Made by a program: the position numbers and the translations under genes | The notes under the pieces: model-generated | Seen by the model: only the letters and a program-made list of their open reading frames with translations | The model's database searches: none | Told to the model about the DNA's origin: nothing | Origin: Kovacikia minuta CCNUW1 | GTDB lineage: Bacteria; Cyanobacteriota; Cyanobacteriia; Leptolyngbyales; Leptolyngbyaceae | Direction: 5' to 3' | Assembly: GCF_020091585.1 (NCBI RefSeq) | Contig: NZ_CP083582.1 | Location: 3,968,001-4,032,000 of the forward strand | DNA: 64,000 bases | Part shown: positions 1 to 64,000 of the stretch, piece by piece | Position numbering within the stretch: position 1 is the first letter of the stretch | Layout of the letters: the number at the start of each line of letters is the position of its first letter

Positions 1-159
1 TGAACTGCCTGATCGGGATTGGTGACTCCCCCAACGAACAGAGTCAAACTGTTCAATATGGGAGTCAGAAAACAGTCTTAAAGCCTGCTGTCCCTGGGAC
101 GGAGTAGCAGTGGGGGCAACTGCATCGAACCCCTGTAACCGATTCATCTGTGTGAGCAT
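1..159 (-). CDS. Partial hypothetical protein, runs off the left edge
   Basis: An ATG at 159 on the minus strand opens a frame of 53 codons that stays open to the first base of the window. An AGGA box lies about 8 bases upstream of the ATG. The visible part is rich in Gln, Ser and Arg and begins MLTQMNRLQGFDAV. I do not recognise the family. The neighbour aroC is divergent, so the roughly 260 bases between the two starts would hold both promoters. A second minus-strand frame at 65-256 overlaps it, but that frame ends inside the window, has odd composition and is judged a shadow. Confidence 0.4.
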   Translation of the reverse strand, partial: MLTQMNRLQGFDAVAPTATPSQGQQALRLFSDSHIEQFDSVRWGSHQSRSGSS

Positions 160-420
160 ATTGTTTCCTGGGGGCAATACGTAAAGTAATAGGGTCAAAT
201 ATCAATTTGCTGAGTTGAAGGCATCGTTCGTCTTGAAGAAGATGGCTGTCATTCAAAGGAACCTGTTGTGAACCTATCGGTGCATGCTTTGAACCTTATG
301 CAGAAGCAGTACAAAACTTTACAGTTGGATGAAATCTTTTCTCCTCCAAATCCCTGCCCCCTATTGCCGCCCGATGTTTTTAGTTAAGATTGTGTCCGGC
401 GATCGCATTCAACACACATC

Positions 421-1509
421 ATGAGCAACACCTTTGGACATCTGTTTCGGATTACAACCTTTGGCGAATCCCACGGTGGGGGTGTGGGCGTTGTGATTGA
501 TGGTTGCCCGCCCCGGTTGGAGATTACAGCGGCAGAAATTCAGTTTGAACTTGATCGCCGCCGCCCCGGTCAAAGCAAAATCACCACACCACGTAAGGAA
601 GACGATCGTTGCGAAATTCTATCGGGTGTATTTGAGGGCAAAACGTTGGGTACCCCAATTTCTATCCTGGTTCGCAACAAAGACCAGCGATCGCAGGACT
701 ATGACGAGATGGCAGTCAAATATCGCCCTTCCCACGCCGATGCCACCTATGATGCTAAATATGGAATTCGCAATTACCAGGGAGGAGGGCGTTCTTCCGC
801 CAGAGAGACGATCGGGAGGGTGGCAGCGGGGGCAATTGCCAAAAAAATCCTCCATCAAGTTGCCGGTGTTGAAATCGTCAGCTATGTCAAACGGATCAAA
901 GACCTGGAAGGCATCATCGATCCAGAAACCGTCACGCTAGAACAGGTCGAAAGCAACATCGTCCGCTGCCCTGACCCGGAAGCCGCCGATCGCATGATTG
1001 ATCTGATTGAGCAGATCCGCAACCAGGGTGATTCCCTCGGTGGCGTGGTCGAATGCGTCGTCCGCCATGTCCCCAAAGGTCTGGGAATGCCCGTATTCGA
1101 CAAACTGGAAGCCGATTTGGCAAAAGCGGTTATGTCTCTTCCTGCCACCAAAGGGTTTGAAATTGGCTCCGGTTTTTCAGGCACCTTGATGACAGGCAGC
1201 GAACATAACGACGAATTTTACACCGATGACGAGGGCAATATCCGCACCGTCACCAATCGTTCTGGTGGGGTTCAGGGGGGTATCTCCAACGGAGAAAATA
1301 TCCTCATCCGAATCGCCTTCAAACCCACCGCCACCATCCGTAAGGAGCAACGCACGGTCACCCATGAAGGGGAAGAAGTTACCCTGGCAGCCAAAGGTCG
1401 CCACGATCCCTGCGTTTTACCCAGGGCTGTGCCAATGGTGGAAGCGATGGTTGCCCTTGTCTTGTGCGATCACCTGCTGCGTCAGAAAGGACAATGCGAA
1501 GTGCTTTAG
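421..1509 (+). CDS. aroC: Chorismate synthase
   Basis: The 362-residue product converts 5-enolpyruvylshikimate-3-phosphate to chorismate, the last step of the shikimate pathway, using reduced FMN in the cytoplasm. The N-terminus carries the family signature [16 protein letters not shown]. The [19 protein letters not shown] stretch near residue 125 and the [13 protein letters not shown] stretch near residue 280 are the other conserved FMN and substrate motifs. The length is normal and the frame is intact. ATG at 421 is preceded by AT-rich sequence without a clear ribosome binding site, which is common in cyanobacteria. It is a single gene; a long inverted repeat follows 30 bases after the stop. 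Confidence 0.97.
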
Positions 1510-1539
1510 GATAATGGATTAAGTAATCTGCACAGGTCA

Positions 1540-1598
1540 GGTTGAAGCTACGAAACCCAACACTCCCGTTGCAAGTGTTGGGTTTCGTAGCTTCAACC
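1540..1598. repeat. Long near-perfect inverted repeat after aroC
   Basis: Two 25-base arms (1540-1564 and 1574-1598) are perfect complements around a 9-base loop. The arm contains GAAACCCAACACT. It could act as a bidirectional terminator for aroC, but there is no long T run, and the arm length is more like a small dispersed palindromic repeat. Confidence 0.8.
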
Positions 1599-1731
1599 CA
1601 ACCGATGAAAGTTGATGTTATTTAATTCTCATGCCTTAGCTGTGCTGATTCAGGTTAATCCGAAGGGAAACATGATCGTATCACCCAACCTTTTCAAACA
1701 TCCTCTTGAATGGGTCTCTTTAAAGTAGGAA

Positions 1732-1795
1732 CCGCCTGAACAAACGTTCAGGCGGAGTGTGGTGTGAGGAGTGAACGGAAACATGCGTCTCCGCT
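1732..1795 (-). ncRNA. yfr1: Yfr1 small regulatory RNA
   Basis: On the minus strand the order is: a 7-bp hairpin with arms CGGAGAC and GTTTCCG (1776-1793), the unpaired motif ACTCCTCACAC (1762-1772), then a 10-bp terminator-like hairpin with arms CCGCCTGAAC and GTTCAGGCGG (1732-1755). This two-hairpin layout with the exact 11-base single-stranded motif is the hallmark of Yfr1, a small RNA of about 55-70 nt found across cyanobacteria that pairs with mRNAs (outer-membrane protein mRNAs in the studied cases). Its position next to a guaB-family gene matches the known guaB linkage in other cyanobacteria. The 5' end near 1795 is inferred from a TACAAT box at 1802-1807. The 3' end is inferred from the hairpin, whose following tract is only moderately T-rich. 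Confidence 0.88.
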
Positions 1796-1801
1796 CTCTT
1801 C

Positions 1802-1807
1802 ATTGTA
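1802..1807 (-). promoter_or_regulatory. Putative -10 box of Yfr1
   Basis: TACAAT on the minus strand, about 6 bases before the inferred Yfr1 start. No convincing -35 hexamer is visible. Placement fits the expected RNA length. Confidence 0.55.
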
Positions 1808-1880
1808 GACGACCCATTTCTGTTTTCCAGGGATTCTTAAGAAGACGAGAAAAAGTCTTAAGAATTTGATCAGAGTTCAG

Positions 1881-3044
1881 CTATTTCCCCATGCCTAGCT
1901 GCTGGGCTTTCTGGTAGACCTTCCCTTCCGTCAGGAGGGAGGGAGCAATCACGACTTCAACCTGTTGCATTTCTTTAATATTTTTTGCCCCCAAAGTCCC
2001 CATACTGGTTTGCAAAGCGCCCAACAGGTTGTGGGTGCCGTCATCCAGTTGGGCAGGTCCACGCAGAATTTGTTCTAGAGTCCCTGTGGTTCCAACGCGA
2101 ATGCGGGTACCCCGTGGTAGAACGGGACTGGGTGTTGCCATACCCCAATGGTAGCCCCGTCCAGGAGCTTCTGTGGCACGGGCGAAGGGAGAGCCAATCA
2201 TTACTCCATCGGCACCGCAGGCAATGCATTTGCAAATGTCACCCCCTGTAATTAAGCCGCCATCAGCAATTACAGAAACATAGTTGCCAGTTTCGCGGAA
2301 ATAATCATCACGGGCGGCGGCACAGTCAGCGATCGCCGTTGCTTGAGGCACTCCCACCCCCAATACCCCGCGAGAGGTGCAGGCGGCTCCGGGGCCAATT
2401 CCGACCAGAATTGCGGTTGCTCCCGCTTTCATCAGATTCAGGGAAACCTCATAGGTGACACAGTTCCCCAAAATTACAGGAATCGGCATATCCTGGCAGA
2501 AATGGGCCAGATCCAATGGTGTAACCGAATCGGGCGACAGGTGAGCCGTTGAAACCACGGTTGCCTGGACAAAAAATAGATCAGCCCCGGCCTGGGCTAC
2601 CGCAGAGCCATACTTTACTGCTCCGGCTGGTGTTGCGCTGACTGCTGCAATTCCGCCCTGCTGCTTGATTTCCTGAATTCGTCGTTGAATCAGTTCCGGT
2701 TGAACGGGTTTAGCATAAAGCCGCTGCATTAATGTGACAAATTCTTCTTTTCCGACCGCAGCAATTTCATCCAGAATAGGGTCAGGATTCTCGTAGCGGG
2801 TCTGAATTCCTTCCAAATTCAGTACGCCTAACGCTCCTAACTGGGATAGCCTGACCGCCATCTGCACATCCACCACCCCATCCATTGCACTGGCAATAAT
2901 CGGAATTTCTCGCTCAATCCCGCCGATGCGCCAGTGGGTATCTGCCAGACTGGGATCAAGCGTGCGTGGTCCGGGAACCAGAGCGATTTCGTCAATACCG
3001 TAAGCCCTACGGGCAGTTTTGCCCCTACCAATTTGAATGTCCAC
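1881..3044 (-). CDS. guaB3: GuaB3-family IMP dehydrogenase-related protein
   Basis: The product resembles the catalytic (beta/alpha)8 barrel of IMP dehydrogenase but lacks CBS domains, which defines the GuaB3 family of cyanobacteria and actinobacteria. IMP dehydrogenases oxidise IMP to XMP for guanine nucleotide synthesis. Visible marks are the N-terminal GRGKTARRAYGIDEIALVPG block, the IMP-binding glycine segment followed by the nucleophile in GIGPGAACTSR, and VIADGGLITGGDICK. The frame extends upstream to 3101, but the GTG at 3044 puts the start right at the conserved VDIQIGRGK block, as in relatives. Yfr1 lies on the same strand 86 bases past the stop. Confidence 0.92.
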   Translation of the reverse strand: MDIQIGRGKTARRAYGIDEIALVPGPRTLDPSLADTHWRIGGIEREIPIIASAMDGVVDVQMAVRLSQLGALGVLNLEGIQTRYENPDPILDEIAAVGKEEFVTLMQRLYAKPVQPELIQRRIQEIKQQGGIAAVSATPAGAVKYGSAVAQAGADLFFVQATVVSTAHLSPDSVTPLDLAHFCQDMPIPVILGNCVTYEVSLNLMKAGATAILVGIGPGAACTSRGVLGVGVPQATAIADCAAARDDYFRETGNYVSVIADGGLITGGDICKCIACGADGVMIGSPFARATEAPGRGYHWGMATPSPVLPRGTRIRVGTTGTLEQILRGPAQLDDGTHNLLGALQTSMGTLGAKNIKEMQQVEVVIAPSLLTEGKVYQKAQQLGMGK

Positions 3045-3165
3045 CTTTGTGCGTCCCCAATCTGTCGAAATTGAACTTAAAACCAGTAGACCCTTGACCA
3101 TGAACGAGCAAGCCTTTTGCTTGAAGTTTATGGTCGAAGTCTCCAGTCTAAATTCCGTGTTTAAG

Positions 3166-4452
3166 TTAGGGTAACAAATTTTGAAGGGTGCTTTTCAATG
3201 CGGCAACGAACTGTTCTAAGTGGGTGGGGGTATGGGTCGCCATCAGGGTTAACCGCAGGCGGCTAGTGGGCACGGTGGGGGGACGAACGGCAGGAGCAAA
3301 GAATCCTGACTGTTGCAAAGCTCTGGCGAGTTGAATTGCGATCGCTGGGTTGTCCAGGGGAAGGCAAAGGATGGGGGTGTGGGGTGTGGGGTGTGGGGTG
3401 TGGGAGAGGGAGAATTTTGAATTTTGAATTTTGAATTTTGAATTGAAGTTGGGGAATGGGGAGGAGGAACTGATCACGGATGGCGGATGGCGGATGGCGG
3501 ATGGCTGAAAGGAAAATTCTTGATCGAGCAGATGCTTGAGATCATTCACGTTCTGCCAGAGCTGCGTCCGGCGCTGGGGTTCTTGTTGGACGATCGCCAC
3601 TGCTGCTAAGGCTGCGGCTGTATCTGCGGGAGATAATCCTGTCGTGTAAATCCACCCTGGAGAGCGATTGCGTAAAAAATCAATCAGGGTGGCGGAGCCT
3701 GCAACATATCCGCCCAGACTGCCCAGGGCTTTGCTAAGGGTGCCAATCTGGATCAGCGATCGTCCGGTGCAGCCAAAATGCTCCACACAACCAGCTCCGG
3801 TTTTGCCCAGCACTCCAGTAGCGTGGGCTTCGTCAATAAGCAGCATGGAATCGAATTGCTCTGCCAGATGCAGCAATTCTGGTAATGGGCAGAGGTCGCC
3901 ATCCATGCTGAACACGCTGTCCGTCAGGATGAGGCAGCGACGGTAGCGATCTCGAGGCTCCAGCAGTTGCCGCAAATTTTCCAGATCGCAATGGGCATAT
4001 TCCAGGATAGTCGCACCACTAAGGATGGCACCATTTTTGAGGCTGGAATGGTTGTACTGATCTGCCAGGATTAAATCGCGTTTGCCCACCAGAGCGCTGA
4101 CCGTTCCCAGGTTTGCCAGATAACCAGAACTGAAGACCAGGGCAGCTTCGGTTTGTTTCAGGTCAGCGATCGCCCGCTCCAGGTCTTGGTGCAAATCCCG
4201 ATGACCACTGATCAGGCGAGAACCTGTGCTGCCTGTGCCGTACTTCTGCGTGGCAGCGATCGCGGCTTGAATCAGGCGATCGTCCCCTGCCAATCCCAAG
4301 TAGTCATTGCTGGCAAAGTTGATGACCTGCTGCCCTTCTAGCAGTACCAAGGCACCCGGACGACTGCCGATCGATTGGACCTGGCGATACCAATTTGCAC
4401 GATGGATGGTTGCTAACGCTGGCTCCATCCAGCCATAGGGATCAGTGGGCAT
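3166..4452 (-). CDS. bioF: 8-amino-7-oxononanoate synthase with a repeat-derived insertion
   Basis: This PLP-dependent alpha-oxoamine synthase condenses pimeloyl thioester with L-alanine in biotin synthesis. Marks: FASNDYLGL near the N-terminus, [13 protein letters not shown], the cofactor-binding [13 protein letters not shown], and [14 protein letters not shown] with the PLP lysine. ATG at 4452 ([13 protein letters not shown]) is preferred over the frame extension to 4491 because relatives begin there. The protein is about 428 residues against a usual 385-390. The surplus is a low-complexity stretch in the last third, encoded by three different heptanucleotide tandem repeats (3373-3506). Conserved C-terminal sequence ([19 protein letters not shown]) resumes after it, so the frame is kept. 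Confidence 0.9.
3373..3506. repeat. Three adjacent heptanucleotide repeat tracts inside bioF
   Basis: About four copies each of GGGGTGT, ATTTTGA and TGGCGGA follow one another, all with a 7-base period. They are of the STRR type found in intergenic DNA of filamentous cyanobacteria, here inside the bioF reading frame. Confidence 0.9.
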
Positions 4453-4580
4453 CAGAACAGTTAATGAGTACCATTTTCCCAAGCTGCACACCGTGGGATT
4501 AGATTCAGTCTACTGCGGGGTATTAAACTTTAGTTGTTAGTACGCAACCTGAATAGGAGAATAGAAGTAGATGCCTTACT

Positions 4581-4619
4581 TTCCACTCCCCACTCCCCAC
4601 TCCCCACTCCCCATTCCCC
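4581..4619. repeat. Heptanucleotide CCCCACT repeat
   Basis: Four to five copies of the 7-base unit CCCCACT abut the start codon of the next gene, leaving no room for a normal ribosome binding site. Confidence 0.85.
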
Positions 4620-5438
4620 ATGCCTGACACTCTCCAATCCCTGATCCAAGCCGTCGAAGCAGCAGACTCCGCTAAACGTCTGGCTGATGCCGTTCAAAAT
4701 TTAGCAAACGCCCACCTGCAAGGGGCGACTCCAACTCTGATTGCGGCGCTGGGGTATAACAATCCGGGGGCAGCGGTTGCCGCAGTGGATGGGTTGGTGC
4801 AGATTGGTGAACCCGCAGTTCCCCTGTTGTTGGAACAACTAGACTCGCACAACTACACCGCACGCGCGTGGGCAATTCGGGCGCTGGCAGGAATTGGTGA
4901 CCCCAGGGGATTGGTAACCCTGCTGGGAGCAGCAACCGCTGATTTTTCTCTGAGTGTGCGGCGTGCGGCTGCCAGAGGGTTAGGGATGATGCGGTGGCAC
5001 TGGTTCCCGCAGGATTTGTTGGAAATTGCCCAGGAGGAAGCCCTGGATGCTTTGCTGTTTGTGGCGCAACAGGATGAGGAATGGGTGGTGCGCTATTCGG
5101 CAGTGGTTGGTTTACAGGCTCTGGCAGGGGCGATCGCCCTCACCCATCCCGACTGGCTGGCGCAAATTCGCTCCCAGTTTGAGCAGATGGCAACGAATGA
5201 TGCCAGTCCGGCGGTGCGTGCCCGTGTCTGGAGGGCGCAGCAGTTACTCGAAGCAGGAGCAGCAAGAAACCCCCAACCCCTTGATGACAAACCTTCTAGT
5301 TTGGAAGAGACGGATTGGCAAACAATCCTGCAAAATCTGTACGCTCGTAAATCCGAGGAACGATCGGTTCTATCTGAGGGTGATCCACGTCGTTATCGAG
5401 ATCTGGCAGCGGCGATCTCGCCTCAAACTTTAGATTAG
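4620..5438 (+). CDS. HEAT-repeat protein of the phycobilin lyase E/F (CpcF/NblB-like) type
   Basis: The 272-residue protein is built of HEAT-like helical repeats, for example [53 protein letters not shown] and [16 protein letters not shown]. In cyanobacteria this architecture is typical of E/F-type bilin lyases, which attach or remove phycocyanobilin on phycobiliproteins, and of the related NblB. A C-terminal tail (residues about 225-272) with [20 protein letters not shown] is longer than in minimal CpcF proteins. No phycobiliprotein genes are nearby, so its substrate cannot be read from context. The assignment to the E/F group is by overall resemblance; a generic HEAT scaffold remains possible. 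Confidence 0.7.
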
Positions 5439-5524
5439 AACATGAAGTCATTTCATGTTCGGGCGGAAGGCATTATTTGCTGCCCTGATAAATTATTGAA
5501 GAGCCTAGCCACGGAGCTTAAATC

Positions 5525-5770
5525 ATGCAAATCACGATTCAACTCCCCGATGATCTGAAACAGCACCTGATTCATCAGGCTACTCAACTCAATGTCTCCC
5601 TTGAAACATTTATCCTGCAATCTTTGCGCCAGCTTTCTCAGTCATCGTCCAACAACATTGCGTCGCAATGGTCAGAGACAGTTCTCTCTTATACGGGTAC
5701 TCCAGACCTTCCAGCCTTTGAATCCTATCGGGATGACCTTCTGCCATCCCGCGAACCGGAGCTATTTTAA
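5525..5770 (+). CDS. VapB-like antitoxin
   Basis: This 81-residue protein begins MQITIQLPDDLKQHLIHQA, a strand-helix pattern typical of small DNA-binding antitoxins of the ribbon-helix-helix kind. Its C-terminal half ends in DLLPSREPELF, an acidic tail of the sort that wraps a toxin. The stop codon overlaps the start of the PIN-domain gene by one base (TAATG), giving strict translational coupling. Inferred role: neutralises the downstream toxin and represses the operon. Confidence 0.8.
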   Translation: MQITIQLPDDLKQHLIHQATQLNVSLETFILQSLRQLSQSSSNNIASQWSETVLSYTGTPDLPAFESYRDDLLPSREPELF

Positions 5771-6174
5771 TGCGCTACCTGCTTGATACCTGTGTCATTA
5801 GCGATTTCATTAAAGGCGAACCTGGTACCCAAGCTCGACTTAAGCAAACACTACCTACTAACATTGCAGTTTCGGCGATCACTGTGATGGAGTTGTACTA
5901 TGGGCTACAACTCAATCCTCAACGTGCTCAAAAGATTGAACCTGTTATCACCAGTTTCCTCAGTTCCGTCACTATCCTGCCCTTTGATGCTCCCGAATCT
6001 AAACAGTCAGCTCAAATTCGCGCTGTTCTCAAAACTCAAGGACAGCAAATCGGTGCCTATGATGTTTTGATAGCGGCAACTGCTCTTCAGCATAGCCTGC
6101 TCATGGTCACTGCCAATCAACGGGAGTTTATTCGAATTCCTGGTTTGCAGACTGAAAACTGGCGACAGCCTTAA
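5770..6174 (+). CDS. vapC: VapC-family PIN-domain ribonuclease toxin
   Basis: The 134-residue PIN domain carries the expected acidic residues: Asp in MRYLLDTCVISDF, Glu in ITVMELYYGL, and Asp in QQIGAYDVLIAATAL. The final conserved block MVTANQREFIRIPGL is typical of VapC. Known members cleave tRNA or rRNA in an Mg-dependent way and are held inactive by their antitoxin. The length is normal and all key positions are present, so the pair looks functional, in contrast to the degenerate pair near 48 kb. Confidence 0.9.
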   Translation: MRYLLDTCVISDFIKGEPGTQARLKQTLPTNIAVSAITVMELYYGLQLNPQRAQKIEPVITSFLSSVTILPFDAPESKQSAQIRAVLKTQGQQIGAYDVLIAATALQHSLLMVTANQREFIRIPGLQTENWRQP

Positions 6175-6235
6175 AGCTGAGTTTGTTACCACCTCTAAAT
6201 TTGAAGTTCAAGGAACAATTCAAAACCAGTCCTAA

Positions 6236-6349
6236 ACTGGGCGAGGTGCCATTTTCTTCGATATTCAGAGACGACAAAATCCCGAAATCCGAGAGTATCT
6301 GGAAGGCATTGAAGAGTTGAGGGCAGACTATTTGAAGTTAGCGTGTTGA
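6236..6349 (+). pseudogene. Possible remnant of a lost coding sequence
   Basis: An open stretch of 37 codons ending in TGA encodes a protein-like peptide (AIFFDIQRRQNPEIREY followed by a helical segment) but has no start codon and a stop just upstream. It looks like the C-terminal scrap of a gene whose front has been lost. No family is recognised. Confidence 0.3.
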
Positions 6350-6358
6350 TCTAAAAAT

Positions 6359-6964
6359 ATGCAGCAACTTCAGATAGGGAGCAGCCAAATTTCGTATAGC
6401 CGGACGGAAACGCAGTTAGTTATTCACATTTCTAGCTTTCCTTATTTAAGACAAATTTTCAAAATTTTGAATAAGAATCTCAATCAATCCAAAGACGACG
6501 AGGGAGCTTTCGTAGAGGCTCTTTCTGCTTGTATTTTGGTGCACTCAGTGGTGTACATTCTGCCATTTACAGCTATCCAAAAAATTATCCTTGAGCCTAT
6601 GTATTTACAAACATGGTTTACACTTGCCATGAGCATCTTTTTCATGGGCTATTTGGCTAGATATGCATATTACCTGAATGGCTCAACTCAGCTAGAAATT
6701 ACCCCGCAAACCCTACGATTCTGTCGCAAGTTGCACCTGTTTGGGTATTGCCTCAGAGTCAGGACTGACGACATCAAGCATTTACAAGTTCGCTCGTGGA
6801 CAAAGATTCGTCACGAAGAAAAAGAGCCAAGGGTTTTTTGCATGTTAGTCACAACCCCAAAAACCTATCAATTAAGTCGTGCACTCAGTCGAGCAGAGGC
6901 AGAGTGGCTATCAACCGAAGTATTAGATTTTTTGGCAACGAGCAGAACTGATAGTGCCGCATAA
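6359..6964 (+). CDS. Two-helix membrane protein with a PH-like cytoplasmic domain
   Basis: I do not recognise a named family. The 201-residue product has an N-terminal soluble part of about 55 residues, two hydrophobic segments (near residues 57-77 and 81-101), and a C-terminal domain of mixed strands containing LEITPQTLRFCRKLHLFGY. The pattern of a short hairpin membrane anchor followed by a beta-rich domain resembles bacterial PH-like membrane proteins, but this is structural resemblance only. The start follows an AT-rich stretch with no clear ribosome binding site. Confidence 0.65.
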   Translation: MQQLQIGSSQISYSRTETQLVIHISSFPYLRQIFKILNKNLNQSKDDEGAFVEALSACILVHSVVYILPFTAIQKIILEPMYLQTWFTLAMSIFFMGYLARYAYYLNGSTQLEITPQTLRFCRKLHLFGYCLRVRTDDIKHLQVRSWTKIRHEEKEPRVFCMLVTTPKTYQLSRALSRAEAEWLSTEVLDFLATSRTDSAA

Positions 6965-7000
6965 TTGCGATGGTAGGTATTGTGCGATCGCAGCAAATCC

Positions 7001-10000
7001 ATGACGTTGACACAAGTTGGGGGCGCATTTTTAATTTTTATCCTTTGCCCGCTGTTAGGGGGGGTGCCCCTGATTGCCTGGATTACCCGTGCGCTTACAG
7101 GACGGCAGATCAGACAGCTTGGCACAGGCAACGTGAGCGTTTCAGCCGCCTTCTACCACGGGGGAAAATGGGTGGGCATGCTGGCAGTTTTGTCAGAAGC
7201 CCTCAAGGGGGTGGCGGCAGTTTTGCTTGCTCGCGCTTTCTTTCCCTTAGACCCGGTCTGGGAAATTGTTGCGCTGATTGCGCTGGTCATGGGTCGCTAT
7301 TGGTTTGGTAAGGGCGCTGGAACGACCAACGTAGCTTGGGGATATGTGGCCCATGACCCGATTACGGCTGCACTGGTATTCGTAATTAGCGGAATTGGAT
7401 TCACCATTCTGCGGGAACGGAAACAGGGACGATTGAGCGTTTTGGTTCTGTTCCCCTTAATTACAGCGCTCCGGCATCCCCAGGAGGGGGAATTGATCGG
7501 GGCAGCGATCGCCCTGGCAGTCCTATTAGGTTGGATTTACCGAAAAATTCCTGATGACTTAGACATGACACCAGACGCAGGACAGGCAGATTCACAGGGG
7601 GTATTTCGCTTTTTTCGGGGCGATCGCGCCGTCCAATCCTTAGACCAGGTGTTGGATGCCCGTAAAGCGGGGCACAAGGCAGCGACACTTTCCCAACTCA
7701 AGCGGCTCGGCTACCCTGTGCCGATGGGTTGGATACTGGTCCCTGGCGATGACCCAGACCCATTGTTTGAAATCCTCAAGCCATCACCCAAAGCGCCATT
7801 GGTGGTGCGATCGTCAGCGGTGGGAGAAGATTCCGAAACCGCATCGGCAGCAGGACAGTATGAAACCATCCTCAGCATTACCAGTCGTGAGCAGTTGATG
7901 CCTGCCATGCTCGCGTTGTTTTGCTTCCTACGAAGCCGCCTCAGCCGTGCAATATCGACGCGATCGCCAACTGCCCGAAGCTCCTATGGCCGTGCTGATT
8001 CAAAAGCAGGTGCGGGGGGCTTTTTCCGGTGTTGCCTTTAGCCGCGATCCGATTACTAGACAAGGAGATGCGGTGGCGATCGAAGCGCTGCCCGGCAGTG
8101 CCTCCCAGGTTGTTTCTGGTCAAGTAACCCCCGAAAGTTACCAGGTGTTTGTCCCTGAGGCTAATTTCCAGGCTCCGCCGACGCCCGACTCTCCCACCTG
8201 GGTTTTGCCCGATGACTTGAATTTGCCCCTGGAAGGAACAGGTGACGTTCCCCCTCGGCTGATTCAACAGGTGGCATTGCTGGCGCGGCATCTGGAATCC
8301 CACTACCACGGCATTCCCCAGGATATCGAGTGGAGCTACGACGGGCATCAACTCTGGCTGCTGCAATCCCGCCCAATTACAACCCTGCTGCCGATCTGGA
8401 CACGCAAAATTGCCGCCGAAGTCATTCCTGGGTTGATTTGTCCCCTTACCTGGTCGATTAACCGTCCCCTTACCTGTGGGGTGTGGGGGAATCTATTTAC
8501 GTTGGTACTGGGCGATCGTGCCAGGGGGTTAGACTTCAACGAAACCGCGACGTTGCATTATTCCCGCGCCTACTTCAATGCCTCCCTACTGGGACAGATC
8601 TTTCGCCGGATGGGGTTGCCCCCCGAAAGTCTGGAGTTTTTGACCAGAGGTGCCAAATTCAGCAAACCGCCTCTGCGTTCTACCCTGCGAAACACACCTG
8701 GACTGCTGCGTTTATGCCAGCGCGAACTGAATCTGGAAAAAGACTTCCAACGCGATTATCAGCATAAATTTGCTCCTGCTCTTGCCGACCTGGCTCAGAA
8801 TTCTGCCTCCACGCTGTCTGCAACCGCCCTGCTAAACCGGATTGATGCCATCCTGGAACTACTCAAATCGGCGACCTACTACAGCATTCTGGCTCCCCTC
8901 AGTGCTGCCCTCAGGAAAGCCATTTTCAAAATTCAGGATGAGCAACTGGATAACAGCGACACCCCCGAAGTGGCCGCGTTGCGATCGCTTCAGGAACTGG
9001 CAGGGGAAGCCCGAAAATTACTGAATCAGAACTGGCAGGGGGCAGAGGACAGCAGGCAGGGGGCAGAAGATGGGGAGAATTCAATTCAACATTCAACATT
9101 CAACATTCAACATTCTTCCTCCACACCCCACACCCCACACCCCACACCCCTTTCTACTCTGTCTACCATTCCCGCAGGACAGGCGATTCTTGACCAACTC
9201 AACCAACTGATTGAGCGCTTTGGCTACCTGAGTGAAGTTGGAACCGACATCGCGGTGCCGACGTGGAAGGAAGATCCCCAACCTGTGCGGGAACTGTTTA
9301 CGCAGTTTTGTTTGAATCCTCCACCGGAGATACCGTCTTCTTCCCGTCCCCAGGGGAAGGTGCAACGGGTGCAACGACGATTTCGATTGAAGGGTAGGGT
9401 GACGGAGGTTTACAGTCGGTTGCTGGCAGAGTTGCGCTGGAGTTTTGTGGCACTGGAAACCCTGTGGCTAAAATCAGGCTTGCTATCCAAGCCGGGAGAT
9501 ATCTTTTTTCTAGAGTTTGGTGAAATTCGTTCGTTGGTTGAAACAGGAGAACCGGGAACAGGAGAACGGGAACAGGTGGCTGCGTTGATTGCCCAACGGC
9601 GATCGCAGTTAGAGTCCGATCGCCAACTTGAAACAGCACCGTTCCTGGTCTATGGAGATGATCCGCCCGCACCGATTGCCCCAAGGCACAACTGGCAAGC
9701 GACCCAGCGGCTACAGGGAATTGCAGCCAGCCCAGGGCAAGCAGAGGGACGAGTGCGCGTCGTTCGCAACCTGACGGATATTTCAGACATCGATCGAACT
9801 ACAATCCTGGTTGTTCCCTATACGGATTCCGGTTGGGCACCCCTACTGGCTAGAGCAGGCGGGCTGATTGCTGAAGTGGGAGGGAGACTGTCCCACGGGG
9901 CGATCGTTGCAAGAGAGTACCGCATTCCTGCTGTGATGGATGTCCACAATGCCACCCAACTTTTACAGGATGGTCAACAGGTGCGGATCGATGGGCAACA

Positions 10001-10022
10001 GGGGATTGTAGAGATCTTGTAG
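7001..10022 (+). CDS. PlsY-like acyltransferase fused to a PEP synthase-like protein (frameshift near 7916)
   Basis: Read as one frame the product is about 1006 residues. Residues 1-185 are a multi-helix membrane domain with LGTGNVSVSAAFYHGGKW, matching PlsY, which acylates glycerol-3-phosphate from acyl-phosphate. From about 215 follows a pyruvate phosphate dikinase-type nucleotide-binding domain (LVVRSSAVGEDSETASAAGQ). The C-terminus is a swivelling phosphohistidine domain (GGRLSHGAIVAREYRIPAV) with its His. A linker near 9047-9153 is made of heptamer repeats. One extra T at 7916/7917 breaks the frame; removing it gives ACFASYEAASAVQYRRD and joins the halves. ATG at 7001 is chosen because PlsY homology begins there. 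The fused activity is unknown. Confidence 0.85.
9047..9153. repeat. Heptanucleotide repeats inside the PlsY/PEP synthase-like gene
   Basis: Tracts of GGGGGCAGA-like, AACATTC (7-base unit) and CACACCC (7-base unit) lie in frame and encode a Gln/Ser/Thr/His/Pro-rich linker between conserved parts of the protein. Confidence 0.85.
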
Positions 10023-10032
10023 GAAATCAACA

Positions 10033-10305
10033 ATGGTCAATGTGGGATTAAATATCGTCTCTCTACTTGGCATCCTTCTGGCACTGTTCGGCTTACTATT
10101 ACCGTTTTTAGGAGCGTCCTTTCGCCGACCCTTCCGCCTGGAAAATCTGATTCAAGACATCATTCTTGCTTTCATCTATTTCCTTGTTGGTGGGATTCTG
10201 TTCTTTCAGGGGTGGCGTCTAGACCCAGTCCTCCAGTTTATGCAAGTGCTTCTGATTGGCTCGACGATTTACCTCACAATCAAAAATATTCGGGTTCGTC
10301 GCTAG
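10033..10305 (+). CDS. Ycf66-family membrane protein (short form)
   Basis: This 90-residue protein starts MVNVGLNIVSLLGILLALFG and contains the LFFQGWRLDPVLQF motif typical of the Ycf66 family, which is restricted to cyanobacteria and plastids and of unknown function. Three hydrophobic segments are visible (residues 7-30, 40-60 and 66-85). It starts 10 bases after the stop of the PlsY fusion on the same strand, so co-transcription is likely. Longer relatives carry a variable C-terminal tail that is absent here. Confidence 0.8.
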   Translation: MVNVGLNIVSLLGILLALFGLLLPFLGASFRRPFRLENLIQDIILAFIYFLVGGILFFQGWRLDPVLQFMQVLLIGSTIYLTIKNIRVRR

Positions 10306-10351
10306 ACCCTTCTACCGATTTAAACCAACTTCTGGGCAAATGCGAACAATC

Positions 10352-10417
10352 GTAGGGGCAGGTTTTGTTGAGATTTTTGGTTCAAATTGATAGTTTATGG
10401 GCTAAACCTGCCCCTAC
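10352..10417. repeat. Inverted repeat element (MITE-like)
   Basis: Fourteen-base perfect arms GTAGGGGCAGGTTT (10352-10365) and its complement (10404-10417) flank a 38-base AT-rich core. It resembles small non-autonomous palindromic elements common between cyanobacterial genes. Confidence 0.75.
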
Positions 10418-10540
10418 AGGCATCTGCCTTATTCTCAATTGAATTTGGTATCAGTTCAGATCCCCGACTTCTGGCAAAAATTTCGTCCTTTACGGATCAT
10501 CCACGGAAGAATTTGGGAATCTTTACGCAAACCCAGAAAT

Positions 10541-11119
10541 TCAATCCGTGAGGATTCCAGCTAACTTCAACACAAATCCTGGTAGCACTTCTTCTCCAGA
10601 CAACTGAAGGGAATGATGAAGCACCTCAACAGACTGGGTTGGACGATAGATTTCAACCGTTTGAGTTTCCGGGTCGAGCAACCAACCGAGTTGCAACCCA
10701 TTTTCCAGGTATTCCCGCATCTTTGCCTGCACCTCTTCGATTTCAGCACTGGCAGACCGTAATTCCACCACAAAATCAGGACAAAGCGGGACGTATTTCT
10801 TCCGTTGCTCTGGGGTCAGCGCCTGCCAGCGTTCCTGCTTGACCCAGGCAGCATCAGGAGAACGAATGGCACCATTGGGTAGTCGAAATCCGGTTGAGGA
10901 ATCGAAAGCAACCCCCAGATTCGCCTCTTCGTTCCAATTTTCGAGACGGGCACTCAGCTTAATATTGCGTCTGCCAGTTTCACCTCCTGTTAGGGCCACG
11001 ACAACCAGTTCTCCCTTTGCAGTCCGCTCGAATTTCAAATCGGGGTTTTGCTTGCAAATTTGCTCGAACTGTTCATCGTTCAATTCCAGGGTGGGGCGAA
11101 GGTCTAAGGTAACAACCAT
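10541..11119 (-). CDS. Uma2-family (DUF820) putative nuclease
   Basis: The 192-residue protein shows the family layout: an N-terminal region with NDEQFEQICKQNPDLKFE, then RSPDAAWVKQERW, PLCPDFVVELRSASAEIEEVQAKMREYLENG, and a C-terminal LGWLLDPETQTVEIYRP. The D...E-x-(R/K) pattern (PDFVVELRS) belongs to the PD-(D/E)XK nuclease fold. These proteins are massively expanded in cyanobacteria and their physiological role is unknown. Two more copies lie at 45.3 and 48.3 kb. Confidence 0.9.
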   Translation of the reverse strand: MVVTLDLRPTLELNDEQFEQICKQNPDLKFERTAKGELVVVALTGGETGRRNIKLSARLENWNEEANLGVAFDSSTGFRLPNGAIRSPDAAWVKQERWQALTPEQRKKYVPLCPDFVVELRSASAEIEEVQAKMREYLENGLQLGWLLDPETQTVEIYRPTQSVEVLHHSLQLSGEEVLPGFVLKLAGILTD

Positions 11120-11340
11120 AGGAGTTTGAGCTTAATCGCAGGGTGTGGAGTGTGGGGTGTGGAGTAATTTTGAGTTCTAAGTTATATCATTTTAGATTGC
11201 AGATTGTGGATGGCAAACTTTAAGTGCCGTTACGGATAAGGTTTCAGGAAATTATTTGCCCTCAACGCTATCTAAATTTGGTGTTAATTCTAGCTTCTAA
11301 TTTCTACCCCCTACCCCCTGTCCCCTATTTTCTGGCTAAT

Positions 11341-12200
11341 TTAGAAAAGATTCAGTTGAGTTGGTGTTTCTTCAGCGATCACATCCCACGGCAGCAAGGG
11401 CACTGGGGCACCCTGTTGCGCCAGCAAATGGTGGAAATGGCGCGCATTTGCGGGCGATCGTTCCTCCACTGGACAATGGACAAAGAAATAAATCTGGGTT
11501 CCCTGGTGCAACCAAGTCATTCACATGATTAACCCATTCCTGCACGAACGGTCGGTTCATCTCCAGGTCGGGATGGCTGATATAGCGAATCAGGCTGAAG
11601 GGTGCCGTGAGACTAAGTTGCAGGGGGAGGCGCGGTTTACGCCGTTCTGAGTGCAACTGAGGATCATCGGGTACATCATAAATGGGGCGGCTGTCCAGAA
11701 GCACCCGTCCGATTCCCAATTCTTCCAATAAATCGGTCAGCCTGCTGCTGTGAGGGTTCCTTAAACCAGTCAAGGTGACGCACCTCCAGGGCAAATTCTG
11801 CCTTGTCACGAGGCAATGCCACCAGAAAGGTTTCCAGATCACCCAGGTAGGCAGGTCCATAGCGGGGGGGAAGTTGGGCAAACAACGGTCCCAGGCGATC
11901 GCCCAACCCACCCATTTGATCGATAAAGCGCAATGTATCCGGGATCTGGGGTTCCAAATCTCCAGTATGGGTCAGGGATTTGGGCAATTTAAGACAAAAT
12001 TTGAAGCCGGGAGGTGTTTCCCTCGCCCAGCGATCGATCATCGCCGAATCAGGAATCGAATAAAACGTGGTGTTCCCTTCAACCGTTGGGAACCGCTCAC
12101 TATACAGCCGCAAAAACTCTCCCGATCGACTATTCGGCGGAAAGAAATCGCCCAACCACCCCTTATATGCCCAAATTGCACAGCCAATGCGGAAGTTCAT
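11341..12200 (-). CDS. DUF72 protein (two frameshifts, near 11751 and 11514)
   Basis: Conserved DUF72 (YecE-like) sequence is spread over three frames. The N-terminus has MNFRIGCAIWAYKGW and EGNTTFYSIPD. The middle has LEVRHLDWFKEPHSSRLTDL once an extra C near 11751 is removed. The end has WLHQGTQIYFFVHCPVEERS and runs to a stop at 11341-11343 once an extra T near 11514 is removed. The repaired product is about 285 residues, the usual family length. DUF72 proteins have a TIM-barrel fold and no settled function. No stop codons occur in the repaired frame, which argues for sequencing error over decay. Confidence 0.85.
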
Positions 12201-12520
12201 GGAGCCATCCTAGAATGAAAGGCTGATTATCGCTAGTACAGTTCGGCAAAGGAGGAGTACTCCATATTCAGAATGATCTTTAAGGGGAATCCCAGAACCG
12301 TACTTTCTCTGACATTCAACAATTCTTTAAAGCTTTCAGGAGGGAAGCTACTACAACTTCAGTGCTTTCAACTAGATCGCCATCATTCGAGATATGCAAT
12401 CATCAATCTAAATAACGAAAAAGTGGAAAACTACTTGCTTAAAATCATCTTTTTATTCTTCGACATATAATTTGATTTCCACCTCCTTAAAGGGTTGGAA
12501 TTAGCTAACATCCAGGCTCC

Positions 12521-12600
12521 AATCAGGAGGGTTTAGCCTGGGGTAGAGATGCTTTCGTTGCCTACAGAGGTTTTACCCAGATGCTGAGCCTCTACGGATT
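12521..12600. repeat. Dispersed palindromic repeat, diverged copy
   Basis: An imperfect hairpin with the internal words GTAGAGATGCTTTCGTTGCC and GAGGTTTTACCC. It is a diverged relative of the element at 36451-36525. Apart from it, the 560-base gap between 12200 and 12764 holds nothing I can support. Confidence 0.6.
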
Positions 12601-12763
12601 GTCGGTCTTGTTTCATTCGCGTTCTTGAGGGAAATGTGATTCTGAAAGCCTGGTTAAAAAATTGGTGTGAGTTCAACGTTTCTTCAATACTACTGTTTAG
12701 TTTGAAGGTGTTTATTACGTCCATCTCGGTTGCTGTCGATAGCCGGGAAAAGAGAACCTGAAT

Positions 12764-15700
12764 ATGGATGCCCGTCTTTTTGACAACGAACATGCCCGTC
12801 TAGATGCGCTCTATCGTTATCACATCCTCGATACTGAAACCGAGCAAGCGTTTGATGATTTGACCCGTTTAGCGGCTCAGATTTACCATACCCCGATCGC
12901 CCTGGTTAGTCTGGTTGATCGCGAACGTTTGTGGTTCAAATCCAGGGTTGGGTTGGCGATTTCGGAAGTCGATCGCAATTCGACCCTATGCAATCAGGCA
13001 ATTTTGCAGTCGGAACCGCTGATTGTAGAAGACACACTCCGGGATGAACGGTTTGCCACCTATCCGCTGGTGACGGCAGAACCGATGATCCGGTTTTATG
13101 CAGGCGCACCCCTGATTACCTCAGATGGCTATCGCTTGGGTACACTGTGCGTCATTGACCGCAATCCCCGTCAATTTCAGGCAGCGCAAATAGAGACCCT
13201 CCAGATCCTGAGTCGTCAGGTGATACATCTGCTGGAGTTACGACGAAATGTGGCGGTTTTACAAGAACGGGAACAGCAACTCCGACTGATCATCAATACC
13301 GAGCCAGAATGTGTGAAGATTGTTGATTCTGACGGCAACCTGCTGGACATGAATCCTGCGGGTCTGGCAATGATTGAGGTCGATGATCTCAGTGCAGTCG
13401 TGGGGCAGAAGGTAGATTTTCTGGTTGCACCAGAGCATCAAGCTGCCTTTCAATCGCTTCGGCAACGGGTTTGCCAGGGTGGAAGTGGGGTTTTGGAGTT
13501 TGACCTGATTGGTTGTCGGGGAACTCGCAGACATTTGGAAACGCATGCTGTTCCATTGCCGATCGCTCCAGATGGAACCCTGGCACAGCTTGCCATCACC
13601 CGCGACATCAGTGAACGCAAACAGGCAGCAGCAGAACGCGATCGCTTCTTCAATTTGTCGCTGGATATGATGTGTACTGCAACCCTGGAGGGCTACTTCA
13701 GCCGTCTGAATCCATCCTGGGAAAAGACCCTGGGCTATTCCTTAGAAGAATTGCAACGTGTCCCATTTATTGATTTTGTGCATCCTGAGGATCGGGCTGT
13801 AACCCTGGCAGAATTTCAGCGTGTGATCCAGAGCGGTGCCACCCCCTATTTTGAAAACCGCTATCGCTGTCGAGATGGTTCCTACAAATGGCTTGCCTGG
13901 ACTGCTGTTTCGGTAACTGAGTCGGGAGTGGTGTATGCGATCGCCCGTGATATCACCCGTCAGAAGCAAGCAGAAATCGCCCTCTCCCGGCTGGCAGCGA
14001 TCGTCGAGTCCTCCGCAGATGCAATTATCGGCAAAACCCTGGATGGCATCGTCACAAGCTGGAATACTGCCGCCGAGAGGATCTTTGGCTATTCTGCCGC
14101 AGAAGTGGTGGGGCATTCGATTGAGTTGCTGATTCCGAACGATCGCCAGAACGAAGAGTCGGTGATTCTGGAACGGTTGAAGCAGGGAGAGCGAATTGAA
14201 TATTTTGAAACTGTGCGGAAGCGCAAAGACGGGATGTTGATTCACATTTCGCTGACGATCTCTCCGGTTAAAGATGCCACCGGGCAGATTATTGGTGCCG
14301 CTAAGATTGCCCGCGATATCACAGCTCAAAAACAGGCCGCCGCCGCCTTACAACAAAGTGAATCCCGGTTATCGACGTTAATGGATAACCTGCCCGGTTA
14401 TGTCTATCAGGTTGCCAACGACCCAGACTATACGCCTGAGTTTATGAGTGTGGGCGTGTTTGCGGTTACGGGCTATCGACAGGAAGAATATCTGGTCGAT
14501 CGCACGATCACCTGTGGCCAGGAAATGCATCCCGACGATCGAAAACCAATTTGGGAATTGGTGCAGCAGGCTGTGGAAAGTCGGCAACCCTATGAGTGTG
14601 AATATCGCATTATCACTAAAACTGGCGTTGAGAAATGGGTCTGGGAACGGGGACGCGGAATTTATACCGATAGCGGAGAGTTACTCCGGTTAGAAGGCTT
14701 CGTCACCGATATCAGCGATCGCAAACAGGCAGAGGCATTACTACAAGATAGTCAGGTTCGCTTTCAAGCCTTTATGAACCACAGCCCCGTTGCCGCCTGG
14801 ATTACGGATGCCAATGGCACGATGCAATATGTCAGTCCAACCTATCTCCACACTTTTTATCTACCCACCTCTGACCTGATTGGTAAAACTGTGTTTGATG
14901 TTTATCCGTCTGAGATTGCTGAGAAATTTCTAGACAATATTCGAACCGTTGCAAACAATAATCAAATGTTAGAGGCGATCGAAATAGGGCCTCGTCCAGA
15001 TGGGACTACCGGCAATTTTCTGGTATATAAGTTCCCCATTTCAGATGCTTCAGGGCAATGTTTAGTTGGTGGAGTGGCAATTGATATTACTGAACGCCAG
15101 CAGGCAGAAGCATCGCTCCGACAGCAAGCCGAGCGTGAACGCATTGTGAGAGAAATCGCCCAGCGAATTCGGCGATCACTCAACCTGAATGAAATCTTGA
15201 GTACAACAGTGGTTGAGATCCAAAATTTGTTGCAAACCGATCGGGTTTTCCTCTATCAATTCAAGCCTGATTGGAGTGGCTTTATCACCGTTGAAACCGT
15301 TGATCCTGCCTGGCGATCGGTTCTTAGCAAAACGGTTGATGATCCATTTTTCAAACAGCCTGAAGGGCGACAATTGTATGAACGGGGAAGGGTTCAGGCA
15401 ATTACCGATATTTACACCGCAGGCTTAACCGCACTGCCATTTAGAGTTGCTGGAACAGTTTCAAGTCCGGGCAAACTTGGTGGTTCCCATTCTGCCGGAA
15501 GAGAAGCTATGGGGACTACTGGTTGTCAACCAATGTTCTGCCCCCCGGCAATGGCAACCGATGGAAATCGATTTACTCAAGCAACTGGCAATCCAGGTTG
15601 GGATTGCGATTCAACAATCCCAACTCTATCAGCAGGTGCAACTGGAATTGCAGGAACGCAACCGGGCAGAGGAAAAGAATCGGGAACAGGCAGCCCTCCT

Positions 15701-17168
15701 GGATGTGGCAACGGATGCCATTTTTGTGAGAGATCTGGAGTCTCACATCCTTTATTGGAACAAAGGAGCCGAGCGGCTGTATGGTTGGACTGCTGCTGAA
15801 GCCTATGGCAGGTCTACAATCTTGCTACTCTATCGCCAGGCACCCAGCAATCATCAATCTATCCATCAAGCTGTGCTTCAAACTGGGGAATGGCAGGGCG
15901 AATTACAACAGATTACAAAAGATGGTAAAGAATTGATCGTTGAAAGCCGCTGGACCTTAGTCAGAAGTTCCTATAGTCGGTCCAAATCCATTCTCGTTGT
16001 CAACACTGACATTACGCAGAAAAAACTACTAGAGCGACAGTTTTTGCGATCGCAACGCATGGAGAGTATTGGTACCTTGGCCGGTGGAATTGCACACGAT
16101 GTAAATAACATCCTGGCACCGATTCTGATGTCGGTGCAACTTCTGCGAATGAAACTGTCCGATGAACAAAGTGAGCAATGGTTAAATATTCTGGAAAGCA
16201 GTGCCAGACGAGGGAGCGAGTTAATCAAACAAGTACTGTCCTTTGCCCGTGGTATGGATGGCGAACAGGGTGTTTTGCAAATTCGCCATTTAATTGCAGA
16301 GATTAAGCAAATTGCTGAAGAAACCTTTCCCAAGTCCATTCAGATCTATACCCATGTACCACGGGAGCTGTGGACGATCTCTGGTGATGCTACTCACTTA
16401 CATCAGGTCTTGATGAATCTCTGTGTGAATGCCCGTGATGCGATGCCAGATGGAGGCACCCTCAGCATCCGAGCCAGAAACCTGGTCATCCATGAAACAG
16501 ATGTTCAGTTCCATCTAGATGCTACCGCCGGAGCATACGTGGCAATTTCGATCAGTGATACGGGAGTTGGCATTGCGACAGAGCTGTTAGATCGAATTTT
16601 TGAACCGTTCTTTACTACAAAAGAAATGAATAAAGGGACGGGGTTAGGGTTGTCAACAGTAATGGGAATTGTTAAAAGCCACAAAGGGTTTATCAATGTG
16701 TCCAGTAAACTTGGTGAGGGCACTGAGTTCACCGTTTTTCTGCCAGCAGTTGATGTGGAGGAAACCGAAATTGTGGATGAAATGGAGGTATTTGCTGGAC
16801 AGGGAGAGTGGATTTTGGTGGTAGACGATGAAGCACCCATTCGAGAAATTGCCAGGAACCTGCTTAAAACCTATGGCTACAAAGTCCTAACTGCGAGCAA
16901 TGGGATCGAAGCGATCGCCCTCTACGCCCAACATCAAGCAGAAATTTGCCTGACCTTAATCGATTTAATGATGCCTGAAATGGACGGCATAACCACCATT
17001 CACACCCTTAAAAAAATGAATCCCGACATTAAACTTATTACTTCAAGTGGATTGCTAACAGACACCGAAGCTTCCAGAACGGAAAAAACCTGTGTTCATT
17101 CGTTTCTGCCAAAACCCTATACCTCCAATGATTTACTCCAGATCATTCATGACGCCCTGAGGGGGTAG
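12764..17168 (+). CDS. Hybrid sensor histidine kinase, GAF-PASx5-GAF-PAS-HisKA-HATPase-REC (frameshift near 15434)
   Basis: Read as one frame the product is about 1467 residues and appears soluble. An N-terminal GAF domain (about 20-165) is followed by five PAS repeats, most ending in a DITERQQAE-type linker, then a second GAF domain that contains the frameshift, and a further PAS. The transmitter has the H box GGIAHDVNNILAPIL, the N box NLCVNARDAMP, DTGVGIA and GTGLGLSTVMG. A receiver follows with the aspartate in LIDLMMPEMDG. One extra C near 15434 separates the halves; removal restores CHLELLEQFQVRANLVVP. The attached receiver suggests a phosphorelay; the signal is unknown. Confidence 0.9.
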
Positions 17169-17287
17169 CGGAGATAAGGGGAGAAAGGAGAAAGGAGAGG
17201 AGAATAGGAAATCGTTCTGCAACTGATTCCTGGGCTGGGCGCTGGTCTTGAACTTTTGGCTGATCGCGGCTTTGACGCAGCAGGCGA

Positions 17288-18457
17288 TTAAATGCGACGG
17301 CGGAATAGGAGCAGCGTCCCAACCGTTACCCCAATTGCCAGCAATAGGGCGATCGGGTGGTGCAGCAACATGGCTAACAAAATCGTTGCCGCTGACAGGA
17401 CAAAGGCGGTAATTAAGCTACTCGCCATGAGGAAACTCTCGATGAACGCTCCCACCCCAGGAATTGCAGCGGTAAAGACACTGAACGGGGAACCTGTTAG
17501 CATCAATCCAAACCACATCATTAGAAATCCCGCACCCCGGAATATCCACGTCCACATCGTATGTTCCTTCTGGAGGGTTGCGATCGCGGCTTCCCGTGTT
17601 CCTGGCAGCAATCGATATAAAGGGGTGTTTTGGTGCAGGTAGGGGGTGATTTGGTTCTGATTCAGCTTGCCAAACACCGTCACCTGAGTATTTACAGGCA
17701 ACACGGTATAACAGACGCGGATATCGCCAATTTGGGGAGTTTGGGGTGAGCCAACCCCCTGAAAGATGTAGTGATCGGTGCGTATCGCAGTGCCACTGAT
17801 TCGACTATTTTGGGTGGTGAGTCGGAGATGTCCGGTTTGCGGTAAATGAATTGCGCCGCCCTCCCCCCATTCAGCAATAAAGCCTGTGCTATCGCAGGAC
17901 GCCCGGCGCTCACTCAACCGACTGAAACTGTTCATATCCAGTGTGTATCGACCCACTTTCGCTGCTGAGACTTTGAGCAACTGATCGGGGATAGCTTTGG
18001 GTGGATTTCGATGATTCTGGGAGTACTTAAAATTCTCTGATTTTTCCGGGTTAGAACTCCATCGAGTCTCATAGGTATAAATTGTCACCTGAGTTTCAGT
18101 ACCGTCTAACTGCTTGCGGCGCTCGGTCTTTCGCTCTTCATCCCAGGCATACATTTGAACGGTGCGGTCAACCACGACATATTTTCCTGGCAGCAAGAAT
18201 CGATCGTCCCCCAGGGGAGTTGTTGCGGTGATTCGATCGGTTACCGATACCAGTTTTGCCTGTGCCTTAGCAGGATTGACGATCGCCGATAGATCAACGG
18301 CAGTTTGGGCAACGGTTGCCAGGTTCAGTCTGCCTTCGTTCCAGACCAGTACCACAAAGGAACCTAAAAACAGCAGAATCCCCAGAATTGCTGCAAGTAA
18401 GGCGGTACCAAATTCGTCTAACCAACTGACCGATTTAACTTCGTACTGCTCACGCAT
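17288..18457 (-). CDS. TMEM43-family membrane protein
   Basis: The 389-residue protein has one transmembrane helix near residues 18-38 (AAILGILLFLGSFVVLVWNEGR), a long soluble region, and three to four helices at the C-terminus (from about residue 300). The VWNEGR motif after the first helix and this layout match the TMEM43/LUMA family, known in animals as an inner nuclear membrane protein and scattered in bacteria without known function. It ends beside the kinase at 17168 on the opposite strand. The upstream gap to the SDR holds no clear regulatory signal. Confidence 0.8.
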   Translation of the reverse strand: MREQYEVKSVSWLDEFGTALLAAILGILLFLGSFVVLVWNEGRLNLATVAQTAVDLSAIVNPAKAQAKLVSVTDRITATTPLGDDRFLLPGKYVVVDRTVQMYAWDEERKTERRKQLDGTETQVTIYTYETRWSSNPEKSENFKYSQNHRNPPKAIPDQLLKVSAAKVGRYTLDMNSFSRLSERRASCDSTGFIAEWGEGGAIHLPQTGHLRLTTQNSRISGTAIRTDHYIFQGVGSPQTPQIGDIRVCYTVLPVNTQVTVFGKLNQNQITPYLHQNTPLYRLLPGTREAAIATLQKEHTMWTWIFRGAGFLMMWFGLMLTGSPFSVFTAAIPGVGAFIESFLMASSLITAFVLSAATILLAMLLHHPIALLLAIGVTVGTLLLFRRRI

Positions 18458-18593
18458 AGGTCAGAAACGACCACTGACTCCGGTAACTTCGATCGCTAGT
18501 GTGCCCTTGAAAAGGGAAGATCTAGAGAATCTAGGTATAGAAGTTCCAAATGAATTGGAAGTGCGACTCAATGGTTCTGTTGGAGTAAAAGCA

Positions 18594-19410
18594 ATGACCT
18601 TTTTGAATCAAACGATCGTTCTAACTGGGGCATCAACTGGGGATGGGGCGATCGCTGGCGATCGCGCTGGCTCGGCAAGGGGCAAATTTAGTCCTGGCAG
18701 CACGCCAACACACCGCACTGGAAGAAGTGGCGGATGCCTGTCTCGCAGTGGGGGGAAAGGCAATCTCTGTGCCGACCGATGTGACCCAGCCCGAAGCCTG
18801 CCAGCAGTTAATTGAACAGGCGATCGCCACCTTTGGGCACATTGATATCCTGATCAACAACGCTGGAATTTCAATGCTGACGACTTTTGACCAGGTAACC
18901 GACCTCTCCATTTTTGAACAAGTGATGCGCGTCAATTACCTCGGTGCCGTTTACTTCACTCACTTTGCCCTGCCCCACCTGAAAGCGAGTCGAGGGCTAT
19001 TGGTGGCAATCTCTTCCCTCTGTGGCAAAACTGCCGTTCCTACCCGCTCTGGCTATGTTGCCAGTAAGCACGCTATGCACGGCTTCTTCGATACCCTCCG
19101 GATTGAGTTGCGCGGAACGGGGGTCGATGTGCTGGTTGTATCTCCCGGATTTGTGGCAACAGACATTCGGCAACGGGCGTTAGGATCTGATGGAAAAGTG
19201 TTAGGGCAGAGTCCTCGGGATGAAAACCAGAACACCATGTCAACCGATGAGTGTGTCCGTCAAATTGTTTGGGCAATGGAACGCCGGAAACGGGAACATT
19301 TAATGACCCTCAAAGGCAAAATCACCCCCTGGGCAAAATTGTTAATACCCGGACTCGTTGACAAAATTGCCGCCCATGCTGCCCGGACAACAGTCTTTGA
19401 GGGCAAGTAG
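18594..19410 (+). CDS. Short-chain dehydrogenase/reductase (frameshift near 18640)
   Basis: The N-terminal nucleotide-binding motif begins MTFLNQTIVLTGASTG in one frame and continues GRSLAIALARQGANLVLAARQ in the next. A run of four G where three are expected (near 18640) explains the shift. The repaired product is about 271 residues. It has the classical SDR NNAG motif (LINNAGIS), the catalytic Ser in AISSLCGK, and the YxxxK pair in SGYVASKHA. It is an NAD(P)-dependent oxidoreductase of unknown substrate. DEC-type C-terminal residues with an ERRKREH stretch are common in this subgroup. Confidence 0.87.
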
Positions 19411-19816
19411 TTTTTCTCAGCTTATGCGCTGTCTTCCTGCGGGTTTAAGCTGCTCGGTATTCAGGTAGTAATTTTGACTGCACCGATCCTGGTTTTGTGC
19501 AATTTTTGTCCAGATACACTAGTTTTTGTCTAAAGGAGGAAGGGAGACTGGTTGTGAATTATTTGTGTTTGATCGTTGGTTTGTCACGATTAACGAATGA
19601 CAATAGATCGGTAGCAACTAACCAAGGACAAATGACAATTGTGTAAGGCGTGCGGTGTATAGCAATCCGATTTGAGTTGGGAAAAGCGTCCCAGTTTTAG
19701 TGCTCAGCGGTCAGCAAAAAGCGGATAGTTGACTGCTAACCGCTCAGCGGCTGAGTTCCACTCTCAACCGATTGGGGACGGCTACTATCTAGTCAATTAA
19801 GGTTCAGAGAAAGAGA
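19411..19816. other. Intergenic region upstream of xdhA
   Basis: About 400 bases without a gene. It holds short CAGCGGTCAGC-type and GACTGCTAACCGC-type repeats near 19700-19760 and presumably the xdh promoter. No NtcA-type GTA-N8-TAC site was found. Confidence 0.6.
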
Positions 19817-21244
19817 ATGTCTGAAACGAGTTTAAATTTGACCATCAACGGCGAAAGCGTCCATATCAAGGACATTTCGCCCACCATGACATTGCTGGAA
19901 TATTTACGCTTTAGCGGTCGGGTGGGAACCAAAGAAGGCTGTGGAGACGGCGATTGTGGGGCTTGCACGGTGGCGATCGTGGGTTCTGGCGCAGACGGCA
20001 AACCCCACTACCTGGCGATGAACAGTTGTCTCATTCCTTTAGCATCGGTAGCGGGGCGGGAAATTATCACCGTCGAAGGTGTGGCAAACGGTGAACTGCA
20101 TCCTGTCCAGGCGGCAATGGTCAAAACTTTGGGTTCCCAATGCGGCTACTGCACCCCCGGCTTCATCATGAGCATGTTTGCGGGCTATTACGATGGTAAA
20201 GTCGATGAACCTTCCCTGGAAGGCAATCTCTGTCGCTGCACAGGTTACCTTTCGATTCGTCGGGCTGCCGAGATGGTGACAGAAGTGGTTGCCACCGACG
20301 AATTTGCTACCCGATTAGAGCAAATTGACCTGGATCTGCCCCCCCTCGATTACGTTGGCAACGATCAGCATTTCTACCGCCCAACCCAACTCAAGGAAGT
20401 ATTGGATTTGCTTCAGCAACATCCAGAGGCAACCCTGGTTGCAGGGGCAACCGACCTGGGGTTGGAACTAACCCATCGCCGCCAGCACTTCCCAGTGCTG
20501 ATTTCCCTGGAAGCGGTGACAGAACTTAAAAGGATTGAACAAACCCCAGAAGCCGTTGTCATTGGGGCTGCGGTTCCCCTCAGCCACATTGAAACCAACC
20601 TGCATGGGGTCTTTCCCAGTATGGATGAGATGGTGCACTGGTTCGCTGCCCGTCAGGTGCGCAATCGGGCAACCCTGGGCGGTAACATTGGCACCGCGTC
20701 GCCGATCGGCGATCTTCCCCCCGTCCTGCTTTCCCTGGATGCGGAACTGACGATCGCCAGTGCTGCTGGAACCCGCACATTGCCATTAGTAGACTTCTTC
20801 AAGGGCTACCGTCAAACCGACTTAAAGCCGGGGGAAGTGATTGTTTCCGTCACAATTCCCAAAGCGATTTCCCCCGGTGCGGTGCGTCGCCTCAGCCAGT
20901 CCTACAAAATTGGCAAACGGGGCACTGATGATATCAGTATTGTCGCCGCCGCTTTCACCATTGATCTGGATGAAACGGATCAGATCATTCATGCCCGTCT
21001 CGCCTATGGTGGGGTGGCAGCCATTCCAGCCCGGGCGATCGGCGTTGAAGCCGCCCTGATGGGACAACCCTGGAACCGGGAGACGGTGCAGCAGGTCAAA
21101 CCCGCCCTGAAGGAAGCCTTTACCCCCCTCACCGACTTCCGGGGCAGTGCCGACTATCGCAAACTGCTGGTTGCGAACCTATTTGAAAAGTTTTTTGTTG
21201 AATTTAGCAACTCCCCTGCTGAACCTTTGGAGGTGACAAGATGA
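19817..21244 (+). CDS. xdhA: Xanthine dehydrogenase-type small subunit (2Fe-2S and FAD domains)
   Basis: The 475-residue protein joins two parts of the xanthine oxidase family electron chain. Residues 1-165 hold the plant-type [2Fe-2S] cluster (GCGDGDCGACTVAIVG) and the second helical cluster (QCGYCTPGFIMS, then NLCRCTGY). From about residue 180 comes the FAD-binding domain with LVAGATDLGLEL and NRATLGGNIGTASPIGDLPP. The substrate is assigned by overall similarity to bacterial XdhA; other hydroxylases share the fold. The stop overlaps the start of the large subunit by 4 bases (ATGA), typical for a coupled heterodimer. Confidence 0.9.
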   Translation: MSETSLNLTINGESVHIKDISPTMTLLEYLRFSGRVGTKEGCGDGDCGACTVAIVGSGADGKPHYLAMNSCLIPLASVAGREIITVEGVANGELHPVQAAMVKTLGSQCGYCTPGFIMSMFAGYYDGKVDEPSLEGNLCRCTGYLSIRRAAEMVTEVVATDEFATRLEQIDLDLPPLDYVGNDQHFYRPTQLKEVLDLLQQHPEATLVAGATDLGLELTHRRQHFPVLISLEAVTELKRIEQTPEAVVIGAAVPLSHIETNLHGVFPSMDEMVHWFAARQVRNRATLGGNIGTASPIGDLPPVLLSLDAELTIASAAGTRTLPLVDFFKGYRQTDLKPGEVIVSVTIPKAISPGAVRRLSQSYKIGKRGTDDISIVAAAFTIDLDETDQIIHARLAYGGVAAIPARAIGVEAALMGQPWNRETVQQVKPALKEAFTPLTDFRGSADYRKLLVANLFEKFFVEFSNSPAEPLEVTR

Positions 21245-23584
21245 ACGCTGTCGGCAAACCCAAAAGCCACGAAAGTGCGGTTTACCATGTGAGTGGCAAA
21301 GCCGTCTACACGGATGATCAACGCCTCCCCGCTGGAATGCTGTCTGCTTATCCGGTTCTTTCCCCGCATGCCAAAGCGCGAATTACCCGCATTGATGTTG
21401 CCGCAGCCAAAACGGTGGAGGGAGTTGTCACCGTGCTTACCGCTGCCGATGTTCCCGGTACAAATAATACGGGCGTCATCGTTCAGGATGAGGTGCTGTT
21501 TCCCACTGAAGAGGTCAGCCATTGCGGACAGGCGGTGGTTTGGGTGGTGGGTGAAACCGAAGAAGCCGCCCGTTTGGGAGCCGCCAAGGTGGTTGTGGAG
21601 TACGAACCGCTGGAACCGTTGCTCAGCATCAAAGCGGCGATCGCCGCCAACAGTTTTCACAACCAGCCCCAGATTATGCGCCGGGGAGATGTTGCGGCTG
21701 CCCTTAAGGAAGCCGAGGTTAGCTTGGAAGGCGAAGTCGAAATGAATGGGCAGGATCACTTGCTACCTGGAAACCCAGGCAAGCTGGGTGATTCCCGATG
21801 GCGAAGGGCATTATCAGGTCTACTCCTCCACCCAACACCCGACCGAAACCCAAGTGATTCTGGCACGGATTCTGGGGGTTTCCAGCAATCAGGTTGTCGT
21901 CACCTGTCTCCGTATGGGTGGTGGGTTTGGTGGTAAGGAATCCCAGGCAAACCCCTATGCGGCGATCGCGGCGATCGCTGCCCACAAAACTGGACGCCCA
22001 GTTCGGGTTCGCCTCAAGCGCAACCACGACATGACCCTGACCGGAAAACGGCATGGCTTTTTAGGGCAGTACAAAGTCGGGTTCACCCAGGACGGCAAGA
22101 TCACCGCTCTGGAGGTCAACCTCTATGCCGATGGGGGCTGGAGTCTCGATCTCTCCCCACCCGTGCTGATGCGCGCCATGATGCATGTAGACAATGCCTA
22201 CTACATTCCCCATGTCAAAGTTCAGGGACTGATCGTTAACACTAACAAAGTTTCCAACACTGCCTTTCGGGGGTTTGGTGGACCCCAGGGCATGATTGTG
22301 ATCGAAGAAATTGTCGATCGGGTTGCCCGTGCCCTCGACCTGCCCCCCGAAGTGGTGCGGGAGCGTAACTTTTACCACGGCAGTGGCGAAACCAATACCA
22401 CCCATTACGGGCAGGAACTTTACGACAACCGCCTCGATCGGGTCTGGAATGAGGCAAAAGCCAACGCCAATTTTGCGGAACGACAGGCGGCGATCGCAGC
22501 ATTCAACCATGCCCATCCCAACCAGAAGCGGGGATTAGCGATTACCCCGGTCAAGTTCGGTATCTCCTTCAACAAAACGACCTACAACCAGGCAGGGGCT
22601 TTGATTCTGGTCTATACCGATGGCAGCATTCAACTGAACCACGGTGGTACGGAAATGGGGCAGGGACTGCACACCAAGATGCTGCAAGTGGCATCCAGGG
22701 CACTGGGGGTTAACCTCAGCCGCTTTCGGATGATGTCCACCAGTACCGATAAGGTGCCCAATACCTCCGCTACTGCTGCCTCCAGCGGTTCTGACCTGAA
22801 TGGGCAGGCGGTTAAAGACGCCTGCGAAACGATTAAAGCGCGGCTTGCCCCTGTTGCTGCCAAAATGCTGAACCTGGATACTTCGGAAGACCTGGTGTTT
22901 GAGGCGGATTGGATTTTCTGCAAAACCTATCCCCGCGATCGCATCCCGTTTGAGGAGGTGGTTAAACAGGCATACGATGCCCGCATCAGCCTTTCCGCCA
23001 CGGGCTATTACCGCACCCCCCACATTTACTGGGACCCCATCACAGGCAAGGGCAGACCCTTTTACTACTTTGCCTACGGAGCAGCGGTCAGCGAGGTGGA
23101 AGTTGATGGGTTCACTGGCACCTTCAAACTCCGCCAGGTGGATGTCGTGCATGATGTGGGTGAATCACTGAACCCCCTGGTCGATCAGGGACAGATTGAA
23201 GGTGCTTTTGTGCAGGGGATGGGCTGGCTGACGATGGAGGAACTGGTCTGGGATGCCCAGGGACGGCTCCGCACCGACGCCCCCAGCACCTACAAGATTC
23301 CCACCATTAGCGAAATTCCCGCACATTTCAGCGTCCAGTTGCTGACACGGGCAGCCCAGGATGGGGTGATCTACGGCAGCAAAGCGGTAGGGGAACCTCC
23401 CTTTATGCTGGCAATGTCTGTCCGGGAGGCAATTCGGGCTGCGGTTGCCGCCTTTGGCAAAACCGACGCGGTTCCCCTCGCTGCACCCGCAACTCCAGAG
23501 GCAATCCTGTGGGCGATCGAGCAGGTGCGGGAGGCTTCGACCCAATCCACTCCGATGCCAGATCCCCAGCTTTCGGTGTTATGA
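21241..23584 (+). CDS. xdhB: Xanthine dehydrogenase-type molybdopterin-binding subunit (frameshift near 21765)
   Basis: The repaired product is about 780 residues, normal for the family. The N-terminus holds the aldehyde oxidase/xanthine dehydrogenase a/b hammerhead (VYHVSGKAVYTDDQRLPAG). The rest is the molybdenum-binding part, with GGGFGGKE, AFRGFGGPQG, NHGGTEMGQGLHTK and the C-terminal GEPPFMLAMSVREAI with the catalytic Glu region. An extra G near 21765 shifts the frame; removal gives GQDHFYLETQASWVIPDGEG. It forms the enzyme with XdhA; the maturation factor XdhC is not in the window. Confidence 0.9.
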
Positions 23585-23914
23585 AGTACCATTACACAAC
23601 TGGCTACAGGCTGCATTGAAGGCTATGCGCCCATCACAGCGGTTACACAACCTGAAGTGCCTACATAAAGGCAACCAGGACACAGCACGCCTCTCTATCA
23701 AAAGTCTGAAGCTTATCTGAGATCTTTCTAACTTAGGTGATCCCCAACTGCATGGCTTGACTCTACTGATGAAAGACGCAACCTCAGAGTGAGCGAAGTA
23801 CCTTTGATCTATGGGCCTTAAGTGTCCAGGCAGAATGTTCATGAGCCACTGACCCCCATGTCATCTCTAGTCGTGGGGGTTGGATTTTCTGTTTTCTATT
23901 TTGACCCAACCCAA
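23585..23914. other. Intergenic region after xdhB
   Basis: About 330 bases between the convergent xdhB and GlsB-like genes. A minus-strand frame at 23579-23842 is open but has no recognisable features. Nothing else is seen. Confidence 0.5.
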
Positions 23915-23940
23915 AAAGCCTCTGCATTAGCAGAGGCTTT
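23915..23940 (-). terminator. Intrinsic terminator of the GlsB/YeaQ gene
   Basis: Eleven-base perfect arms (AAAGCCTCTGC and complement) around ATTA, followed on the minus strand by a run of T. It lies 37 bases past the stop of the minus-strand gene, and it may also end xdhB transcripts. Confidence 0.85.
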
Positions 23941-23976
23941 AATGTTAAAAACTACCAATCTTCAGGTGAGACTTGT

Positions 23977-24252
23977 TTAGTAGGTGGTACTACGACGAGT
24001 TAACGCATAGTAGATAAACAGCGCCACCAACGCACCCAGGACTGCTACTACAATGCCACCCAGACTTAGACCTGCTGAGGTCAATGCAAGTGTTCCTGTG
24101 GTCAAGAAGCTATAGAGGCTACCACCAACAAAGGCACCAATAATACCCAATAGCATGGTTCCCAGAATGCCACCGCCCTGATTACCGGGATAAATTGCTT
24201 TGGCGATCGCCCCTGCAATCAGACCTAAAATAATCCAAGCCAAGATATTCAT
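23977..24252 (-). CDS. GlsB/YeaQ/YmgE-family stress response membrane protein
   Basis: This 91-residue protein has three hydrophobic helices and the glycine-rich family pattern MNILAWIILGLIAGAIAKAI followed by PGNQGGGILGTMLLGIIGAF. Family members are small inner-membrane proteins often induced by stress; their molecular role is unknown. The gene stands alone, has a strong terminator, and precedes the stressosome-type locus on the opposite strand, which may or may not be related. Confidence 0.92.
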   Translation of the reverse strand: MNILAWIILGLIAGAIAKAIYPGNQGGGILGTMLLGIIGAFVGGSLYSFLTTGTLALTSAGLSLGGIVVAVLGALVALFIYYALTRRSTTY

Positions 24253-24676
24253 GATTTCAACTCCAGATTAAATAGCGTTGTCGAAAAGAATTGTCGTAAT
24301 GGTCTTAAGTTAACAGGCAAAGCCGAGTGAGTGTCCCCATCTTTAGCAAGAACCTCGACTCAGACAAAGGTGAGAGGAAGGTGGGTTTAGCACCTATACC
24401 TTTACGCACAGAAAAGCCTGGAATGGTGAAGTTTATTCCCTAATTAGGAAGAGAAATTTGACTCGATCGAGATCTAGCGGAAGGACGAGAAACCCTGGCA
24501 ACCGCTTTGTGAAAGGAACTTAGTGAAATGGGGAGGGGTGATTCTTGGAGAATAAACCGTTAAGTTGTTTTCCTTTTAGAACCTCTGCCGTGGTGCATCA
24601 TTTGTGCTGCGAAAGCGGCAGGAAAGAACACAGGCTTCCCCATTGGCTGAAGTAGGCATAGACTGATGCTTAGAAT
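24253..24676. other. Divergent promoter region
   Basis: A 424-base region between the divergent GlsB-like and RsbR-like genes. It should carry both promoters. I see no clear -10/-35 pair, repeat or RNA element that I would defend. Confidence 0.5.
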
Positions 24677-24703
24677 GTGACAACCAGTTGCCCTGTAAAA
24701 ATA

Positions 24704-25555
24704 ATGATTGGAAGCAAAATACCAGAGATCCTGGAAACCTACGAAGAAGATCTGCTGGCGGAATGGGAGCGGGAGTTAGGGGGCATCAATCCGCGAAAAG
24801 GGTTGATCAAAGAAGCAGAGCTACACGAGGAGTGCCGTGAATTTCTAAGTTTGTTACGAATTGCAGTCCAGCAGGGTAATTTAACCAATATTCGGGCAAC
24901 AGAGTGGCGAAATGTGCGGGAGATGCTGACCAGCATTTCCCGATCGCGATCTCAAAAGGGCTTCACCCCTACTGAAACGGCAATGTTTGTCTTTTCGTTT
25001 AAACAACCGCTCTTTAAGCGATTGCGCCAACAGTTACAAGAACCGGCTGAGTTGGGCGAAGAGATTTGGCAAGCTACCACCCTATTCGACCAGCTAGGAT
25101 TACTGTCCGTGGAGATCTATCAAAAAACACGGGAAGAGGTGATTTTGCGACAGCAGGAGGAGTTGCTAGAACTATCGACTCCTGTCGTTAAACTATGGGA
25201 TGGAATTTTGGCGCTGCCGATCATTGGAACCTTGGATAGTGCCCGCACCCAGGTCGTGATGGAGTCTCTATTGCAGTCGATCGTCGCGACGGGTTCAGAA
25301 ATTGCCATTATTGACATTACTGGGGTTCCCACTGTTGATACCCTGACGGCTCAACATTTGCTCAAAACGGTGACCGCAGCCCGCCTGATGGGAGCCGATT
25401 GTATTATCAGCGGCATTCGTCCGCAAATTGCCCAGACGATCGTATATCTCGGCATTGATTTGACCGAGGTGATGACAAAGGCAACCCTGGCCGATGCCTT
25501 TTTTGTCGCACTGAAGCGATTGGGAGCAAACATTACACGCTCCCAGGCAAAGTAG
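24704..25555 (+). CDS. rsbR: RsbR-type stressosome scaffold protein
   Basis: The protein has an all-helical N-terminal sensory domain (about residues 1-150) and a C-terminal STAS domain (about 165-280) with LPIIGTLDSARTQVVMESLL and the conserved DITGVPTVDTLTAQHLL, which includes the Thr region phosphorylated in RsbR. Known RsbR proteins assemble with RsbS into a large complex that sequesters the kinase RsbT. ATG at 24704 (MIGSKIPEILETYEEDLL) aligns with usual RsbR starts; the frame extends to a GTG at 24677. It is the first gene of a tight six-gene run. The N-terminal helices lack an obvious cofactor motif. Confidence 0.85.
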   Translation: MIGSKIPEILETYEEDLLAEWERELGGINPRKGLIKEAELHEECREFLSLLRIAVQQGNLTNIRATEWRNVREMLTSISRSRSQKGFTPTETAMFVFSFKQPLFKRLRQQLQEPAELGEEIWQATTLFDQLGLLSVEIYQKTREEVILRQQEELLELSTPVVKLWDGILALPIIGTLDSARTQVVMESLLQSIVATGSEIAIIDITGVPTVDTLTAQHLLKTVTAARLMGADCIISGIRPQIAQTIVYLGIDLTEVMTKATLADAFFVALKRLGANITRSQAK

Positions 25556-25572
25556 GGGAGAGGAGGAAACGA

Positions 25573-25989
25573 ATGGAACGGATTCCCATCCTTCAAATGG
25601 GCAACTTCCTGATTGTCACCATTCAGGTCGATATGCACGATCAACTTGCCATGACGCTCCAGGATGACCTGACCAACCGCATTTCACAAACATCTGCCCA
25701 CGGTGTTTTGATTGATATTTCAGCCTTAGAAATTGTCGATTCCTTTATTGGTAGAGTTCTAGGCAATATCGCTAAAATGGCACAGGTTTTGGATGCTAAA
25801 ACAGTCGTCGTCGGGATGCAACCAGCCGTAGCCATTACTCTAGTCGAGTTGGGATTGTCGCTGACGGGCATTCGCACCGCCTTAAATGTGGAAAAGGGAA
25901 TGGCGTTGCTGCAAGCATCCACCGACCCAACCACCGATTCTCAGGTCACTGCCACCAAAGGTCATCTAGATGACAATGCAGAAGCCTGA
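25573..25989 (+). CDS. rsbS: RsbS-type stressosome STAS protein
   Basis: A single STAS domain of 138 residues. MERIPILQMGNFLIVTIQVD is the usual RsbS start. IDISALEIVDSFIGRVLG carries the Ser phosphorylated by RsbT in relatives, and VVVGMQPAVAITLVELGL is conserved. A strong GGAGGAAACGA ribosome binding site precedes the ATG, 17 bases after rsbR. The 3' end overlaps rsbT by 20 bases. The C-terminal tail of about 20 residues is a little longer than in Bacillus. Confidence 0.88.
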   Translation: MERIPILQMGNFLIVTIQVDMHDQLAMTLQDDLTNRISQTSAHGVLIDISALEIVDSFIGRVLGNIAKMAQVLDAKTVVVGMQPAVAITLVELGLSLTGIRTALNVEKGMALLQASTDPTTDSQVTATKGHLDDNAEA

Positions 25990-26374
25990 AACCCTGACGA
26001 TTCAATCCTCAGCGGATGTGGTTTTAGTTCGACAAGCCGTGCGTCGAGTTGCCATAGAGATTGGCTTTGGCTTGGTAGACCAGACGAAAATTGTCACCGC
26101 TGCCAGTGAGTTAGCCCGTAACACATTAGATTATGGGGGCGGCGGCACGGTTCAACTAGAAGCACTACAAGAAGGGCTAAAACGGGGACTCAAGCTCACG
26201 TTTGAGGATCAGGGACCGGGCATTCCTGACATTGAATTGGCGCTAAAAGATGGGTTCACAACCGGCAATGGCTTAGGCATGGGGCTAAGTGGTGCCAAGC
26301 GGCTCGCCAGTGAGTTTGAGATTGAGTCCTGCGTAGGAGTGGGAACGCGGGTAACGATCGTCCGATGGAAGTAA
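25970..26374 (+). CDS. rsbT: RsbT-type serine/threonine kinase
   Basis: The 134-residue GHKL-fold kinase has the N box TAASELARNTLDYGGGG, the G1 box DQGPGIPDIELAL, and a G2-type GNGLGMGLSGAKRLASEFEIE. In known systems RsbT phosphorylates RsbS and RsbR, leaves the complex, and activates a downstream partner. There is no sigma factor, RsbU, RsbV or RsbW nearby, so the target must differ from that of Bacillus. An ATG six bases further on (25976) is an alternative start. Confidence 0.88.
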   Translation: MTMQKPETLTIQSSADVVLVRQAVRRVAIEIGFGLVDQTKIVTAASELARNTLDYGGGGTVQLEALQEGLKRGLKLTFEDQGPGIPDIELALKDGFTTGNGLGMGLSGAKRLASEFEIESCVGVGTRVTIVRWK

Positions 26375-26465
26375 GATGAGGCAATAATAAGAGCATGTAG
26401 CTGGTTTTTACCACTCCATCTTGATAAAAACGTTGAATTTGCTGCGGAGTGAGTAATGCGCATAC

Positions 26466-27473
26466 ATGAAAGAATCCATACTGCTAAATATTTCCGAATC
26501 GAGCCAACCAGGGGAAGCACGACGGACAGCTCTGGCATTAGCTAGTCGTCTGGGTTTTAAGGAAACGGAGCGGGGCAAGGTTGGGATTGTGGTCACGGAG
26601 GTTGCCAATAATCTGGTACAGCACGGGCAGGGTGGAGTTTTGCTGCTGCGGGTGATCGAGCAACAGTCCACGATCGGCATCGAAATTCTGGCACTGGACA
26701 AAGGCCCAGGAATACTCGATCCCGATGAATGCTTGCAAGATGGGTTTTCGACGGCTGGAACGGCTGGAAATGGACTGGGTGCAATTCGTCGCCTCTCTAA
26801 CTTGTTTGAAATCTACTCGATTCCTGGTGCCGGAACTGCACTCCTGGCGCACCTTTGGGCACCCCCAGCCTTCTCCCCCCTTGAAACGGTTCTAGAAATT
26901 GGAGTGGTGTGTTTACCCAAGCCAGGACAGGACGTTTCAGGAGATACCTGGGCAAGCCACATTGAAGATCACCGCAGTCTACTGCTGGTTGCCGATGGCT
27001 TGGGGCACGGACCCGCGGCTGCCAGCGCCTCTTTAGCCGCTGTAGCTACATTTCATGACCACTCCCACCGATCGCCCCACACCATTATTGAAGCAGCGCA
27101 TGCAGCCCTGCGAAGCACACGCGGGACAGCACTAGCGATCGCCGAAATTGACTTTGACCAGCAGTCTGTTCGCTTTGCTGGCATTGGCAATATTGCTGCC
27201 AGCATTTTTTCTGCCACCGAACATCGCAGCCTGTTATCTCACAATGGTACTGTCGGACATGAGGTTCGCAAAATTCAGGAGCTTACCTACCCCTGGTACG
27301 GGAACTGCCTTCTGGTGATGCACTCTGACGGGTTGGGTACCCAGTGGCGGCTTGAGCGGTATCCTGGTTTAAGCCAAAAACATCCCAGCTTAATTGCTGG
27401 TGTGCTATACCGGGACTTTAACCGGGAGCGAGACGATGTGACGGTTTTAGTGGCAAAGGAAATGAGGAGTTAA
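26466..27473 (+). CDS. RsbT-like ATPase fused to a SpoIIE/RsbX-type phosphatase
   Basis: Residues 1-130 repeat the RsbT-type GHKL fold (VVTEVANNLVQHGQGG, DKGPGILDPDECLQDGFS, GNGLGAIRRLSN). Residues 140-335 are a PP2C-type SpoIIE phosphatase with GDTWASHIEDHRSLLLVADG and LVMHSDGLGTQW, including metal-binding Asp residues. By analogy with RsbX it would dephosphorylate RsbS/RsbR and reset the stressosome. The 91-base gap after rsbT contains no terminator. Such fusions sit next to rsbRST in several phyla. Confidence 0.88.
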   Translation: MKESILLNISESSQPGEARRTALALASRLGFKETERGKVGIVVTEVANNLVQHGQGGVLLLRVIEQQSTIGIEILALDKGPGILDPDECLQDGFSTAGTAGNGLGAIRRLSNLFEIYSIPGAGTALLAHLWAPPAFSPLETVLEIGVVCLPKPGQDVSGDTWASHIEDHRSLLLVADGLGHGPAAASASLAAVATFHDHSHRSPHTIIEAAHAALRSTRGTALAIAEIDFDQQSVRFAGIGNIAASIFSATEHRSLLSHNGTVGHEVRKIQELTYPWYGNCLLVMHSDGLGTQWRLERYPGLSQKHPSLIAGVLYRDFNRERDDVTVLVAKEMRS

Positions 27474-27581
27474 GGGAATGGGGGAGTGGTACGACCGCAT
27501 CCCAGGCAAACTCGTCAACCTCATTAACCCCTGTTTCAACGGATACTCCCTCCCCAACCCCCTCCTCATCCTCCCTCTTCT

Positions 27582-29711
27582 ATGCTTTCCCTCTTTACCC
27601 TTGAGATTCGCTATGAACAGGATGTTGTACAGGCTCGACAGCGGACGCGTGATCTGGCTGAGCAGTTAGGATTTGATGCTCAAGATCAGACCCGGTTAGC
27701 AACCGCCGTTTCAGAAATTGCACGCAATGCGTTTCAATATGCCAAAGGGGGAATGGTCAAGTTTTATGTCGCAGAAGACCTTAAAACATTTGTCATCCAG
27801 ATTCAAGACCAGGGTAGGGGTATTCCCCATTTAGCAGACGTATTGGCAGGGCGGTACACCTCCTCTACGGGAATGGGATTGGGTATCATGGGCACCCGCC
27901 GATTAATGGATTCTTTCCAAATTGAATCGTCGGCACAGGGAACAACAGTCGTAATGGGTAAAAAGTTACCTAAGCGAACCTCAATCCTCACCGAATCCCA
28001 ACTCTGGCAAATTCGAGACATTGTCATGGAGCGATCGCCCCAGAATCCCTATGAAGAGATTCAGCGGCAAAATCAGGAATTGCTGCGGGCAATGGCAGAA
28101 CTCCGCAAGCGCGAGGAAGAATTGATCCAGCTCAATCGGGAGTTAGAAGATACCAATCGGGGTGTGGTTGCCCTCTATGCAGAACTGGACGAAAAAGCAG
28201 ACTCCCTGCAACGGGCAAATGAGCTAAAAACCCGCTTTCTCTCAAACATGAGCCACGAGTTTCGCACCCCGCTTAACTCTATCCTGTCGCTCTCGCGGAT
28301 GTTGTTATCCCGCATGGATGGAGACCTGACCTCCGAGCAAGAAAAACAGGTAGCTTTTATTCAAAAGGCAGCAGACGGATTATCCGAATTGGTTAATGAT
28401 CTGTTGGATTTAGCAAAGGTGGAGGCTGGAAAAATTGAAGTACGCCCCAGTTCCTTTGAAGTGAGTGATCTGTTTGGCACTCTCCGGGGAATGCTACGTC
28501 CGCTATTAGTTCAAGGTTCTTCTGTTACGTTAATGGTGGAAGAACCCCAGGGTATTTCAACCCTTTATACCGATGAGGGCAAAGTCGCGCAAATTCTGAG
28601 AAACTTTGTCTCAAATGCGCTCAAGTTCACTGAGCAGGGAGAGGTGCGCGTCAGCGCCGTGCAAGAGGACGATACGGTAACTTTCTTTGTGGCAGATACC
28701 GGCATCGGGATTACGCCTGAGAATCAGGAGCGCATTTTTGAGGACTTTATCCAGATTGAGTCCCATTTGCAAAAGCGGGTGAAAGGTACTGGATTGGGGC
28801 TACCCCTATCGCGCAAACTCGCTGAGTTGCTGGGCGGCAGCATTTCGGTATGCAGCCAGGTAGGTCAAGGTTCCACTTTTTCAGCATCCATTCCCATCAT
28901 TTACCCCCATGCCTATGAGATCCCAAGCCTGTTGCAACCCACTTCCCCCCTTAAACTAGCCCACCAGCCCATTTTGGTGATTGAAGATCACCTGGAAACA
29001 CTTTTTATCTACAAAAAGCACTTACAAGATTCAAAATATCAGTTAATTGAGACCCGCACCTTACATCAGGCAAGACAAGCGTTACAACAACTTCGACCTG
29101 CGGCAATTATTTTGGATATTCTGCTTGAAGGGCAAAATGGTTGGATCTTGCTGCGAGAAATTAAGGGTGAGGTTGAGACTCACACCATTCCTGTCATTGT
29201 GATTACGGTTGTTGACAATGAAAAACAGGCACTTGCTTTAGGAGCGGATGCTTTTTTAATTAAGCCTGTGGAGAGATTGCCCTTACTGAGTAAGCTGAAT
29301 ACGCTAGTTAGTCAGGGAAAACCGCAAAAACTTCTATTAATTGATGACGACCCAGCCTATCGGTACGTGGTGAAGCAATTGTTAGTAGAAACTTCGTTAC
29401 AAATCTTAGAAGCCGAAAGCGGGCAGAAAGGGTTAGCCCTGGCAGATAGCGAACAGCCAGATGCAATCCTGCTGGATCTAAAACTGCCACAAGTCAATGG
29501 ATTTGACGTATTAGACCAGCTTCAGTGCAATCCTACAACTCGGTCGATTCCTGTAATTATTCACTCTTCCACGCATCTAGATGCAGAGGTCAAGAGCAGC
29601 CTGGCAGAGCGGTGTATTACAATTCTTTCTAAAGAGACTGCTTCTCACGCTGTCACTGCTTCTCAACTCCAAGACGCCCTGATTAGAGCTGGGTTGATTT
29701 GGGATACATGA
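27582..29711 (+). CDS. RsbT-like domain fused to a hybrid histidine kinase with two receivers
   Basis: The 709-residue protein begins with an RsbT-like ATPase domain (1-130; AVSEIARNAFQYAKGG, DQGRGIPHLADVLAG, GMGLGIMGTRRLMDSF). Then come a coiled coil (about 165-215), HisKA (FLSNMSHEFRTPLNSILSLS), HATPase (NFVSNALKFTEQGEV, DTGIGITPENQERIF, GTGLGLPLSRKLAELLGG) and two receivers with Asp in IILDILLEGQNGW and ILLDLKLPQVNGF. It follows the phosphatase by 108 bases and precedes the next kinase by 10 bases. The N-terminal domain is a plausible physical link between the stressosome and the phosphorelay. Confidence 0.9.
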   Translation: MLSLFTLEIRYEQDVVQARQRTRDLAEQLGFDAQDQTRLATAVSEIARNAFQYAKGGMVKFYVAEDLKTFVIQIQDQGRGIPHLADVLAGRYTSSTGMGLGIMGTRRLMDSFQIESSAQGTTVVMGKKLPKRTSILTESQLWQIRDIVMERSPQNPYEEIQRQNQELLRAMAELRKREEELIQLNRELEDTNRGVVALYAELDEKADSLQRANELKTRFLSNMSHEFRTPLNSILSLSRMLLSRMDGDLTSEQEKQVAFIQKAADGLSELVNDLLDLAKVEAGKIEVRPSSFEVSDLFGTLRGMLRPLLVQGSSVTLMVEEPQGISTLYTDEGKVAQILRNFVSNALKFTEQGEVRVSAVQEDDTVTFFVADTGIGITPENQERIFEDFIQIESHLQKRVKGTGLGLPLSRKLAELLGGSISVCSQVGQGSTFSASIPIIYPHAYEIPSLLQPTSPLKLAHQPILVIEDHLETLFIYKKHLQDSKYQLIETRTLHQARQALQQLRPAAIILDILLEGQNGWILLREIKGEVETHTIPVIVITVVDNEKQALALGADAFLIKPVERLPLLSKLNTLVSQGKPQKLLLIDDDPAYRYVVKQLLVETSLQILEAESGQKGLALADSEQPDAILLDLKLPQVNGFDVLDQLQCNPTTRSIPVIIHSSTHLDAEVKSSLAERCITILSKETASHAVTASQLQDALIRAGLIWDT

Positions 29712-29721
29712 GAGGAAAGCC

Positions 29722-32601
29722 ATGACTGAACCACGGGTGACGATTTTGCATGTAGATGATAACGAGGCTAACCGCTACATCGTCACACGCATTTTACAGA
29801 ATGCAGGCTTTAATGTGCTGGAAGCGGCAACTGGAAAAGCGGGTTTAGAGTCCGTTATTAGGAACCAACCCGCTCTCGTGGTTCTGGATGTAAGGCTACC
29901 AGATTCAAGCGGGTTCGAAATCTGTCGGCAAATTAAGGCAAATTCTGAAACAGCCTTTATCCCTGTGTTGCATTTGTCTGCCAGCTTTATTCAAAGTGAG
30001 GATAAGGCGGAAGGCTTGGACAGTGGCGCGGATGCTTATTTAGCCCAACCTGTTGCACCGATCGAATTGGTTGCCACCGTGCGATCGCTGCTGCGAATTC
30101 GGCGGGCAGAGGAGGCGGCGCTGTCCTCAGCGCGGGATTGGCAAATTACGTTTGACTCTATCCGTGATGGGGTTTGTCTGCTAGACGAGGACGGCAATTT
30201 TGTGCGGTGTAACCAGGCAATAGTGCAGCTTTTTCACAAATCAATCCACGAACTCCTGGGGTGTGTTCATTATGAAGTGATGCTGGCAGAACTAGGAGTG
30301 GGAGATGGCACCTGCTTTCGTCTCGCTAGAGAAACGCATCAGCGTCAAGTTTTAGAACTTCAGTCTAAGGATCGCTGGTTTGCCAAAACGATCGATCCCA
30401 TATTCAATGCCCAGGGAACATTTACAGGTGCCGTTTTCATCCTGTCAGATATTACTGACCGCAAGCAGGCAGACGCGGTGTTACGTGAGAGCGAAGCGCG
30501 CTTTCGCCAGATGACAGATGCCGCCCCCATGCTGGTTTGGATGGCTGGCTCTGATATGCGATGTTCCTACTTCAATCAGCCCTGGTTGGACTTTACAGGA
30601 CGAACTTTAGAACAAGAAATGGGGAACGGGTGGACCGAGGGAATTCATCCGGATGATCTTGAGCGTTGCTTAAACACTTACACCACTGCCTGTGCTGCCC
30701 ATCAGAATTTTGAGATGGAATATCGCCTCAAGCGATTTGATCATCAATATCGTTGGCTCTTAGATGTGGGAACACCCCGGTTCACCCCGACGGGGCAGTT
30801 CCTGGGCTATATCGGTTCGTGTGTTGATATTCACGATCGCAAACAGGCAGAAATTCTTTTGCGTGAGCGCAACCAGCGGCTTGATTGGCTCTATGAAACG
30901 ACACGAGATCTGCTTTCTAGCAACCAACCGCTAATGTTAATTAGCAGCCTGTTTGAGAAACTCAAAGAGCCGCTAGAGTTAGATGTTTACCTGAATTACC
31001 TGATTAATGACGATTGCAACCAGCTTCATTTGGCGTCCTACGGTGGTATTTCTGAATCCGTTGCTCAGCAGATTGAATGGCTAGAGTATGGGCAAGCGGT
31101 TTGTGGGACTGTGGCTCAGCAAAGAGATCAAATCATTTGTGCCACAATTTCAATTTCGTCCGATCCCAAAGCTGAACTCATTCGATCTTTGGGAATTACG
31201 GCTTATGCTTGCCAACCTTTGATTGCTCAGGGACATTTATTTGGGACACTCTCGTTTGGCAGTCGTCGTCGTCATCAATTTACAGATGCAGAAATTGAGC
31301 TGATGCAGGCGCTTTGTGACCAGATGGCGATCGCGCTAGACCGTTCCCGACTGCTCACTTCCCTACAACAGCAAGCCGATGAACTGCGCCAAGCTAACCG
31401 AATTAAAGACGAATTTTTGGCTGTCCTGTCCCATGAATTGCGATCGCCCTTGAATCCCATTTTGGGTTGGGCAAGAATTCTGCAAACGACCCAGCAAGAT
31501 GAAGCAAAAACCCAATATGCCCTCGAAACGATCGAGCGAAATGCCAAATTGCAGGCGCAACTGGTTGAAGACTTGCTGGATGTGTCTCGCATCCTCAGAG
31601 GTAAGCTGAGCTTAAACACGGGTCCAGTTGGTCTGCCCTTCACCATCAAAGCTGCCCTCGAAACAGTACGGCTTGCGGCTGAAGCTAAATCCATTCAAAT
31701 TCAGGTAATCCTGGAACCAAATGTTGGGCAGGTGTTGGGCGATTCCAGTCGCTTGCAACAGGTCGTTTGGAATCTGCTCTTTAACGCTGTTAAGTTTACT
31801 CCCCCAGGTGGACGGGTAGAGGTCCGGTTGGAGCAAGTTGGGAACGAAGGGGTAAACGGGTGGACGGGTGGACGGGTGGAGGAGAACCCATCGCCCCATC
31901 GACCTATTCACTCTTATGCTCAAATCACCGTTAGTGACACTGGCAAGGGGATCTCACCTGATTTTTTGCCCTACGTGTTTGATTACTTCCGCCAGGCTGA
32001 TGGTTCAACAACCCGGAGGTTTGGAGGACTGGGGTTGGGGTTGGCAATTGTGCGGCATTTGGTGGAACTGCATGGCGGAACCATTCAGGCAGACAGTGCT
32101 GGAGAAGGGCAGGGAGCAACATTTACAGTCAAACTTCCGATTATGATTGCTCCAAAACCAAATCAGGATGATACCCTGTCTCAGGCTGGTTCAGACTTTA
32201 ACTTCAATGGATTGCAGGTGCTTTTCGTCGATGACGATCGAGATTCGCGAGAATTGATTAGCTTTCTGCTAGAACAACATGGAGCAAAAGTGATTGAAGT
32301 AGCCTCCGCTAGCGAAGCCCTCCACAGTTTGGAACAGGCAGAATTTGATCTATTAATCAGCGATGTTGGCATGCCTGATATGGATGGCTATACCCTGGTC
32401 CAGGAGGTCAGAACGAAAGCATCTGAGCGGAGCAGAACCATCCCAGCGATCGCTCTTACAGCCTATGCCGGAGAAATTGATCAACAACAAGCACTGGCAG
32501 CCGGATTTCAACAACACATTACCAAACCCGTTGAACCAGAAACCCTCATGCGGGCAATTTGGACGTTAGTAGAAAGAGATGACAGAAAACCCAACGCCTA
32601 G
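29722..32601 (+). CDS. Hybrid histidine kinase REC-PAS-PAS-GAF-HisKA-HATPase-REC
   Basis: The 959-residue protein starts with a receiver (ILHVDDNEANRYIVTRIL; Asp in LVVLDVRLPDSSGFE). Next come two PAS domains (about 145-260 and 265-375), a GAF domain (about 395-555), HisKA (FLAVLSHELRSPLNPILGWA), HATPase (NLLFNAVKFTPPGGRVEV, DTGKGISPDFLPYVFDYF, GLGLGLAIVRHLVELHGG) and a final receiver (LFVDDDRDSRELISFLL; LLISDVGMPDMDGY). A GGAAAG box lies before the ATG. A repeat tract near 31850-31885 inserts a Gly/Trp/Arg/Pro-rich segment inside the ATPase domain between its N and G1 boxes. Its N-terminal receiver may accept phosphate from the upstream kinase. Confidence 0.92.
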   Translation: MTEPRVTILHVDDNEANRYIVTRILQNAGFNVLEAATGKAGLESVIRNQPALVVLDVRLPDSSGFEICRQIKANSETAFIPVLHLSASFIQSEDKAEGLDSGADAYLAQPVAPIELVATVRSLLRIRRAEEAALSSARDWQITFDSIRDGVCLLDEDGNFVRCNQAIVQLFHKSIHELLGCVHYEVMLAELGVGDGTCFRLARETHQRQVLELQSKDRWFAKTIDPIFNAQGTFTGAVFILSDITDRKQADAVLRESEARFRQMTDAAPMLVWMAGSDMRCSYFNQPWLDFTGRTLEQEMGNGWTEGIHPDDLERCLNTYTTACAAHQNFEMEYRLKRFDHQYRWLLDVGTPRFTPTGQFLGYIGSCVDIHDRKQAEILLRERNQRLDWLYETTRDLLSSNQPLMLISSLFEKLKEPLELDVYLNYLINDDCNQLHLASYGGISESVAQQIEWLEYGQAVCGTVAQQRDQIICATISISSDPKAELIRSLGITAYACQPLIAQGHLFGTLSFGSRRRHQFTDAEIELMQALCDQMAIALDRSRLLTSLQQQADELRQANRIKDEFLAVLSHELRSPLNPILGWARILQTTQQDEAKTQYALETIERNAKLQAQLVEDLLDVSRILRGKLSLNTGPVGLPFTIKAALETVRLAAEAKSIQIQVILEPNVGQVLGDSSRLQQVVWNLLFNAVKFTPPGGRVEVRLEQVGNEGVNGWTGGRVEENPSPHRPIHSYAQITVSDTGKGISPDFLPYVFDYFRQADGSTTRRFGGLGLGLAIVRHLVELHGGTIQADSAGEGQGATFTVKLPIMIAPKPNQDDTLSQAGSDFNFNGLQVLFVDDDRDSRELISFLLEQHGAKVIEVASASEALHSLEQAEFDLLISDVGMPDMDGYTLVQEVRTKASERSRTIPAIALTAYAGEIDQQQALAAGFQQHITKPVEPETLMRAIWTLVERDDRKPNA
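31850..31885. repeat. Short tandem repeat inside the kinase ATPase domain
   Basis: An 8-base unit ACGGGTGG is repeated about three times in frame and adds roughly 20 residues to a loop of the HATPase domain. Confidence 0.75.
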
Positions 32602-32750
32602 AGCATCGGTACAGTATTTCGAGAAACCGGGTTTCTGGTGAGGATATTCAACAAAACTTGAGCATCTCAGAGAAGAAACCCGGTTTCTGTACCGGCGTTC
32701 TAGAGCATCGGTATAGTATTTCAAGAACCGGGTTTTTTGTTGACAGAACA
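32602..32750. repeat. Repeats built on the palindrome GAAACCCGGTTTC
   Basis: Three copies of an AGAAACCCGGTTTCT-like palindrome occur (near 32619, 32678 and 32724), two of them preceded by the shared phrase TAGAGCATCGGTA. The same palindrome recurs near 55330 and 55384. It is a dispersed intergenic repeat that may also end the long signalling transcript. Confidence 0.85.
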
Positions 32751-33038
32751 CTAGCTGATTTCCGACCACCATAACTCTGCCTTTTGAGTCACCCGGTCAA
32801 CCCGTTGTTGATCGCTCAACGGGAGCAGTTCCCCATCCAATAGCGGTAAAACCAGCGGGTAATGATCACCATCAAAACAAAAATCGGACCCCGTTAACTC
32901 GATCGCGGTTCTCAACGCTAAGATGTCGTGCACCGGAGGTAGAGTTACCATATTGCATCCGTCGTACTCACACCTCAGCATAAAAGCAACCTCACGGGCT
33001 GCCTCCTGGGTTTCAAAAAGTAGTCGTAATGGGCGCAT
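32751..33038 (-). CDS. Small conserved-looking hypothetical protein
   Basis: I do not recognise a family. The 95-residue product has protein-like composition with no membrane segment. It has an N-terminal MRPLRLLFETQEAAREVAF, a Cys pair in RCEYDGCNM, and an acidic C-terminal half (FDGDHYPLVLPLLDGEL). A small alpha/beta domain is likely. It lies between the repeat block and the fra genes on the fra strand but 180 bases away from fraE, so co-transcription is uncertain. Confidence 0.55.
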   Translation of the reverse strand: MRPLRLLFETQEAAREVAFMLRCEYDGCNMVTLPPVHDILALRTAIELTGSDFCFDGDHYPLVLPLLDGELLPLSDQQRVDRVTQKAELWWSEIS

Positions 33039-33057
33039 TTCAAAATGCTAACTCAAT

Positions 33058-33101
33058 ACAGCGAAAGGCAGAAGGTAGAAGGTAGAAGGCAGAAGGTAAT
33101 G
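33058..33101. repeat. Heptanucleotide AGAAGGT repeat
   Basis: About five copies of AGAAGGT or AGAAGGC with a 7-base period in the gap before fraE. Confidence 0.85.
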
Positions 33102-33217
33102 ACCGATTTAAAGAGAATTTGTTACGAATGCGATCTCTGCCGGGCTTGCAGATCAACGAAAAATTTACACCTGGAACAAATGGGTATGATGCTGACCCAG
33201 AACAGGAGACGTTCTCC

Positions 33218-33991
33218 TCAAAACTCTCGTAAAGCAAAGATTGAGGTGGCGATCGCCAGCAGCACAACGACGTAGAGAAACCAGTAGCCCGCATTTGCCA
33301 GCAATATATCGGTGCCAGGAAGGACGCCATAAACAGCTTGATTCTTCAGGTCCAGGCGTGCCAGATCGGGGAGAACCAGGTAAATACTTTTGGTCAGGTT
33401 CTCGACTGCTGGATTTTTACTGAGGGTACCCAGGGTGACCAGATCTCGGCTGAAGTTTCCCATTAAATAAACGGCAAAGGTTAGCAGGGTGGCAAGTAGA
33501 GAACTGGTAAATACTCCAAAGGCGATCGCCACTGCCGTAATTAAGGAGAGTTGCAACAGCAGATAGAGCGAGGAAATGAGAATGCTACCCGTGGGGTAAG
33601 GAACCCGGCTGAGGGTCAAAATTCCCATGTAAATTGCGGTCATTACCGCAACCAGCACCGCCAGGACTGCCGAAAGTCCCACATGCTTACCAACGATAAA
33701 CTCTGCCCTACTGATTGGTTTGGCAATCAAAACCAGGACTGTTCGTTTCTCAATTTCTTTGTTGATCAGCCCTGTGCCCACAAACACCGCAATCACCAAA
33801 CCTAACAATGCCATCGCTGCTAAGCCGACATCAAGGATAATTTTATTTTGGGTGCCAGCGGAAACTTCAGGTAAAAGGCGAATGCAAAGACCCAGAAAGA
33901 TAGCAAATAGACCCACCAGATAAAGAACACGATCGCGAATTACCTCCCGAAATACATTTCTCGCGATAACCAGAGTTCTACCAGGATTCAT
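33218..33991 (-). CDS. fraE: FraE-like ABC-2-type permease, filament integrity
   Basis: The 257-residue membrane protein has six to seven hydrophobic helices and the ABC-2 permease feel (MNPGRTLVIARNVFREVIRDRVLYLVG; GLINKEIEKRTVLVLIAKPISR). No ATPase gene is adjacent. It is the third gene on the minus strand after FraC-like and FraD-like genes, the same order as fraC-fraD-fraE in Anabaena, where the operon is needed for long filaments and septal junction function. The identification rests on family type plus gene order. The gap between fraD and this gene (33992-34229) is filled by tandem repeats, so it may have its own promoter. Confidence 0.8.
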   Translation of the reverse strand: MNPGRTLVIARNVFREVIRDRVLYLVGLFAIFLGLCIRLLPEVSAGTQNKIILDVGLAAMALLGLVIAVFVGTGLINKEIEKRTVLVLIAKPISRAEFIVGKHVGLSAVLAVLVAVMTAIYMGILTLSRVPYPTGSILISSLYLLLQLSLITAVAIAFGVFTSSLLATLLTFAVYLMGNFSRDLVTLGTLSKNPAVENLTKSIYLVLPDLARLDLKNQAVYGVLPGTDILLANAGYWFLYVVVLLAIATSIFALREF

Positions 33992-34049
33992 GCATGCCCC
34001 CTTCTATCCAACCAAAACAATAAACCTGATTCATCATAATGTGGGTTGA

Positions 34050-34215
34050 GGGTAGGGGGTAGGGGAAAAGGGAAAGGATAAGGGGGAAAGGGGAAAGGGG
34101 AAAGGATAAAAACTCCTTTCCGGGCATCACCTCTTCCCCATCTTCCCCATCTTCCACTCTTCATCCTCTTATCCCTTATCCTTTATCCCTTATCCCTTAT
34201 CCCTTATCCTTTCCC
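34050..34215. repeat. Mixed heptanucleotide and short tandem repeats between fraD and fraE
   Basis: Tracts of GGGGAAA-type, CTTCCCCAT-type and ATCCCTT (7-base) units fill most of the 240-base gap between the two genes. Confidence 0.85.
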
Positions 34216-34229
34216 ATCTCCCTCGATTC

Positions 34230-35759
34230 TTACCAGCTCCTGTCCCCTTCCCGGTTGCCTTCTTCTGGGCTTGTATCGTTGCCGCTCTCACCGGGATTTC
34301 TGCCATTGTTTTCCTGGCTTCTTGCCGGGTCAGATGGATTAGTTGGATTAGTTGGGGTGCCGGAAGAATCAGGCTTTCCGGAGTACGGACCCTGAACGAC
34401 CCCGCATTCGACCCTTGCCAGTCCGACAGTGGGCGAAGAGGTGGGCGAAGAGGTGGGCGAAGAGGTGGGCGAAGAGGTGGGCGAAGAGGTGGGCGGAGAC
34501 GTTGATGGGGAAGGGGGTGCAGCAGTTGATGGGGAAGGAGGCGGCAATGTAGGTAGGGAACTCGGAGAATTATTGACGGTAACTGGAGCTCCAGAACCGC
34601 GTGTAATCTGACAGGCTTTGGTCAGGTAGTAGCCTTTTCCATCAACGGTTGGGCCGCCCCAAATGGCATACATTTGTAGGATATATTCGGTTCCTGGAAT
34701 GGTCCGACCTTGCAAAGCCCAAAGGGTATCTTCTTCAACGGGTGTAACTTGCTCCTTTACAGCTTTCTCAATCAACGCCATTTGTTGGTCTAAATCCAGA
34801 AGCCATCGTTCGATCAGTGACCAGGATTGCCCCGTTAGATCAGTGGTAACAATTTCCCCTGCTTCTTCTAAAAGCATGACTCCACGGGGGGAGGGTTTGT
34901 CCCTTGAATTCAGTTTTACCAGCATCGTGCTTTTGCTTAAATCGCCGGATAAAAGACTGGGGTAACTCTGAACCCAGGTTTGAGTTGAAAAATACAACTG
35001 AAACCAACAGCTCAAAATTAAATTACTTAACATCAAAATGACAATTTCCTGGCGATCGTCCGCCTTTTTAGGAAACACATATTGAGGTCCATCTGGGCTT
35101 GCCTGCACGAATTTGGGAGCGATGGCAATCAGGGCAGAAATCGGAGGCCAACATAGAAAGCCAATGGAATCAGGACTGTCGATTAACCCACCAAACAAAA
35201 AGATGCAAACCAGTGCGCCTGTAATCCAGGGACCAAGGAAAAGCTTATTAACCGTAAGCCCCTTTTTGACATTAATTTCAACAGAGCCTGCTTTGAGTTT
35301 TTCTTCATGGAGAAACCAATGCACCCCAGGAATCAGAAATATCCAACCAAATGTTGCAATCAGACTTTGAATGACAAGGCTTTCTGGCAACATTGAAACG
35401 AACCAGGAAAAGGCACTGATCCAAATTAGTGTTTGCCAGGAGTCCCACTTAGGAGGAGACAGAACTTTTCTGACGGCTTCAAAGGTGTCTTTGACGGTTG
35501 TAAGAATTGTTTTGGCAATGTCTAAAGTCAGGAGGGATGTGGTTGCCAGAAACAACAGCAGCCCAACGGGAACCAGAACAATCAACCAGATTGGAATTTG
35601 TAAAGCACCCAAGCCAGGGATAATTTGTGCCGTTAAAGAATGCTGAAAATGCTTTAAGCTGACGGTTACAAATGGTAGAAAGACGACACGAAGCAGTCCC
35701 ACTTCTGAAAGGGGCAGGTCTAAAATATTCCCAATAAATTGTTCGACAGGGGTGTTCAT
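34230..35759 (-). CDS. fraD: FraD-like septal membrane protein with a Ser/Thr/Pro repeat tail
   Basis: The 509-residue protein has about five hydrophobic helices in its first half (residues 55-75, 115-150, 170-195, 235-255) and a large C-terminal soluble part. The segment WQTLIWISAFSWFVSMLPE matches what I know of FraD, a septal protein of Anabaena whose periplasmic part contributes to cell-cell junctions. Anabaena FraD is about 340 residues. This one is longer, ending in a low-complexity tail with repeated PTSS units encoded by a 12-base repeat, then a polar Gly/Asn/Glu end. It starts one base after the FraC-like gene stops, so the two are translationally coupled. Confidence 0.75.
   Translation of the reverse strand: MNTPVEQFIGNILDLPLSEVGLLRVVFLPFVTVSLKHFQHSLTAQIIPGLGALQIPIWLIVLVPVGLLLFLATTSLLTLDIAKTILTTVKDTFEAVRKVLSPPKWDSWQTLIWISAFSWFVSMLPESLVIQSLIATFGWIFLIPGVHWFLHEEKLKAGSVEINVKKGLTVNKLFLGPWITGALVCIFLFGGLIDSPDSIGFLCWPPISALIAIAPKFVQASPDGPQYVFPKKADDRQEIVILMLSNLILSCWFQLYFSTQTWVQSYPSLLSGDLSKSTMLVKLNSRDKPSPRGVMLLEEAGEIVTTDLTGQSWSLIERWLLDLDQQMALIEKAVKEQVTPVEEDTLWALQGRTIPGTEYILQMYAIWGGPTVDGKGYYLTKACQITRGSGAPVTVNNSPSSLPTLPPPSPSTAAPPSPSTSPPTSSPTSSPTSSPTSSPTSSPTVGLARVECGVVQGPYSGKPDSSGTPTNPTNPSDPARSQENNGRNPGESGNDTSPEEGNREGDRSW
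34430..34498. repeat. 12-base in-frame repeat in fraD
   Basis: Five copies of GAAGAGGTGGGC (plus-strand view) encode SSPT units on the minus strand. The period is a multiple of three, so copy number can vary without breaking the frame. Confidence 0.95.
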
Positions 35760-35760
35760 T

Positions 35761-36321
35761 TCATAGCGTCGAATAGCGTGCCTGATTAAATAAACGAATC
35801 ATTAGAATCAACAAAATAAGAAAAAAACTACAGGCATTTCCCAGGAAAACCGCAAAAAATCGACTGTTAACTTTCGGTCCGATCGCCTGATTTTGTCTGC
35901 CCCTGAATCGGGCAGGTTTCTCAACTTCTTTTACCTCCGGGGTCTCAACCCTTCCTAAAAAGATCTCCAGGCGATTGAGTCCCCACAACTCCAGAACCGA
36001 AGTGGCAACATAAACCCCTACCAGGGTCAGAATCAAGGTTGTGAGAAAATCAACTGGTACGGTATTAAATAGGAAACGTTCATAGAAAATATAACTAATC
36101 AGTTGGAGTTTTGTATCTGCGGGCAAATACGGTTGGGCTGAGTAGAAAATAACCCAGCCAATAAAAGTTGATAGCAAATTAACACTGGCTGCATACTGCA
36201 TGCTGATTTTGTGCCCAAGGTTCAGGATGCGATGAAAAATCAATCCTTCAATGGCGATCGCCAATAGCAAAAACAAAAACTGAAATACGATCGCCCGCAG
36301 TGGCAGCACATCCCACGCCAT
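35761..36321 (-). CDS. fraC: FraC-like filament integrity protein
   Basis: The 186-residue product has three or four membrane helices: near residues 8-30 (AIVFQFLFLLLAIAIEGLIF), 42-62, 90-112, and 158-178 near the C-terminus. Size, topology and the first-helix pattern match FraC (about 180 residues), the first gene of fraCDE in Anabaena, where mutants fragment into short filaments. It lies immediately upstream of the FraD-like gene on the same strand. The presence of the set supports a filamentous, multicellular host. A dispersed palindromic element sits about 130 bases upstream. Confidence 0.8.
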   Translation of the reverse strand: MAWDVLPLRAIVFQFLFLLLAIAIEGLIFHRILNLGHKISMQYAASVNLLSTFIGWVIFYSAQPYLPADTKLQLISYIFYERFLFNTVPVDFLTTLILTLVGVYVATSVLELWGLNRLEIFLGRVETPEVKEVEKPARFRGRQNQAIGPKVNSRFFAVFLGNACSFFLILLILMIRLFNQARYSTL

Positions 36322-36450
36322 GCTTGTCTTCCTTCCCTCAGGGGGCAGCTTCGACCAATGAGTACTCTTATTCTACTCGCCCCCTTCCCAAGGATCTCCC
36401 TGATCCCCATTCCCTTAGGATCGCAAATTAAATCCTATCGACAATTCCAG

Positions 36451-36525
36451 TTGTAAGGGCTTAGCATTCGGCAGGGATGCTTTGGCTATGGCAAAGGTTT
36501 TTGCCCGAACGCTAAGCCCCTACAA
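36451..36525. repeat. Dispersed palindromic repeat (MITE-like)
   Basis: Imperfect 15-base arms beginning TTGTAAGGGCTTAGC, with core words GGGATGCTTTGGCTATGGCA and AAAGGTTTTTGCCC. This is a recognisable cyanobacterial intergenic element; a diverged copy lies at 12521-12600. Confidence 0.8.
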
Positions 36526-36553
36526 GTTAACGATCCTATTTCGCTCTTGTTCC

Positions 36554-38191
36554 TTACTGTAAGCAGTGCCCCAGTACCGAAAAAATCTGCTGCTGCTCAA
36601 ACAGCTCAACCAGATGGTGGTTGAGTTTATTTTGTGCCGCTTCCTGCCGCAAAATTTTGAGCGCATTTGCCACCGTTAGCCCTTTTTTGTATGGTCGATC
36701 GCCTGCCGTAAGGGCATCATAAATGTCTGCGATCGCCATAATTTGTGCCTGAATCGGGATATCGGGTTGCTTCAAACCCAGGGGATAGCCCGTACCATCT
36801 AACTTTTCATGGTGCCCATAGGCAATCGTTGGCACGTCCTTTAGTTGTTTAGTCCAGGGAATTCGCTTCAGGAATTCGTAGGTGTGGATAACGTGGGACT
36901 GAATGGCATCCCGTTCTGCCTGGGTCAAATTTCCCCGATGGACGATGAGTTGGGTCATTTCCTCGGGAGTAATCAAAGGTTTGTCGGTGCCATCAATATC
37001 CCGATAGGTGTAATAGCAGAGCTCCTTCAATTGCTCCAACGGTTCCTCAGCCAAAATCCGGGGTTCGTTTGCCTCCAGCAAAATTTTCCAGTAGTGACTC
37101 AGTTGAGCGATATTCTCTTCTAAATCCGTTTCTAACCGCTCAAACTGTTGGCAATGGGGACAGGCTTCATCCACTGCCGCATGCTCCGGACGATGGCTGG
37201 GATGTTCCACCAGGTAGCGGAACTTTGCCTGGGCACATTCCATTTCCAGGGTTCGTTGGGCTACAGCAAACCGATTCCGCACGACCTCAAGCTGTGTTGG
37301 GTAAAGTTTCTTCTGCTTTCCCAGAATGGCTTCTGGAACACCGACCTTGCCAAAGTCATGTAACAGCGCAGCATACCGAATTTCTTGAATTTGCCGTTCA
37401 TTGAAATAAATAGGATGGAGCGGTCCTATTCTCACCAAACTGGCTGCCTGGCTGAGGCGCACCGTTAAATCCGCAACACGCTCTGAATGCCCTGATGTAC
37501 AAGGATCACGGGCTTCAATGATCTGCACTGAAGCTCTCACAAACCCTTCAAATAAATTTTCAATACTTTCCTGCAACTGGTTTCGTTCAATCGAGATCGC
37601 TGCCTGGCTTGCCAGCGATCGCAGCACCCGTTCCTCCCAATCCGAGTAGGGCTGAGTCACTTCCAGGGCGTTTTCAGCCGTAATCGTGACATCTGTTCGC
37701 CGTTTGCGGTTAATTAACTGAAGGACACCGATCGTTTCCTGTTCCTGGTTTTGCATCGGCAGGACCAGTACAGAGCGAGTCCGGTAGGAAATTGAGCGAT
37801 CAAAACTGCGGTCTAGCTGGTATGGAAGGTTCTCCGGCAAATCATAAGCATCTGGAATATTCAAACTCTGCCCTGTGAGCGCCACATAACCCGCCAGGCT
37901 TTTGTAAGTCAGGGGCATGGCAAATTCTTGGAACGATGCTGCCGGGTTAGAGTCATTCTGAGCCACCTTAAACCAGAGCACGGGAACTTCATCGGTGCGG
38001 TCAATTAAATACACGCTCCCCGCGTCGCTACACGTAATTTCCCGACTTTTTGACAAAATCAAGGTTAGCAATTCCCCCAGATCATCGGTGCTGGAGAGTG
38101 CAGTCCCAATTGCCAGGAGTTGCTCAATCAACTCAGCACGTTCGATCGATTCCTGAGAAAAAGCCAGGCTATCAGCCATATCCAACCTCAA
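36554..38191 (-). CDS. GAF-HD-GYP cyclic-di-GMP phosphodiesterase
   Basis: The 545-residue protein has a GAF domain (about 20-195) and an HD-GYP domain (about 215-540). HD-GYP enzymes hydrolyse cyclic di-GMP at a binuclear metal site. The HD motif is LLHDFGKVG and the GYP motif is HHEKLDGTGYPLGL, both intact. Between them lies an unusually long insertion of about 110 residues with a CPHCQQFE motif and helices. No receiver or membrane anchor is present, so the GAF domain is the likely input. The gene stands alone between the fra operon and the small transcript at 38.7-39.0 kb. Confidence 0.92.
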   Translation of the reverse strand: MRLDMADSLAFSQESIERAELIEQLLAIGTALSSTDDLGELLTLILSKSREITCSDAGSVYLIDRTDEVPVLWFKVAQNDSNPAASFQEFAMPLTYKSLAGYVALTGQSLNIPDAYDLPENLPYQLDRSFDRSISYRTRSVLVLPMQNQEQETIGVLQLINRKRRTDVTITAENALEVTQPYSDWEERVLRSLASQAAISIERNQLQESIENLFEGFVRASVQIIEARDPCTSGHSERVADLTVRLSQAASLVRIGPLHPIYFNERQIQEIRYAALLHDFGKVGVPEAILGKQKKLYPTQLEVVRNRFAVAQRTLEMECAQAKFRYLVEHPSHRPEHAAVDEACPHCQQFERLETDLEENIAQLSHYWKILLEANEPRILAEEPLEQLKELCYYTYRDIDGTDKPLITPEEMTQLIVHRGNLTQAERDAIQSHVIHTYEFLKRIPWTKQLKDVPTIAYGHHEKLDGTGYPLGLKQPDIPIQAQIMAIADIYDALTAGDRPYKKGLTVANALKILRQEAAQNKLNHHLVELFEQQQIFSVLGHCLQ

Positions 38192-38694
38192 AACGACGCG
38201 CGGTACTCATTTTAGGATTCCCTCGCGATCACTGAATCTTGTGGCACGACCCTACCACTGACTCAAGAAGTATTTTTCGTCACATGTAGCTTAGCCAAAA
38301 ATTGCCCGCCAATAGAATTCCTTGTGACAATTTTGTAATCTAAGCTTCAGCATTAATAGGGCTTCAGTTCTATTAACGATCTCCACCAACTATTTCGATG
38401 AGGACAGATTCAGTGAATCCAGCTTTTTATTACTCCTGAATCTCAACGCGAAACCCTGACAACCTAAATCGTATCTACTAACTTACCTCCACTATCAAAA
38501 TAGACGGAGAATTTATAAATGGCGTATGAATAAAGAACTTTTTGTAAGTAGGCAAACATGATTAAGGAGCCAGAATCCAGGAGCCAGAAGGCTTCTATCA
38601 TTCTGACTCCTGCGTTCTAGCGCCTGAATTCTGATTAACTGTCTTTCACCCAAGCGGGAATTGCGATGATTCTGGAGCATTTAAACTCCCTTTT
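38192..38694. other. Intergenic region with minor repeats
   Basis: About 500 bases without a gene. Near 38565-38640 there are inverted phrases of the AGGAGCCAGAATCC and GACTCCTG kind, related to the intergenic repeats elsewhere. Nothing else is seen. Confidence 0.5.
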
Positions 38695-38991
38695 AAAAAA
38701 CTATCCGCTCCTACCATCGTACTCTGGCAAACCAGAACACTCAGGGGCAGGAGCGGTGTAGCGGGTCTTCAAACTGGAACCAGACTGCCGGGAGGAAATC
38801 CAAGCCAGCCCAGCTACCAAGCTGCAAATAGTCCAGAAGGACTATAGCTGGCTGTTAGAGAACAGCCCCGGCGCACAGCCGACTAACTCCAGCTTGACGA
38901 CCCAAGCATTTACTACTATCTTGCATGGGCATCACCTCCTTGTTGCCTAAACGGTCTTAATTTCAAGAGGTCGTGGGTGTTTAACACCCTC
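38695..38991 (-). ncRNA. Structured small transcript with a short ORF and terminator
   Basis: Reading the minus strand: a TATCTTAAAT region (near 39000) could serve as a -10. Next come a hairpin GGGTGTT/AACACCC (38975-38989), a perfect AAGGAGGTGAT ribosome binding site (38931-38941) and a 23-codon ORF. Then follow a hairpin ATAGTCC/GGACTAT (38829-38846) within further CCAGCT/AGCTGG pairing, and an end hairpin with arms CCGCTCCT and AGGAGCGG followed by ATAGTTTTTT. The order looks like a complete independent transcription unit of about 300 nt. I do not recognise it as a named RNA. Confidence 0.6.
38855..38926 (-). CDS. 23-residue peptide ORF with a perfect Shine-Dalgarno
   Basis: An ATG at 38926 lies 4 bases after AAGGAGGTGAT, an 11-base perfect complement to the 16S 3' end and by far the strongest ribosome binding site seen in this window. 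The peptide begins MQDSSKCLGRQAGVSR and ends in a small hydrophobic tail; it has two Cys. It could be a small protein, or a leader peptide whose translation controls folding of the downstream hairpins. No homologue is known to me. Confidence 0.5.
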   Translation of the reverse strand: MQDSSKCLGRQAGVSRLCAGAVL

Positions 38992-39031
38992 ATTTAAGAT
39001 AGCACACGGATCGAGAACGTGGTAAATCTGA

Positions 39032-40579
39032 TCAGGTCTCGTCTAAACTCCCCGATCGCCAGAGTTTGATCGTCCGATCGCAGCCACCGCTGATGAGCAG
39101 CTTTCCATCAGAACTGTAAAGCACAGAGGAAACCGAACCCGAATGCTCAGAAAGGGTGCCCAGGAGTCCCTGATGCACGTGCCACAGCTTGATGGTCTGG
39201 TCTTTGCCACCGCTGAGCAACTGTTGGTTGTCAGGACTGAAGGCGATCGACGAAACCCCATCAGCATGCCCAACTAAACGATTCAGTGGCTTGCCTGTTA
39301 CCAGGGAATACTCATTCCAAAGCTCAATCTCTCCGTTATTGCTGCCTGTGGCAAAGAACCGACCGTTTGGGCTAATGGCAATCGATAAAATCTCGCTAGA
39401 GTGCCCCATCAGCGTTCGCAGAAGTTCCCCGGTTCGCAAATGGTACACCTTAACCGTGTGGTCGTCACTACCACTCAAGACCATCTGCCCGTCTGGGCTA
39501 AGGGCAATGGCTTGAATAGGAGAAGCGTGTCCATCCAAAGTCTGCGTTATCTCTCCAGTCCTCAGGTTCCAGAATCGCAGGGTTCCATCTAAACTTCCAC
39601 TGACAAGGGTTTGTCGATCGGGACTGATTGCCAGCGATCGGACACCGCCTGTATGTCCCTTCAGGGTCCGAAGCAGATCCCCTGTCCGCAGGTGCCAGAG
39701 GTGGATGGATTGATCTTCGCTACCGCTCGCCAACAGTTGCCCGTCTGCACTCAGAGAAAGGCACCAAACTGGGCCAGTGTGCCCGGAGAGGGTACAGAAT
39801 TGTTTAAGTGTCCGCAGATTCCACAGATGAAGGGTGGTGTCCAGGCTGCTACTGGCAAGAATTTTGCCATCCCGACTGAGGGCGATCGCAGTCACAGCCT
39901 CAATGTGACCACTCAGTGTTTGCACACATTTCCAGGGAAGCGGTTTGGGAGGTGGGGATGGAGTTGTTGGTTGGGCAGATACAGCAGTTGAACTGGACGC
40001 CTGGGGTGAAGATTTTGAATGGGCGGTCGTTGTTTGACGCTTGAATTCCTGTTCAAACCGCTCTCGGACACTATTTCTCCTCGGATTGGAGGTTTGTTTA
40101 GCTGATGATTGATCTAAACCTAATTCTTTTGCTTTCTTTAAATCCGATTCTGCACCCAGTTCAAATCCCAATAGAGAATTCACAAATCCCCGGTAGCGAT
40201 AGGCTTCAGCATAATTGGGATGCAGCCGAATTGCCATGCCAAAGTCTTCCAGGGCTTCCTTATACTTCCCAGCTTTGACATTCTCTGCACCCTGGTTGTA
40301 GAAAACTTCTGCTCTGGTCGTTTTGCTGCTCACCACCGTTTGCGGCGATCGGCTGGAGAAATTTTGAGTTGAGGCTTCAGACTGGTAGTTCCTCAGCAAT
40401 TGGTACGCTTCGTTAATCTGCTTAATTTTTTCTTCTGCCTGTCGCTTCAGTTGGGGATCTTGGGAGAAGCGATCGGGATGCCAGATCTTAGCGAGATTGC
40501 GATAGGCTTGCTTAATCTCTGCCTGAGATGCACCGGGTTGAAGTCCCAAAATTTCGTAATACTGCTTAATCTCACTCAT
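39032..40579 (-). CDS. DnaJ-TPR-WD40 fusion protein
   Basis: The 515-residue protein starts with a J domain (1-65) including the HPD motif (IWHPDRFSQDP), which stimulates Hsp70 ATPase. TPR-like helices follow (about 88-150; FYNQGAENVKAGKYKEALED), then a Ser/Thr/Pro-rich linker, then seven WD40 repeats (about 210-510; for example TLSGHIEAVTAIALS, TLKGHTGGVRSLAIS, KLWRSG at the end). Seven repeats make one closed propeller. The WD40 and TPR parts would bind clients and the J domain would recruit DnaK. No dnaK is nearby. The frame is complete. Confidence 0.93.
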   Translation of the reverse strand: MSEIKQYYEILGLQPGASQAEIKQAYRNLAKIWHPDRFSQDPQLKRQAEEKIKQINEAYQLLRNYQSEASTQNFSSRSPQTVVSSKTTRAEVFYNQGAENVKAGKYKEALEDFGMAIRLHPNYAEAYRYRGFVNSLLGFELGAESDLKKAKELGLDQSSAKQTSNPRRNSVRERFEQEFKRQTTTAHSKSSPQASSSTAVSAQPTTPSPPPKPLPWKCVQTLSGHIEAVTAIALSRDGKILASSSLDTTLHLWNLRTLKQFCTLSGHTGPVWCLSLSADGQLLASGSEDQSIHLWHLRTGDLLRTLKGHTGGVRSLAISPDRQTLVSGSLDGTLRFWNLRTGEITQTLDGHASPIQAIALSPDGQMVLSGSDDHTVKVYHLRTGELLRTLMGHSSEILSIAISPNGRFFATGSNNGEIELWNEYSLVTGKPLNRLVGHADGVSSIAFSPDNQQLLSGGKDQTIKLWHVHQGLLGTLSEHSGSVSSVLYSSDGKLLISGGCDRTIKLWRSGSLDET

Positions 40580-40689
40580 TCATGCTGCCTTCGCATTTTG
40601 GGTAGACAGAGTGTTCTTAAAACAGCATTCCCCAAAATCCCTCATTCCATCCGGTTGGTCTGCGGTTAAGACACCGGGGTTTTTATAAC

Positions 40690-40720
40690 AGGTGGTAGGT
40701 GGTAGGTGGTAGGTGGTAGG
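40690..40720. repeat. Heptanucleotide GGTAGGT repeat
   Basis: Four copies of a 7-base GGTAGGT unit lie between the DnaJ fusion and the phytochelatin-synthase-like gene. Confidence 0.85.
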
Positions 40721-40773
40721 GTTGAGTCAACTGATATAAGAACCCCGTTTCTGCGACTGTTGAAAGAGCTGAG

Positions 40774-41514
40774 TTATTCTTTGCGCTTGACCAGAACAAA
40801 TCCTCTGGTCTTGCCTGAAACAGAATCAACGGCTAACATCGCCTGCCACAGTTCTGTTGCTTTTACCCAAACGGGTGGATATTTGTAGCGCGACACATCC
40901 AGAATCAGAAACCGATCGGTTTGCTGGTTGTAGGCGGCGATCGGGGAAATATGCCCCCCCTTCTCTTCACCGATCGCTTTGCGTAGGTAGTTGGCTAAAA
41001 CAAAGTTATTCGGCTGCTGCAAATTTTCCACAACCCGCTGCCGGAATTCGTTAATGGTCAGATCTCCAGCGTGATGAACCTGGACATCAACGGGATGGGT
41101 CGCCAGCAGTTGACCTAGTTGATCCAGTGTCATCCCCTGACGCATCACAATGTCAGGACTGAGAACCTTGCGCGTTTGCTCATTATTGAAAAAATCTTCT
41201 TGCGTAAACACCCGGTAGGGCGAATACCGGGGATCTTGAGGCGCAGGAATGGCTAACGAATTCAGCACCATGACCATGCTGGCAACGCCACAAAAGGATT
41301 GACTATTTTGCGTCACAAACTGAATGCTAAGAGGCCAATAGTCTTCTCTAGCGTTGCTTTCAAGCAATAATTGTGACCCCTCGCGAGAATTAAAATTGAT
41401 CAGGTTACTTGGCAAAGGCAAGGTTTGGGTCAGTGCATTGCCACCGGATAGACATAACCCCACAATCGCCGCTCTGAGCAGGAATCTGAGCGATCCGATT
41501 CCCCGAAATACCAT
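40774..41514 (-). CDS. Phytochelatin synthase-like peptidase, probably exported
   Basis: About 246 residues. Catalytic triad positions of the papain-like phytochelatin synthase fold are visible: Cys in QSFCGVASMVMVLNSL, His in GGHISPIAAY, Asp in FLILDVSRYKYPP. Bacterial members lack the Cys-rich C-terminal domain of plant enzymes and mainly remove glycine from glutathione, with weak phytochelatin synthesis. The N-terminus has a hydrophobic signal-like segment (FLLRAAIVGLCLSGGNALT). ATG at 41514 is chosen because AAGGAG sits 6 bases upstream; the frame extends to 41535 without a site. Confidence 0.87.
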   Translation of the reverse strand: MVFRGIGSLRFLLRAAIVGLCLSGGNALTQTLPLPSNLINFNSREGSQLLLESNAREDYWPLSIQFVTQNSQSFCGVASMVMVLNSLAIPAPQDPRYSPYRVFTQEDFFNNEQTRKVLSPDIVMRQGMTLDQLGQLLATHPVDVQVHHAGDLTINEFRQRVVENLQQPNNFVLANYLRKAIGEEKGGHISPIAAYNQQTDRFLILDVSRYKYPPVWVKATELWQAMLAVDSVSGKTRGFVLVKRKE

Positions 41515-41713
41515 GCGAATCTCCTTTACAGTCAATCAACGATCGTTAATTTCCAGATATAGCATAGGCAGGTTGCTGCAATCGTCCTGGATTATCAATC
41601 CAAAATAATTTCAGATGGATCAACGAATGATTTAGGACTGCTATAGATTCCTCCTGGGACATGCCGCATCATAGGAACGTTATGATGTGGAGAAAGCTTT
41701 AGATCAACGCATC

Positions 41714-42352
41714 ATGAGTACAACAATCGATGCACCCACATTGTCGCTGGAAAAGGTTCACCGTTTGCTGAGGTTCCAGAGACAGGGCGATCAATCCATT
41801 GTGTCCTTGTTACGTTTAGAACCTTTGACAGAACAGGAACAGGCAAGACTGGAGGAAATTCGGCGTAACTTTGCAATTTACTACGAAGAGTCCAAGATTC
41901 TAGAAGGGCAGGTTCAGTTTCTATTTCTGTCGCCGCTCATGTGGCTGGCTGGATTTCATTCACCCAGAATTCAAATCTCTCTAGAAGTTGGCATCGCGGA
42001 AATCGAAACCAGTGATGCAGATACTCTTATCAAAGGTCGGATGGATATTTTAGCGACGAAGAGACTCCGGGGAGAAAACGAAACTCATTTACTCTGGGTC
42101 TTATTGATTGAGTCAAAAAACAGCAGCGTTGATGCTACCGAAGGTCTGCCTCAACTCCTCACCTACGCCTACAGAGGTTTAGGGCAACAACGATCGGTTT
42201 GGGGATTGACAACCAATGGGATGGATTACCAGTTTGTTTACATCCAGCAAGGCGATCCGCCAACCTACCAGCTATTCCCAAAACTCAGTCTGCTGTATTC
42301 TGAGCAATCCAACCAGTTATTGCAGGTTCTAAAGGGAATTTGTGATTCCTGA
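41714..42352 (+). CDS. Putative PD-(D/E)XK-fold restriction-type nuclease
   Basis: The product of about 212 residues resembles the small cyanobacterial proteins related to type I restriction subunit N-termini. A PD-(D/E)XK core is suggested by Asp in LIKGRMDILATK and Glu-x-Lys in LLWVLLIESKNSSVD, followed by a Gln-containing helix (EGLPQLLTYAYRGLG). The middle strand TNGMDYQFVYIQ is also typical. No methylase or helicase gene is nearby. ATG at 41714 (MSTTIDAPTLSLEKV) is preferred; a GTG at 41687 is possible. Its 3' end overlaps the convergent glcF by 24 bases. Confidence 0.7.
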   Translation: MSTTIDAPTLSLEKVHRLLRFQRQGDQSIVSLLRLEPLTEQEQARLEEIRRNFAIYYEESKILEGQVQFLFLSPLMWLAGFHSPRIQISLEVGIAEIETSDADTLIKGRMDILATKRLRGENETHLLWVLLIESKNSSVDATEGLPQLLTYAYRGLGQQRSVWGLTTNGMDYQFVYIQQGDPPTYQLFPKLSLLYSEQSNQLLQVLKGICDS

Positions 42353-43822
42353 ATCTTGAAGCGGAATGCCACGGATCGAGTAATCTAACAGTTGCACCGG
42401 GTGCAGTACCGGAACATTTTTGCCCTGGAGCTTCAAATGTCTGCTGATTTGCACAAAACAGCCAATGTTTGCCGAGGCAATGACGGAAGCGCCTGTGTTT
42501 GTTAGATTTTCTGCCTTCTGGCGACCGAGTTCTTCCGCAACTTCTGGTTGCAGAATGTTGTAAACCCCCGCACTGCCGCAGCAAAGTGCCGCATCCACAG
42601 GTTCCCGCAATCGCACCCCCGGAATTTGCTTCAGGAGTTGGCGGGGTTGAACACTAATTTTTTGCCCATGCAGCATGTGACAGGCATCCTGATAGACCAG
42701 GGTTAGCGGTTCATCCTGTAATGGCGAAAGGGGGACAGTTAGCCCTACGTCTGCCAGAAACTCCTGCACATCCCTGACCTGATTTGCAAATGCTTGAGCT
42801 TTCTCGCTGTACTGCGGATCGTTGCCCAGAATGTTGCCATATTCCTTCAGGGTGTGCCCACAACCGGAGGCATTGACCAGCACATAATCCACACCGGCAT
42901 CAGCAAAGGTGTCAATCATCTGACGGGCCAGGGTTTTGGTTTGTTCTTCCTGTCCCTGATGGTGGGTGAGGGCAGCACAACACCCCTGGGATGGGGGAAT
43001 TACGACCTCGCACCCATTCGCGGTCAAAACTTGCACTGTGGCATTATTGACCTCTGGATTAAACAGGCGTTGGACACAACCCAGAATCAGACCGACTCGA
43101 TATCGCTGGTTGCCTTGGGCTGGAATCAGGTCAGGCAGAGTGTCCTGGAACGCCTGAGCCGGAATCGCAGGTAACATCGCCTCCATTGCGCCCAGTTGGG
43201 ATGAGAGGTGCTTTAGAAAATCGAGCGATCGCACCCATTTCTGCAATCCCGATTTCTGGTAAATCCCCAAAGGGCGTAGCATCCAGCGCATCCGGTTGGG
43301 ATAGGGAAAGGTGGAGAAGATGAGCTGACGCAACAGTTTTTCGGGAAGCGATCGCTCGTGATGACGCTCCACCTGTTGGCGGGTTGACTCGATCAGCTTG
43401 TCATACCTCACCCCAGAGGGACAGGTCGTAACACAGGCAAGGCAGCCCAGACAGGAATCAAAATGCTGCACTGTAGTAGGGGATAGGGGAATTTCCCCTT
43501 CATTTACCCCGTCCATCAAGTAAATCCGCCCTCTGGGAGAATCCATCTCCTTGCCAATCACCCGGTAACTGGGACAGGTAGACAGACAAAAGCCACAGTG
43601 AACACAGGTGTCGATAATTTTGGGGTCGGGGGGAGAGAGGGAATCAAAGGATGAGGGATGGGGGATGGGGGATGAAATGAGGGATGAGGGATGGGGCATG
43701 GGGGATGAATCAGATTTTTCTTTTTCATCCTTCCGCCCTCCGCCCTCCGTCCTTCTTTCATCCCTCATCCCTCCGCCCTCATCACTCTTCGATGCTTCTG
43801 TATTCTCGTAACTCGTATTCAT
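42329..43822 (-). CDS. glcF: Glycolate dehydrogenase iron-sulfur subunit
   Basis: The 497-residue subunit carries two [4Fe-4S] motifs (CVHCGFCLSTCPSYR and CLGCLACVTTCPSGVRY) and CCG domains (SQGCCAALTHHQGQ, ASGCGHTLKEYG, CCGSAGVYNI). With GlcD and GlcE it oxidises the photorespiratory product glycolate to glyoxylate. It starts 3 bases after glcE, so the two are co-translated. The first 70 residues are a Glu/Arg/Ser/Pro-rich extension encoded by GGGATGG-type heptamer repeats (43620-43790). A start inside or after the repeats is possible, but no better start codon is evident. GlcD is not in the window. Confidence 0.92.
   Translation of the reverse strand: MNTSYENTEASKSDEGGGMRDERRTEGGGRKDEKEKSDSSPMPHPSSLISSPIPHPSSFDSLSPPDPKIIDTCVHCGFCLSTCPSYRVIGKEMDSPRGRIYLMDGVNEGEIPLSPTTVQHFDSCLGCLACVTTCPSGVRYDKLIESTRQQVERHHERSLPEKLLRQLIFSTFPYPNRMRWMLRPLGIYQKSGLQKWVRSLDFLKHLSSQLGAMEAMLPAIPAQAFQDTLPDLIPAQGNQRYRVGLILGCVQRLFNPEVNNATVQVLTANGCEVVIPPSQGCCAALTHHQGQEEQTKTLARQMIDTFADAGVDYVLVNASGCGHTLKEYGNILGNDPQYSEKAQAFANQVRDVQEFLADVGLTVPLSPLQDEPLTLVYQDACHMLHGQKISVQPRQLLKQIPGVRLREPVDAALCCGSAGVYNILQPEVAEELGRQKAENLTNTGASVIASANIGCFVQISRHLKLQGKNVPVLHPVQLLDYSIRGIPLQDSGITNSL
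43620..43790. repeat. Heptamer repeats in the N-terminal coding region of glcF
   Basis: Tracts of GGGATGG and GATGAGG (7-base units) and CCGCCCT-like units are read in frame at the start of glcF. Confidence 0.85.
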
Positions 43823-43825
43823 TCT

Positions 43826-45200
43826 TCAAATTCCCCCTACAAATCGGTGGGGACTTAACTGGGAATGGGGGTCAAACTGCTGCTTGATTTTTTGCATAAG
43901 TTCCAGTGCATTTCCGGGATAGCCCCAGATGTCTATTTTCTGTTTGAGTGAGGTGGGAGCCTGGAGAATTGAGAGAAATCCTCCGTGGGACTGACACTGG
44001 TGGCGAATTTTCAACAGGGTTTCAGTAGGAACTGCTTCGTCAAATACAAACCTTCCCAACCCACTGGCAGCGTGGATCTGACCCAGCCAGCCTAATACGT
44101 TTAAGTCCTCAATCTGTTGCAAAACGCGCACAGCTTCTGATGGTCTTACTCCTATTTTGCAGGTAATTAAGCCTTCCCAACCGGCAGCGGTCATTTGATC
44201 TCGCAATCGTTGCCATAGGTCAGCCTCGTCTGAATTGGAAAAGGAGGAATGGGCAAGACCTAATTGGTTGCCCAGTTCAGTTAAGTGATGGGTTTGTTCT
44301 TGCACGCTGGCAGGAATACTTTGGAACCGGACAATCAACCCCATTCCTGCTCCAATCTGGAGGTCTTCAACGATCGAGGCTGAAAGCAGATCGGCGGCTG
44401 TGGGGGTGAGGGCTGAGTTGAGTAAGATTGGGACTGCCTGAGCGATCGCCCCTGCTTCCCCACTGAGCACAACGGTCTGCGCACGCTTCTGGCATGGGAT
44501 AAACCCGAAATGTAACCTGGGTGAGAATACCCAGGGTGCCGTAGGAACCTGTGAATAACTTCATCAGGTCATAGCCCGCCACATTTTTGACGACCCGCCC
44601 CCCGGCTTTTGCCATTTGCCCATCCGCCCGCACAAAGGACACCCCCAGCAACATATCTCGCACACTGTTGTAGCATTGCCGCAAAGAACCGGTATCCGCT
44701 GTGGCAACGATTCCGCCGATCGTGGCTTGCTCTGGATAGGCAGGGTCGATCGCCAAAAACTGCCCTACCTGCGCCAACTGCTGCTGCAATTCCGCAAACC
44801 TTACGCCCGCCTCCACCGTTACCGTCAAGTCCCCTACCGCATGTTCAATCACCCGATTCAAATTCTTTGTACTCACCACAATCAAAGGCGAAGCAGCACT
44901 TTTATCCTTTATCCTTTCGCCTTTATCCTTTCCCCCAACCATTCCTCCCCAGTTCAACTTACTCCCTGCGCCACAGGGGAGAATCTGCCAGCGGTTCTGA
45001 TAGGCAGATTGGATGACTGCTGCCAATTCTGTCGGATTGTTGGGGTAAACAATCCGGTGAACCTCGGCATGGGGTGCGATCGCATGTTTGATGCGTTCCC
45101 GCTGGTCAGAACTCAACGCTTCCCAGGTTGTGATGCCAGAAGCCCCAACGATCTCTTCCAGGGCTTGAAAATCCGTAGTCTTTTCTGAACTAGTTTCCAT
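43826..45200 (-). CDS. glcE: Glycolate dehydrogenase FAD-binding subunit (frameshift near 44486)
   Basis: The repaired product is about 457 residues. It has the FAD-binding type 4 domain (PCGAGSKLNWGG; EQATIGGIVATADTGSLRQ; GGRVVKNVAGYDLMKLFTGSYGTLGIL) and a C-terminal domain ending just before glcF. An extra G near 44486 splits it; removal gives PEACQTVVLSGEAGA. ATG at 45200 (METSSEKTTDF) is chosen over an upstream TTG at 45230. A heptamer repeat (TTTATCC-type, 44901-44935) adds a Lys/Asp/Glu-rich loop after the FAD-binding glycine motif. Confidence 0.88.
44901..44935. repeat. Heptanucleotide TTTATCC repeat inside glcE
   Basis: About four copies of a 7-base TTTATCC-type unit lie in frame, encoding a charged loop. 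Confidence 0.85.
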
Positions 45201-45340
45201 GCAGCGATCGCAGTAGCTAAGATTGATCAATCATATAGCGCTCCTGGCTTGGGTTGTGAGAAATGTCTTGCCATCAGCGGTCAGCTGATCGCTGCTTCCC
45301 CTAAAATCAAAGTATTGACTCAACCCCTCACCAAGTTGCC

Positions 45341-45928
45341 ATGACCTCAGCCACCGATCGGCTCATGACCCTGGAAGCGTATCTCACCTATGACGATGGC
45401 ACAGAGACCCGCTACGAATTGGTGAATGGGGAATTGGTTGAGGTGCCCTTAGAAAGTGATTTGAATAACCTGATTTCCCTATTCCTGCTGGTGCAGTTTC
45501 TACGCTTTGTCCCGGTTCAACGCCTGCGCCACAAAGATACTGAAATCGCCGTTACAGGTGCGCGGGCGACGGTGCGCATTCCCGATCTGATCGTACTGAC
45601 GGAAGAAGGGGCTGCTGCCTTGAGTGGAGCCAAACGCAGTATCATTACCGCTGACATGCCACCCCCTGCGTTGGTGGTAGAAGTTGTATCGCCTGGAAGC
45701 AGCAATCAGGAGCGCGATTATCGTTACAAACGGTCGGAGTATGCCGCGCGGGGAATTGCGGAATACTGGATTATCGATCCGCAACAGGCGCAGGTAACGA
45801 TCTTAACGCTGGTCGCAGGGTTTTATGAAGTGGCGGTCTATCGGGAGCGCGATCGCCTCATTTCTCCCCTATTTCCGAACCTGGAATTGACAGCGACCCA
45901 GGTGTTACAAGCAGGTACCAATGAGTAG
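45341..45928 (+). CDS. Uma2-family (DUF820) putative nuclease
   Basis: The 195-residue protein has the family pattern: MTLEAYLTYDDGTETRYELV, VRIPDLIVLTEE, PPPALVVEVVSPGSSNQERD, YRYKRSEYAARGIAEYWIID. PALVVEVVS carries the acidic metal-binding residues of the PD-(D/E)XK fold. It is divergent from glcE with a 140-base gap. Unlike the other two copies in the window it belongs to the subgroup with the GIAEYWIIDPQ ending. Confidence 0.9.
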   Translation: MTSATDRLMTLEAYLTYDDGTETRYELVNGELVEVPLESDLNNLISLFLLVQFLRFVPVQRLRHKDTEIAVTGARATVRIPDLIVLTEEGAAALSGAKRSIITADMPPPALVVEVVSPGSSNQERDYRYKRSEYAARGIAEYWIIDPQQAQVTILTLVAGFYEVAVYRERDRLISPLFPNLELTATQVLQAGTNE

Positions 45929-46032
45929 CAGAGAACTCAAGCTGCCTGAGCCAGTTCTCATTCACATATAGCAGGTGTCAGGGAATCAATTGCCAGTGAC
46001 AAAAGGTCTCAGGGCGACAAGATGTCTTAACT

Positions 46033-46455
46033 TCACTTGAGAAACAGGCGGGCTTTTCCTGGACTTTTGGGATTAACAAACAACTGATGTTTCTTAGGAT
46101 CTAGCAAAACATCCATCCCCCCCATCGGAATCGCTCCCAGCAACACATCTGTCTCGTTAGCCACGACTAATGCTTCAACGGTCGTCCGGCGATTCTGAAA
46201 TCTCACCTCTATTGGACCCGCCACATCAAGCTGGACGATTGAACCGTCTGCCAATTCTGCATCACCTTCTCCTAGAATCCTCAACCCAAGCTGATTACAA
46301 ATTGACTGAGGAATTGACAGCATTGAAGCTCCGCTATCAACCAGGGCTGAAACTTTTAATTTTCTAACCTGATCTTCTGACAGATAACCTCTAGCGACCA
46401 ATGCCAGATCATCACTGTTCACAAGTTCGAGTTCGGCGTAGGTAATTCCCATCAC
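46033..46455 (-). CDS. Clan AA retropepsin-like aspartyl protease
   Basis: The 140-residue protein has the catalytic motif ALVDSGASMLSIP and a second hydrophobic-hydrophobic-Gly block (VLLGAIPMGGMDVLLDP). One such domain is half of a pepsin-type enzyme, so it should work as a homodimer. Small soluble members like this are common in cyanobacteria, often near toxin-antitoxin or Uma2 genes, and their substrates are unknown. Confidence 0.85.
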   Translation of the reverse strand: MMGITYAELELVNSDDLALVARGYLSEDQVRKLKVSALVDSGASMLSIPQSICNQLGLRILGEGDAELADGSIVQLDVAGPIEVRFQNRRTTVEALVVANETDVLLGAIPMGGMDVLLDPKKHQLFVNPKSPGKARLFLK

Positions 46456-46623
46456 TGGCAGCGCTCTGGACTAAATCGCTTCTACTCAAATTTTAGAGGA
46501 TAGCTGAAGGAAGATCGCCGATCAAGCGCGATCTCCATTGGGGAGGAGGGGCGATCGTCCGTTTAAGCGATGGAGGGAGACTATAATCGATGCAGCACCA
46601 TTTAAGTCTTACCGGAGAAGCAG

Positions 46624-47757
46624 GTGTCAGAAGGCGCTATTAAGATCTTTTATTCTTACTCTCGCAAAGACCTTGATATGCGGAATACGTTAGAAGATCA
46701 CCTTGCGGCTTTGAGGGAAGCAGGCAGAATTAGCACCTGGCATGACCTTGAACTGGAAGCAGGTACCGAGTGGGAGCCAGCCATTTTGAGTAAGCTCGAC
46801 ACGGCAGATATCATTTTGTTACTGGTCAGTCACAACTTTATCGCCTCGAAATACTGCTATGGCACAGAACTGAAGCGGGCGATCGCCCGCCATGATGCCG
46901 GAACAGCGCGGGTGATTCCGATCATTCTGCGCCCCTGCGACTGGAACCATTCCTGTGTGCCCTTTAGCAAATTGAATGTTTTGCCAACCCACGCGATACC
47001 GATTACTAAGTGGGAAAACCGGGATGATGCGTTTGCGATCGTTGCCCAACGAATTAGGGAGACAGTTGATGAACTGCTGACACAGAAAAAGTTGGCAAAG
47101 CAGCAGGCATGGAAACAGCCCCAGAAGCAGAAGCAAGCGGTAGATGCACTAGAGCAATGGCTACAACTATCTATACAGAATTACCCACAGCAATCTCCGA
47201 CAGCTTTAACACTGCTCAACCAAGGGAGAATAGCTGGTATTCCATTGGACTCGAATTCAAGCAATTCCTTCGAAGAGGATCTAAGTTCAGACCGAGGAGT
47301 AGAATACACCCGACTGCTAGATTTGCTGAAAGCAGGGCAGTGGAAAGAAGCAGACAGGGAAACCTACCGAATAATGATCTTTTCTGTGGGTAAGCGAGAT
47401 GGTGACCACTTTGCTGATACCGATTTTTTAAATTTACCCTGTGAAAATCTTCAAGCGATAGATTACCTCTGGGCAAAATACAGCAGTGCGAAGTTTGGCT
47501 TTAGTACACAGAAGAGTCTTTACTTACAAAGTGGCGGCGATTTGAATGGTGGTTGTCCAAGCGATAAGGTTTGGGATGAATTCAGCGATCGAGTTGGCTG
47601 GCGAAAGGATGGTGCTTGGCTTGACTACGATAACCTTATTTTCAGTCTAGAGGCCCCACCAGGGCACCTTCCGCGTTTCTTTACTCGTGCTGTATATAGT
47701 TGGAAAGGAATGGGAATTTCCTGTATAACTGCAAGACTTGCGAAGTGTAGTAAGTAG
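46624..47757 (+). CDS. TIR-GUN4 fusion protein
   Basis: The 377-residue protein joins an N-terminal TIR domain (about 1-145) to a C-terminal GUN4 domain (about 225-350). The TIR part starts IKIFYSYSRKDLDMRNTLED and has LLVSHNFIASKYCYGTELKRA, where the Glu matches the catalytic Glu of NAD-cleaving TIR enzymes. The GUN4 part has LLDLLKAGQWKEADRETY, LPCENLQAIDYLWAKYS and KVWDEFSDRVGW. GUN4 binds porphyrins and stimulates Mg-chelatase. GTG start at 46624 is supported by a GGAG site. The combination suggests a tetrapyrrole-sensing input controlling a TIR output; this is inference. Confidence 0.88.
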   Translation: MSEGAIKIFYSYSRKDLDMRNTLEDHLAALREAGRISTWHDLELEAGTEWEPAILSKLDTADIILLLVSHNFIASKYCYGTELKRAIARHDAGTARVIPIILRPCDWNHSCVPFSKLNVLPTHAIPITKWENRDDAFAIVAQRIRETVDELLTQKKLAKQQAWKQPQKQKQAVDALEQWLQLSIQNYPQQSPTALTLLNQGRIAGIPLDSNSSNSFEEDLSSDRGVEYTRLLDLLKAGQWKEADRETYRIMIFSVGKRDGDHFADTDFLNLPCENLQAIDYLWAKYSSAKFGFSTQKSLYLQSGGDLNGGCPSDKVWDEFSDRVGWRKDGAWLDYDNLIFSLEAPPGHLPRFFTRAVYSWKGMGISCITARLAKCSK

Positions 47758-47980
47758 TAGGGTGGGCGCTGCCCACAACATATTCCTCCATATCCATACC
47801 CTCAAACATCAAGAAGCACGATCTCTTGCCGTCGTATTTGCAACCGCAGGTGCAATCGTTCCTCGCCGTAGTTTGGGTTATATCTTCTACAATTGGTTCA
47901 ATTGGTTCAACTGGATCGCTGTTGAAATAGTAGATAAAGATGTTGGTGTCGAGTAGATAACGGCTATCGGTTCCATTCAT
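47681..47980 (-). pseudogene. Truncated VapC-type PIN domain
   Basis: The first 21 residues are a clear PIN start (SRYLLDTNIFIYYFNSD), but the rest (Cys-rich, with CTCGCKYDGK) does not match VapC, and none of the later acidic residues appears. The frame runs into the 3' end of the TIR-GUN4 gene on the other strand. A small AACCAATTG-type tandem repeat marks the point where homology stops, near 47895. Start overlaps the end of the antitoxin gene, as in intact pairs. Confidence 0.65.
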
Positions 47981-48191
47981 CTCTCAACTGCCGTTGAAAC
48001 TGGAGTGGATCAATTCGTCGGGGTAAAAAGCCAAATAGATTGCTTGATGGAGGTGCTGTTTTAAGAGCAGTCTGCGGCATCGGTTGCACAACAATGACCA
48101 TCTCAATTAAACCCGGTTGAATGACATCAGGCAAAGTGATTTCTACCTTGCGATCGCCCTTAACCTCAATTACCTGACGAATAGTTTCCAT
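47964..48191 (-). CDS. VapB-like antitoxin of the broken pair
   Basis: The 75-residue protein begins METIRQVIEVKGDRKVEITLPD and ends with PLQFQRQLRDEWNR. This is the pattern of small antitoxin genes placed before PIN toxins in cyanobacteria (a beta-rich front and a C-terminal helix that binds the toxin). It overlaps the truncated toxin frame by 17 bases. Retained without a working toxin, it could act as an anti-addiction orphan. Confidence 0.65.
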   Translation of the reverse strand: METIRQVIEVKGDRKVEITLPDVIQPGLIEMVIVVQPMPQTALKTAPPSSNLFGFLPRRIDPLQFQRQLRDEWNR

Positions 48192-48312
48192 TATTAGCTA
48201 CAAAAACGTTCTTCTATCAGGATAGATTAGGAGCAGAATGTTGACATATACTACTCCCATCGTAGGGGAATAGATTTTTCGTTGGAAATTACCTGAGGCA
48301 AGAGCTTCGCGG

Positions 48313-48891
48313 CTAACCGGATGCAAAACTGAGCCAACTGAATAGTTCTGCGATCGTCAGTTGCCAATCGCCTAAACTGGCTAGAACAGTGAGTTGATCG
48401 GTATCTTCATCCCGTGCTACAGGTTGTTGATTGGGTTGAAAGATGATCACCGTTCGTTCTTCTGGATCAATTAGCCAACCCAGCTGAGTGCCATGATTCA
48501 GACAGAACAGAATGTTGTTAATCACCCGTGTGGGGCGTTGATCCGGCGAGAGGATTTCGATCGTCCAATCCGGGTAAATCAAAAACTGATTTTCAACTTC
48601 TCCCGCCTGATTTAGGGGAATTCGTCCCCATTCAAACACGGTGATGTCAGGTACCAGCGATCGTCCCCCAAACGTACAGCGGAGTTCGGTAAAGGCGCAG
48701 CCCAGCCGTGGTGGTTCCAGAATTCGATTAATCTCGCTGGGGAATCGAGTTTGTAGACGGCTGTGTTTTCCTTGGGGCATGGGCTTCTGATAAACGCGAC
48801 CGTCAATGTATTCACTGGCGGGTTTCGTTTCCGGTTGCCTGAGAAACTCTTCCAGAGAAAGGGTTGGGGATGAAGGTAATCGGGTCGTCAT
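48313..48891 (-). CDS. Uma2-family (DUF820) putative nuclease
   Basis: The 192-residue protein shows LSLEEFLRQPETKPASEYIDG, CTFGGRSLVPDITVFEWGRIP, IYPDWTIEILSPDQRPTRVI and GTQLGWLIDPEERTVIIFQP. PDWTIEILS is the PD-(D/E)XK-type acidic motif. It is the third copy of the family in the window and closest in pattern to the copy at 10.5 kb. Confidence 0.9.
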   Translation of the reverse strand: MTTRLPSSPTLSLEEFLRQPETKPASEYIDGRVYQKPMPQGKHSRLQTRFPSEINRILEPPRLGCAFTELRCTFGGRSLVPDITVFEWGRIPLNQAGEVENQFLIYPDWTIEILSPDQRPTRVINNILFCLNHGTQLGWLIDPEERTVIIFQPNQQPVARDEDTDQLTVLASLGDWQLTIAELFSWLSFASG

Positions 48892-48979
48892 TCTTTATTC
48901 CTCCTACAGTCATGTTAAGGCAGAAAAGGTTTGATGCTTTTCTACCTTCTGCCCTCTGCCTTCTGCCCTTTGCCTGCTC

Positions 48980-51249
48980 TTAACGTTTCTTGCCAAACTT
49001 AGATTTCAAATCTTCCAGGGTAGCGGGTTTCGATTGGGATTGGGTTTCTTTGGGTTTACGATTGGGTGCTCCGGGTGTCTCAGCCGCGCGTGGATCAGTG
49101 GTGCGCATGGAGAGGCTGATGCGTTTCAGTTTTTCATTCACTTCCATCACGCGCACTTTCACGACCTGCCCCACCTTCACAATTTGTTTGGGGTCACTGA
49201 CAAAGCGATCGGCAAGTTGGGAAATATGCACCAGTCCATCCTGATGCACACCGATATCAACGAATGCGCCAAAGTTGGCAACATTGGTAACAATGCCCTC
49301 CAACTCCATCCCTACCTTCAAATCAGAGATTTCTTTTACCCCTTCCTTGAAGGTGGCGTATTTAAACTCGGCGCGGGGGTCGCGACCGGGTTTTTCTAAC
49401 TCTGCCAGAATATCGCGGAGAGTCGGTTCACCCACCGCATCAGTGACGTATTTCTTTAATCCTGTCGATTTGAGTTGCGCAGCAATCTGGGTGATCTGAG
49501 TGAGGGGAAGTTTCAAATCGGCAGCGATCGTTTCCACCACTTTGTAACTTTCTGGATGGACGGCTGTGTTATCTAACGGATTGTCGCCATTGCGAATGCG
49601 CAAAAATCCCGCTGCCTGTTCAAACGCTTTGGGTCCCAGTTTTGGCACTTTCAGAAGGTGACGGCGATCGCGAAATGCCCCATTTTGATTGCGATAGGAC
49701 ACGATGTTGTTGGCAATGGTGGGCGTAATCCCAGAAACGAACGTCAGCAGTTCCTTGGATGCGGTGTTGAGATCGACACCAACATAATTCACGCAGCTTT
49801 CAACGGTTTCATCCAGTTTCCTTTTTCAGCAATTTTTGATCCACATCATGCTGGTACTGCCCAACGCCGATGGATTTCGGATCGATCTTGACCAGTTCTG
49901 CCAGCGGATCTTGCAGGCGGCGACCAATGCTAATCGCCCCCCGCACCGTCACATCCTTGTCGGGAAATTCGGCGATCGCCACCGCACTGGCAGAGTAGAT
50001 AGAAGCTCCCGACTCATTCACGATCACCTTAACGGGCTTTCGCTCCAGGGTTGTTAGCACTTCACCAACAAACTCATCCGTTTCCCGTCCGGCGGTGCCA
50101 TTGCCGATCGCAATCAGTTCAATCTGATGTTTCTGAATCATCTGGATTAGAGTTTGAGCCGCCTGCACCCGCTGGTTAGCAGCCTGGTGGGGAAAGATGG
50201 TCTGGTATTCCAGAAATTGACCCGTTTGATCCAACGCGGTGACTTTGCAACCGGTACGAAAACCAGGGTCGATCGCCAGAGTTGGTTTCATCCCGGCAGG
50301 TGCCGCCAGCAATAATTCCCGCAGGTTCGCCTCAAAGGTTTTGATCGATTCAAAATCAGCTTCCTGTTTCTTTGCCGCCCGCACTTCAGTGGTGAGGGAG
50401 GTTTTCATCAGGCGGTTAAAGGCATCCTTCAACACTCTCGCGGTAAAATTCGCGAATTGGTTTCTGTTTGGTGCGAATCTCCTGGGATTCCAGATAACCT
50501 AAGACGGCATCCTGATCAAATTCCAGTTCCACAGTCAAAATTTCTTCCGATTCCCCCCGGTAGAGTGCCAGCAGGTTGTGGGGGGCGATCGTCTTCACCT
50601 TTGCCTGGTAGTTCCGATACATTTCGAACTTGGTCGAGCCTTCGGGATGGTCGCCCTTGATGCGGGAGGACAAAACGCCAGAGTCCATCAGGTAATCGCG
50701 CAGGTAGGCGCGTAGCTGTGCCTTTTCTGCCACTTCCTCCGCCAGGATATCAGCCGCTCCCTTGAGGGCGTCTTCAGCGGTGGCAACCCCTTTCTCGGCT
50801 GAAACGTACTTCATCGCCTCTTCCTCCAGGGATTTGGGGGCAGCCGTCGGGGTATTTAAGGCTTTGATTAAGTCTGCCAGGGGTTGTAAACCTTTTTCAC
50901 GGGCGATCGTGGCACGGGTACGCCGTTTGGGGCGGTAGGGCAGATAAAGATCTTCCAATTCGTTCTTTTGCAAGCAGGCTTCGATCTGGGCTTGCAATTC
51001 GGGGGTGAGTTTGTCTTGTTGGGCGATCGCCTGCAAAATTGCCTGTTTCCGTTCCTCCAGTTCGGTCAGATAAGCATAACGGTCAAACAAGTCCCGCAAC
51101 TGGGTTTCGGTCATCTCACCCGTGCGCTCCTTGCGATAACGGGCAATGAAGGGTACCGTTGCTCCTTCCGCCAGTAGTTCCAGCGCATTGCTGACCTGAA
51201 AAGGTTTGAGCGAAAGCTCGGTTGCCAGAAGTTGAGGAATGTTTAGCAT
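48980..51249 (-). CDS. tex: Tex-family RNA-binding protein (two frameshifts, near 50435 and 49823)
   Basis: Conserved Tex sequence runs through three frames. N-terminal helical domain with [15 protein letters not shown]. YqgF/RNase H-like core with [17 protein letters not shown] and [15 protein letters not shown]. Helix-hairpin-helix region ([14 protein letters not shown] and [15 protein letters not shown]). C-terminal S1 domain ([20 protein letters not shown]). Removing an extra A near 50435 and an extra G near 49823 gives a continuous product of about 755 residues, the normal length. Tex is a transcription-related nucleic acid-binding protein, homologous to eukaryotic Spt6. Confidence 0.92.
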
Positions 51250-51305
51250 CGCGATCGAGATTCAGAAGACCTTTTCTAGAATAGTGCGATCTGGGCTGAT
51301 CTTGA

Positions 51306-51442
51306 TGGTGAAGGATGAGGGATGAGTTTTAGTTTTTGAATTTTGAATTGAAGGTTCTCCGCATCCCCGCGTCCCTGCGTCTCCCTCTCTACTTTCTGCC
51401 CTCTGCCTTCACTTCGTCCTTTATCATTTATCCTTTCCTGCC
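51306..51442. repeat. Intergenic STRR-type repeats upstream of the sensor kinase
   Basis: ATTTTGA-type, CGTCCCTG-type, TTCTGCCC-type and TTTATCA/TTTATCC 7-base words in short runs, part of the dispersed repeat set. Confidence 0.7.
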
Positions 51443-51522
51443 CTCCTACCTGATGAGTTAGCTCTGTGGAGAAGCTGGGAACCCTATAGAAACTGAAATT
51501 GATGTAAATTCCCCTGTCCATA

Positions 51523-53713
51523 ATGAAACTCCAGCAGATCTTTAGAGGTAAGGCGTTTCCATTACAGATTGTCCTCATTGTTCCCTTCGTACTCCAGATT
51601 TTTGGAGCCGTGGCGCTTGTTGGTTATTTATCATTCGAAAATGGACAGAGAGCCGTCAATAATCTGGCAGAACAGCTTATTGATCGCACCAGTGATGTGA
51701 TCAACGAACATCTGAACTCCTATCTTTCCGTACCTCAAAGACTGAACCAGATCAATGCAAGTGCCATCCGCAGAGGAATATTGGATGTGCGTAACAGCGA
51801 AGTGTTGGGTAAGTATTTCTGGGATCAGATGCAGGCGCATGATCTGACCTTCGTTGGAATTGGATTAACCACAGGGGAAGGGATTGGGGCAATTCGCTAC
51901 GATGGCAAAACCGTTACGATCGATCGATTGGAAATCTGAGCGCCCCAATAGCGCCCGCACGTTTGCAACGAATGGTGCGGTCGATCGAATAAAAATAGTC
52001 GGAACCTACAACTACAATCACTTTACAGAAAGTTGGTACACTGCCCCCCTTAAAGGGGAAAAACCGACCTGGGCGAAAATTTATGTTTGGAATTCTCCCT
52101 TTGGTCCCTATTTATCTGCTTCTGCTGGACGCCCAATTTATGATGCCCAAAATCGCCTATTAGGTGTGGCTGATGCAGACATTCACCTGCTGAAACTGAG
52201 TGACTTTCTCCGCGGTTTGGATATCAGTCGATCTGGGCAGGTGTTTATTGTAGAGCGGGATGGTCACTTGATCGCGAACACAGGTGCAGAAAAGCCTTAT
52301 ACCCTTATCAATAAGGAAATTCAACGATTGCAGGCGATCAATAGCCCCAACCCAATCATCCAATCTATCGCCAAGTACATTCAAGCTTCCAATGGGTTTC
52401 AAACCATCACTCAAGATACTCATTTTCAGCTTGAGATTCAGGGGGAACGGTATTTTGTGAATGTTACTCCCTGGCAGGATCAGTATGGATTAAATTGGCT
52501 CATGGTATCAGGTGTGCCAGAAACCGCATTTATGGCGCAAATTAATGCCAATACGCGTACCACGATCGCCCTTTGCTTAAGTGCATTAGCTGTCGCCTCA
52601 GTGCTGGGTGTATTTACCTCTCGCTGGATTACACGTCCAATTCTTCGCCTCATTCAAGCCAGTAAGGCAATGGCATCGGGCAATCTCAACCAATCTGTAG
52701 AAACAAGTAATATTCGAGAACTCAATATCCTCTCCAATTCCTTTAATCACATGTCAGGACGATTAAACGAGCTGTTTACTGCATTAGAACACAGCAAAGA
52801 GGAATTAGAAAATCGGGTTGAAGCACGTACAGCCGAACTCAAAACAACCTTAAAGGAATTGCAGCGCACCCAATCCCAGGTGATTCAAAGCGAAAAAATG
52901 TCGAGTTTGGGGCAGTTGGTAGCTGGCGTTGCCCATGAAATCAATAATCCAGTCAACTTCATTCACGGCAACCTGAATCATGTGCAGGAATGCACGGAAG
53001 ATTTATTAGGATTCGTGCAGTTATATCAACAACAGGTTCCCCATCCTCCCGCTGAAATTCAAGTGGCTGCTGAAGACATCGACCTGGAATTTTTGCAGGA
53101 CGATCTTCCTAAAATGCTGGCCTCGATGAAACTTGGCACTGATCGAATTCGTCAGATTGTGCTGTCGCTGCGTAACTTTTCCCGTATGGATGAGGCTGAA
53201 TACAAAGCGGTAGATATTCACGAAGGCATCGACAGCACCTTGCTAATTTTGCAACATCGCCTGAAAGCCAAGCCGGAACAACCCGAAATTGAGGTGGTTA
53301 GAGACTACGACAGGTTGCCACTTGTGGAATGCTATGCCGGACAACTGAACCAGGTGTTTATGAACATTTTGGTGAATTCGATTGATGCGATCGAAGAGAA
53401 TAACGCGAAGCACACTTATCAGGTGCTTAAGGACAATCCAGGTCGGATCACCATTCGCACAGCGGTGATTGATGCAATGTGGGTAGAAGTGACGATCGCT
53501 GATAACGGAGGAGGTATTCCTGAGGAGATCCAGCAACAGATATTTGATCCCTTCTTTACTACCAAACCGCTTGGCAAGGGTACCGGAATGGGGATGTCGA
53601 TCAGCTACCAAATCGTTACCGAGAAACATAGTGGCAAGCTGGAGTGTGTCTCAACCCTGGGAGAAGGAACTGAGTTTCGGATTCGAATTCCCCTACGACA
53701 GCAAGTGATGTAG
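51523..53713 (+). CDS. Membrane histidine kinase with Cache-type sensor and HAMP (frameshift near 51930)
   Basis: The repaired product is about 729 residues. A transmembrane helix lies near residues 18-40, followed by a large extracytoplasmic sensor of dCache type (about 45-345), a second helix (near 350-370), HAMP ([20 protein letters not shown]), a coiled coil, and the transmitter. The transmitter has [50 protein letters not shown] and [15 protein letters not shown]. No receiver is attached. An extra A in a GGAAATC run near 51930 causes an early stop; removal gives [14 protein letters not shown]. Small ligands bind such sensors; the ligand is unknown. Confidence 0.9.
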
Positions 53714-53717
53714 AAGG

Positions 53718-53752
53718 GGGTAGGTGGCAGGTGGCAGGTGGCAGGTGGCAGG
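53718..53752. repeat. Heptanucleotide GCAGGTG repeat
   Basis: Four copies of GGTGGCA (7-base period) lie between the convergent kinase and transporter genes. Confidence 0.85.
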
Positions 53753-53761
53753 GAAGAAATG

Positions 53762-55003
53762 TTAATCAAGCAATCTTGTGCCTGCCAGATCTAACTGTTG
53801 AGTGGTGCCATTTTCCCAACGGCTTAATATGATGGCGTTGGTAATGTTTCCAGTGATATTCAGGATGGTTTTAAAGCCATCAATTAAGCGATCGACCCCA
53901 GCAACGATCGCGACTCCTTCCAGGGGCAACCCGGCGGCAGCCAGAACCGTGGTCATCATGATGATGCCCGAACCGGGGACGCCAGCGGTACTAAAGGACA
54001 CCAGAAAGGTGCTGAGGGCAATCGCCAGCAGTAAATCTGAGGTAACTGGGATGTGGTAAATCTGGGCAATGAACAGGGCATTAAAGCCTTGAAAGATGGC
54101 TGAACCATCCCGTTTGAGCGCAGTTCCCAGGGGAAGTGCAAAACTGGCGATCGCCTCATCCATGCCATAGCTTTCTTCCGCATTTTGGAGGGCGATCGGC
54201 AGCACCGCATTGGTACTGGCGGTGCCAAAACCGAGCGAAAAGGTGGGAAAGAAACTCTGGAAAAATTTAACCGGTTTGGCGCTCAATGCCCACAGGATCA
54301 GGACATACAGCGCCATCATCAAGGAAAATGCCAGGAATAGTCCCAGAATATAAAGTAACAACCGACCAATGACACCAAATCCCTGGGTTGCGATAACCGA
54401 GCTGATCAGGGCAAAAACACCAACTGGAGCGGTATACAGAATAATGGATAAAACCTTTTCAAAAATGGCGTAGATGCTTTCAATCAATGCGATAAAACTG
54501 GCTGCCTTTTCGCCTGCGAGTTGAATTCCAACGCCAATCAGGGCGGCTGAGAAAATGGTTTGCAGCAGGTTGCCCGTACTTAACGCCTGTAAGGGATTTA
54601 CTGGAATCAGGCTGATCAGCCAATCGATCAGGGATGGACGCTCTTGCACACTGGCAACGACGCCAACCGATAAACCAGACATGCCACTGCCAGGTTGCAG
54701 GAAAGTTGCGATCGCCAACCCCAAACAAACAGCGATTCCACTGGTGACCACATAGGTTGCCATCAGTTTAAGAATGTATCGTCCCACCTGGGATGCATCT
54801 CGCACCCGTGTTAAGCCCAAAATCAGGGACGAAAACACGATCGGAACCACAACAAACTGAATCAGGCGCAGAAACGCCTGTCCCAGTGGAGTTAGGAGAT
54901 AGTGATCTAACGGTGCGATCGCCACAGGTGCGAACCCATTCAGCAAAGCACCAAAAACAATCCCCACTCCCAGGGAAGCGAGGATTAGCGCAGATAAGTT
55001 CAT
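53762..55003 (-). CDS. Dicarboxylate/amino acid:cation symporter (GltP/DctA type)
   Basis: The 413-residue membrane protein has eight or more hydrophobic helices and the family motifs: VPIVFSSLILGLTRV near the N-terminus, a serine-rich hairpin equivalent in FGTASTNAVLPIALQNAE, FALPLGTALKRDGSAIFQG, and MMTTVLAAAGLPLEG followed by VDRLIDGFKTILNITGN in the last helices. Members take up glutamate or C4-dicarboxylates with Na+ or H+. The substrate cannot be told from the sequence. It is convergent with the sensor kinase. Confidence 0.92.
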   Translation of the reverse strand: MNLSALILASLGVGIVFGALLNGFAPVAIAPLDHYLLTPLGQAFLRLIQFVVVPIVFSSLILGLTRVRDASQVGRYILKLMATYVVTSGIAVCLGLAIATFLQPGSGMSGLSVGVVASVQERPSLIDWLISLIPVNPLQALSTGNLLQTIFSAALIGVGIQLAGEKAASFIALIESIYAIFEKVLSIILYTAPVGVFALISSVIATQGFGVIGRLLLYILGLFLAFSLMMALYVLILWALSAKPVKFFQSFFPTFSLGFGTASTNAVLPIALQNAEESYGMDEAIASFALPLGTALKRDGSAIFQGFNALFIAQIYHIPVTSDLLLAIALSTFLVSFSTAGVPGSGIIMMTTVLAAAGLPLEGVAIVAGVDRLIDGFKTILNITGNITNAIILSRWENGTTQQLDLAGTRLLD

Positions 55004-55091
55004 AAAATAATTCGCCTACCCATCTTACCCAAGTTGCATTGGGTTCAATGTAGCATTGCTCAAGAGCAGGTCGATCGTAAATTCATGGGTA

Positions 55092-55147
55092 TAGCAGGTG
55101 TCAGGTGTCAGGTGTTAGGTGTCAGGTGTCAGGTGTCAGGTGTCAGG
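55092..55147. repeat. Heptanucleotide CAGGTGT repeat
   Basis: About seven near-perfect copies of CAGGTGT in tandem, followed by CTCCTGACTCCTGG-type words. Confidence 0.9.
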
Positions 55148-55319
55148 AGGGGACAGCCATTCTGGATTCTGGCTCCTGACTCCTGGATTTTATTTTCGAG
55201 TCAGCCTCCCCTGACCTCCCCTCACCCCAGGCATGAAAATCTTCACCCCACTCCCCACTCCCCACTCCCTATTTTCTAATCAGAGATCAGAAGGGAGACT
55301 CACATCTTGCACCATTCTC

Positions 55320-55405
55320 AACAAGGGTAGAGAAACCGGGTTTCTTAACCAAATATCAGGGATTTCACGCATTGATTCTCGCAAGAAACCCGGTTTCTGA
55401 GACTG
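55320..55405. repeat. GAAACCCGGTTTC palindrome pair
   Basis: Two copies (near 55331 and 55385) of the AGAAACCCGGTTTCT palindrome also seen at 32.6-32.75 kb. Confidence 0.8.
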
Positions 55406-55476
55406 CTGAAAGATCTCAGGAGAAATAGCTGTTTCCTTTTGCCTTCTGCCCTAATTTAATGATCCTATACCTTACA

Positions 55477-56626
55477 TCACTCTGCCCTGGAACTAGCTTC
55501 CAACTGACTAAAAAACGAATAATCCGTGTAGCCCTTTTCAAAGCCGCAGTTCTCGGTGGAATCATCACAGGGAGCCGCATAAAACGTAGAAGAATCGGGT
55601 TGATTCAGGGGGGCGTTGAACCGGAAGCGATCGGGTAAATCTGGATTTGCCACAAATAAATTACCAAAAGAAACCAGATCGGCATTGTTCTCTGCCAGGG
55701 CGGCAGTTGCCGTTTCTTTTGTATAGCCACCATTGACGATCAGCGTTCCTTTGTAGATGGGACGGAAAAGGCTGGTGGGAATTTTGTGCCCCCCGTGACG
55801 CAAATCCGCTTCACTGGTTTCCATCAGGTGGACATAGGCGAGGTCAAAGGAATTGAGCGCTTCGATCGCGTAACTGAAGGTTTCAACAGGGTTGGAATCT
55901 GCCATCCCGTTGTAAGTATTGCTGGGAGAAAGTTTGATGCCGACCCGTTGAGCGCCCCACACCTGGGTAACCGCTTCTACGACCTCTAGCAGAAACCGGG
56001 TGCGGTTCTCTAACGAACCCCCGTGGCGATCGGTTCTCTGGTTCGCGTTATCCTGCAAAAACTGGTCAATAATATAGCCAAAAGCCCCGTGAATTTCTAC
56101 CCCGTCAAACCCTGCTAACAAAGCATTTTCTGCCCCTTGCCGAAACTGATGGACAATTTCAATAATTTCAGCAATCTCTAAGGCTCTCGGTGTTACGTAG
56201 GGCTGCATGCCTTGGGGGGTAAAGGTTTGTCCTTGAGCCGCGATCGCGCTCGGTCCTACCGGGGTTGCTGCCTCTGGATGCCAGAGGGGATGGGCAACTC
56301 GTCCAGCATGCCAGAGTTGTAAAAAAATTCGTCCACCCTGCTGATGAACCGCATCGGTAACAAGCTTCCACCCGGTTGTTTGCTCGGAGGTAAAAATGCC
56401 CGGTGTGTTGGGGTAGGCAGTGCTGAGCGATGATACTTGCGTCGCTTCAGTGATCATCAAGCCGGCGGATGCCCGCTGAGCATAGTAGGTGGCATTCAGT
56501 GCGGTCGGTATTTTTTTCTGCCCCCCACCGGCACGGCTGCGGGTCATTGGGGCCATCACCACTCGGTTGGGGCAGCATCAGAGAGCCTAACTCAAACGGG
56601 GTGAACAGATCGATCGTTTCGGTCAT
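55477..56626 (-). CDS. Old yellow enzyme-type alkene reductase (frameshift near 56572)
   Basis: The repaired product is about 382 residues. It is an FMN-dependent TIM barrel of the NemA/OYE family that reduces activated C=C bonds with NAD(P)H. Seen: LFTPFELGSLMLPNRVVMAPMTRSRA after repair, LQLWHAGRVAHP, FDGVEIHGAFGYIIDQFLQD, TDRHGGSLENRTRFLLEVV, and VNGGYTKETA with DLVSFGNLFVANPDLP. One C too many in a CCCC run near 56572 splits the N-terminus off. The ATG at 56626 has an AGGAG site 8 bases upstream. It follows the isochorismatase-like gene on the same strand by 129 bases. Confidence 0.9.
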
Positions 56627-56755
56627 TCTGAGTAACTCCTGATAGTGCTTCTGACAATGCTTTACAGCAGTTTTCAAATCCTCAACCACAGTTGGGGGGA
56701 TTGGGGTGTGGTGAACGCAAATAAAAATAGCTGTATGTTGCCTGCGCTACCGTAG

Positions 56756-57352
56756 CTATGCGTTGATCAGTTGGGCGAGAATTTCCTCGTACATGATTGT
56801 TTGAATGGTTTTCCCAAAATCATGAGACCATGAAACCGCTAATTCTGCCATGACCTGATTGGTTGAAGTGAGGGTGACCCCATGCTTTTCCATTCTGCGT
56901 AACGCCGTTTCATCTGCCAGGGTTGTAGGGGAGCCACCCGCATCCACCACCACTTGCACCTCGTAGCCATCTTCGACGGCACTGATTGCCGGATAGACAA
57001 TACAAACGTCATTGGTTAATCCTGCCATAATCAGCTTTTTCCTGCCTGTCGCCTCGACTGCTTTTTTGTATTCTTCGTACTCCCAGCAATCGACCACACC
57101 AGGGCGTTTTACCCGCTCTGCGTAAGCTTCTGGGGCGATCGCTTGCAAATCATCCAGCAGCAACCCTTGAAATTCTGTTTCCATACTGCTGGTTAAAACC
57201 AACGGCATACTGGTCTCTTTCGCCGTCCGCGCCAGCGCCCGAGTATTTTGGATAATCACTTCTCGCGGTAGGTTTCGAGCCAGCTTAATTGTGCCTTGCT
57301 GATGATCAATCAACAGTATGGCGGCGTTGTGCACCGAAAATTTTTCCCTCAT
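56756..57352 (-). CDS. Isochorismatase-family hydrolase
   Basis: The 198-residue protein has the cysteine hydrolase layout: Asp in AILLIDHQQGTIKL, Lys region RVKRPGVVDCWEYEE, and the nucleophile Cys in LIMAGLTNDVCIVYPAI. Related proteins (YcaC type) hydrolyse amides or are of unknown substrate; true isochorismate hydrolysis is not implied. It shares a 90-base divergent promoter region with the HxlR regulator gene, so regulation by that protein is likely. Confidence 0.9.
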   Translation of the reverse strand: MREKFSVHNAAILLIDHQQGTIKLARNLPREVIIQNTRALARTAKETSMPLVLTSSMETEFQGLLLDDLQAIAPEAYAERVKRPGVVDCWEYEEYKKAVEATGRKKLIMAGLTNDVCIVYPAISAVEDGYEVQVVVDAGGSPTTLADETALRRMEKHGVTLTSTNQVMAELAVSWSHDFGKTIQTIMYEEILAQLINA

Positions 57353-57410
57353 ATTAGCTGCCTGAAATTACAGGTCGATTATGCTGTTTGTATCTTCAAC
57401 AGAGCAAGTA

Positions 57411-57426
57411 GGTACAGCAAAGTACC
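57411..57426. promoter_or_regulatory. Inverted repeat operator in the divergent promoter region
   Basis: GGTAC-N6-GTACC is a perfect dyad. It also fits the NtcA consensus GTA-N8-TAC (57412-57425). It lies 17 bases before the HxlR start codon and about 60 bases before the isochorismatase start. Either an HxlR autoregulatory operator or an NtcA site is possible. On the minus strand a TACAAA box follows about 19 bases later, slightly closer than the usual 22 of NtcA promoters. Confidence 0.6.
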
Positions 57427-57442
57427 ATACGCACAAAAATGT

Positions 57443-57811
57443 ATGCAAAGACAGCAACCTACCACCTTATTCGACTCCCATCCCTATTTACGACAAACCC
57501 TTGACCTCGTTGCCGATAAATGGGTGGTAGCAGCTCTATATATTCTTTCCCACGGAACAAAGCGCTATGGGGAATTGCAGCGGGAGATAGGTGACATTTC
57601 GCAACGGATGTTAACCCGTACTTTGCGTGACCTGGAACGGAACGGGCTGGTCGATCGCAAGGTATATCCTGTTGTGCCACCGATGGTTGAGTATTCGCTC
57701 ACACCCCTGGGGCAAACCTTAAACCAGGTCTTGAAATGTCTATGTGACTGGTCAACCGCCAACTTTGCAGCGGTTGAAGCTGCCAGAAGCCGCTACGACA
57801 AGATTGGGTAG
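57443..57811 (+). CDS. HxlR-family transcriptional regulator
   Basis: A compact winged helix-turn-helix protein of about 122 residues, with LDLVADKWVVAALYILSHG, the recognition region RYGELQREIGDISQRMLTRTL, and RDLERNGLVDRKVYPVVPP, the standard HxlR signature. HxlR proteins often sense aldehydes, quinones or redox state and control divergent oxidoreductase genes, which fits the OYE/isochorismatase pair. ATG at 57443 (MQRQQPTTLFDSHP) is chosen; the open frame extends to 57296 but would cross the operator. Confidence 0.92.
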   Translation: MQRQQPTTLFDSHPYLRQTLDLVADKWVVAALYILSHGTKRYGELQREIGDISQRMLTRTLRDLERNGLVDRKVYPVVPPMVEYSLTPLGQTLNQVLKCLCDWSTANFAAVEAARSRYDKIG

Positions 57812-58060
57812 AATCATCCAAAGCGGGCATGCCATTCAGGTCGATGAGTTATCGCCATCGTCATAAAAGTCAGGACATTGAATATCGTTGAAACCCCTGG
57901 TCGCTGGCTATTCCTTCCCTGACACCTGTCACCGGACATCTGTCACCTGCTATAACTGCATTTCTTGACAAGATTACTCTCTGTTAAATCTCGGCACTGA
58001 ATCCGGTAGGCATCCACGACTCTCGCCACAATAGGGGTAAGAACCCTATTTCCATTGGCG

Positions 58061-59180
58061 ATGTCAAAGATTTCCCAGAATCCAAAATCAGCAGGTGTAT
58101 GCGCGATCGCAACCCTCAGCCTTTGTTCCCTGACCCTCGTTGCCTGTAACCCACTCAATCAAAGTCAGCCGCGGAGCCAATTTGTTGCGGCAATCCAGCC
58201 TGAACAGTTTACTCGCTCTGAACTTGAAGGATCACATCGGGTTGCTCAAACTCCTTCAAAGAATATTGCTCCCCAATTTGACAGTGCCGCGGATTTTTCG
58301 GAGGGGTTGGCTCTGGTTGGGTTTGAGCAGACCTATGGGTTTATTAATAAAGCTGGCAAGGTCATGGTCAAGCCGGATTTGCCGCTCAATGGCATGTCCT
58401 CCTTTGCCGAGGGGCGGGCAGTTGTGCGAATTGAGAACGGCTATGCATTGATCGACCAGAAGGGGCAATTGCTCACCGATACTCAGTACGAGAGAAATCG
58501 CCAAATTTTCCAACGGGTTGGCAGCGGTGCGGGTCAATCACAAGTATGGCTATATCGATAAGGCAGGCAACTGGGTGGTCAAACCCCAATTCATGCTGGC
58601 GGCTCCTTTTTCCGAGGGGTTGGCAGCAGTCAAGCTGAATGGGAAGTATGGCTACATCGATACCAAAGGGCAAATGGCGATCGCTCCCCAGTACGATGAT
58701 TCCTGGGCATTTTCGGAAGGATTTGCAGTAGTTCGGGTTGGCAAAAAGTGGGGGTATCTGAACAAAACGAACAAGATTGCCATTAAACCCCAGTTTGATG
58801 GCGCATTTCAGTTTTCTGAATCGATGGCGCGGGTTCGTCTGGGTGAGCAGTGGGGCTATGTCAATCGTCAGGGTGAGATCAGCATCCGTCCCCAGTTCAG
58901 CTTTGCCTCCGACTTTGCCAACGGGTTCGCTGCCGTGCAGATGAACGATAAATGGGGCTACATCGACAAATCTGGTCAACCAATGGGCGATCGTCAATTT
59001 GACTTTGCCTCCGACTTTTCCGAAGGGTTCGCAGCCGTGCAAACCAATGGCAAATGGGGCTTTATCGATAAATCCGGCAAACTCATTGTCCCGGCTATTT
59101 TTGACAACGTTGGCCCCTTCTCGGAAGGACTGGCACGGGTTCAGGTTGGCGACAAATGGGGCTATATCAGCCCGCCCTAA
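58061..59180 (+). CDS. WG-repeat lipoprotein (frameshift near 58492)
   Basis: The repaired product is about 372 residues. A signal peptide ends in a lipobox (LTLVAC), suggesting membrane anchoring through Cys. The rest is a series of about eight WG (KWG) repeats of roughly 45 residues, each with the pattern F-x-x-G-L/F-A-x-V, K(Y/W)GYID, GK/GQ and PQFD, for example KYGYIDTKGQMAIAPQYDD. An extra A near 58492 shifts the frame; removal gives QYEEIAKFSNGLAAVRV. The function of WG repeats is unknown. The gene stands alone. Confidence 0.9.
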
Positions 59181-59326
59181 CTCCTGACGCCTGAACTACC
59201 CTCCCTTTCCTGACCATTTGTTGCACTACGCAAAAGACAGGGAATCTTACATTAAGTGTTGCCCAATTTGCTGCCTGTTTAAAAACAACGACTGCGCTCC
59301 AGAACGCAACCAATGTGAGATTGATC

Positions 59327-60079
59327 ATGTACGACCTGACAAACTTTACCCTGCGTGAAATGACCGCCTGTGGAATAGCGCTACGCAAAATTGGGGTTGG
59401 GGCAGAAACAATGGAAGCGGTCGCCGATCGCATCGTGCGGCATTTCTACGAGGGCTGTGTTAATCCACAAGGAGATAAATCCCTGGCTTTGGTTCGTCTG
59501 TTTAAGACCCATTCCTACGAAGAATTAGAGCCTGAACTTTGCACCGTTGTTCAGCAGGCGCTAGGAAAGAAACCTGATGTTTCTTCCATGAAATGTTTGA
59601 CCTTACTGGCAACCGCAGGCGAACATCCAAACTGGAATGCAAGACGGGCTTCTCAAGGACATCAGGCGATTCCCCTAGTGAGTGAAGAACTGGTTTCCCA
59701 ATCTCCGATGATTTCGCAACTGATTCGACAAATGGGATTGGAAATGGGAACGGTTTTGGAACCCGATCCTTCTGTAATCGTCGATTTAGAGCAGAAAACC
59801 TTTAATGTGTTTCATATTCCTGAAGCTCAGGGAAGCCCATTTGTACCTGCTCAGGCGGAGTTTGTCATCCCCTACGGCATTCGTTCCGTCTTGGGATTTG
59901 GTGGAATGTTGCCTTCTGGCAATTTGTTAGCCATTATTATGTTTTCAAAGACCCCCATTCCCAGGAATGCTGCGGGTCTATTTGAGGCATTAGCCCTCAA
60001 CGCTAAAATGGCTTTGCTACCCTTCGATGGCAACGCAGTCTTTACCGAAGCTAAGGCACTCAGTGGAGTAGGGAATTGA
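59327..60079 (+). CDS. Conserved cyanobacterial sensor-like protein upstream of a kinase
   Basis: About 250 residues, starting MYDLTNFTLREMTACGIAL. It has no membrane segments. It contains VRLFKTHSYEELEPELC, CLTLLATAGEHPNWN, and IPYGIRSVLGFGGMLPSGNL. I recall similar proteins in many cyanobacteria placed directly before histidine kinases, as here (a kinase starts 275 bases downstream), but I know of no function. ATG at 59327 is preferred over one four codons upstream because the conserved block starts there. A GAF-like fold is plausible for the C-terminal half. Confidence 0.75.
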   Translation: MYDLTNFTLREMTACGIALRKIGVGAETMEAVADRIVRHFYEGCVNPQGDKSLALVRLFKTHSYEELEPELCTVVQQALGKKPDVSSMKCLTLLATAGEHPNWNARRASQGHQAIPLVSEELVSQSPMISQLIRQMGLEMGTVLEPDPSVIVDLEQKTFNVFHIPEAQGSPFVPAQAEFVIPYGIRSVLGFGGMLPSGNLLAIIMFSKTPIPRNAAGLFEALALNAKMALLPFDGNAVFTEAKALSGVGN

Positions 60080-60260
60080 AAAGTTTTAAGTTTTAAGTTT
60101 TGAGTTTTAAGTTGAAGGGAAGGAGTGGAGGGGTGATGAGGTAATGGGGTGAGGGAGAAAGTAGGGACGGTGAGGGAGGTGGGGGAGATGAGGAGGTGAT
60201 GCTGGCTTCTGCCCTCTGCTTTCTTTCATCCTTTATCCCTTAGCCTTTATCCTTCCCCTA
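60080..60260. repeat. Heptanucleotide repeats between the sensor-like protein and the kinase
   Basis: About four AGTTTTA (7-base) copies begin directly after the stop codon. GGTGAGG/GGAGGTG-type G-rich words and TTTATCC-type words follow. Confidence 0.85.
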
Positions 60261-60353
60261 ACCCCTTTTCCATCAAGTTTCTGTGTAGTTCTGTTTAAGC
60301 ATAGTCGGGTGTGGTATTACCTACGAAAGACCAATGACAGGGGTTGATATTCA

Positions 60354-62013
60354 GTGAGTGACACGGTAAATCAAGAAGTTTTGCATCTCAGGGAGCAGGT
60401 TGCCACTCTGGAGCAACTGCTAGAGGTGTATGAACGTGAAACCCTTGAGAAATCTACCAAACTGGAGCAAGCCCTGGCTTCGCTCCAGGAACACACTCAT
60501 AAATTAGAGCTTTCGGAAGCCCGCTATCGAAAATTAGCCAGACAAAAGGAATTACTGAATCGATTGGTTAGCCAAATCAGGCAATCCCTCGATCCGGACA
60601 CAATTCTGGAAGCAACCGTGAGCGAACTTCGCTGGTTGTTGCGGTTAGACTCCTGTATTTTCTGGTGGTATTTGCCGGAATCGTCCAGGTTTCAGGCGGT
60701 TTATCGAGTCCTACGCAACGGATGGACTGCAACATCTCAGTCAAAAGCATTACGTCATCAACTGTGCGGGCGATGCCCACGCTAAAACCGCTGCCATCCA
60801 GGCTGAGGTTTTGCCCAATTCCTTACCATCCCCCCAATTTTCCCAGTTTACCCTGCCCTTCCCGGAGGCACGATCGCTCAAGGATGCGTTTGGGGTTCAG
60901 TCCCAACTGCTGATGCCAACTCAAACGCGGAGTGGCCGGGTGGGAGTGATTCATTGTTTGAAGTGGCAGGAAACCCGCAGTTGGAGCGCGGAAGAAATTG
61001 AATTGTTGCAGGCAGTTTCTAGCCAACTGGCAGTTGCGCTTGACCAGGCAGAACTGTACGAACAAAGTTGTGCTGCAACAGAACAGGCACAGGCACAGGC
61101 GTATGAATTAGAACAAGCCCTTCAGGAGATTCAGAAAACGCCCCAACTGATCCAGACGGAAAAGATGGCAAGTTTGGGACAACTGGTGGCAGGGGTTGCC
61201 CACGAAATCAATAATCCAGTGAATTTTATTCATGGCAATTTGCTATATGCCACACAATATTTGCAGGATATTTTGGATTTGCTGGATCTTTATCAACGGG
61301 AATATCCCATTCCGACTGCACCCATCCAGAGAAAGATAGAGGCGATTGAACTGGAGTTTATTGCAGAAGATTTACCCAAACTCCTGAATTCGATGAAAAT
61401 TGGGGCTGAACGAATTCGGGAAATTGTCCGATCGCTGCGCACCTTCTCCCGCCTGGACGAAGCTGAAGTTAAGGCGGTCAACATCCATGAGGGGATTGAA
61501 TCCACATTGATGATTTTGCAAAATCGCCTCAAATCAAAAACAGGAAAACCCCCGATTTTAATCATCAAGGAATACGGCTTCTTACCCTTTGTCCAGTGCT
61601 ATGCCGGGCAGTTGAACCAGGTGTTGATGAATATTCTGACGAATGCGATCGATGCCCTGGAAGAGGCGATGGCTGATGGACGATGGGGCGTTGGCAATTC
61701 GCAAGCAGAGCAAACAGAGGGTATTGCTGCTCCCTATTGCCGATTGCCCGTCATTACGATTCGCACCGATTTGATTCAAGCCAATTGGATTCGGATCAAT
61801 ATCATCGACAATGGACCGGGAATGCCAGAAGAAGTGCAGCAACGTCTGTTTGACCCCTTTTTTACCACCAAACCTGTGGGCAAAGGAACTGGCTTAGGCA
61901 TGTCGATCAGCTATCAAATCATTACAGAAACCCACGGCGGACAACTGCGCTGTAATTCGGTAATGGAACAGGGCACGGAATTTGTGATTGAAATTCCGGT
62001 ACAACAGGATTAG
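60354..62013 (+). CDS. Cytoplasmic histidine kinase, coiled coil-GAF-HisKA-HATPase (frameshift near 60718)
   Basis: The repaired product is about 552 residues. The N-terminal coiled coil (1-60; LREQVATLEQLLEVYERETL) leads to a GAF domain (about 80-235) and a transmitter with [48 protein letters not shown] and [14 protein letters not shown]. An extra G near 60718 splits the GAF domain; removal gives RNDGLQHLSQKHYVINCAG. GTG at 60354 is the likely start. The transmitter is closely similar to that of the kinase at 51.5 kb. The preceding sensor-like protein is its probable partner. Confidence 0.88.
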
Positions 62014-62024
62014 TCGAGGTTGGT

Positions 62025-62130
62025 CATTAGTCATTGGTCATTGGTCCATTGGTCATCGATTGTTGGTCATTGATTGTTGGGTGCTGGTATTTTCCCCTGA
62101 CACTTACCACCTACCACCTATCACCTGTTA
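62025..62130. repeat. GTCATTG and related heptamer words
   Basis: About five GGTCATT/GTCATTG copies with a 7-base period, then ACCACCT words, between the kinase and the MOSC gene. Confidence 0.8.
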
Positions 62131-62141
62131 CCCTCATTTGC

Positions 62142-62876
62142 ATGATTGTTGTCACGCTATTTCTTAAAGCACCCCCCGGCTCCAGTGTGGAATGCCCGCA
62201 ACTGACCCTTGAGTGTGGCTATGGCGTTGCCGGTGATTTGAGCGCTGCGGCGGGCAGTCCACGCCAGGTATTGATTGTCAGTCAACAAACGCTGAGAGAG
62301 TTTGATTTAGCTCCAGGAGACCTGCACGAAAATATTTTGATGGATGCTCCCACTGAAACGCTGGTTTCGGGACAGGTGATTCAAATTGGGGAAGCGTTGA
62401 TCCGTCCGACCTTTTTGTGCGAACCCTGTTCCCAGTTGGAAACCATCCGCAAGGGATTGGCGAAACAAATCAAAGGGAAGCGTGGAGTTTTGGGAACGGT
62501 TGTCAGAAGTGGGACGATCGCGGTGGGTGATCCGATGATTCAGACTTCCTATCGGCTTCCAGCACTCGCTGAAGATGCCAGAGGTAGATTCGCTGAATTT
62601 GTTGCCCGAATCCCTCCTGGGAAAGTAGTGACAATGGCTGATCTGGTATTGGCATTGGGAGTCACCCGCGCCTATTACCGGGTTTTTCCAACATGGATTA
62701 AAAAAGCACCAGCTGATCTTCCCGTACATCGAATTGTGGCGATTGACGGTAGTCTGTTAACCCGCTCCATTCCAGACCAGGCAGAACAATTAGCCAGAGA
62801 AGGGATTGCCCTGATTGCGGGAAAAGTAGACGATCACGATCGCTGGCAACCCGAAAATTTCCATCAGGGCATTTGA
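62142..62876 (+). CDS. MOSC domain fused to an alkyltransferase-like (MGMT-type) domain
   Basis: The product of about 244 residues has an N-terminal MOSC-like domain (1-130; sulfur-carrier family related to molybdenum cofactor sulfurase; QTLREFDLAPGDLHENI, FLCEPCSQLETI with Cys). The C-terminal domain (about 145-244) matches the DNA-binding fold of O6-alkylguanine transferases (RFAEFVARIPPGKVVTMADL). The acceptor motif PCHR is replaced by PVHR (LPVHRIVAIDGSL), so it cannot accept an alkyl group there and is better called alkyltransferase-like. ATG at 62142 is preceded by repeats. What joins the two domains functionally is unknown. Confidence 0.82.
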   Translation: MIVVTLFLKAPPGSSVECPQLTLECGYGVAGDLSAAAGSPRQVLIVSQQTLREFDLAPGDLHENILMDAPTETLVSGQVIQIGEALIRPTFLCEPCSQLETIRKGLAKQIKGKRGVLGTVVRSGTIAVGDPMIQTSYRLPALAEDARGRFAEFVARIPPGKVVTMADLVLALGVTRAYYRVFPTWIKKAPADLPVHRIVAIDGSLLTRSIPDQAEQLAREGIALIAGKVDDHDRWQPENFHQGI

Positions 62877-62950
62877 ACCATACCTTCCTATACGGAAAAG
62901 GGCGATCGGACTCCGGCAGATTGGCGATCTCACAGAAGTTCTGACATAAA

Positions 62951-63157
62951 TTAATGCTGGATAATACCGCTATTTGGGGTGTTATCCAGCATTAATCCTG
63001 GATAAGCACCGGAATCTCCAGGATTAACCATCAAAAGTGACGGATAACACCCCAAAATTCCGAAGTTAAACGGTAAGTTTCCTGTTTAACTCCTTAAAGA
63101 CAGGGTATTATCCCGCAAATGTGATGGATAATTCTGGAAAAGTGAGTGCTTATCCAG
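62951..63157. repeat. Nest of overlapping inverted repeats built on TGGATAA/TTATCCA
   Basis: Perfect inverted pairs share arms: 62951-62964 with 62982-62995 (14 bp), 62973-62987 with 63042-63056 (15 bp), 62992-63002 with 63017-63027 (11 bp), 62998-63009 with 63146-63157 (12 bp), and 63064-63071 with 63084-63091 (8 bp). Several arms compete, so alternative foldings are possible. No gene lies in the 418 bases between 62877 and 63294. Confidence 0.85.
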
Positions 63158-63294
63158 CAGATCTGACGGTTAATAGATAGTTAGCATTCCACGCGCTATC
63201 GCACCTTCAGGGTGAAAGAAACTGTCAACGAATCAGCGACAATTGAGCTGTCTAGCGCTGGATTAGGTTTAGTTTCTTAGGAGGCGTCACTCAA

Positions 63295-63633
63295 ATGCCG
63301 ACCATTTCTCCCAGTGCCGATGTATTGGTGGCCATCAACGTGTTCACAGTTGCGCCAGAAAACCAATCGCGGCTTATAGAGTTGCTAACTCGTGCGACCG
63401 AATCGGACGTGAGCCTTGCGCCAGGATTTATCTCTGCCTCTCTACATCGCAGCCGGGATGGCAGGAAAGTCACCATGTACGCGCAATGGCGCAATTGGGA
63501 ACACTACGAACGGATGCGCGCAAGTCCTACGTCCAGTCCGTTTCTCACCGAAGCCCTAACGTTCGCTTCATTTGAGCCAGGGTTCTACCATGTCGTGCGG
63601 GTGTTTTCCCCAGGTGGCGGAGGTGACGCCTAA
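63295..63633 (+). CDS. Antibiotic biosynthesis monooxygenase-like (ABM) protein
   Basis: A 112-residue dimeric alpha/beta barrel-type protein: LVAINVFTVAPENQSRLIELL at the N-terminus, ISASLHRSRDGRKVTMYAQW and NWEHYERMR. The family includes small cofactor-free oxygenases and heme-degrading enzymes, but most members have no known substrate. A clear TTAGGAGGC ribosome binding site lies before the ATG, unusual in this window. Codon use looks more GC-rich than in its neighbours. Together with the element downstream this suggests acquired DNA. Confidence 0.82.
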   Translation: MPTISPSADVLVAINVFTVAPENQSRLIELLTRATESDVSLAPGFISASLHRSRDGRKVTMYAQWRNWEHYERMRASPTSSPFLTEALTFASFEPGFYHVVRVFSPGGGGDA

Positions 63634-63639
63634 TCGGGT

Positions 63640-64000
63640 AACAGGGAGGTTTTCCCTCCCCGTCCCCACGGCACCCCGCGTGCGGCTCCGCACGGGGTGC
63701 GTCCTCAGAAAGGTTTAGACGATCCAATACCAAGGAATTGGTGTCTAGGGCTGGTTACGCAATTAAGCGCCGACAATTTAGCTCCCCCATCCGGGTTCAT
63801 CGCCACGTCGAGCTTTACGGCTCCTCCCTGCTCTCTGAAGTTCAGCCCTTCACCCTGTCTCACCCATTACAATGAGCGTTTGGCTACTATGGCTACGGCA
63901 CGACTTCTGCTCAATCACCCCCAGCGTTACCACCAGACGCGCTGCCTCAATTTCCGTAGGGTTCTGTGGCTCCCTAACCGTTTCCAGCTAGACCTCAATC
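63640..64000 (-). mobile_element. Possible 3' part of a group II intron, runs off the right edge
   Basis: On the minus strand the region ends with a GC-rich hairpin having a 2-base GC bulge (63670-63705) and then a GGGAGG/CCTCCC hairpin followed by TTACCCGAT. This resembles domains V and VI of group II introns. Further upstream, phrases such as GCAGAAGTCGTGCCG and CATAGTAGCC look like the region preceding an intron-encoded protein. There is no reverse transcriptase ORF in the visible 360 bases. The catalytic triad of domain V is not convincing, so a degenerate copy or another structured element is possible. Confidence 0.4.

Follow-up and report, generated by a model that had tools for sequence, protein, structure and literature searches.

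RNAIII of Staphylococcus aureus is a regulatory RNA that is structured, carries a very short open reading frame (ORF) close to its 5' end, and has C-rich stretches in its 3' part. In hok-type mRNAs, long-range pairing between the 5' and 3' regions lets the 3' end close the message. The element described here lies on the minus strand of a 64,000-nt stretch of the Kovacikia minuta CCNUW1 genome (hereafter "the window", meaning the whole stretch analyzed), and is likewise structured, with a short ORF towards the 5' end and a C-rich stretch located 3'. However, it is unrelated to RNAIII in sequence and organism, and its ORF forms one strand of the main helix. As in hok-type mRNAs, access to the small ORF would be governed by the 3' region of the RNA, but the prediction for this RNA is that the 3' arm opens the message rather than closing it, and the encoded peptide is not of the hydrophobic membrane type. 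A further cyanobacteria-wide small RNA, Yfr1 (RF01116), has a copy in the same window (1730-1794, minus strand, 59.4 bits), but it is short and non-coding, and the element gives no match to the Yfr1 model.

The closest described system is ncl0160, reportedly the subject of a 2016 study by Brenes-Alvarez et al. This sRNA was first listed for Synechocystis, with a homologue in Nostoc PCC 7120; homologues were found in 83 of 89 genomes, with a conserved peptide of 23–25 amino acids behind a ribosome-binding site (RBS) and stop codons distributed as TAA 47, TAG 34, and TGA 2 (PMC4734099). Prochlorococcus and marine Synechococcus were omitted from the published survey, and the passages of that article dealing with ncl0160 report no function; they mention a predicted structure (Figure S2), but no long-range helix between ORF and 3' arm, no switch, and no psbD linkage (PMC4734099). 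Across the literature searched, the name ncl0160 appeared in this article alone.

Results

Organization of the locus

The element sits between a DnaJ/WD40 ORF ending at 39032 and an HD-GYP/GAF ORF starting at 38191 (names read from the translations). All of the parts named in a preliminary description of this DNA, i.e., a hairpin, a Shine-Dalgarno (SD) sequence, a 23-codon ORF, further hairpins, and a terminator, are present on the minus strand between these flanking ORFs (Table 1). Positions 38693-38995 fold at -125.2 kcal/mol, compared to -98.1 ± 5.2 for dinucleotide shuffles (z -5.2, 0/100), and the 18-nt pattern combining SD and ATG (AAGGAGGTGATNNNNATG) occurs a single time in the whole 8.56 Mb genome. 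The sequence of the leader hairpin differs from genome to genome in the alignment. A 5' helix (ACCUCUUG/CAAGGAGGU), which masks the SD in the fold of the window copy, was also considered, but was judged by eye not to be general in an alignment of 86 sequences.

Table 1 Features of the element in the Kovacikia window.
Feature	Position	Strand	Remarks
Putative RNA, ~295 nt	about 38989-38695	-	Probable transcription start site (TSS) near 38989
Extended -10 promoter TGCTATCTT	38996..39004	-	Letters checked; hexamer TATCTT 39001-38996
Leader hairpin GGGTGTTAAACACCC	38975..38989	-	Sequence, MFE fold, alignment
Shine-Dalgarno AAGGAGGTGAT	38931..38941	-	Letters checked
23-codon ORF MQDSSKCLGRQAGVSRLCAGAVL, two Cys	ATG 38926 to TAA 38855	-	
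P2 5' strand CCCAUG, including start codon	38924..38929	-	Predicted partner 38906-38901
P2 3' strand CUUGGG	38901..38906	-	GGG common to P2 and P3
P3 5' strand, within ORF, end of codon 8 to codon 21	38866..38903	-	27 pairs
P3 3' strand (3' arm)	38763..38797	-	5' end C-rich, UUCCUCC
P4 terminator GGAGCGGATAGTTTTTT	38695..38761	-	Conserved lower stem CUAnACCGCUC/GAGCGGAUAG plus U run
Loop letters of the RNA, named as AGUAGUAAA	loop		

Two other observations were made in the window. Directly behind the terminator, positions 38553-38651 (minus strand) hold an imperfect repeat or hairpin with a sub-threshold mir-240 match, which we took as chance (24.6 vs 67.5 bits). Near the window end, positions 63845-63941 (minus strand) match Group II intron D1-D4 (RF01998) at 37.5 bits, for a threshold of 35.

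Distribution and relationship to ncl0160

The preliminary description had made the unit dependent on its conservation in related genomes, and the element is indeed conserved: BLAST with its 306 bases yielded matches in 50 of 58 relatives, and a covariance model of 116 positions covering the SD/ORF part had matches in 290 of the 388 cyanobacterial genomes of this class, almost invariably one per genome, including one deep match (G047). Genomes missed by this model included every listed member of one small-genome family (f2, 1.6-2.6 Mb), as well as some near-complete close relatives (G002, G021). No match to the element was found in phage and plasmid collections. Searched at both the gathering and relaxed thresholds, Rfam returned nothing on the element beyond chance matches, with no family at or above the gathering score. 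Overall, this minus-strand element is a real RNA gene, far beyond chance. Two copies look decayed (L178 in G207 and L168 in G237), retaining SD and start codon while having largely lost the peptide and the 3' helix/terminator.

For detailed counts, 170 loci were reduced to 146 by removing 24 second copies from the same genomes; these loci were picked for spread among the matches, not randomly, and loci L171-L199 fall outside the 146-locus counts. Like ncl0160, the element is sRNA-sized, is widespread and found in most cyanobacteria, encodes a peptide preceded by an RBS, and uses all three stop codons. Specifically, 141 of the 146 ORFs have 23–25 codons (128, 11, and 2, respectively), RGGAGGUGNUG precedes the start codon in 134/146, stop codons are TAA in 86 loci, TAG in 54, and TGA in 6, and the whole forms a lineage-wide single unit between a probable TSS and a terminator. 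The element thus almost certainly belongs to the ncl0160 family, a fit judged from the published description and not from a comparison of letters. A scan of named genomes for the 24-aa-type pattern returned 15 stretches, mostly from Pseudanabaena and none from Synechocystis, and ncl0160 was not placed on the 6803 chromosome. What is new beyond ncl0160 is the covarying helix that joins the ORF to the 3' arm, the maintenance of the frame, the predicted exchange between P2 and P3, and the psbD neighbourhood.

The ORF pairs with the 3' arm

We evaluated the P3 helix on an alignment in which 143 of the 146 loci with a 3'-arm match were reduced to 90 by a 90% identity filter and then to 86; four loci with weak 3' arms (L159, L160, L166, L167) were left out, a choice that favours the helix. 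Across these 86 sequences, 94.6% of cells in the 27 pairs of P3 were paired, compared to ≤58.6% when the arms were slid, and both sides changed at 22 pairs. Covarying cells numbered 133 vs 36.0 ± 6.4 in shuffles, and 0/500 shuffles reached any of the five measures used. RNAalifold recovered P3 unaided, with 25 of its 28 pairs. In the 3' arm, a motif of the UUCCUYCyGGCaG type was found in 103/146 loci under a strict and 115/146 under a loose definition, and the 3' arm or terminator is weak or absent in L159, L160, L167, and L168. A P3 hairpin between ORF and 3' arm is well supported by covariation. This lends support to the suggestion, made from the window alone, of a small protein or a dual-function sRNA whose downstream pairing elements respond to translation, as the ORF keeps its frame and its pairing with the RNA's 3' region covaries.

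Constraint on the reading frame and on the RNA

Of the 146 ORFs, 128 have exactly 23 codons, and frame maintenance was evaluated on the 120 distinct sequences among these. No in-frame stop was found, compared to 134 ± 85 in column shuffles (0/1000). Arm lengths, measured at 124 of the 146 loci, point the same way: the coding arm of P3 is 20 nt long at 123 of these, the exception (L089) being a pattern artefact, while the non-coding arm ranges from 15 to 20 nt and is off its mode at 49. When all 146 loci were inspected by eye, real exceptions in coding-arm length were limited to L159 (-2 codons) and to L161 and L162 (-1 base each), with L089 and L154 both pattern artefacts. Together, the lack of in-frame stops and a coding arm of constant length facing a non-coding arm of variable length indicate that the frame is maintained. 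Judged from these alignments, RNA and reading frame are both under constraint, the ORF is under selection to stay open, as expected for a dual-function sRNA, and its translation in the cell is very likely.

Evidence for selection on the peptide at the codon level is modest. The mean BLOSUM score of amino acid changes was 1.50 vs 0.52 ± 0.49 in column shuffles, with 30/1000 as high, but the synonymous fraction was not significant (183/1000 as high). Entropies at codon positions 1, 2, and 3 were 0.59, 0.65, and 0.66 bits, i.e., third positions are no freer than the others. A first alternative, which we consider possible at roughly one chance in four, is that the element is a small-protein gene whose product is the 23-aa peptide, the hairpin merely tuning the stability or translation of its mRNA. 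Start codon, strong SD, frame, and stop codon are kept together in 128/146, the BLOSUM value exceeds 970 of 1000 shuffles, and the deep-branching L167 and L160 retain RLCAGAV.L and L.SGAIL, respectively, although their 3' RNA has diverged. This reading fits poorly, however, with serine codons 4 and 5 being AGU in 113/120 each and codon 9 being GGU in 119/120, all three almost without synonymous change, or with codons 8 and 12, where third positions are nearly fixed and first positions variable. Moreover, the peptide matched no family in Pfam or NCBIfam, and its last six residues are missing in L155 (G063), L162 (G043), and L164 (G045), where the ORF is cut to 16–17 codons while the helix is largely kept or compensated. 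These three loci amount to a natural experiment that sets the peptide against the RNA. In L161 and L166, the ORF changes frame in its 3' half although the RNA letters there are conserved, and the shortened and shifted ORFs together show that loss of the C-terminal residues can occur.

The two cysteines highlighted in the preliminary description are real in the window copy but do not hold as a conserved property of the peptide. Among the 120 distinct ORFs, codon 7 encodes Cys in 48 and Arg in 40, and codon 18 encodes Cys in 84 and Arg in 23. A disulfide or another role requiring fixed cysteines was rejected since both codons vary between Cys, Arg, and other residues.

A second alternative, somewhat less probable than a small-protein gene, is a non-coding, trans-acting sRNA with a little-translated or untranslated ORF, in which the loop letters (AGAUAGUAGUAAA) or the C-rich 3' arm would pair with target mRNAs. 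Nucleotide conservation beyond coding need, the presence of AGUAGUA in 127/146 loci, and the free-standing nature of the unit, with its own promoter and terminator (see below), would all be consistent with such an RNA. On the other hand, SD, AUG, and stop codon are kept, in-frame stops are absent, and helix indels fall mostly in the non-coding arm, all of which count against this alternative.

A predicted switch at the start codon

CCCAUG, which includes the start codon, is found in 130/146 loci. To compare states, we folded the nascent RNA, truncated 20 nt downstream of the stop codon, and the full RNA, using a single energy model. Across 90 sequences, the mean probability of CCCAUG being unpaired was 0.12 in the nascent RNA, 0.41 in the full RNA, and 0.15 when the 3' part was shuffled. 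Opening was larger with the real than with the shuffled 3' part in 79/90 (p 6e-13, a value that is too small since related sequences are not independent). P2 and P3 probabilities, available for 89 of the 90 sequences, suggest an exchange of partners: the CCC/GGG pairing of P2 fell from a mean of 0.81 in the nascent to 0.15 in the full RNA, in which the GGG has a probability of 0.82 of pairing with the 3' part. P2 exceeded 0.5 in the nascent RNA in 73/89 and P3 exceeded 0.5 in the full RNA in 74/89; both states passed this level in 61/89, and the pattern was absent in 28/89. The window copy displays both states (0.998, 0.005, and 0.993 for P2 nascent, P2 full, and GGG with the 3' part, respectively).

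The isolated P2 hairpin was stronger than versions with a shuffled loop in 79/89. In the 86-sequence alignment, P2 displayed no two-sided covariation, since the AUG never varies and the GGG also belongs to P3; 23/86 sequences break the U-A/U-G pair of P2. Taken together, a P2/P3 exchange that closes and then opens the start codon represents a good prediction from the folding model.

Transcription unit and neighbouring genes

The motif TGNTANNNT was found 50–190 nt upstream of the ATG in 130/146 loci, compared to 25/146 in shuffled upstream sequence, whatever the neighbouring gene, and a terminator was found in 131/146. Both bear out the proposal, made from the window alone, of an independent transcription unit. 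The terminator stem covaries, with CCGCUC/GAGCGG in 98 loci and CCGCCC/GGGCGG in 28, and CUA/UAG in 121 and CCA/UGG in 5. Between CUA/UAG and CCGCYC/GRGCGG lies an asymmetric internal loop, (G or C)A vs A (38757-38758 and 38704 in the window), which is nearly fixed (128/131), a conservation that exceeds a terminator's needs.

The gene directly upstream on the same strand is psbD in 70/146 loci, i.e., 31 of the 103 loci with at least 700 nt of upstream sequence and 39 of the 43 located at contig ends; as assemblies presumably break in near-identical psbD copies and thereby enrich the contig-end group, 70/146 is not an unbiased rate. The remaining 72 of the 103 loci have no psbD before the element. 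The window genome contains three close psbD matches, none adjoining the element, which instead has the DnaJ/WD40 gene upstream. As contigs often break ~300 nt upstream of the element, an rRNA, tRNA, or tmRNA neighbourhood was suspected and then rejected: no tRNA or tmRNA was found in 30 loci and no Rfam match in 16, and the contigs break in psbD.

Downstream, the ORFs of 30 loci differ (HD-GYP/GAF, OprB-like porin, Rieske, and others), and no conserved gene was found among them. With a conserved terminator and differing downstream genes, the preliminary idea of a leader separated from its target gene finds no support. More broadly, it is improbable that the element acts in cis, either as leader or attenuator for an adjacent gene or, as the upstream psbD copies could suggest, as a psbD 3' element, given its own promoter and terminator, the differing downstream genes, and the loci without psbD.

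Discussion

From the comparative sequence evidence, the unit, its conservation, the P3 helix, and the reading frame can be considered established. We favour reading the element as a translated, self-switching, dual-function RNA of the ncl0160 family, free-standing, in which ORF and RNA structure form one object, and give this reading about an even chance. Under such a scheme, P2 would close the start codon during synthesis of the RNA. Once the 3' arm is made, P3 would withdraw the GGG from P2, leaving the start codon open for the strong SD to load a ribosome. A ribosome translating codons 9–23 would then melt P3, so that P2 could re-form, and the 3' arm, including its C-rich UUCCUYC, would be exposed for a short time. 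Translation may thus occur in pulses, in step with the state of the 3' arm, and the freed arm may pair with other RNAs, possibly with a link to D2 (psbD).

A more specific version of this self-switching RNA, which we regard as speculative and at about one chance in five, is a cyanobacteria-wide bistable RNA whose switch is reset by each passing ribosome and whose anti-Shine-Dalgarno-like UUCCUYC arm, once exposed, represses other messages, i.e., a translation-pulse sensor often located behind psbD and perhaps tied to photosystem II synthesis. The element is among the most widely kept cyanobacterial RNAs, yet it is without an Rfam entry, and its ORF/3'-arm helix, shared GGG, and psbD neighbourhood make it a system open to concrete and cheap testing.

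Follow-up and report, generated by a model that had tools for sequence, protein, structure and literature searches.

Hypervariable tips of effector-linked GUN4 domains in cyanobacteria: probable CDR3-like diversification associated with a REP-type transposase, and a TIR-GUN4 protein as a putative frozen member

What does a GUN4 domain contribute when it is joined to a TIR effector? The question is raised by a gene on the forward strand of Kovacikia minuta CCNUW1, at 46624-47757 of the window, by which the whole analysed stretch of 64,000 nt is meant (contig NZ_CP083582.1, positions 3,968,001 to 4,032,000). The open reading frame encodes 377 amino acids between a GTG start and a TAG stop, and a Shine-Dalgarno-like GGAG (46614-46617, + strand) can be read in the sequence 6 nt 5' of the start codon; a leader coding for LPE(K/E)xV is common to four loci of the comparison (L047, L048, L049, and L051). 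The first-pass annotation described the product as a TIR domain fused to GUN4, with GUN4 acting as a porphyrin sensor that ties the effector to chlorophyll status. Both the fusion and the idea of a tetrapyrrole sensor are already published. The accessible part of Kaur et al. (2020; PMC7159879) describes the occurrence of cyanobacterial GUN4 with kinases, caspases, trypsin, and TIR and suggests tetrapyrrole sensing; the TIR-, caspase-, and kinase-GUN4 architectures presented there, and by Davison et al. (2005) as cited there, are the same as those considered here. In that part, the fusions are treated as fixed tetrapyrrole binders, and neither hypervariability nor a 3' element nor a transposase is mentioned.

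Pfam recognizes TIR_2 in residues 8-113 (46645-46962, + strand; E 3.8e-13) and GUN4 in residues 222-351 (E 1.3e-35), both above the curated cut-offs. The AlphaFold2 model, built from an alignment (A2) of 63 rows, has a mean pLDDT of 86.9, with values mostly above 90 in both domains, and its secondary structure places a long linker helix, possibly a coiled coil, at residues 133-186 (47020-47181, + strand). Foldseek matched the TIR part to the TIR domains of plant receptors, SARM1, and Cat1, and the GUN4 core (residues 222-350, with GHLP at its end; 47287-47673, + strand) to the crystal structure 4ykb (TM-score to target 0.80) and the porphyrin complex 4xkc. Sequence searches of the PDB returned GUN4 1z3x (E 2e-16) and, for the TIR part alone, the Cat1 TIR (9mud; E 9e-5). 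The annotated fusion is thus borne out by Pfam, by a confident structure prediction of both domains, and by the agreement of Foldseek with it. The Glu expected for NAD cleavage is also kept: the putative catalytic residue is Glu82 (codon 46867-46869, + strand) in the context YCYGTEL, and Glu stands at this place in all 28 aligned TIR rows. The TIR subgroup of the window protein has one added residue from Cys to Glu (YCxxxE vs WCxxE). In PADLOC, the TIR half matches Thoeris ThsB best (E 2e-50, residues 7-173); no ThsA was recognized by eye among the open reading frames at 40000-54000. Judged from its sequence, the TIR part is a TIR fold with a predicted catalytic Glu and a candidate suicide-type NADase. 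The retained Glu, the ThsB match, and a putative C-terminal input domain agree with the earlier description of a TIR effector joined to a sensor.

What the sensor part might bind depends on its ligand pocket. W192, F196, and R214 (Synechocystis numbering) affect porphyrin binding (PMC8967248), and N211 within the motif LxNxLR affects bilin binding according to the accessible part of PMC10156173. Alignment of the window GUN4 with 1y6i gives W192Y, F196L, N211F, and R214A, and LTNTLR is turned into RFFTRA. Compared with a canonical Mg-chelatase cofactor, the fold is present, while LxNxLR, W192, and F196 are absent; as far as alignment can tell, every GUN4 residue for which experiments show a role in ligand binding differs. 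Pfam aligns the window GUN4 only up to profile position 124 of 141, since its ligand-pocket segment has been replaced; the match of the canonical copy in this genome covers positions 2-141. The claim that GUN4 is recognizable across its length therefore stands for the fold and falls for the final ligand-pocket segment. At the site of the canonical motif lies the segment RFFTRAVYSWKGMGI (47674-47718, + strand), within which AlphaFold2 confidence is low at residues 355-360; the model has a C-terminal helix in the tail behind it.

It might still be argued that porphyrin or bilin binding by the fused GUN4 gates the TIR NADase according to pigment or light status. The GUN4 fold is intact in the AlphaFold2 model and the Foldseek comparison, the accessible part of Kaur et al. 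(2020; PMC7159879) suggests tetrapyrrole sensing for all GUN4 fusions, and the Chlamydomonas variant N219G, which lacks the bilin Asn, still binds porphyrin as far as the accessible text of PMC10156173 goes. However, four pocket positions are substituted in the window protein, and the segment is hypervariable in relatives, which no fixed cofactor explains. The pocket appears not to be conserved, the porphyrin-sensor reading of the first-pass annotation is weak and was not upheld, and tetrapyrrole gating is regarded as improbable. Diversified recognition fits the hypervariable ligand segment better than one fixed cofactor. The loss of the bilin motif was likewise noted for cyanobacterial GUN4 paralogs without LxNxLR (PMC10156173), where it is read as a loss of function; the variable replacement in fusions is not mentioned in the accessible part of that paper.

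This variability becomes visible when the GUN4 domains of fusion proteins are aligned, as nothing is common to them after GHLP or GELP. The variable region (VR) runs from the GHLP/GELP codons to a conserved 3' DNA element and takes the place of the ligand motif. In 96 genes, its length ranges from 22 to 154 nt and is evenly spread over the three values modulo 3 (32/37/27), and its coding strand is rich in G and T (G.415, T.331, A.140, C.114; in the GUN4 core, A.295 and G.274); homopolymer G runs are seen in some VRs. None of 92 VRs contains an in-frame stop, where shuffles predict 43.3 ± 4.1, which argues that the VR is translated and that the tail behind it matters. The effectors in front are diverse: among 81 VR-GUN4 proteins, there are 30 with NACHT, 21 with kinase, 13 with TIR, eight with caspase, five with FGE-sulfatase, and two with SEFIR domains.

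The mode of change can be read from closely related gene pairs. Up to the VR, tandem paralogs share about 97% identity; just past it they are 100% identical, and inside it they are unrelated. At locus L171, 2.6 kb separate two kinase-GUN4 genes; their identity in 50-nt windows is mostly 94-100%, drops to 48% in the VR window, and is 100% in the following 50 nt. The same pattern is seen for the pairs at L091 and at L224, where 5.3 kb lie between the two genes and identity is still 97-100% over 200 nt 3' of the element. Among the 168 gene pairs with a core identity of at least 70%, VR identity is near the shuffled level in the best 40. One 154-nt VR had no second copy in its own genome or in a congener. 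Together, these observations make the VRs look rewritten as blocks, with no template retained. Hypervariability was inferred from the comparison of paralogs and species, and this comparison demonstrates, at the level of sequence, that the VR is replaced wholesale between near-identical flanks.

Relaxed constraint, in which a dispensable GUN4 tail drifts fast and no dedicated diversification takes place, is considered extremely unlikely. It would suit the loop-like VR residues with their low model confidence and the decay of some copies, such as that in the window; however, it does not account for VRs at chance level in pairs that are otherwise about 97% identical and fully identical just past the VR, for the missing stops, or for a G/T bias that is strand-specific. 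Neutral decay of the VR is contradicted by the pair profiles and the absence of stops.

A source of the variation in a diversity-generating retroelement (DGR), or in gene conversion from silent cassettes, deserves attention, since cyanobacterial DGRs diversify the C-termini of C-type lectins in the same kinds of effectors (PMC7517822 for cyanobacteria, PMC10907252 for multicellular bacteria). DGR effectors and VR-GUN4 proteins share a hypervariable extreme C-terminus, the association with kinase, caspase, TIR, or NACHT proteins in complex bacteria, and machinery that is frequently missing at single target loci. They differ in the scaffold (C-type lectin vs GUN4), in the enzyme (reverse transcriptase vs Y1/HUH transposase, see below), and in the kind of change: DGRs mutate adenines against a template repeat, whereas VRs look block-replaced, with changes that extend beyond adenines and with free length and frame. 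No template repeat was found. The 154-nt VR lacks a second copy in its genome, only one of 92 VRs (that of L117) has a 15-mer in common with the rest of its locus, and template switching from the local flanks was not above shuffles except in two VRs. No reverse transcriptase occurs among the recurrent neighbors of 111 elements. Templating by a DGR or cassettes was set aside on the searched 154-nt VR and the shared 15-mers, and we hold it to be very unlikely.

The right boundary of the VR is set by a DNA element. A single element, TCTCTTCTCTCGCNNNGAGACTTGTNNACTGTAGCA, is read in three frames and so yields the tails SLLSHRDL, LFSRIETCKV, and SSLAQRLVTCKI; it is CT-rich, tagged with GTA(G/A), and predicted to form a hairpin of 4-5 bp. 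It was found in 28 of 58 relatives (up to 3 mismatches) and in 109 of 390 genomes of the class (up to 2 mismatches), and the reversed-pattern control gave 0 matches; 45 of the first 49 element copies sit directly 3' of a GUN4 domain. In the sequences compared, the element is conserved at the DNA level. The hairpin has weak covariation support, as its stem is nearly invariant and leaves too little variation for a signal of compensatory base changes.

Beyond the element, a second gene recurs. It encodes a Y1_Tnp protein whose nearest relatives are REP-associated tyrosine transposases (NCBIfam REP_Tyr_transpos, 69.6 bits, under the 80-bit cut-off), and its HUH and Tyr motifs are conserved in 27 full-length copies. 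The transposase gene is convergent to the GUN4 gene and lies about 60-430 nt downstream; in many loci it starts about 60-300 nt beyond the element. For the 103 elements with enough downstream sequence, a convergent transposase lies within 400 bp in 37 cases and a transposase on the same strand in none. Across the class, 63 copies belong to the subfamily (identity of 61% or more), usually one per genome. For 32 of these, one of the elements listed lies at a distance of 102-326 nt; of another 20 copies, 15 adjoin a GUN4 core with the element diverged or absent among the elements listed, and at least 47 of the 63 adjoin a VR-type GUN4 gene. By hand tally, the element is present in 46 of 64 genomes having the enzyme vs 63 of 326 without it (p 7e-16). 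These counts demonstrate an association, seen in genome sequences, of one transposase subfamily with VR-GUN4 genes. Clustering of the neighbors of 111 elements gave GUN4, the transposase, and a DUF559-like gene (8 loci) as the only recurrent genes. The last, VSR-endonuclease-like by eye, is flanked by two transposase fragments at L105 and L116 and adjoins one fragment at L047, and is placed as if inserted there. More distant relatives, about 50% identical to the transposase and often multi-copy, occur in a family of small genomes (f2: G097, G156, G203, G215, G250, G329, G350), in which no GUN4 3' element was found; they possibly represent a mobile ancestor.

The linked enzyme resembles the RAYT/TnpA-REP proteins of REPtrons (PMC8266576, PMC3733652) in being a low-copy Y1/HUH enzyme. 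TnpA-REP cuts at CT beside GTAG-tagged hairpins (PMC8266576), and the VR element is CT-rich with a predicted hairpin and GTA(G/A). The difference is that RAYTs belong to dispersed intergenic REPs, while the linked transposase is tied to one coding-gene family and a protein VR. It may be that the transposase is a mobile element that only targets or hitchhikes with the element and that VR turnover comes from another process, such as slippage of G/T-rich DNA or some other polymerase. In agreement with this, 66 of the 103 elements have no transposase nearby, and some VRs contain G homopolymers or, in a few cases, boundary duplications (L117, L101) that point to slippage or re-copying. The fixed convergent orientation and spacing, the usual single copy per genome, and the catalytic motifs conserved in the 27 full-length copies speak against it, as does the fact that most VRs are not simple repeats. 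This possibility is rated as rather unlikely.

The explanation we favor, and consider probable, is that effector-GUN4 receptors undergo junctional, CDR3-like diversification of their recognition domain, probably started by the transposase, with the window gene as a frozen member. In V(D)J joining, CDR3 arises between fixed coding ends by untemplated insertion of free length, all frames are sampled, and the product is a recognition loop. VR-GUN4 genes would share the fixed coding ends, an apparently untemplated insert of free length, the use of all frames, and a recognition loop; they differ in having a single site at the gene end, an HUH nuclease as the candidate enzyme, no RAG or TdT homologue identified, and a bacterial host. 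It is proposed that a GUN4-derived domain at the C-terminus switches an N-terminal death or signaling module, TIR in the window protein, and that the ligand-pocket segment of this GUN4-derived domain has turned hypervariable in analogy to antibody CDR3. The transposase would nick single-stranded DNA at the CT-rich hairpin element, and the freed left 3' end (after ...CACCTCCC) would be extended either without template or by a polymerase favoring G and T; only the G/T bias of the coding strand and left-boundary duplications in a few VRs (L117, L101) hint at synthesis in this direction. Rejoining of the extended end would create a new VR, and variants with an open frame would be retained and selected as binders. 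A phage or self ligand on the VR-bearing face of GUN4 might then turn on TIR, kinase, caspase, or NACHT signaling. Nicking, template-free extension of the left end, ligand recognition, and effector activation are steps that we infer. At the GUN4 gene beside a subfamily transposase at L204 (G273:C1:1959000-1967500), the VR is duplicated internally (GFLGVRRGS..GFLGVRRGS), as could result from several successive rounds of extension.

Several observations weigh against this diversification mechanism. Transposase is missing near the 66 elements mentioned and its subfamily from 63 element-bearing genomes, so the enzyme may work only rarely or in trans, disappear once it has been used, or have no causal role in the VR. 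No polymerase or terminal transferase was identified, and the window copy is decayed. Its VR-equivalent of 45 nt has lost the G/T purity (T17 G12 A11 C5), and behind it follows a decayed copy of the element, TCTTCTCTCGCNNNGAGACTTGTNNNCTGTA (47719-47749, + strand), which is translated as the C-terminal tail. It keeps 17 of 25 fixed bases, is the best + strand match in the 64-kb window, and lies at the expected place; only 16 of 20000 shuffled tails matched as well. The VR-equivalent and the decayed element are features of the VR-GUN4 family, and the transposase subfamily was not found in the window genome at E 1e-20. The decayed element and the negative search for this enzyme lead to the view that the window gene is a frozen member, whose specificity should now be fixed; hypervariability is seen in relatives, and past diversification in its own lineage is putative. 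The window genome (8.56 Mb) has seven GUN4 domains, one of them canonical; the six noncanonical ones are stand-alone paralogs, two caspase proteins, one FGE-sulfatase-containing protein, and the window TIR fusion. The only clean 3' element of the genome lies behind a caspase-GUN4 gene.

The TIR half tells of modular exchange. Relatives with TIRs about 76-85% identical carry at their C-terminus a GUN4 (about 40% identical to that of the window), an unnamed domain, or WD40, so TIR appears to be the constant module and the C-terminus exchangeable. The TIR-GUN4 relatives compared include those at L047, L048, and L050. A domain of about 150 residues with no Pfam match (..AKILFIKNVKHPEP..GDLMILHQ..VTHVVEFL..) was observed between TIR and GUN4 or behind TIR alone (genes L039:8653-10185, L042:8362-10047, L043:8442-9455) and is common to two distinct TIR subgroups. 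The surroundings of the window gene, partly assigned by eye, fit only in part the earlier description as typical accessory ground: Uma2, an aspartyl protease, and a broken PIN gene agree with it, whereas glycolate oxidase-like genes, Tex, and a transporter do not. Directly at the 3' end of the TIR-GUN4 gene, an antitoxin-like open reading frame is followed by a PIN-like toxin reduced to its N-terminal DTNIFIYYF part (47684-48191, - strand). A Tex-like gene (48980-51249, - strand), a histidine kinase gene (51523-53713, + strand), and a glycolate oxidase-like gene (43826-45230, - strand) are each split into two or three open reading frames in adjacent frames, which suggests assembly indel errors or local gene decay.

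To our knowledge, junctional and apparently template-free receptor diversity has so far been known only from vertebrate V(D)J joining. No paper joining GUN4 hypervariability with such a transposase was found in the open-access literature, and it may have been described elsewhere. That cyanobacteria possess an adaptive diversification outside DGRs, built on a domesticated REP-type HUH transposase and an apparently untemplated CDR3-like loop in effector GUN4, seems to us fairly likely. If this is true, bacteria would have invented junctional receptor diversity of this kind in addition to DGRs, a function would be found for GUN4 fusions and for a REP-type transposase, and the "innate" repertoire of TIR, caspase, kinase, and NACHT proteins would be directly testable as a diversified one. 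Engineering would also gain a compact diversifier that is site-specific. Should the enzyme assignment prove wrong, the hypervariable tips of GUN4 still need explaining, and they speak against a simple tetrapyrrole sensor.
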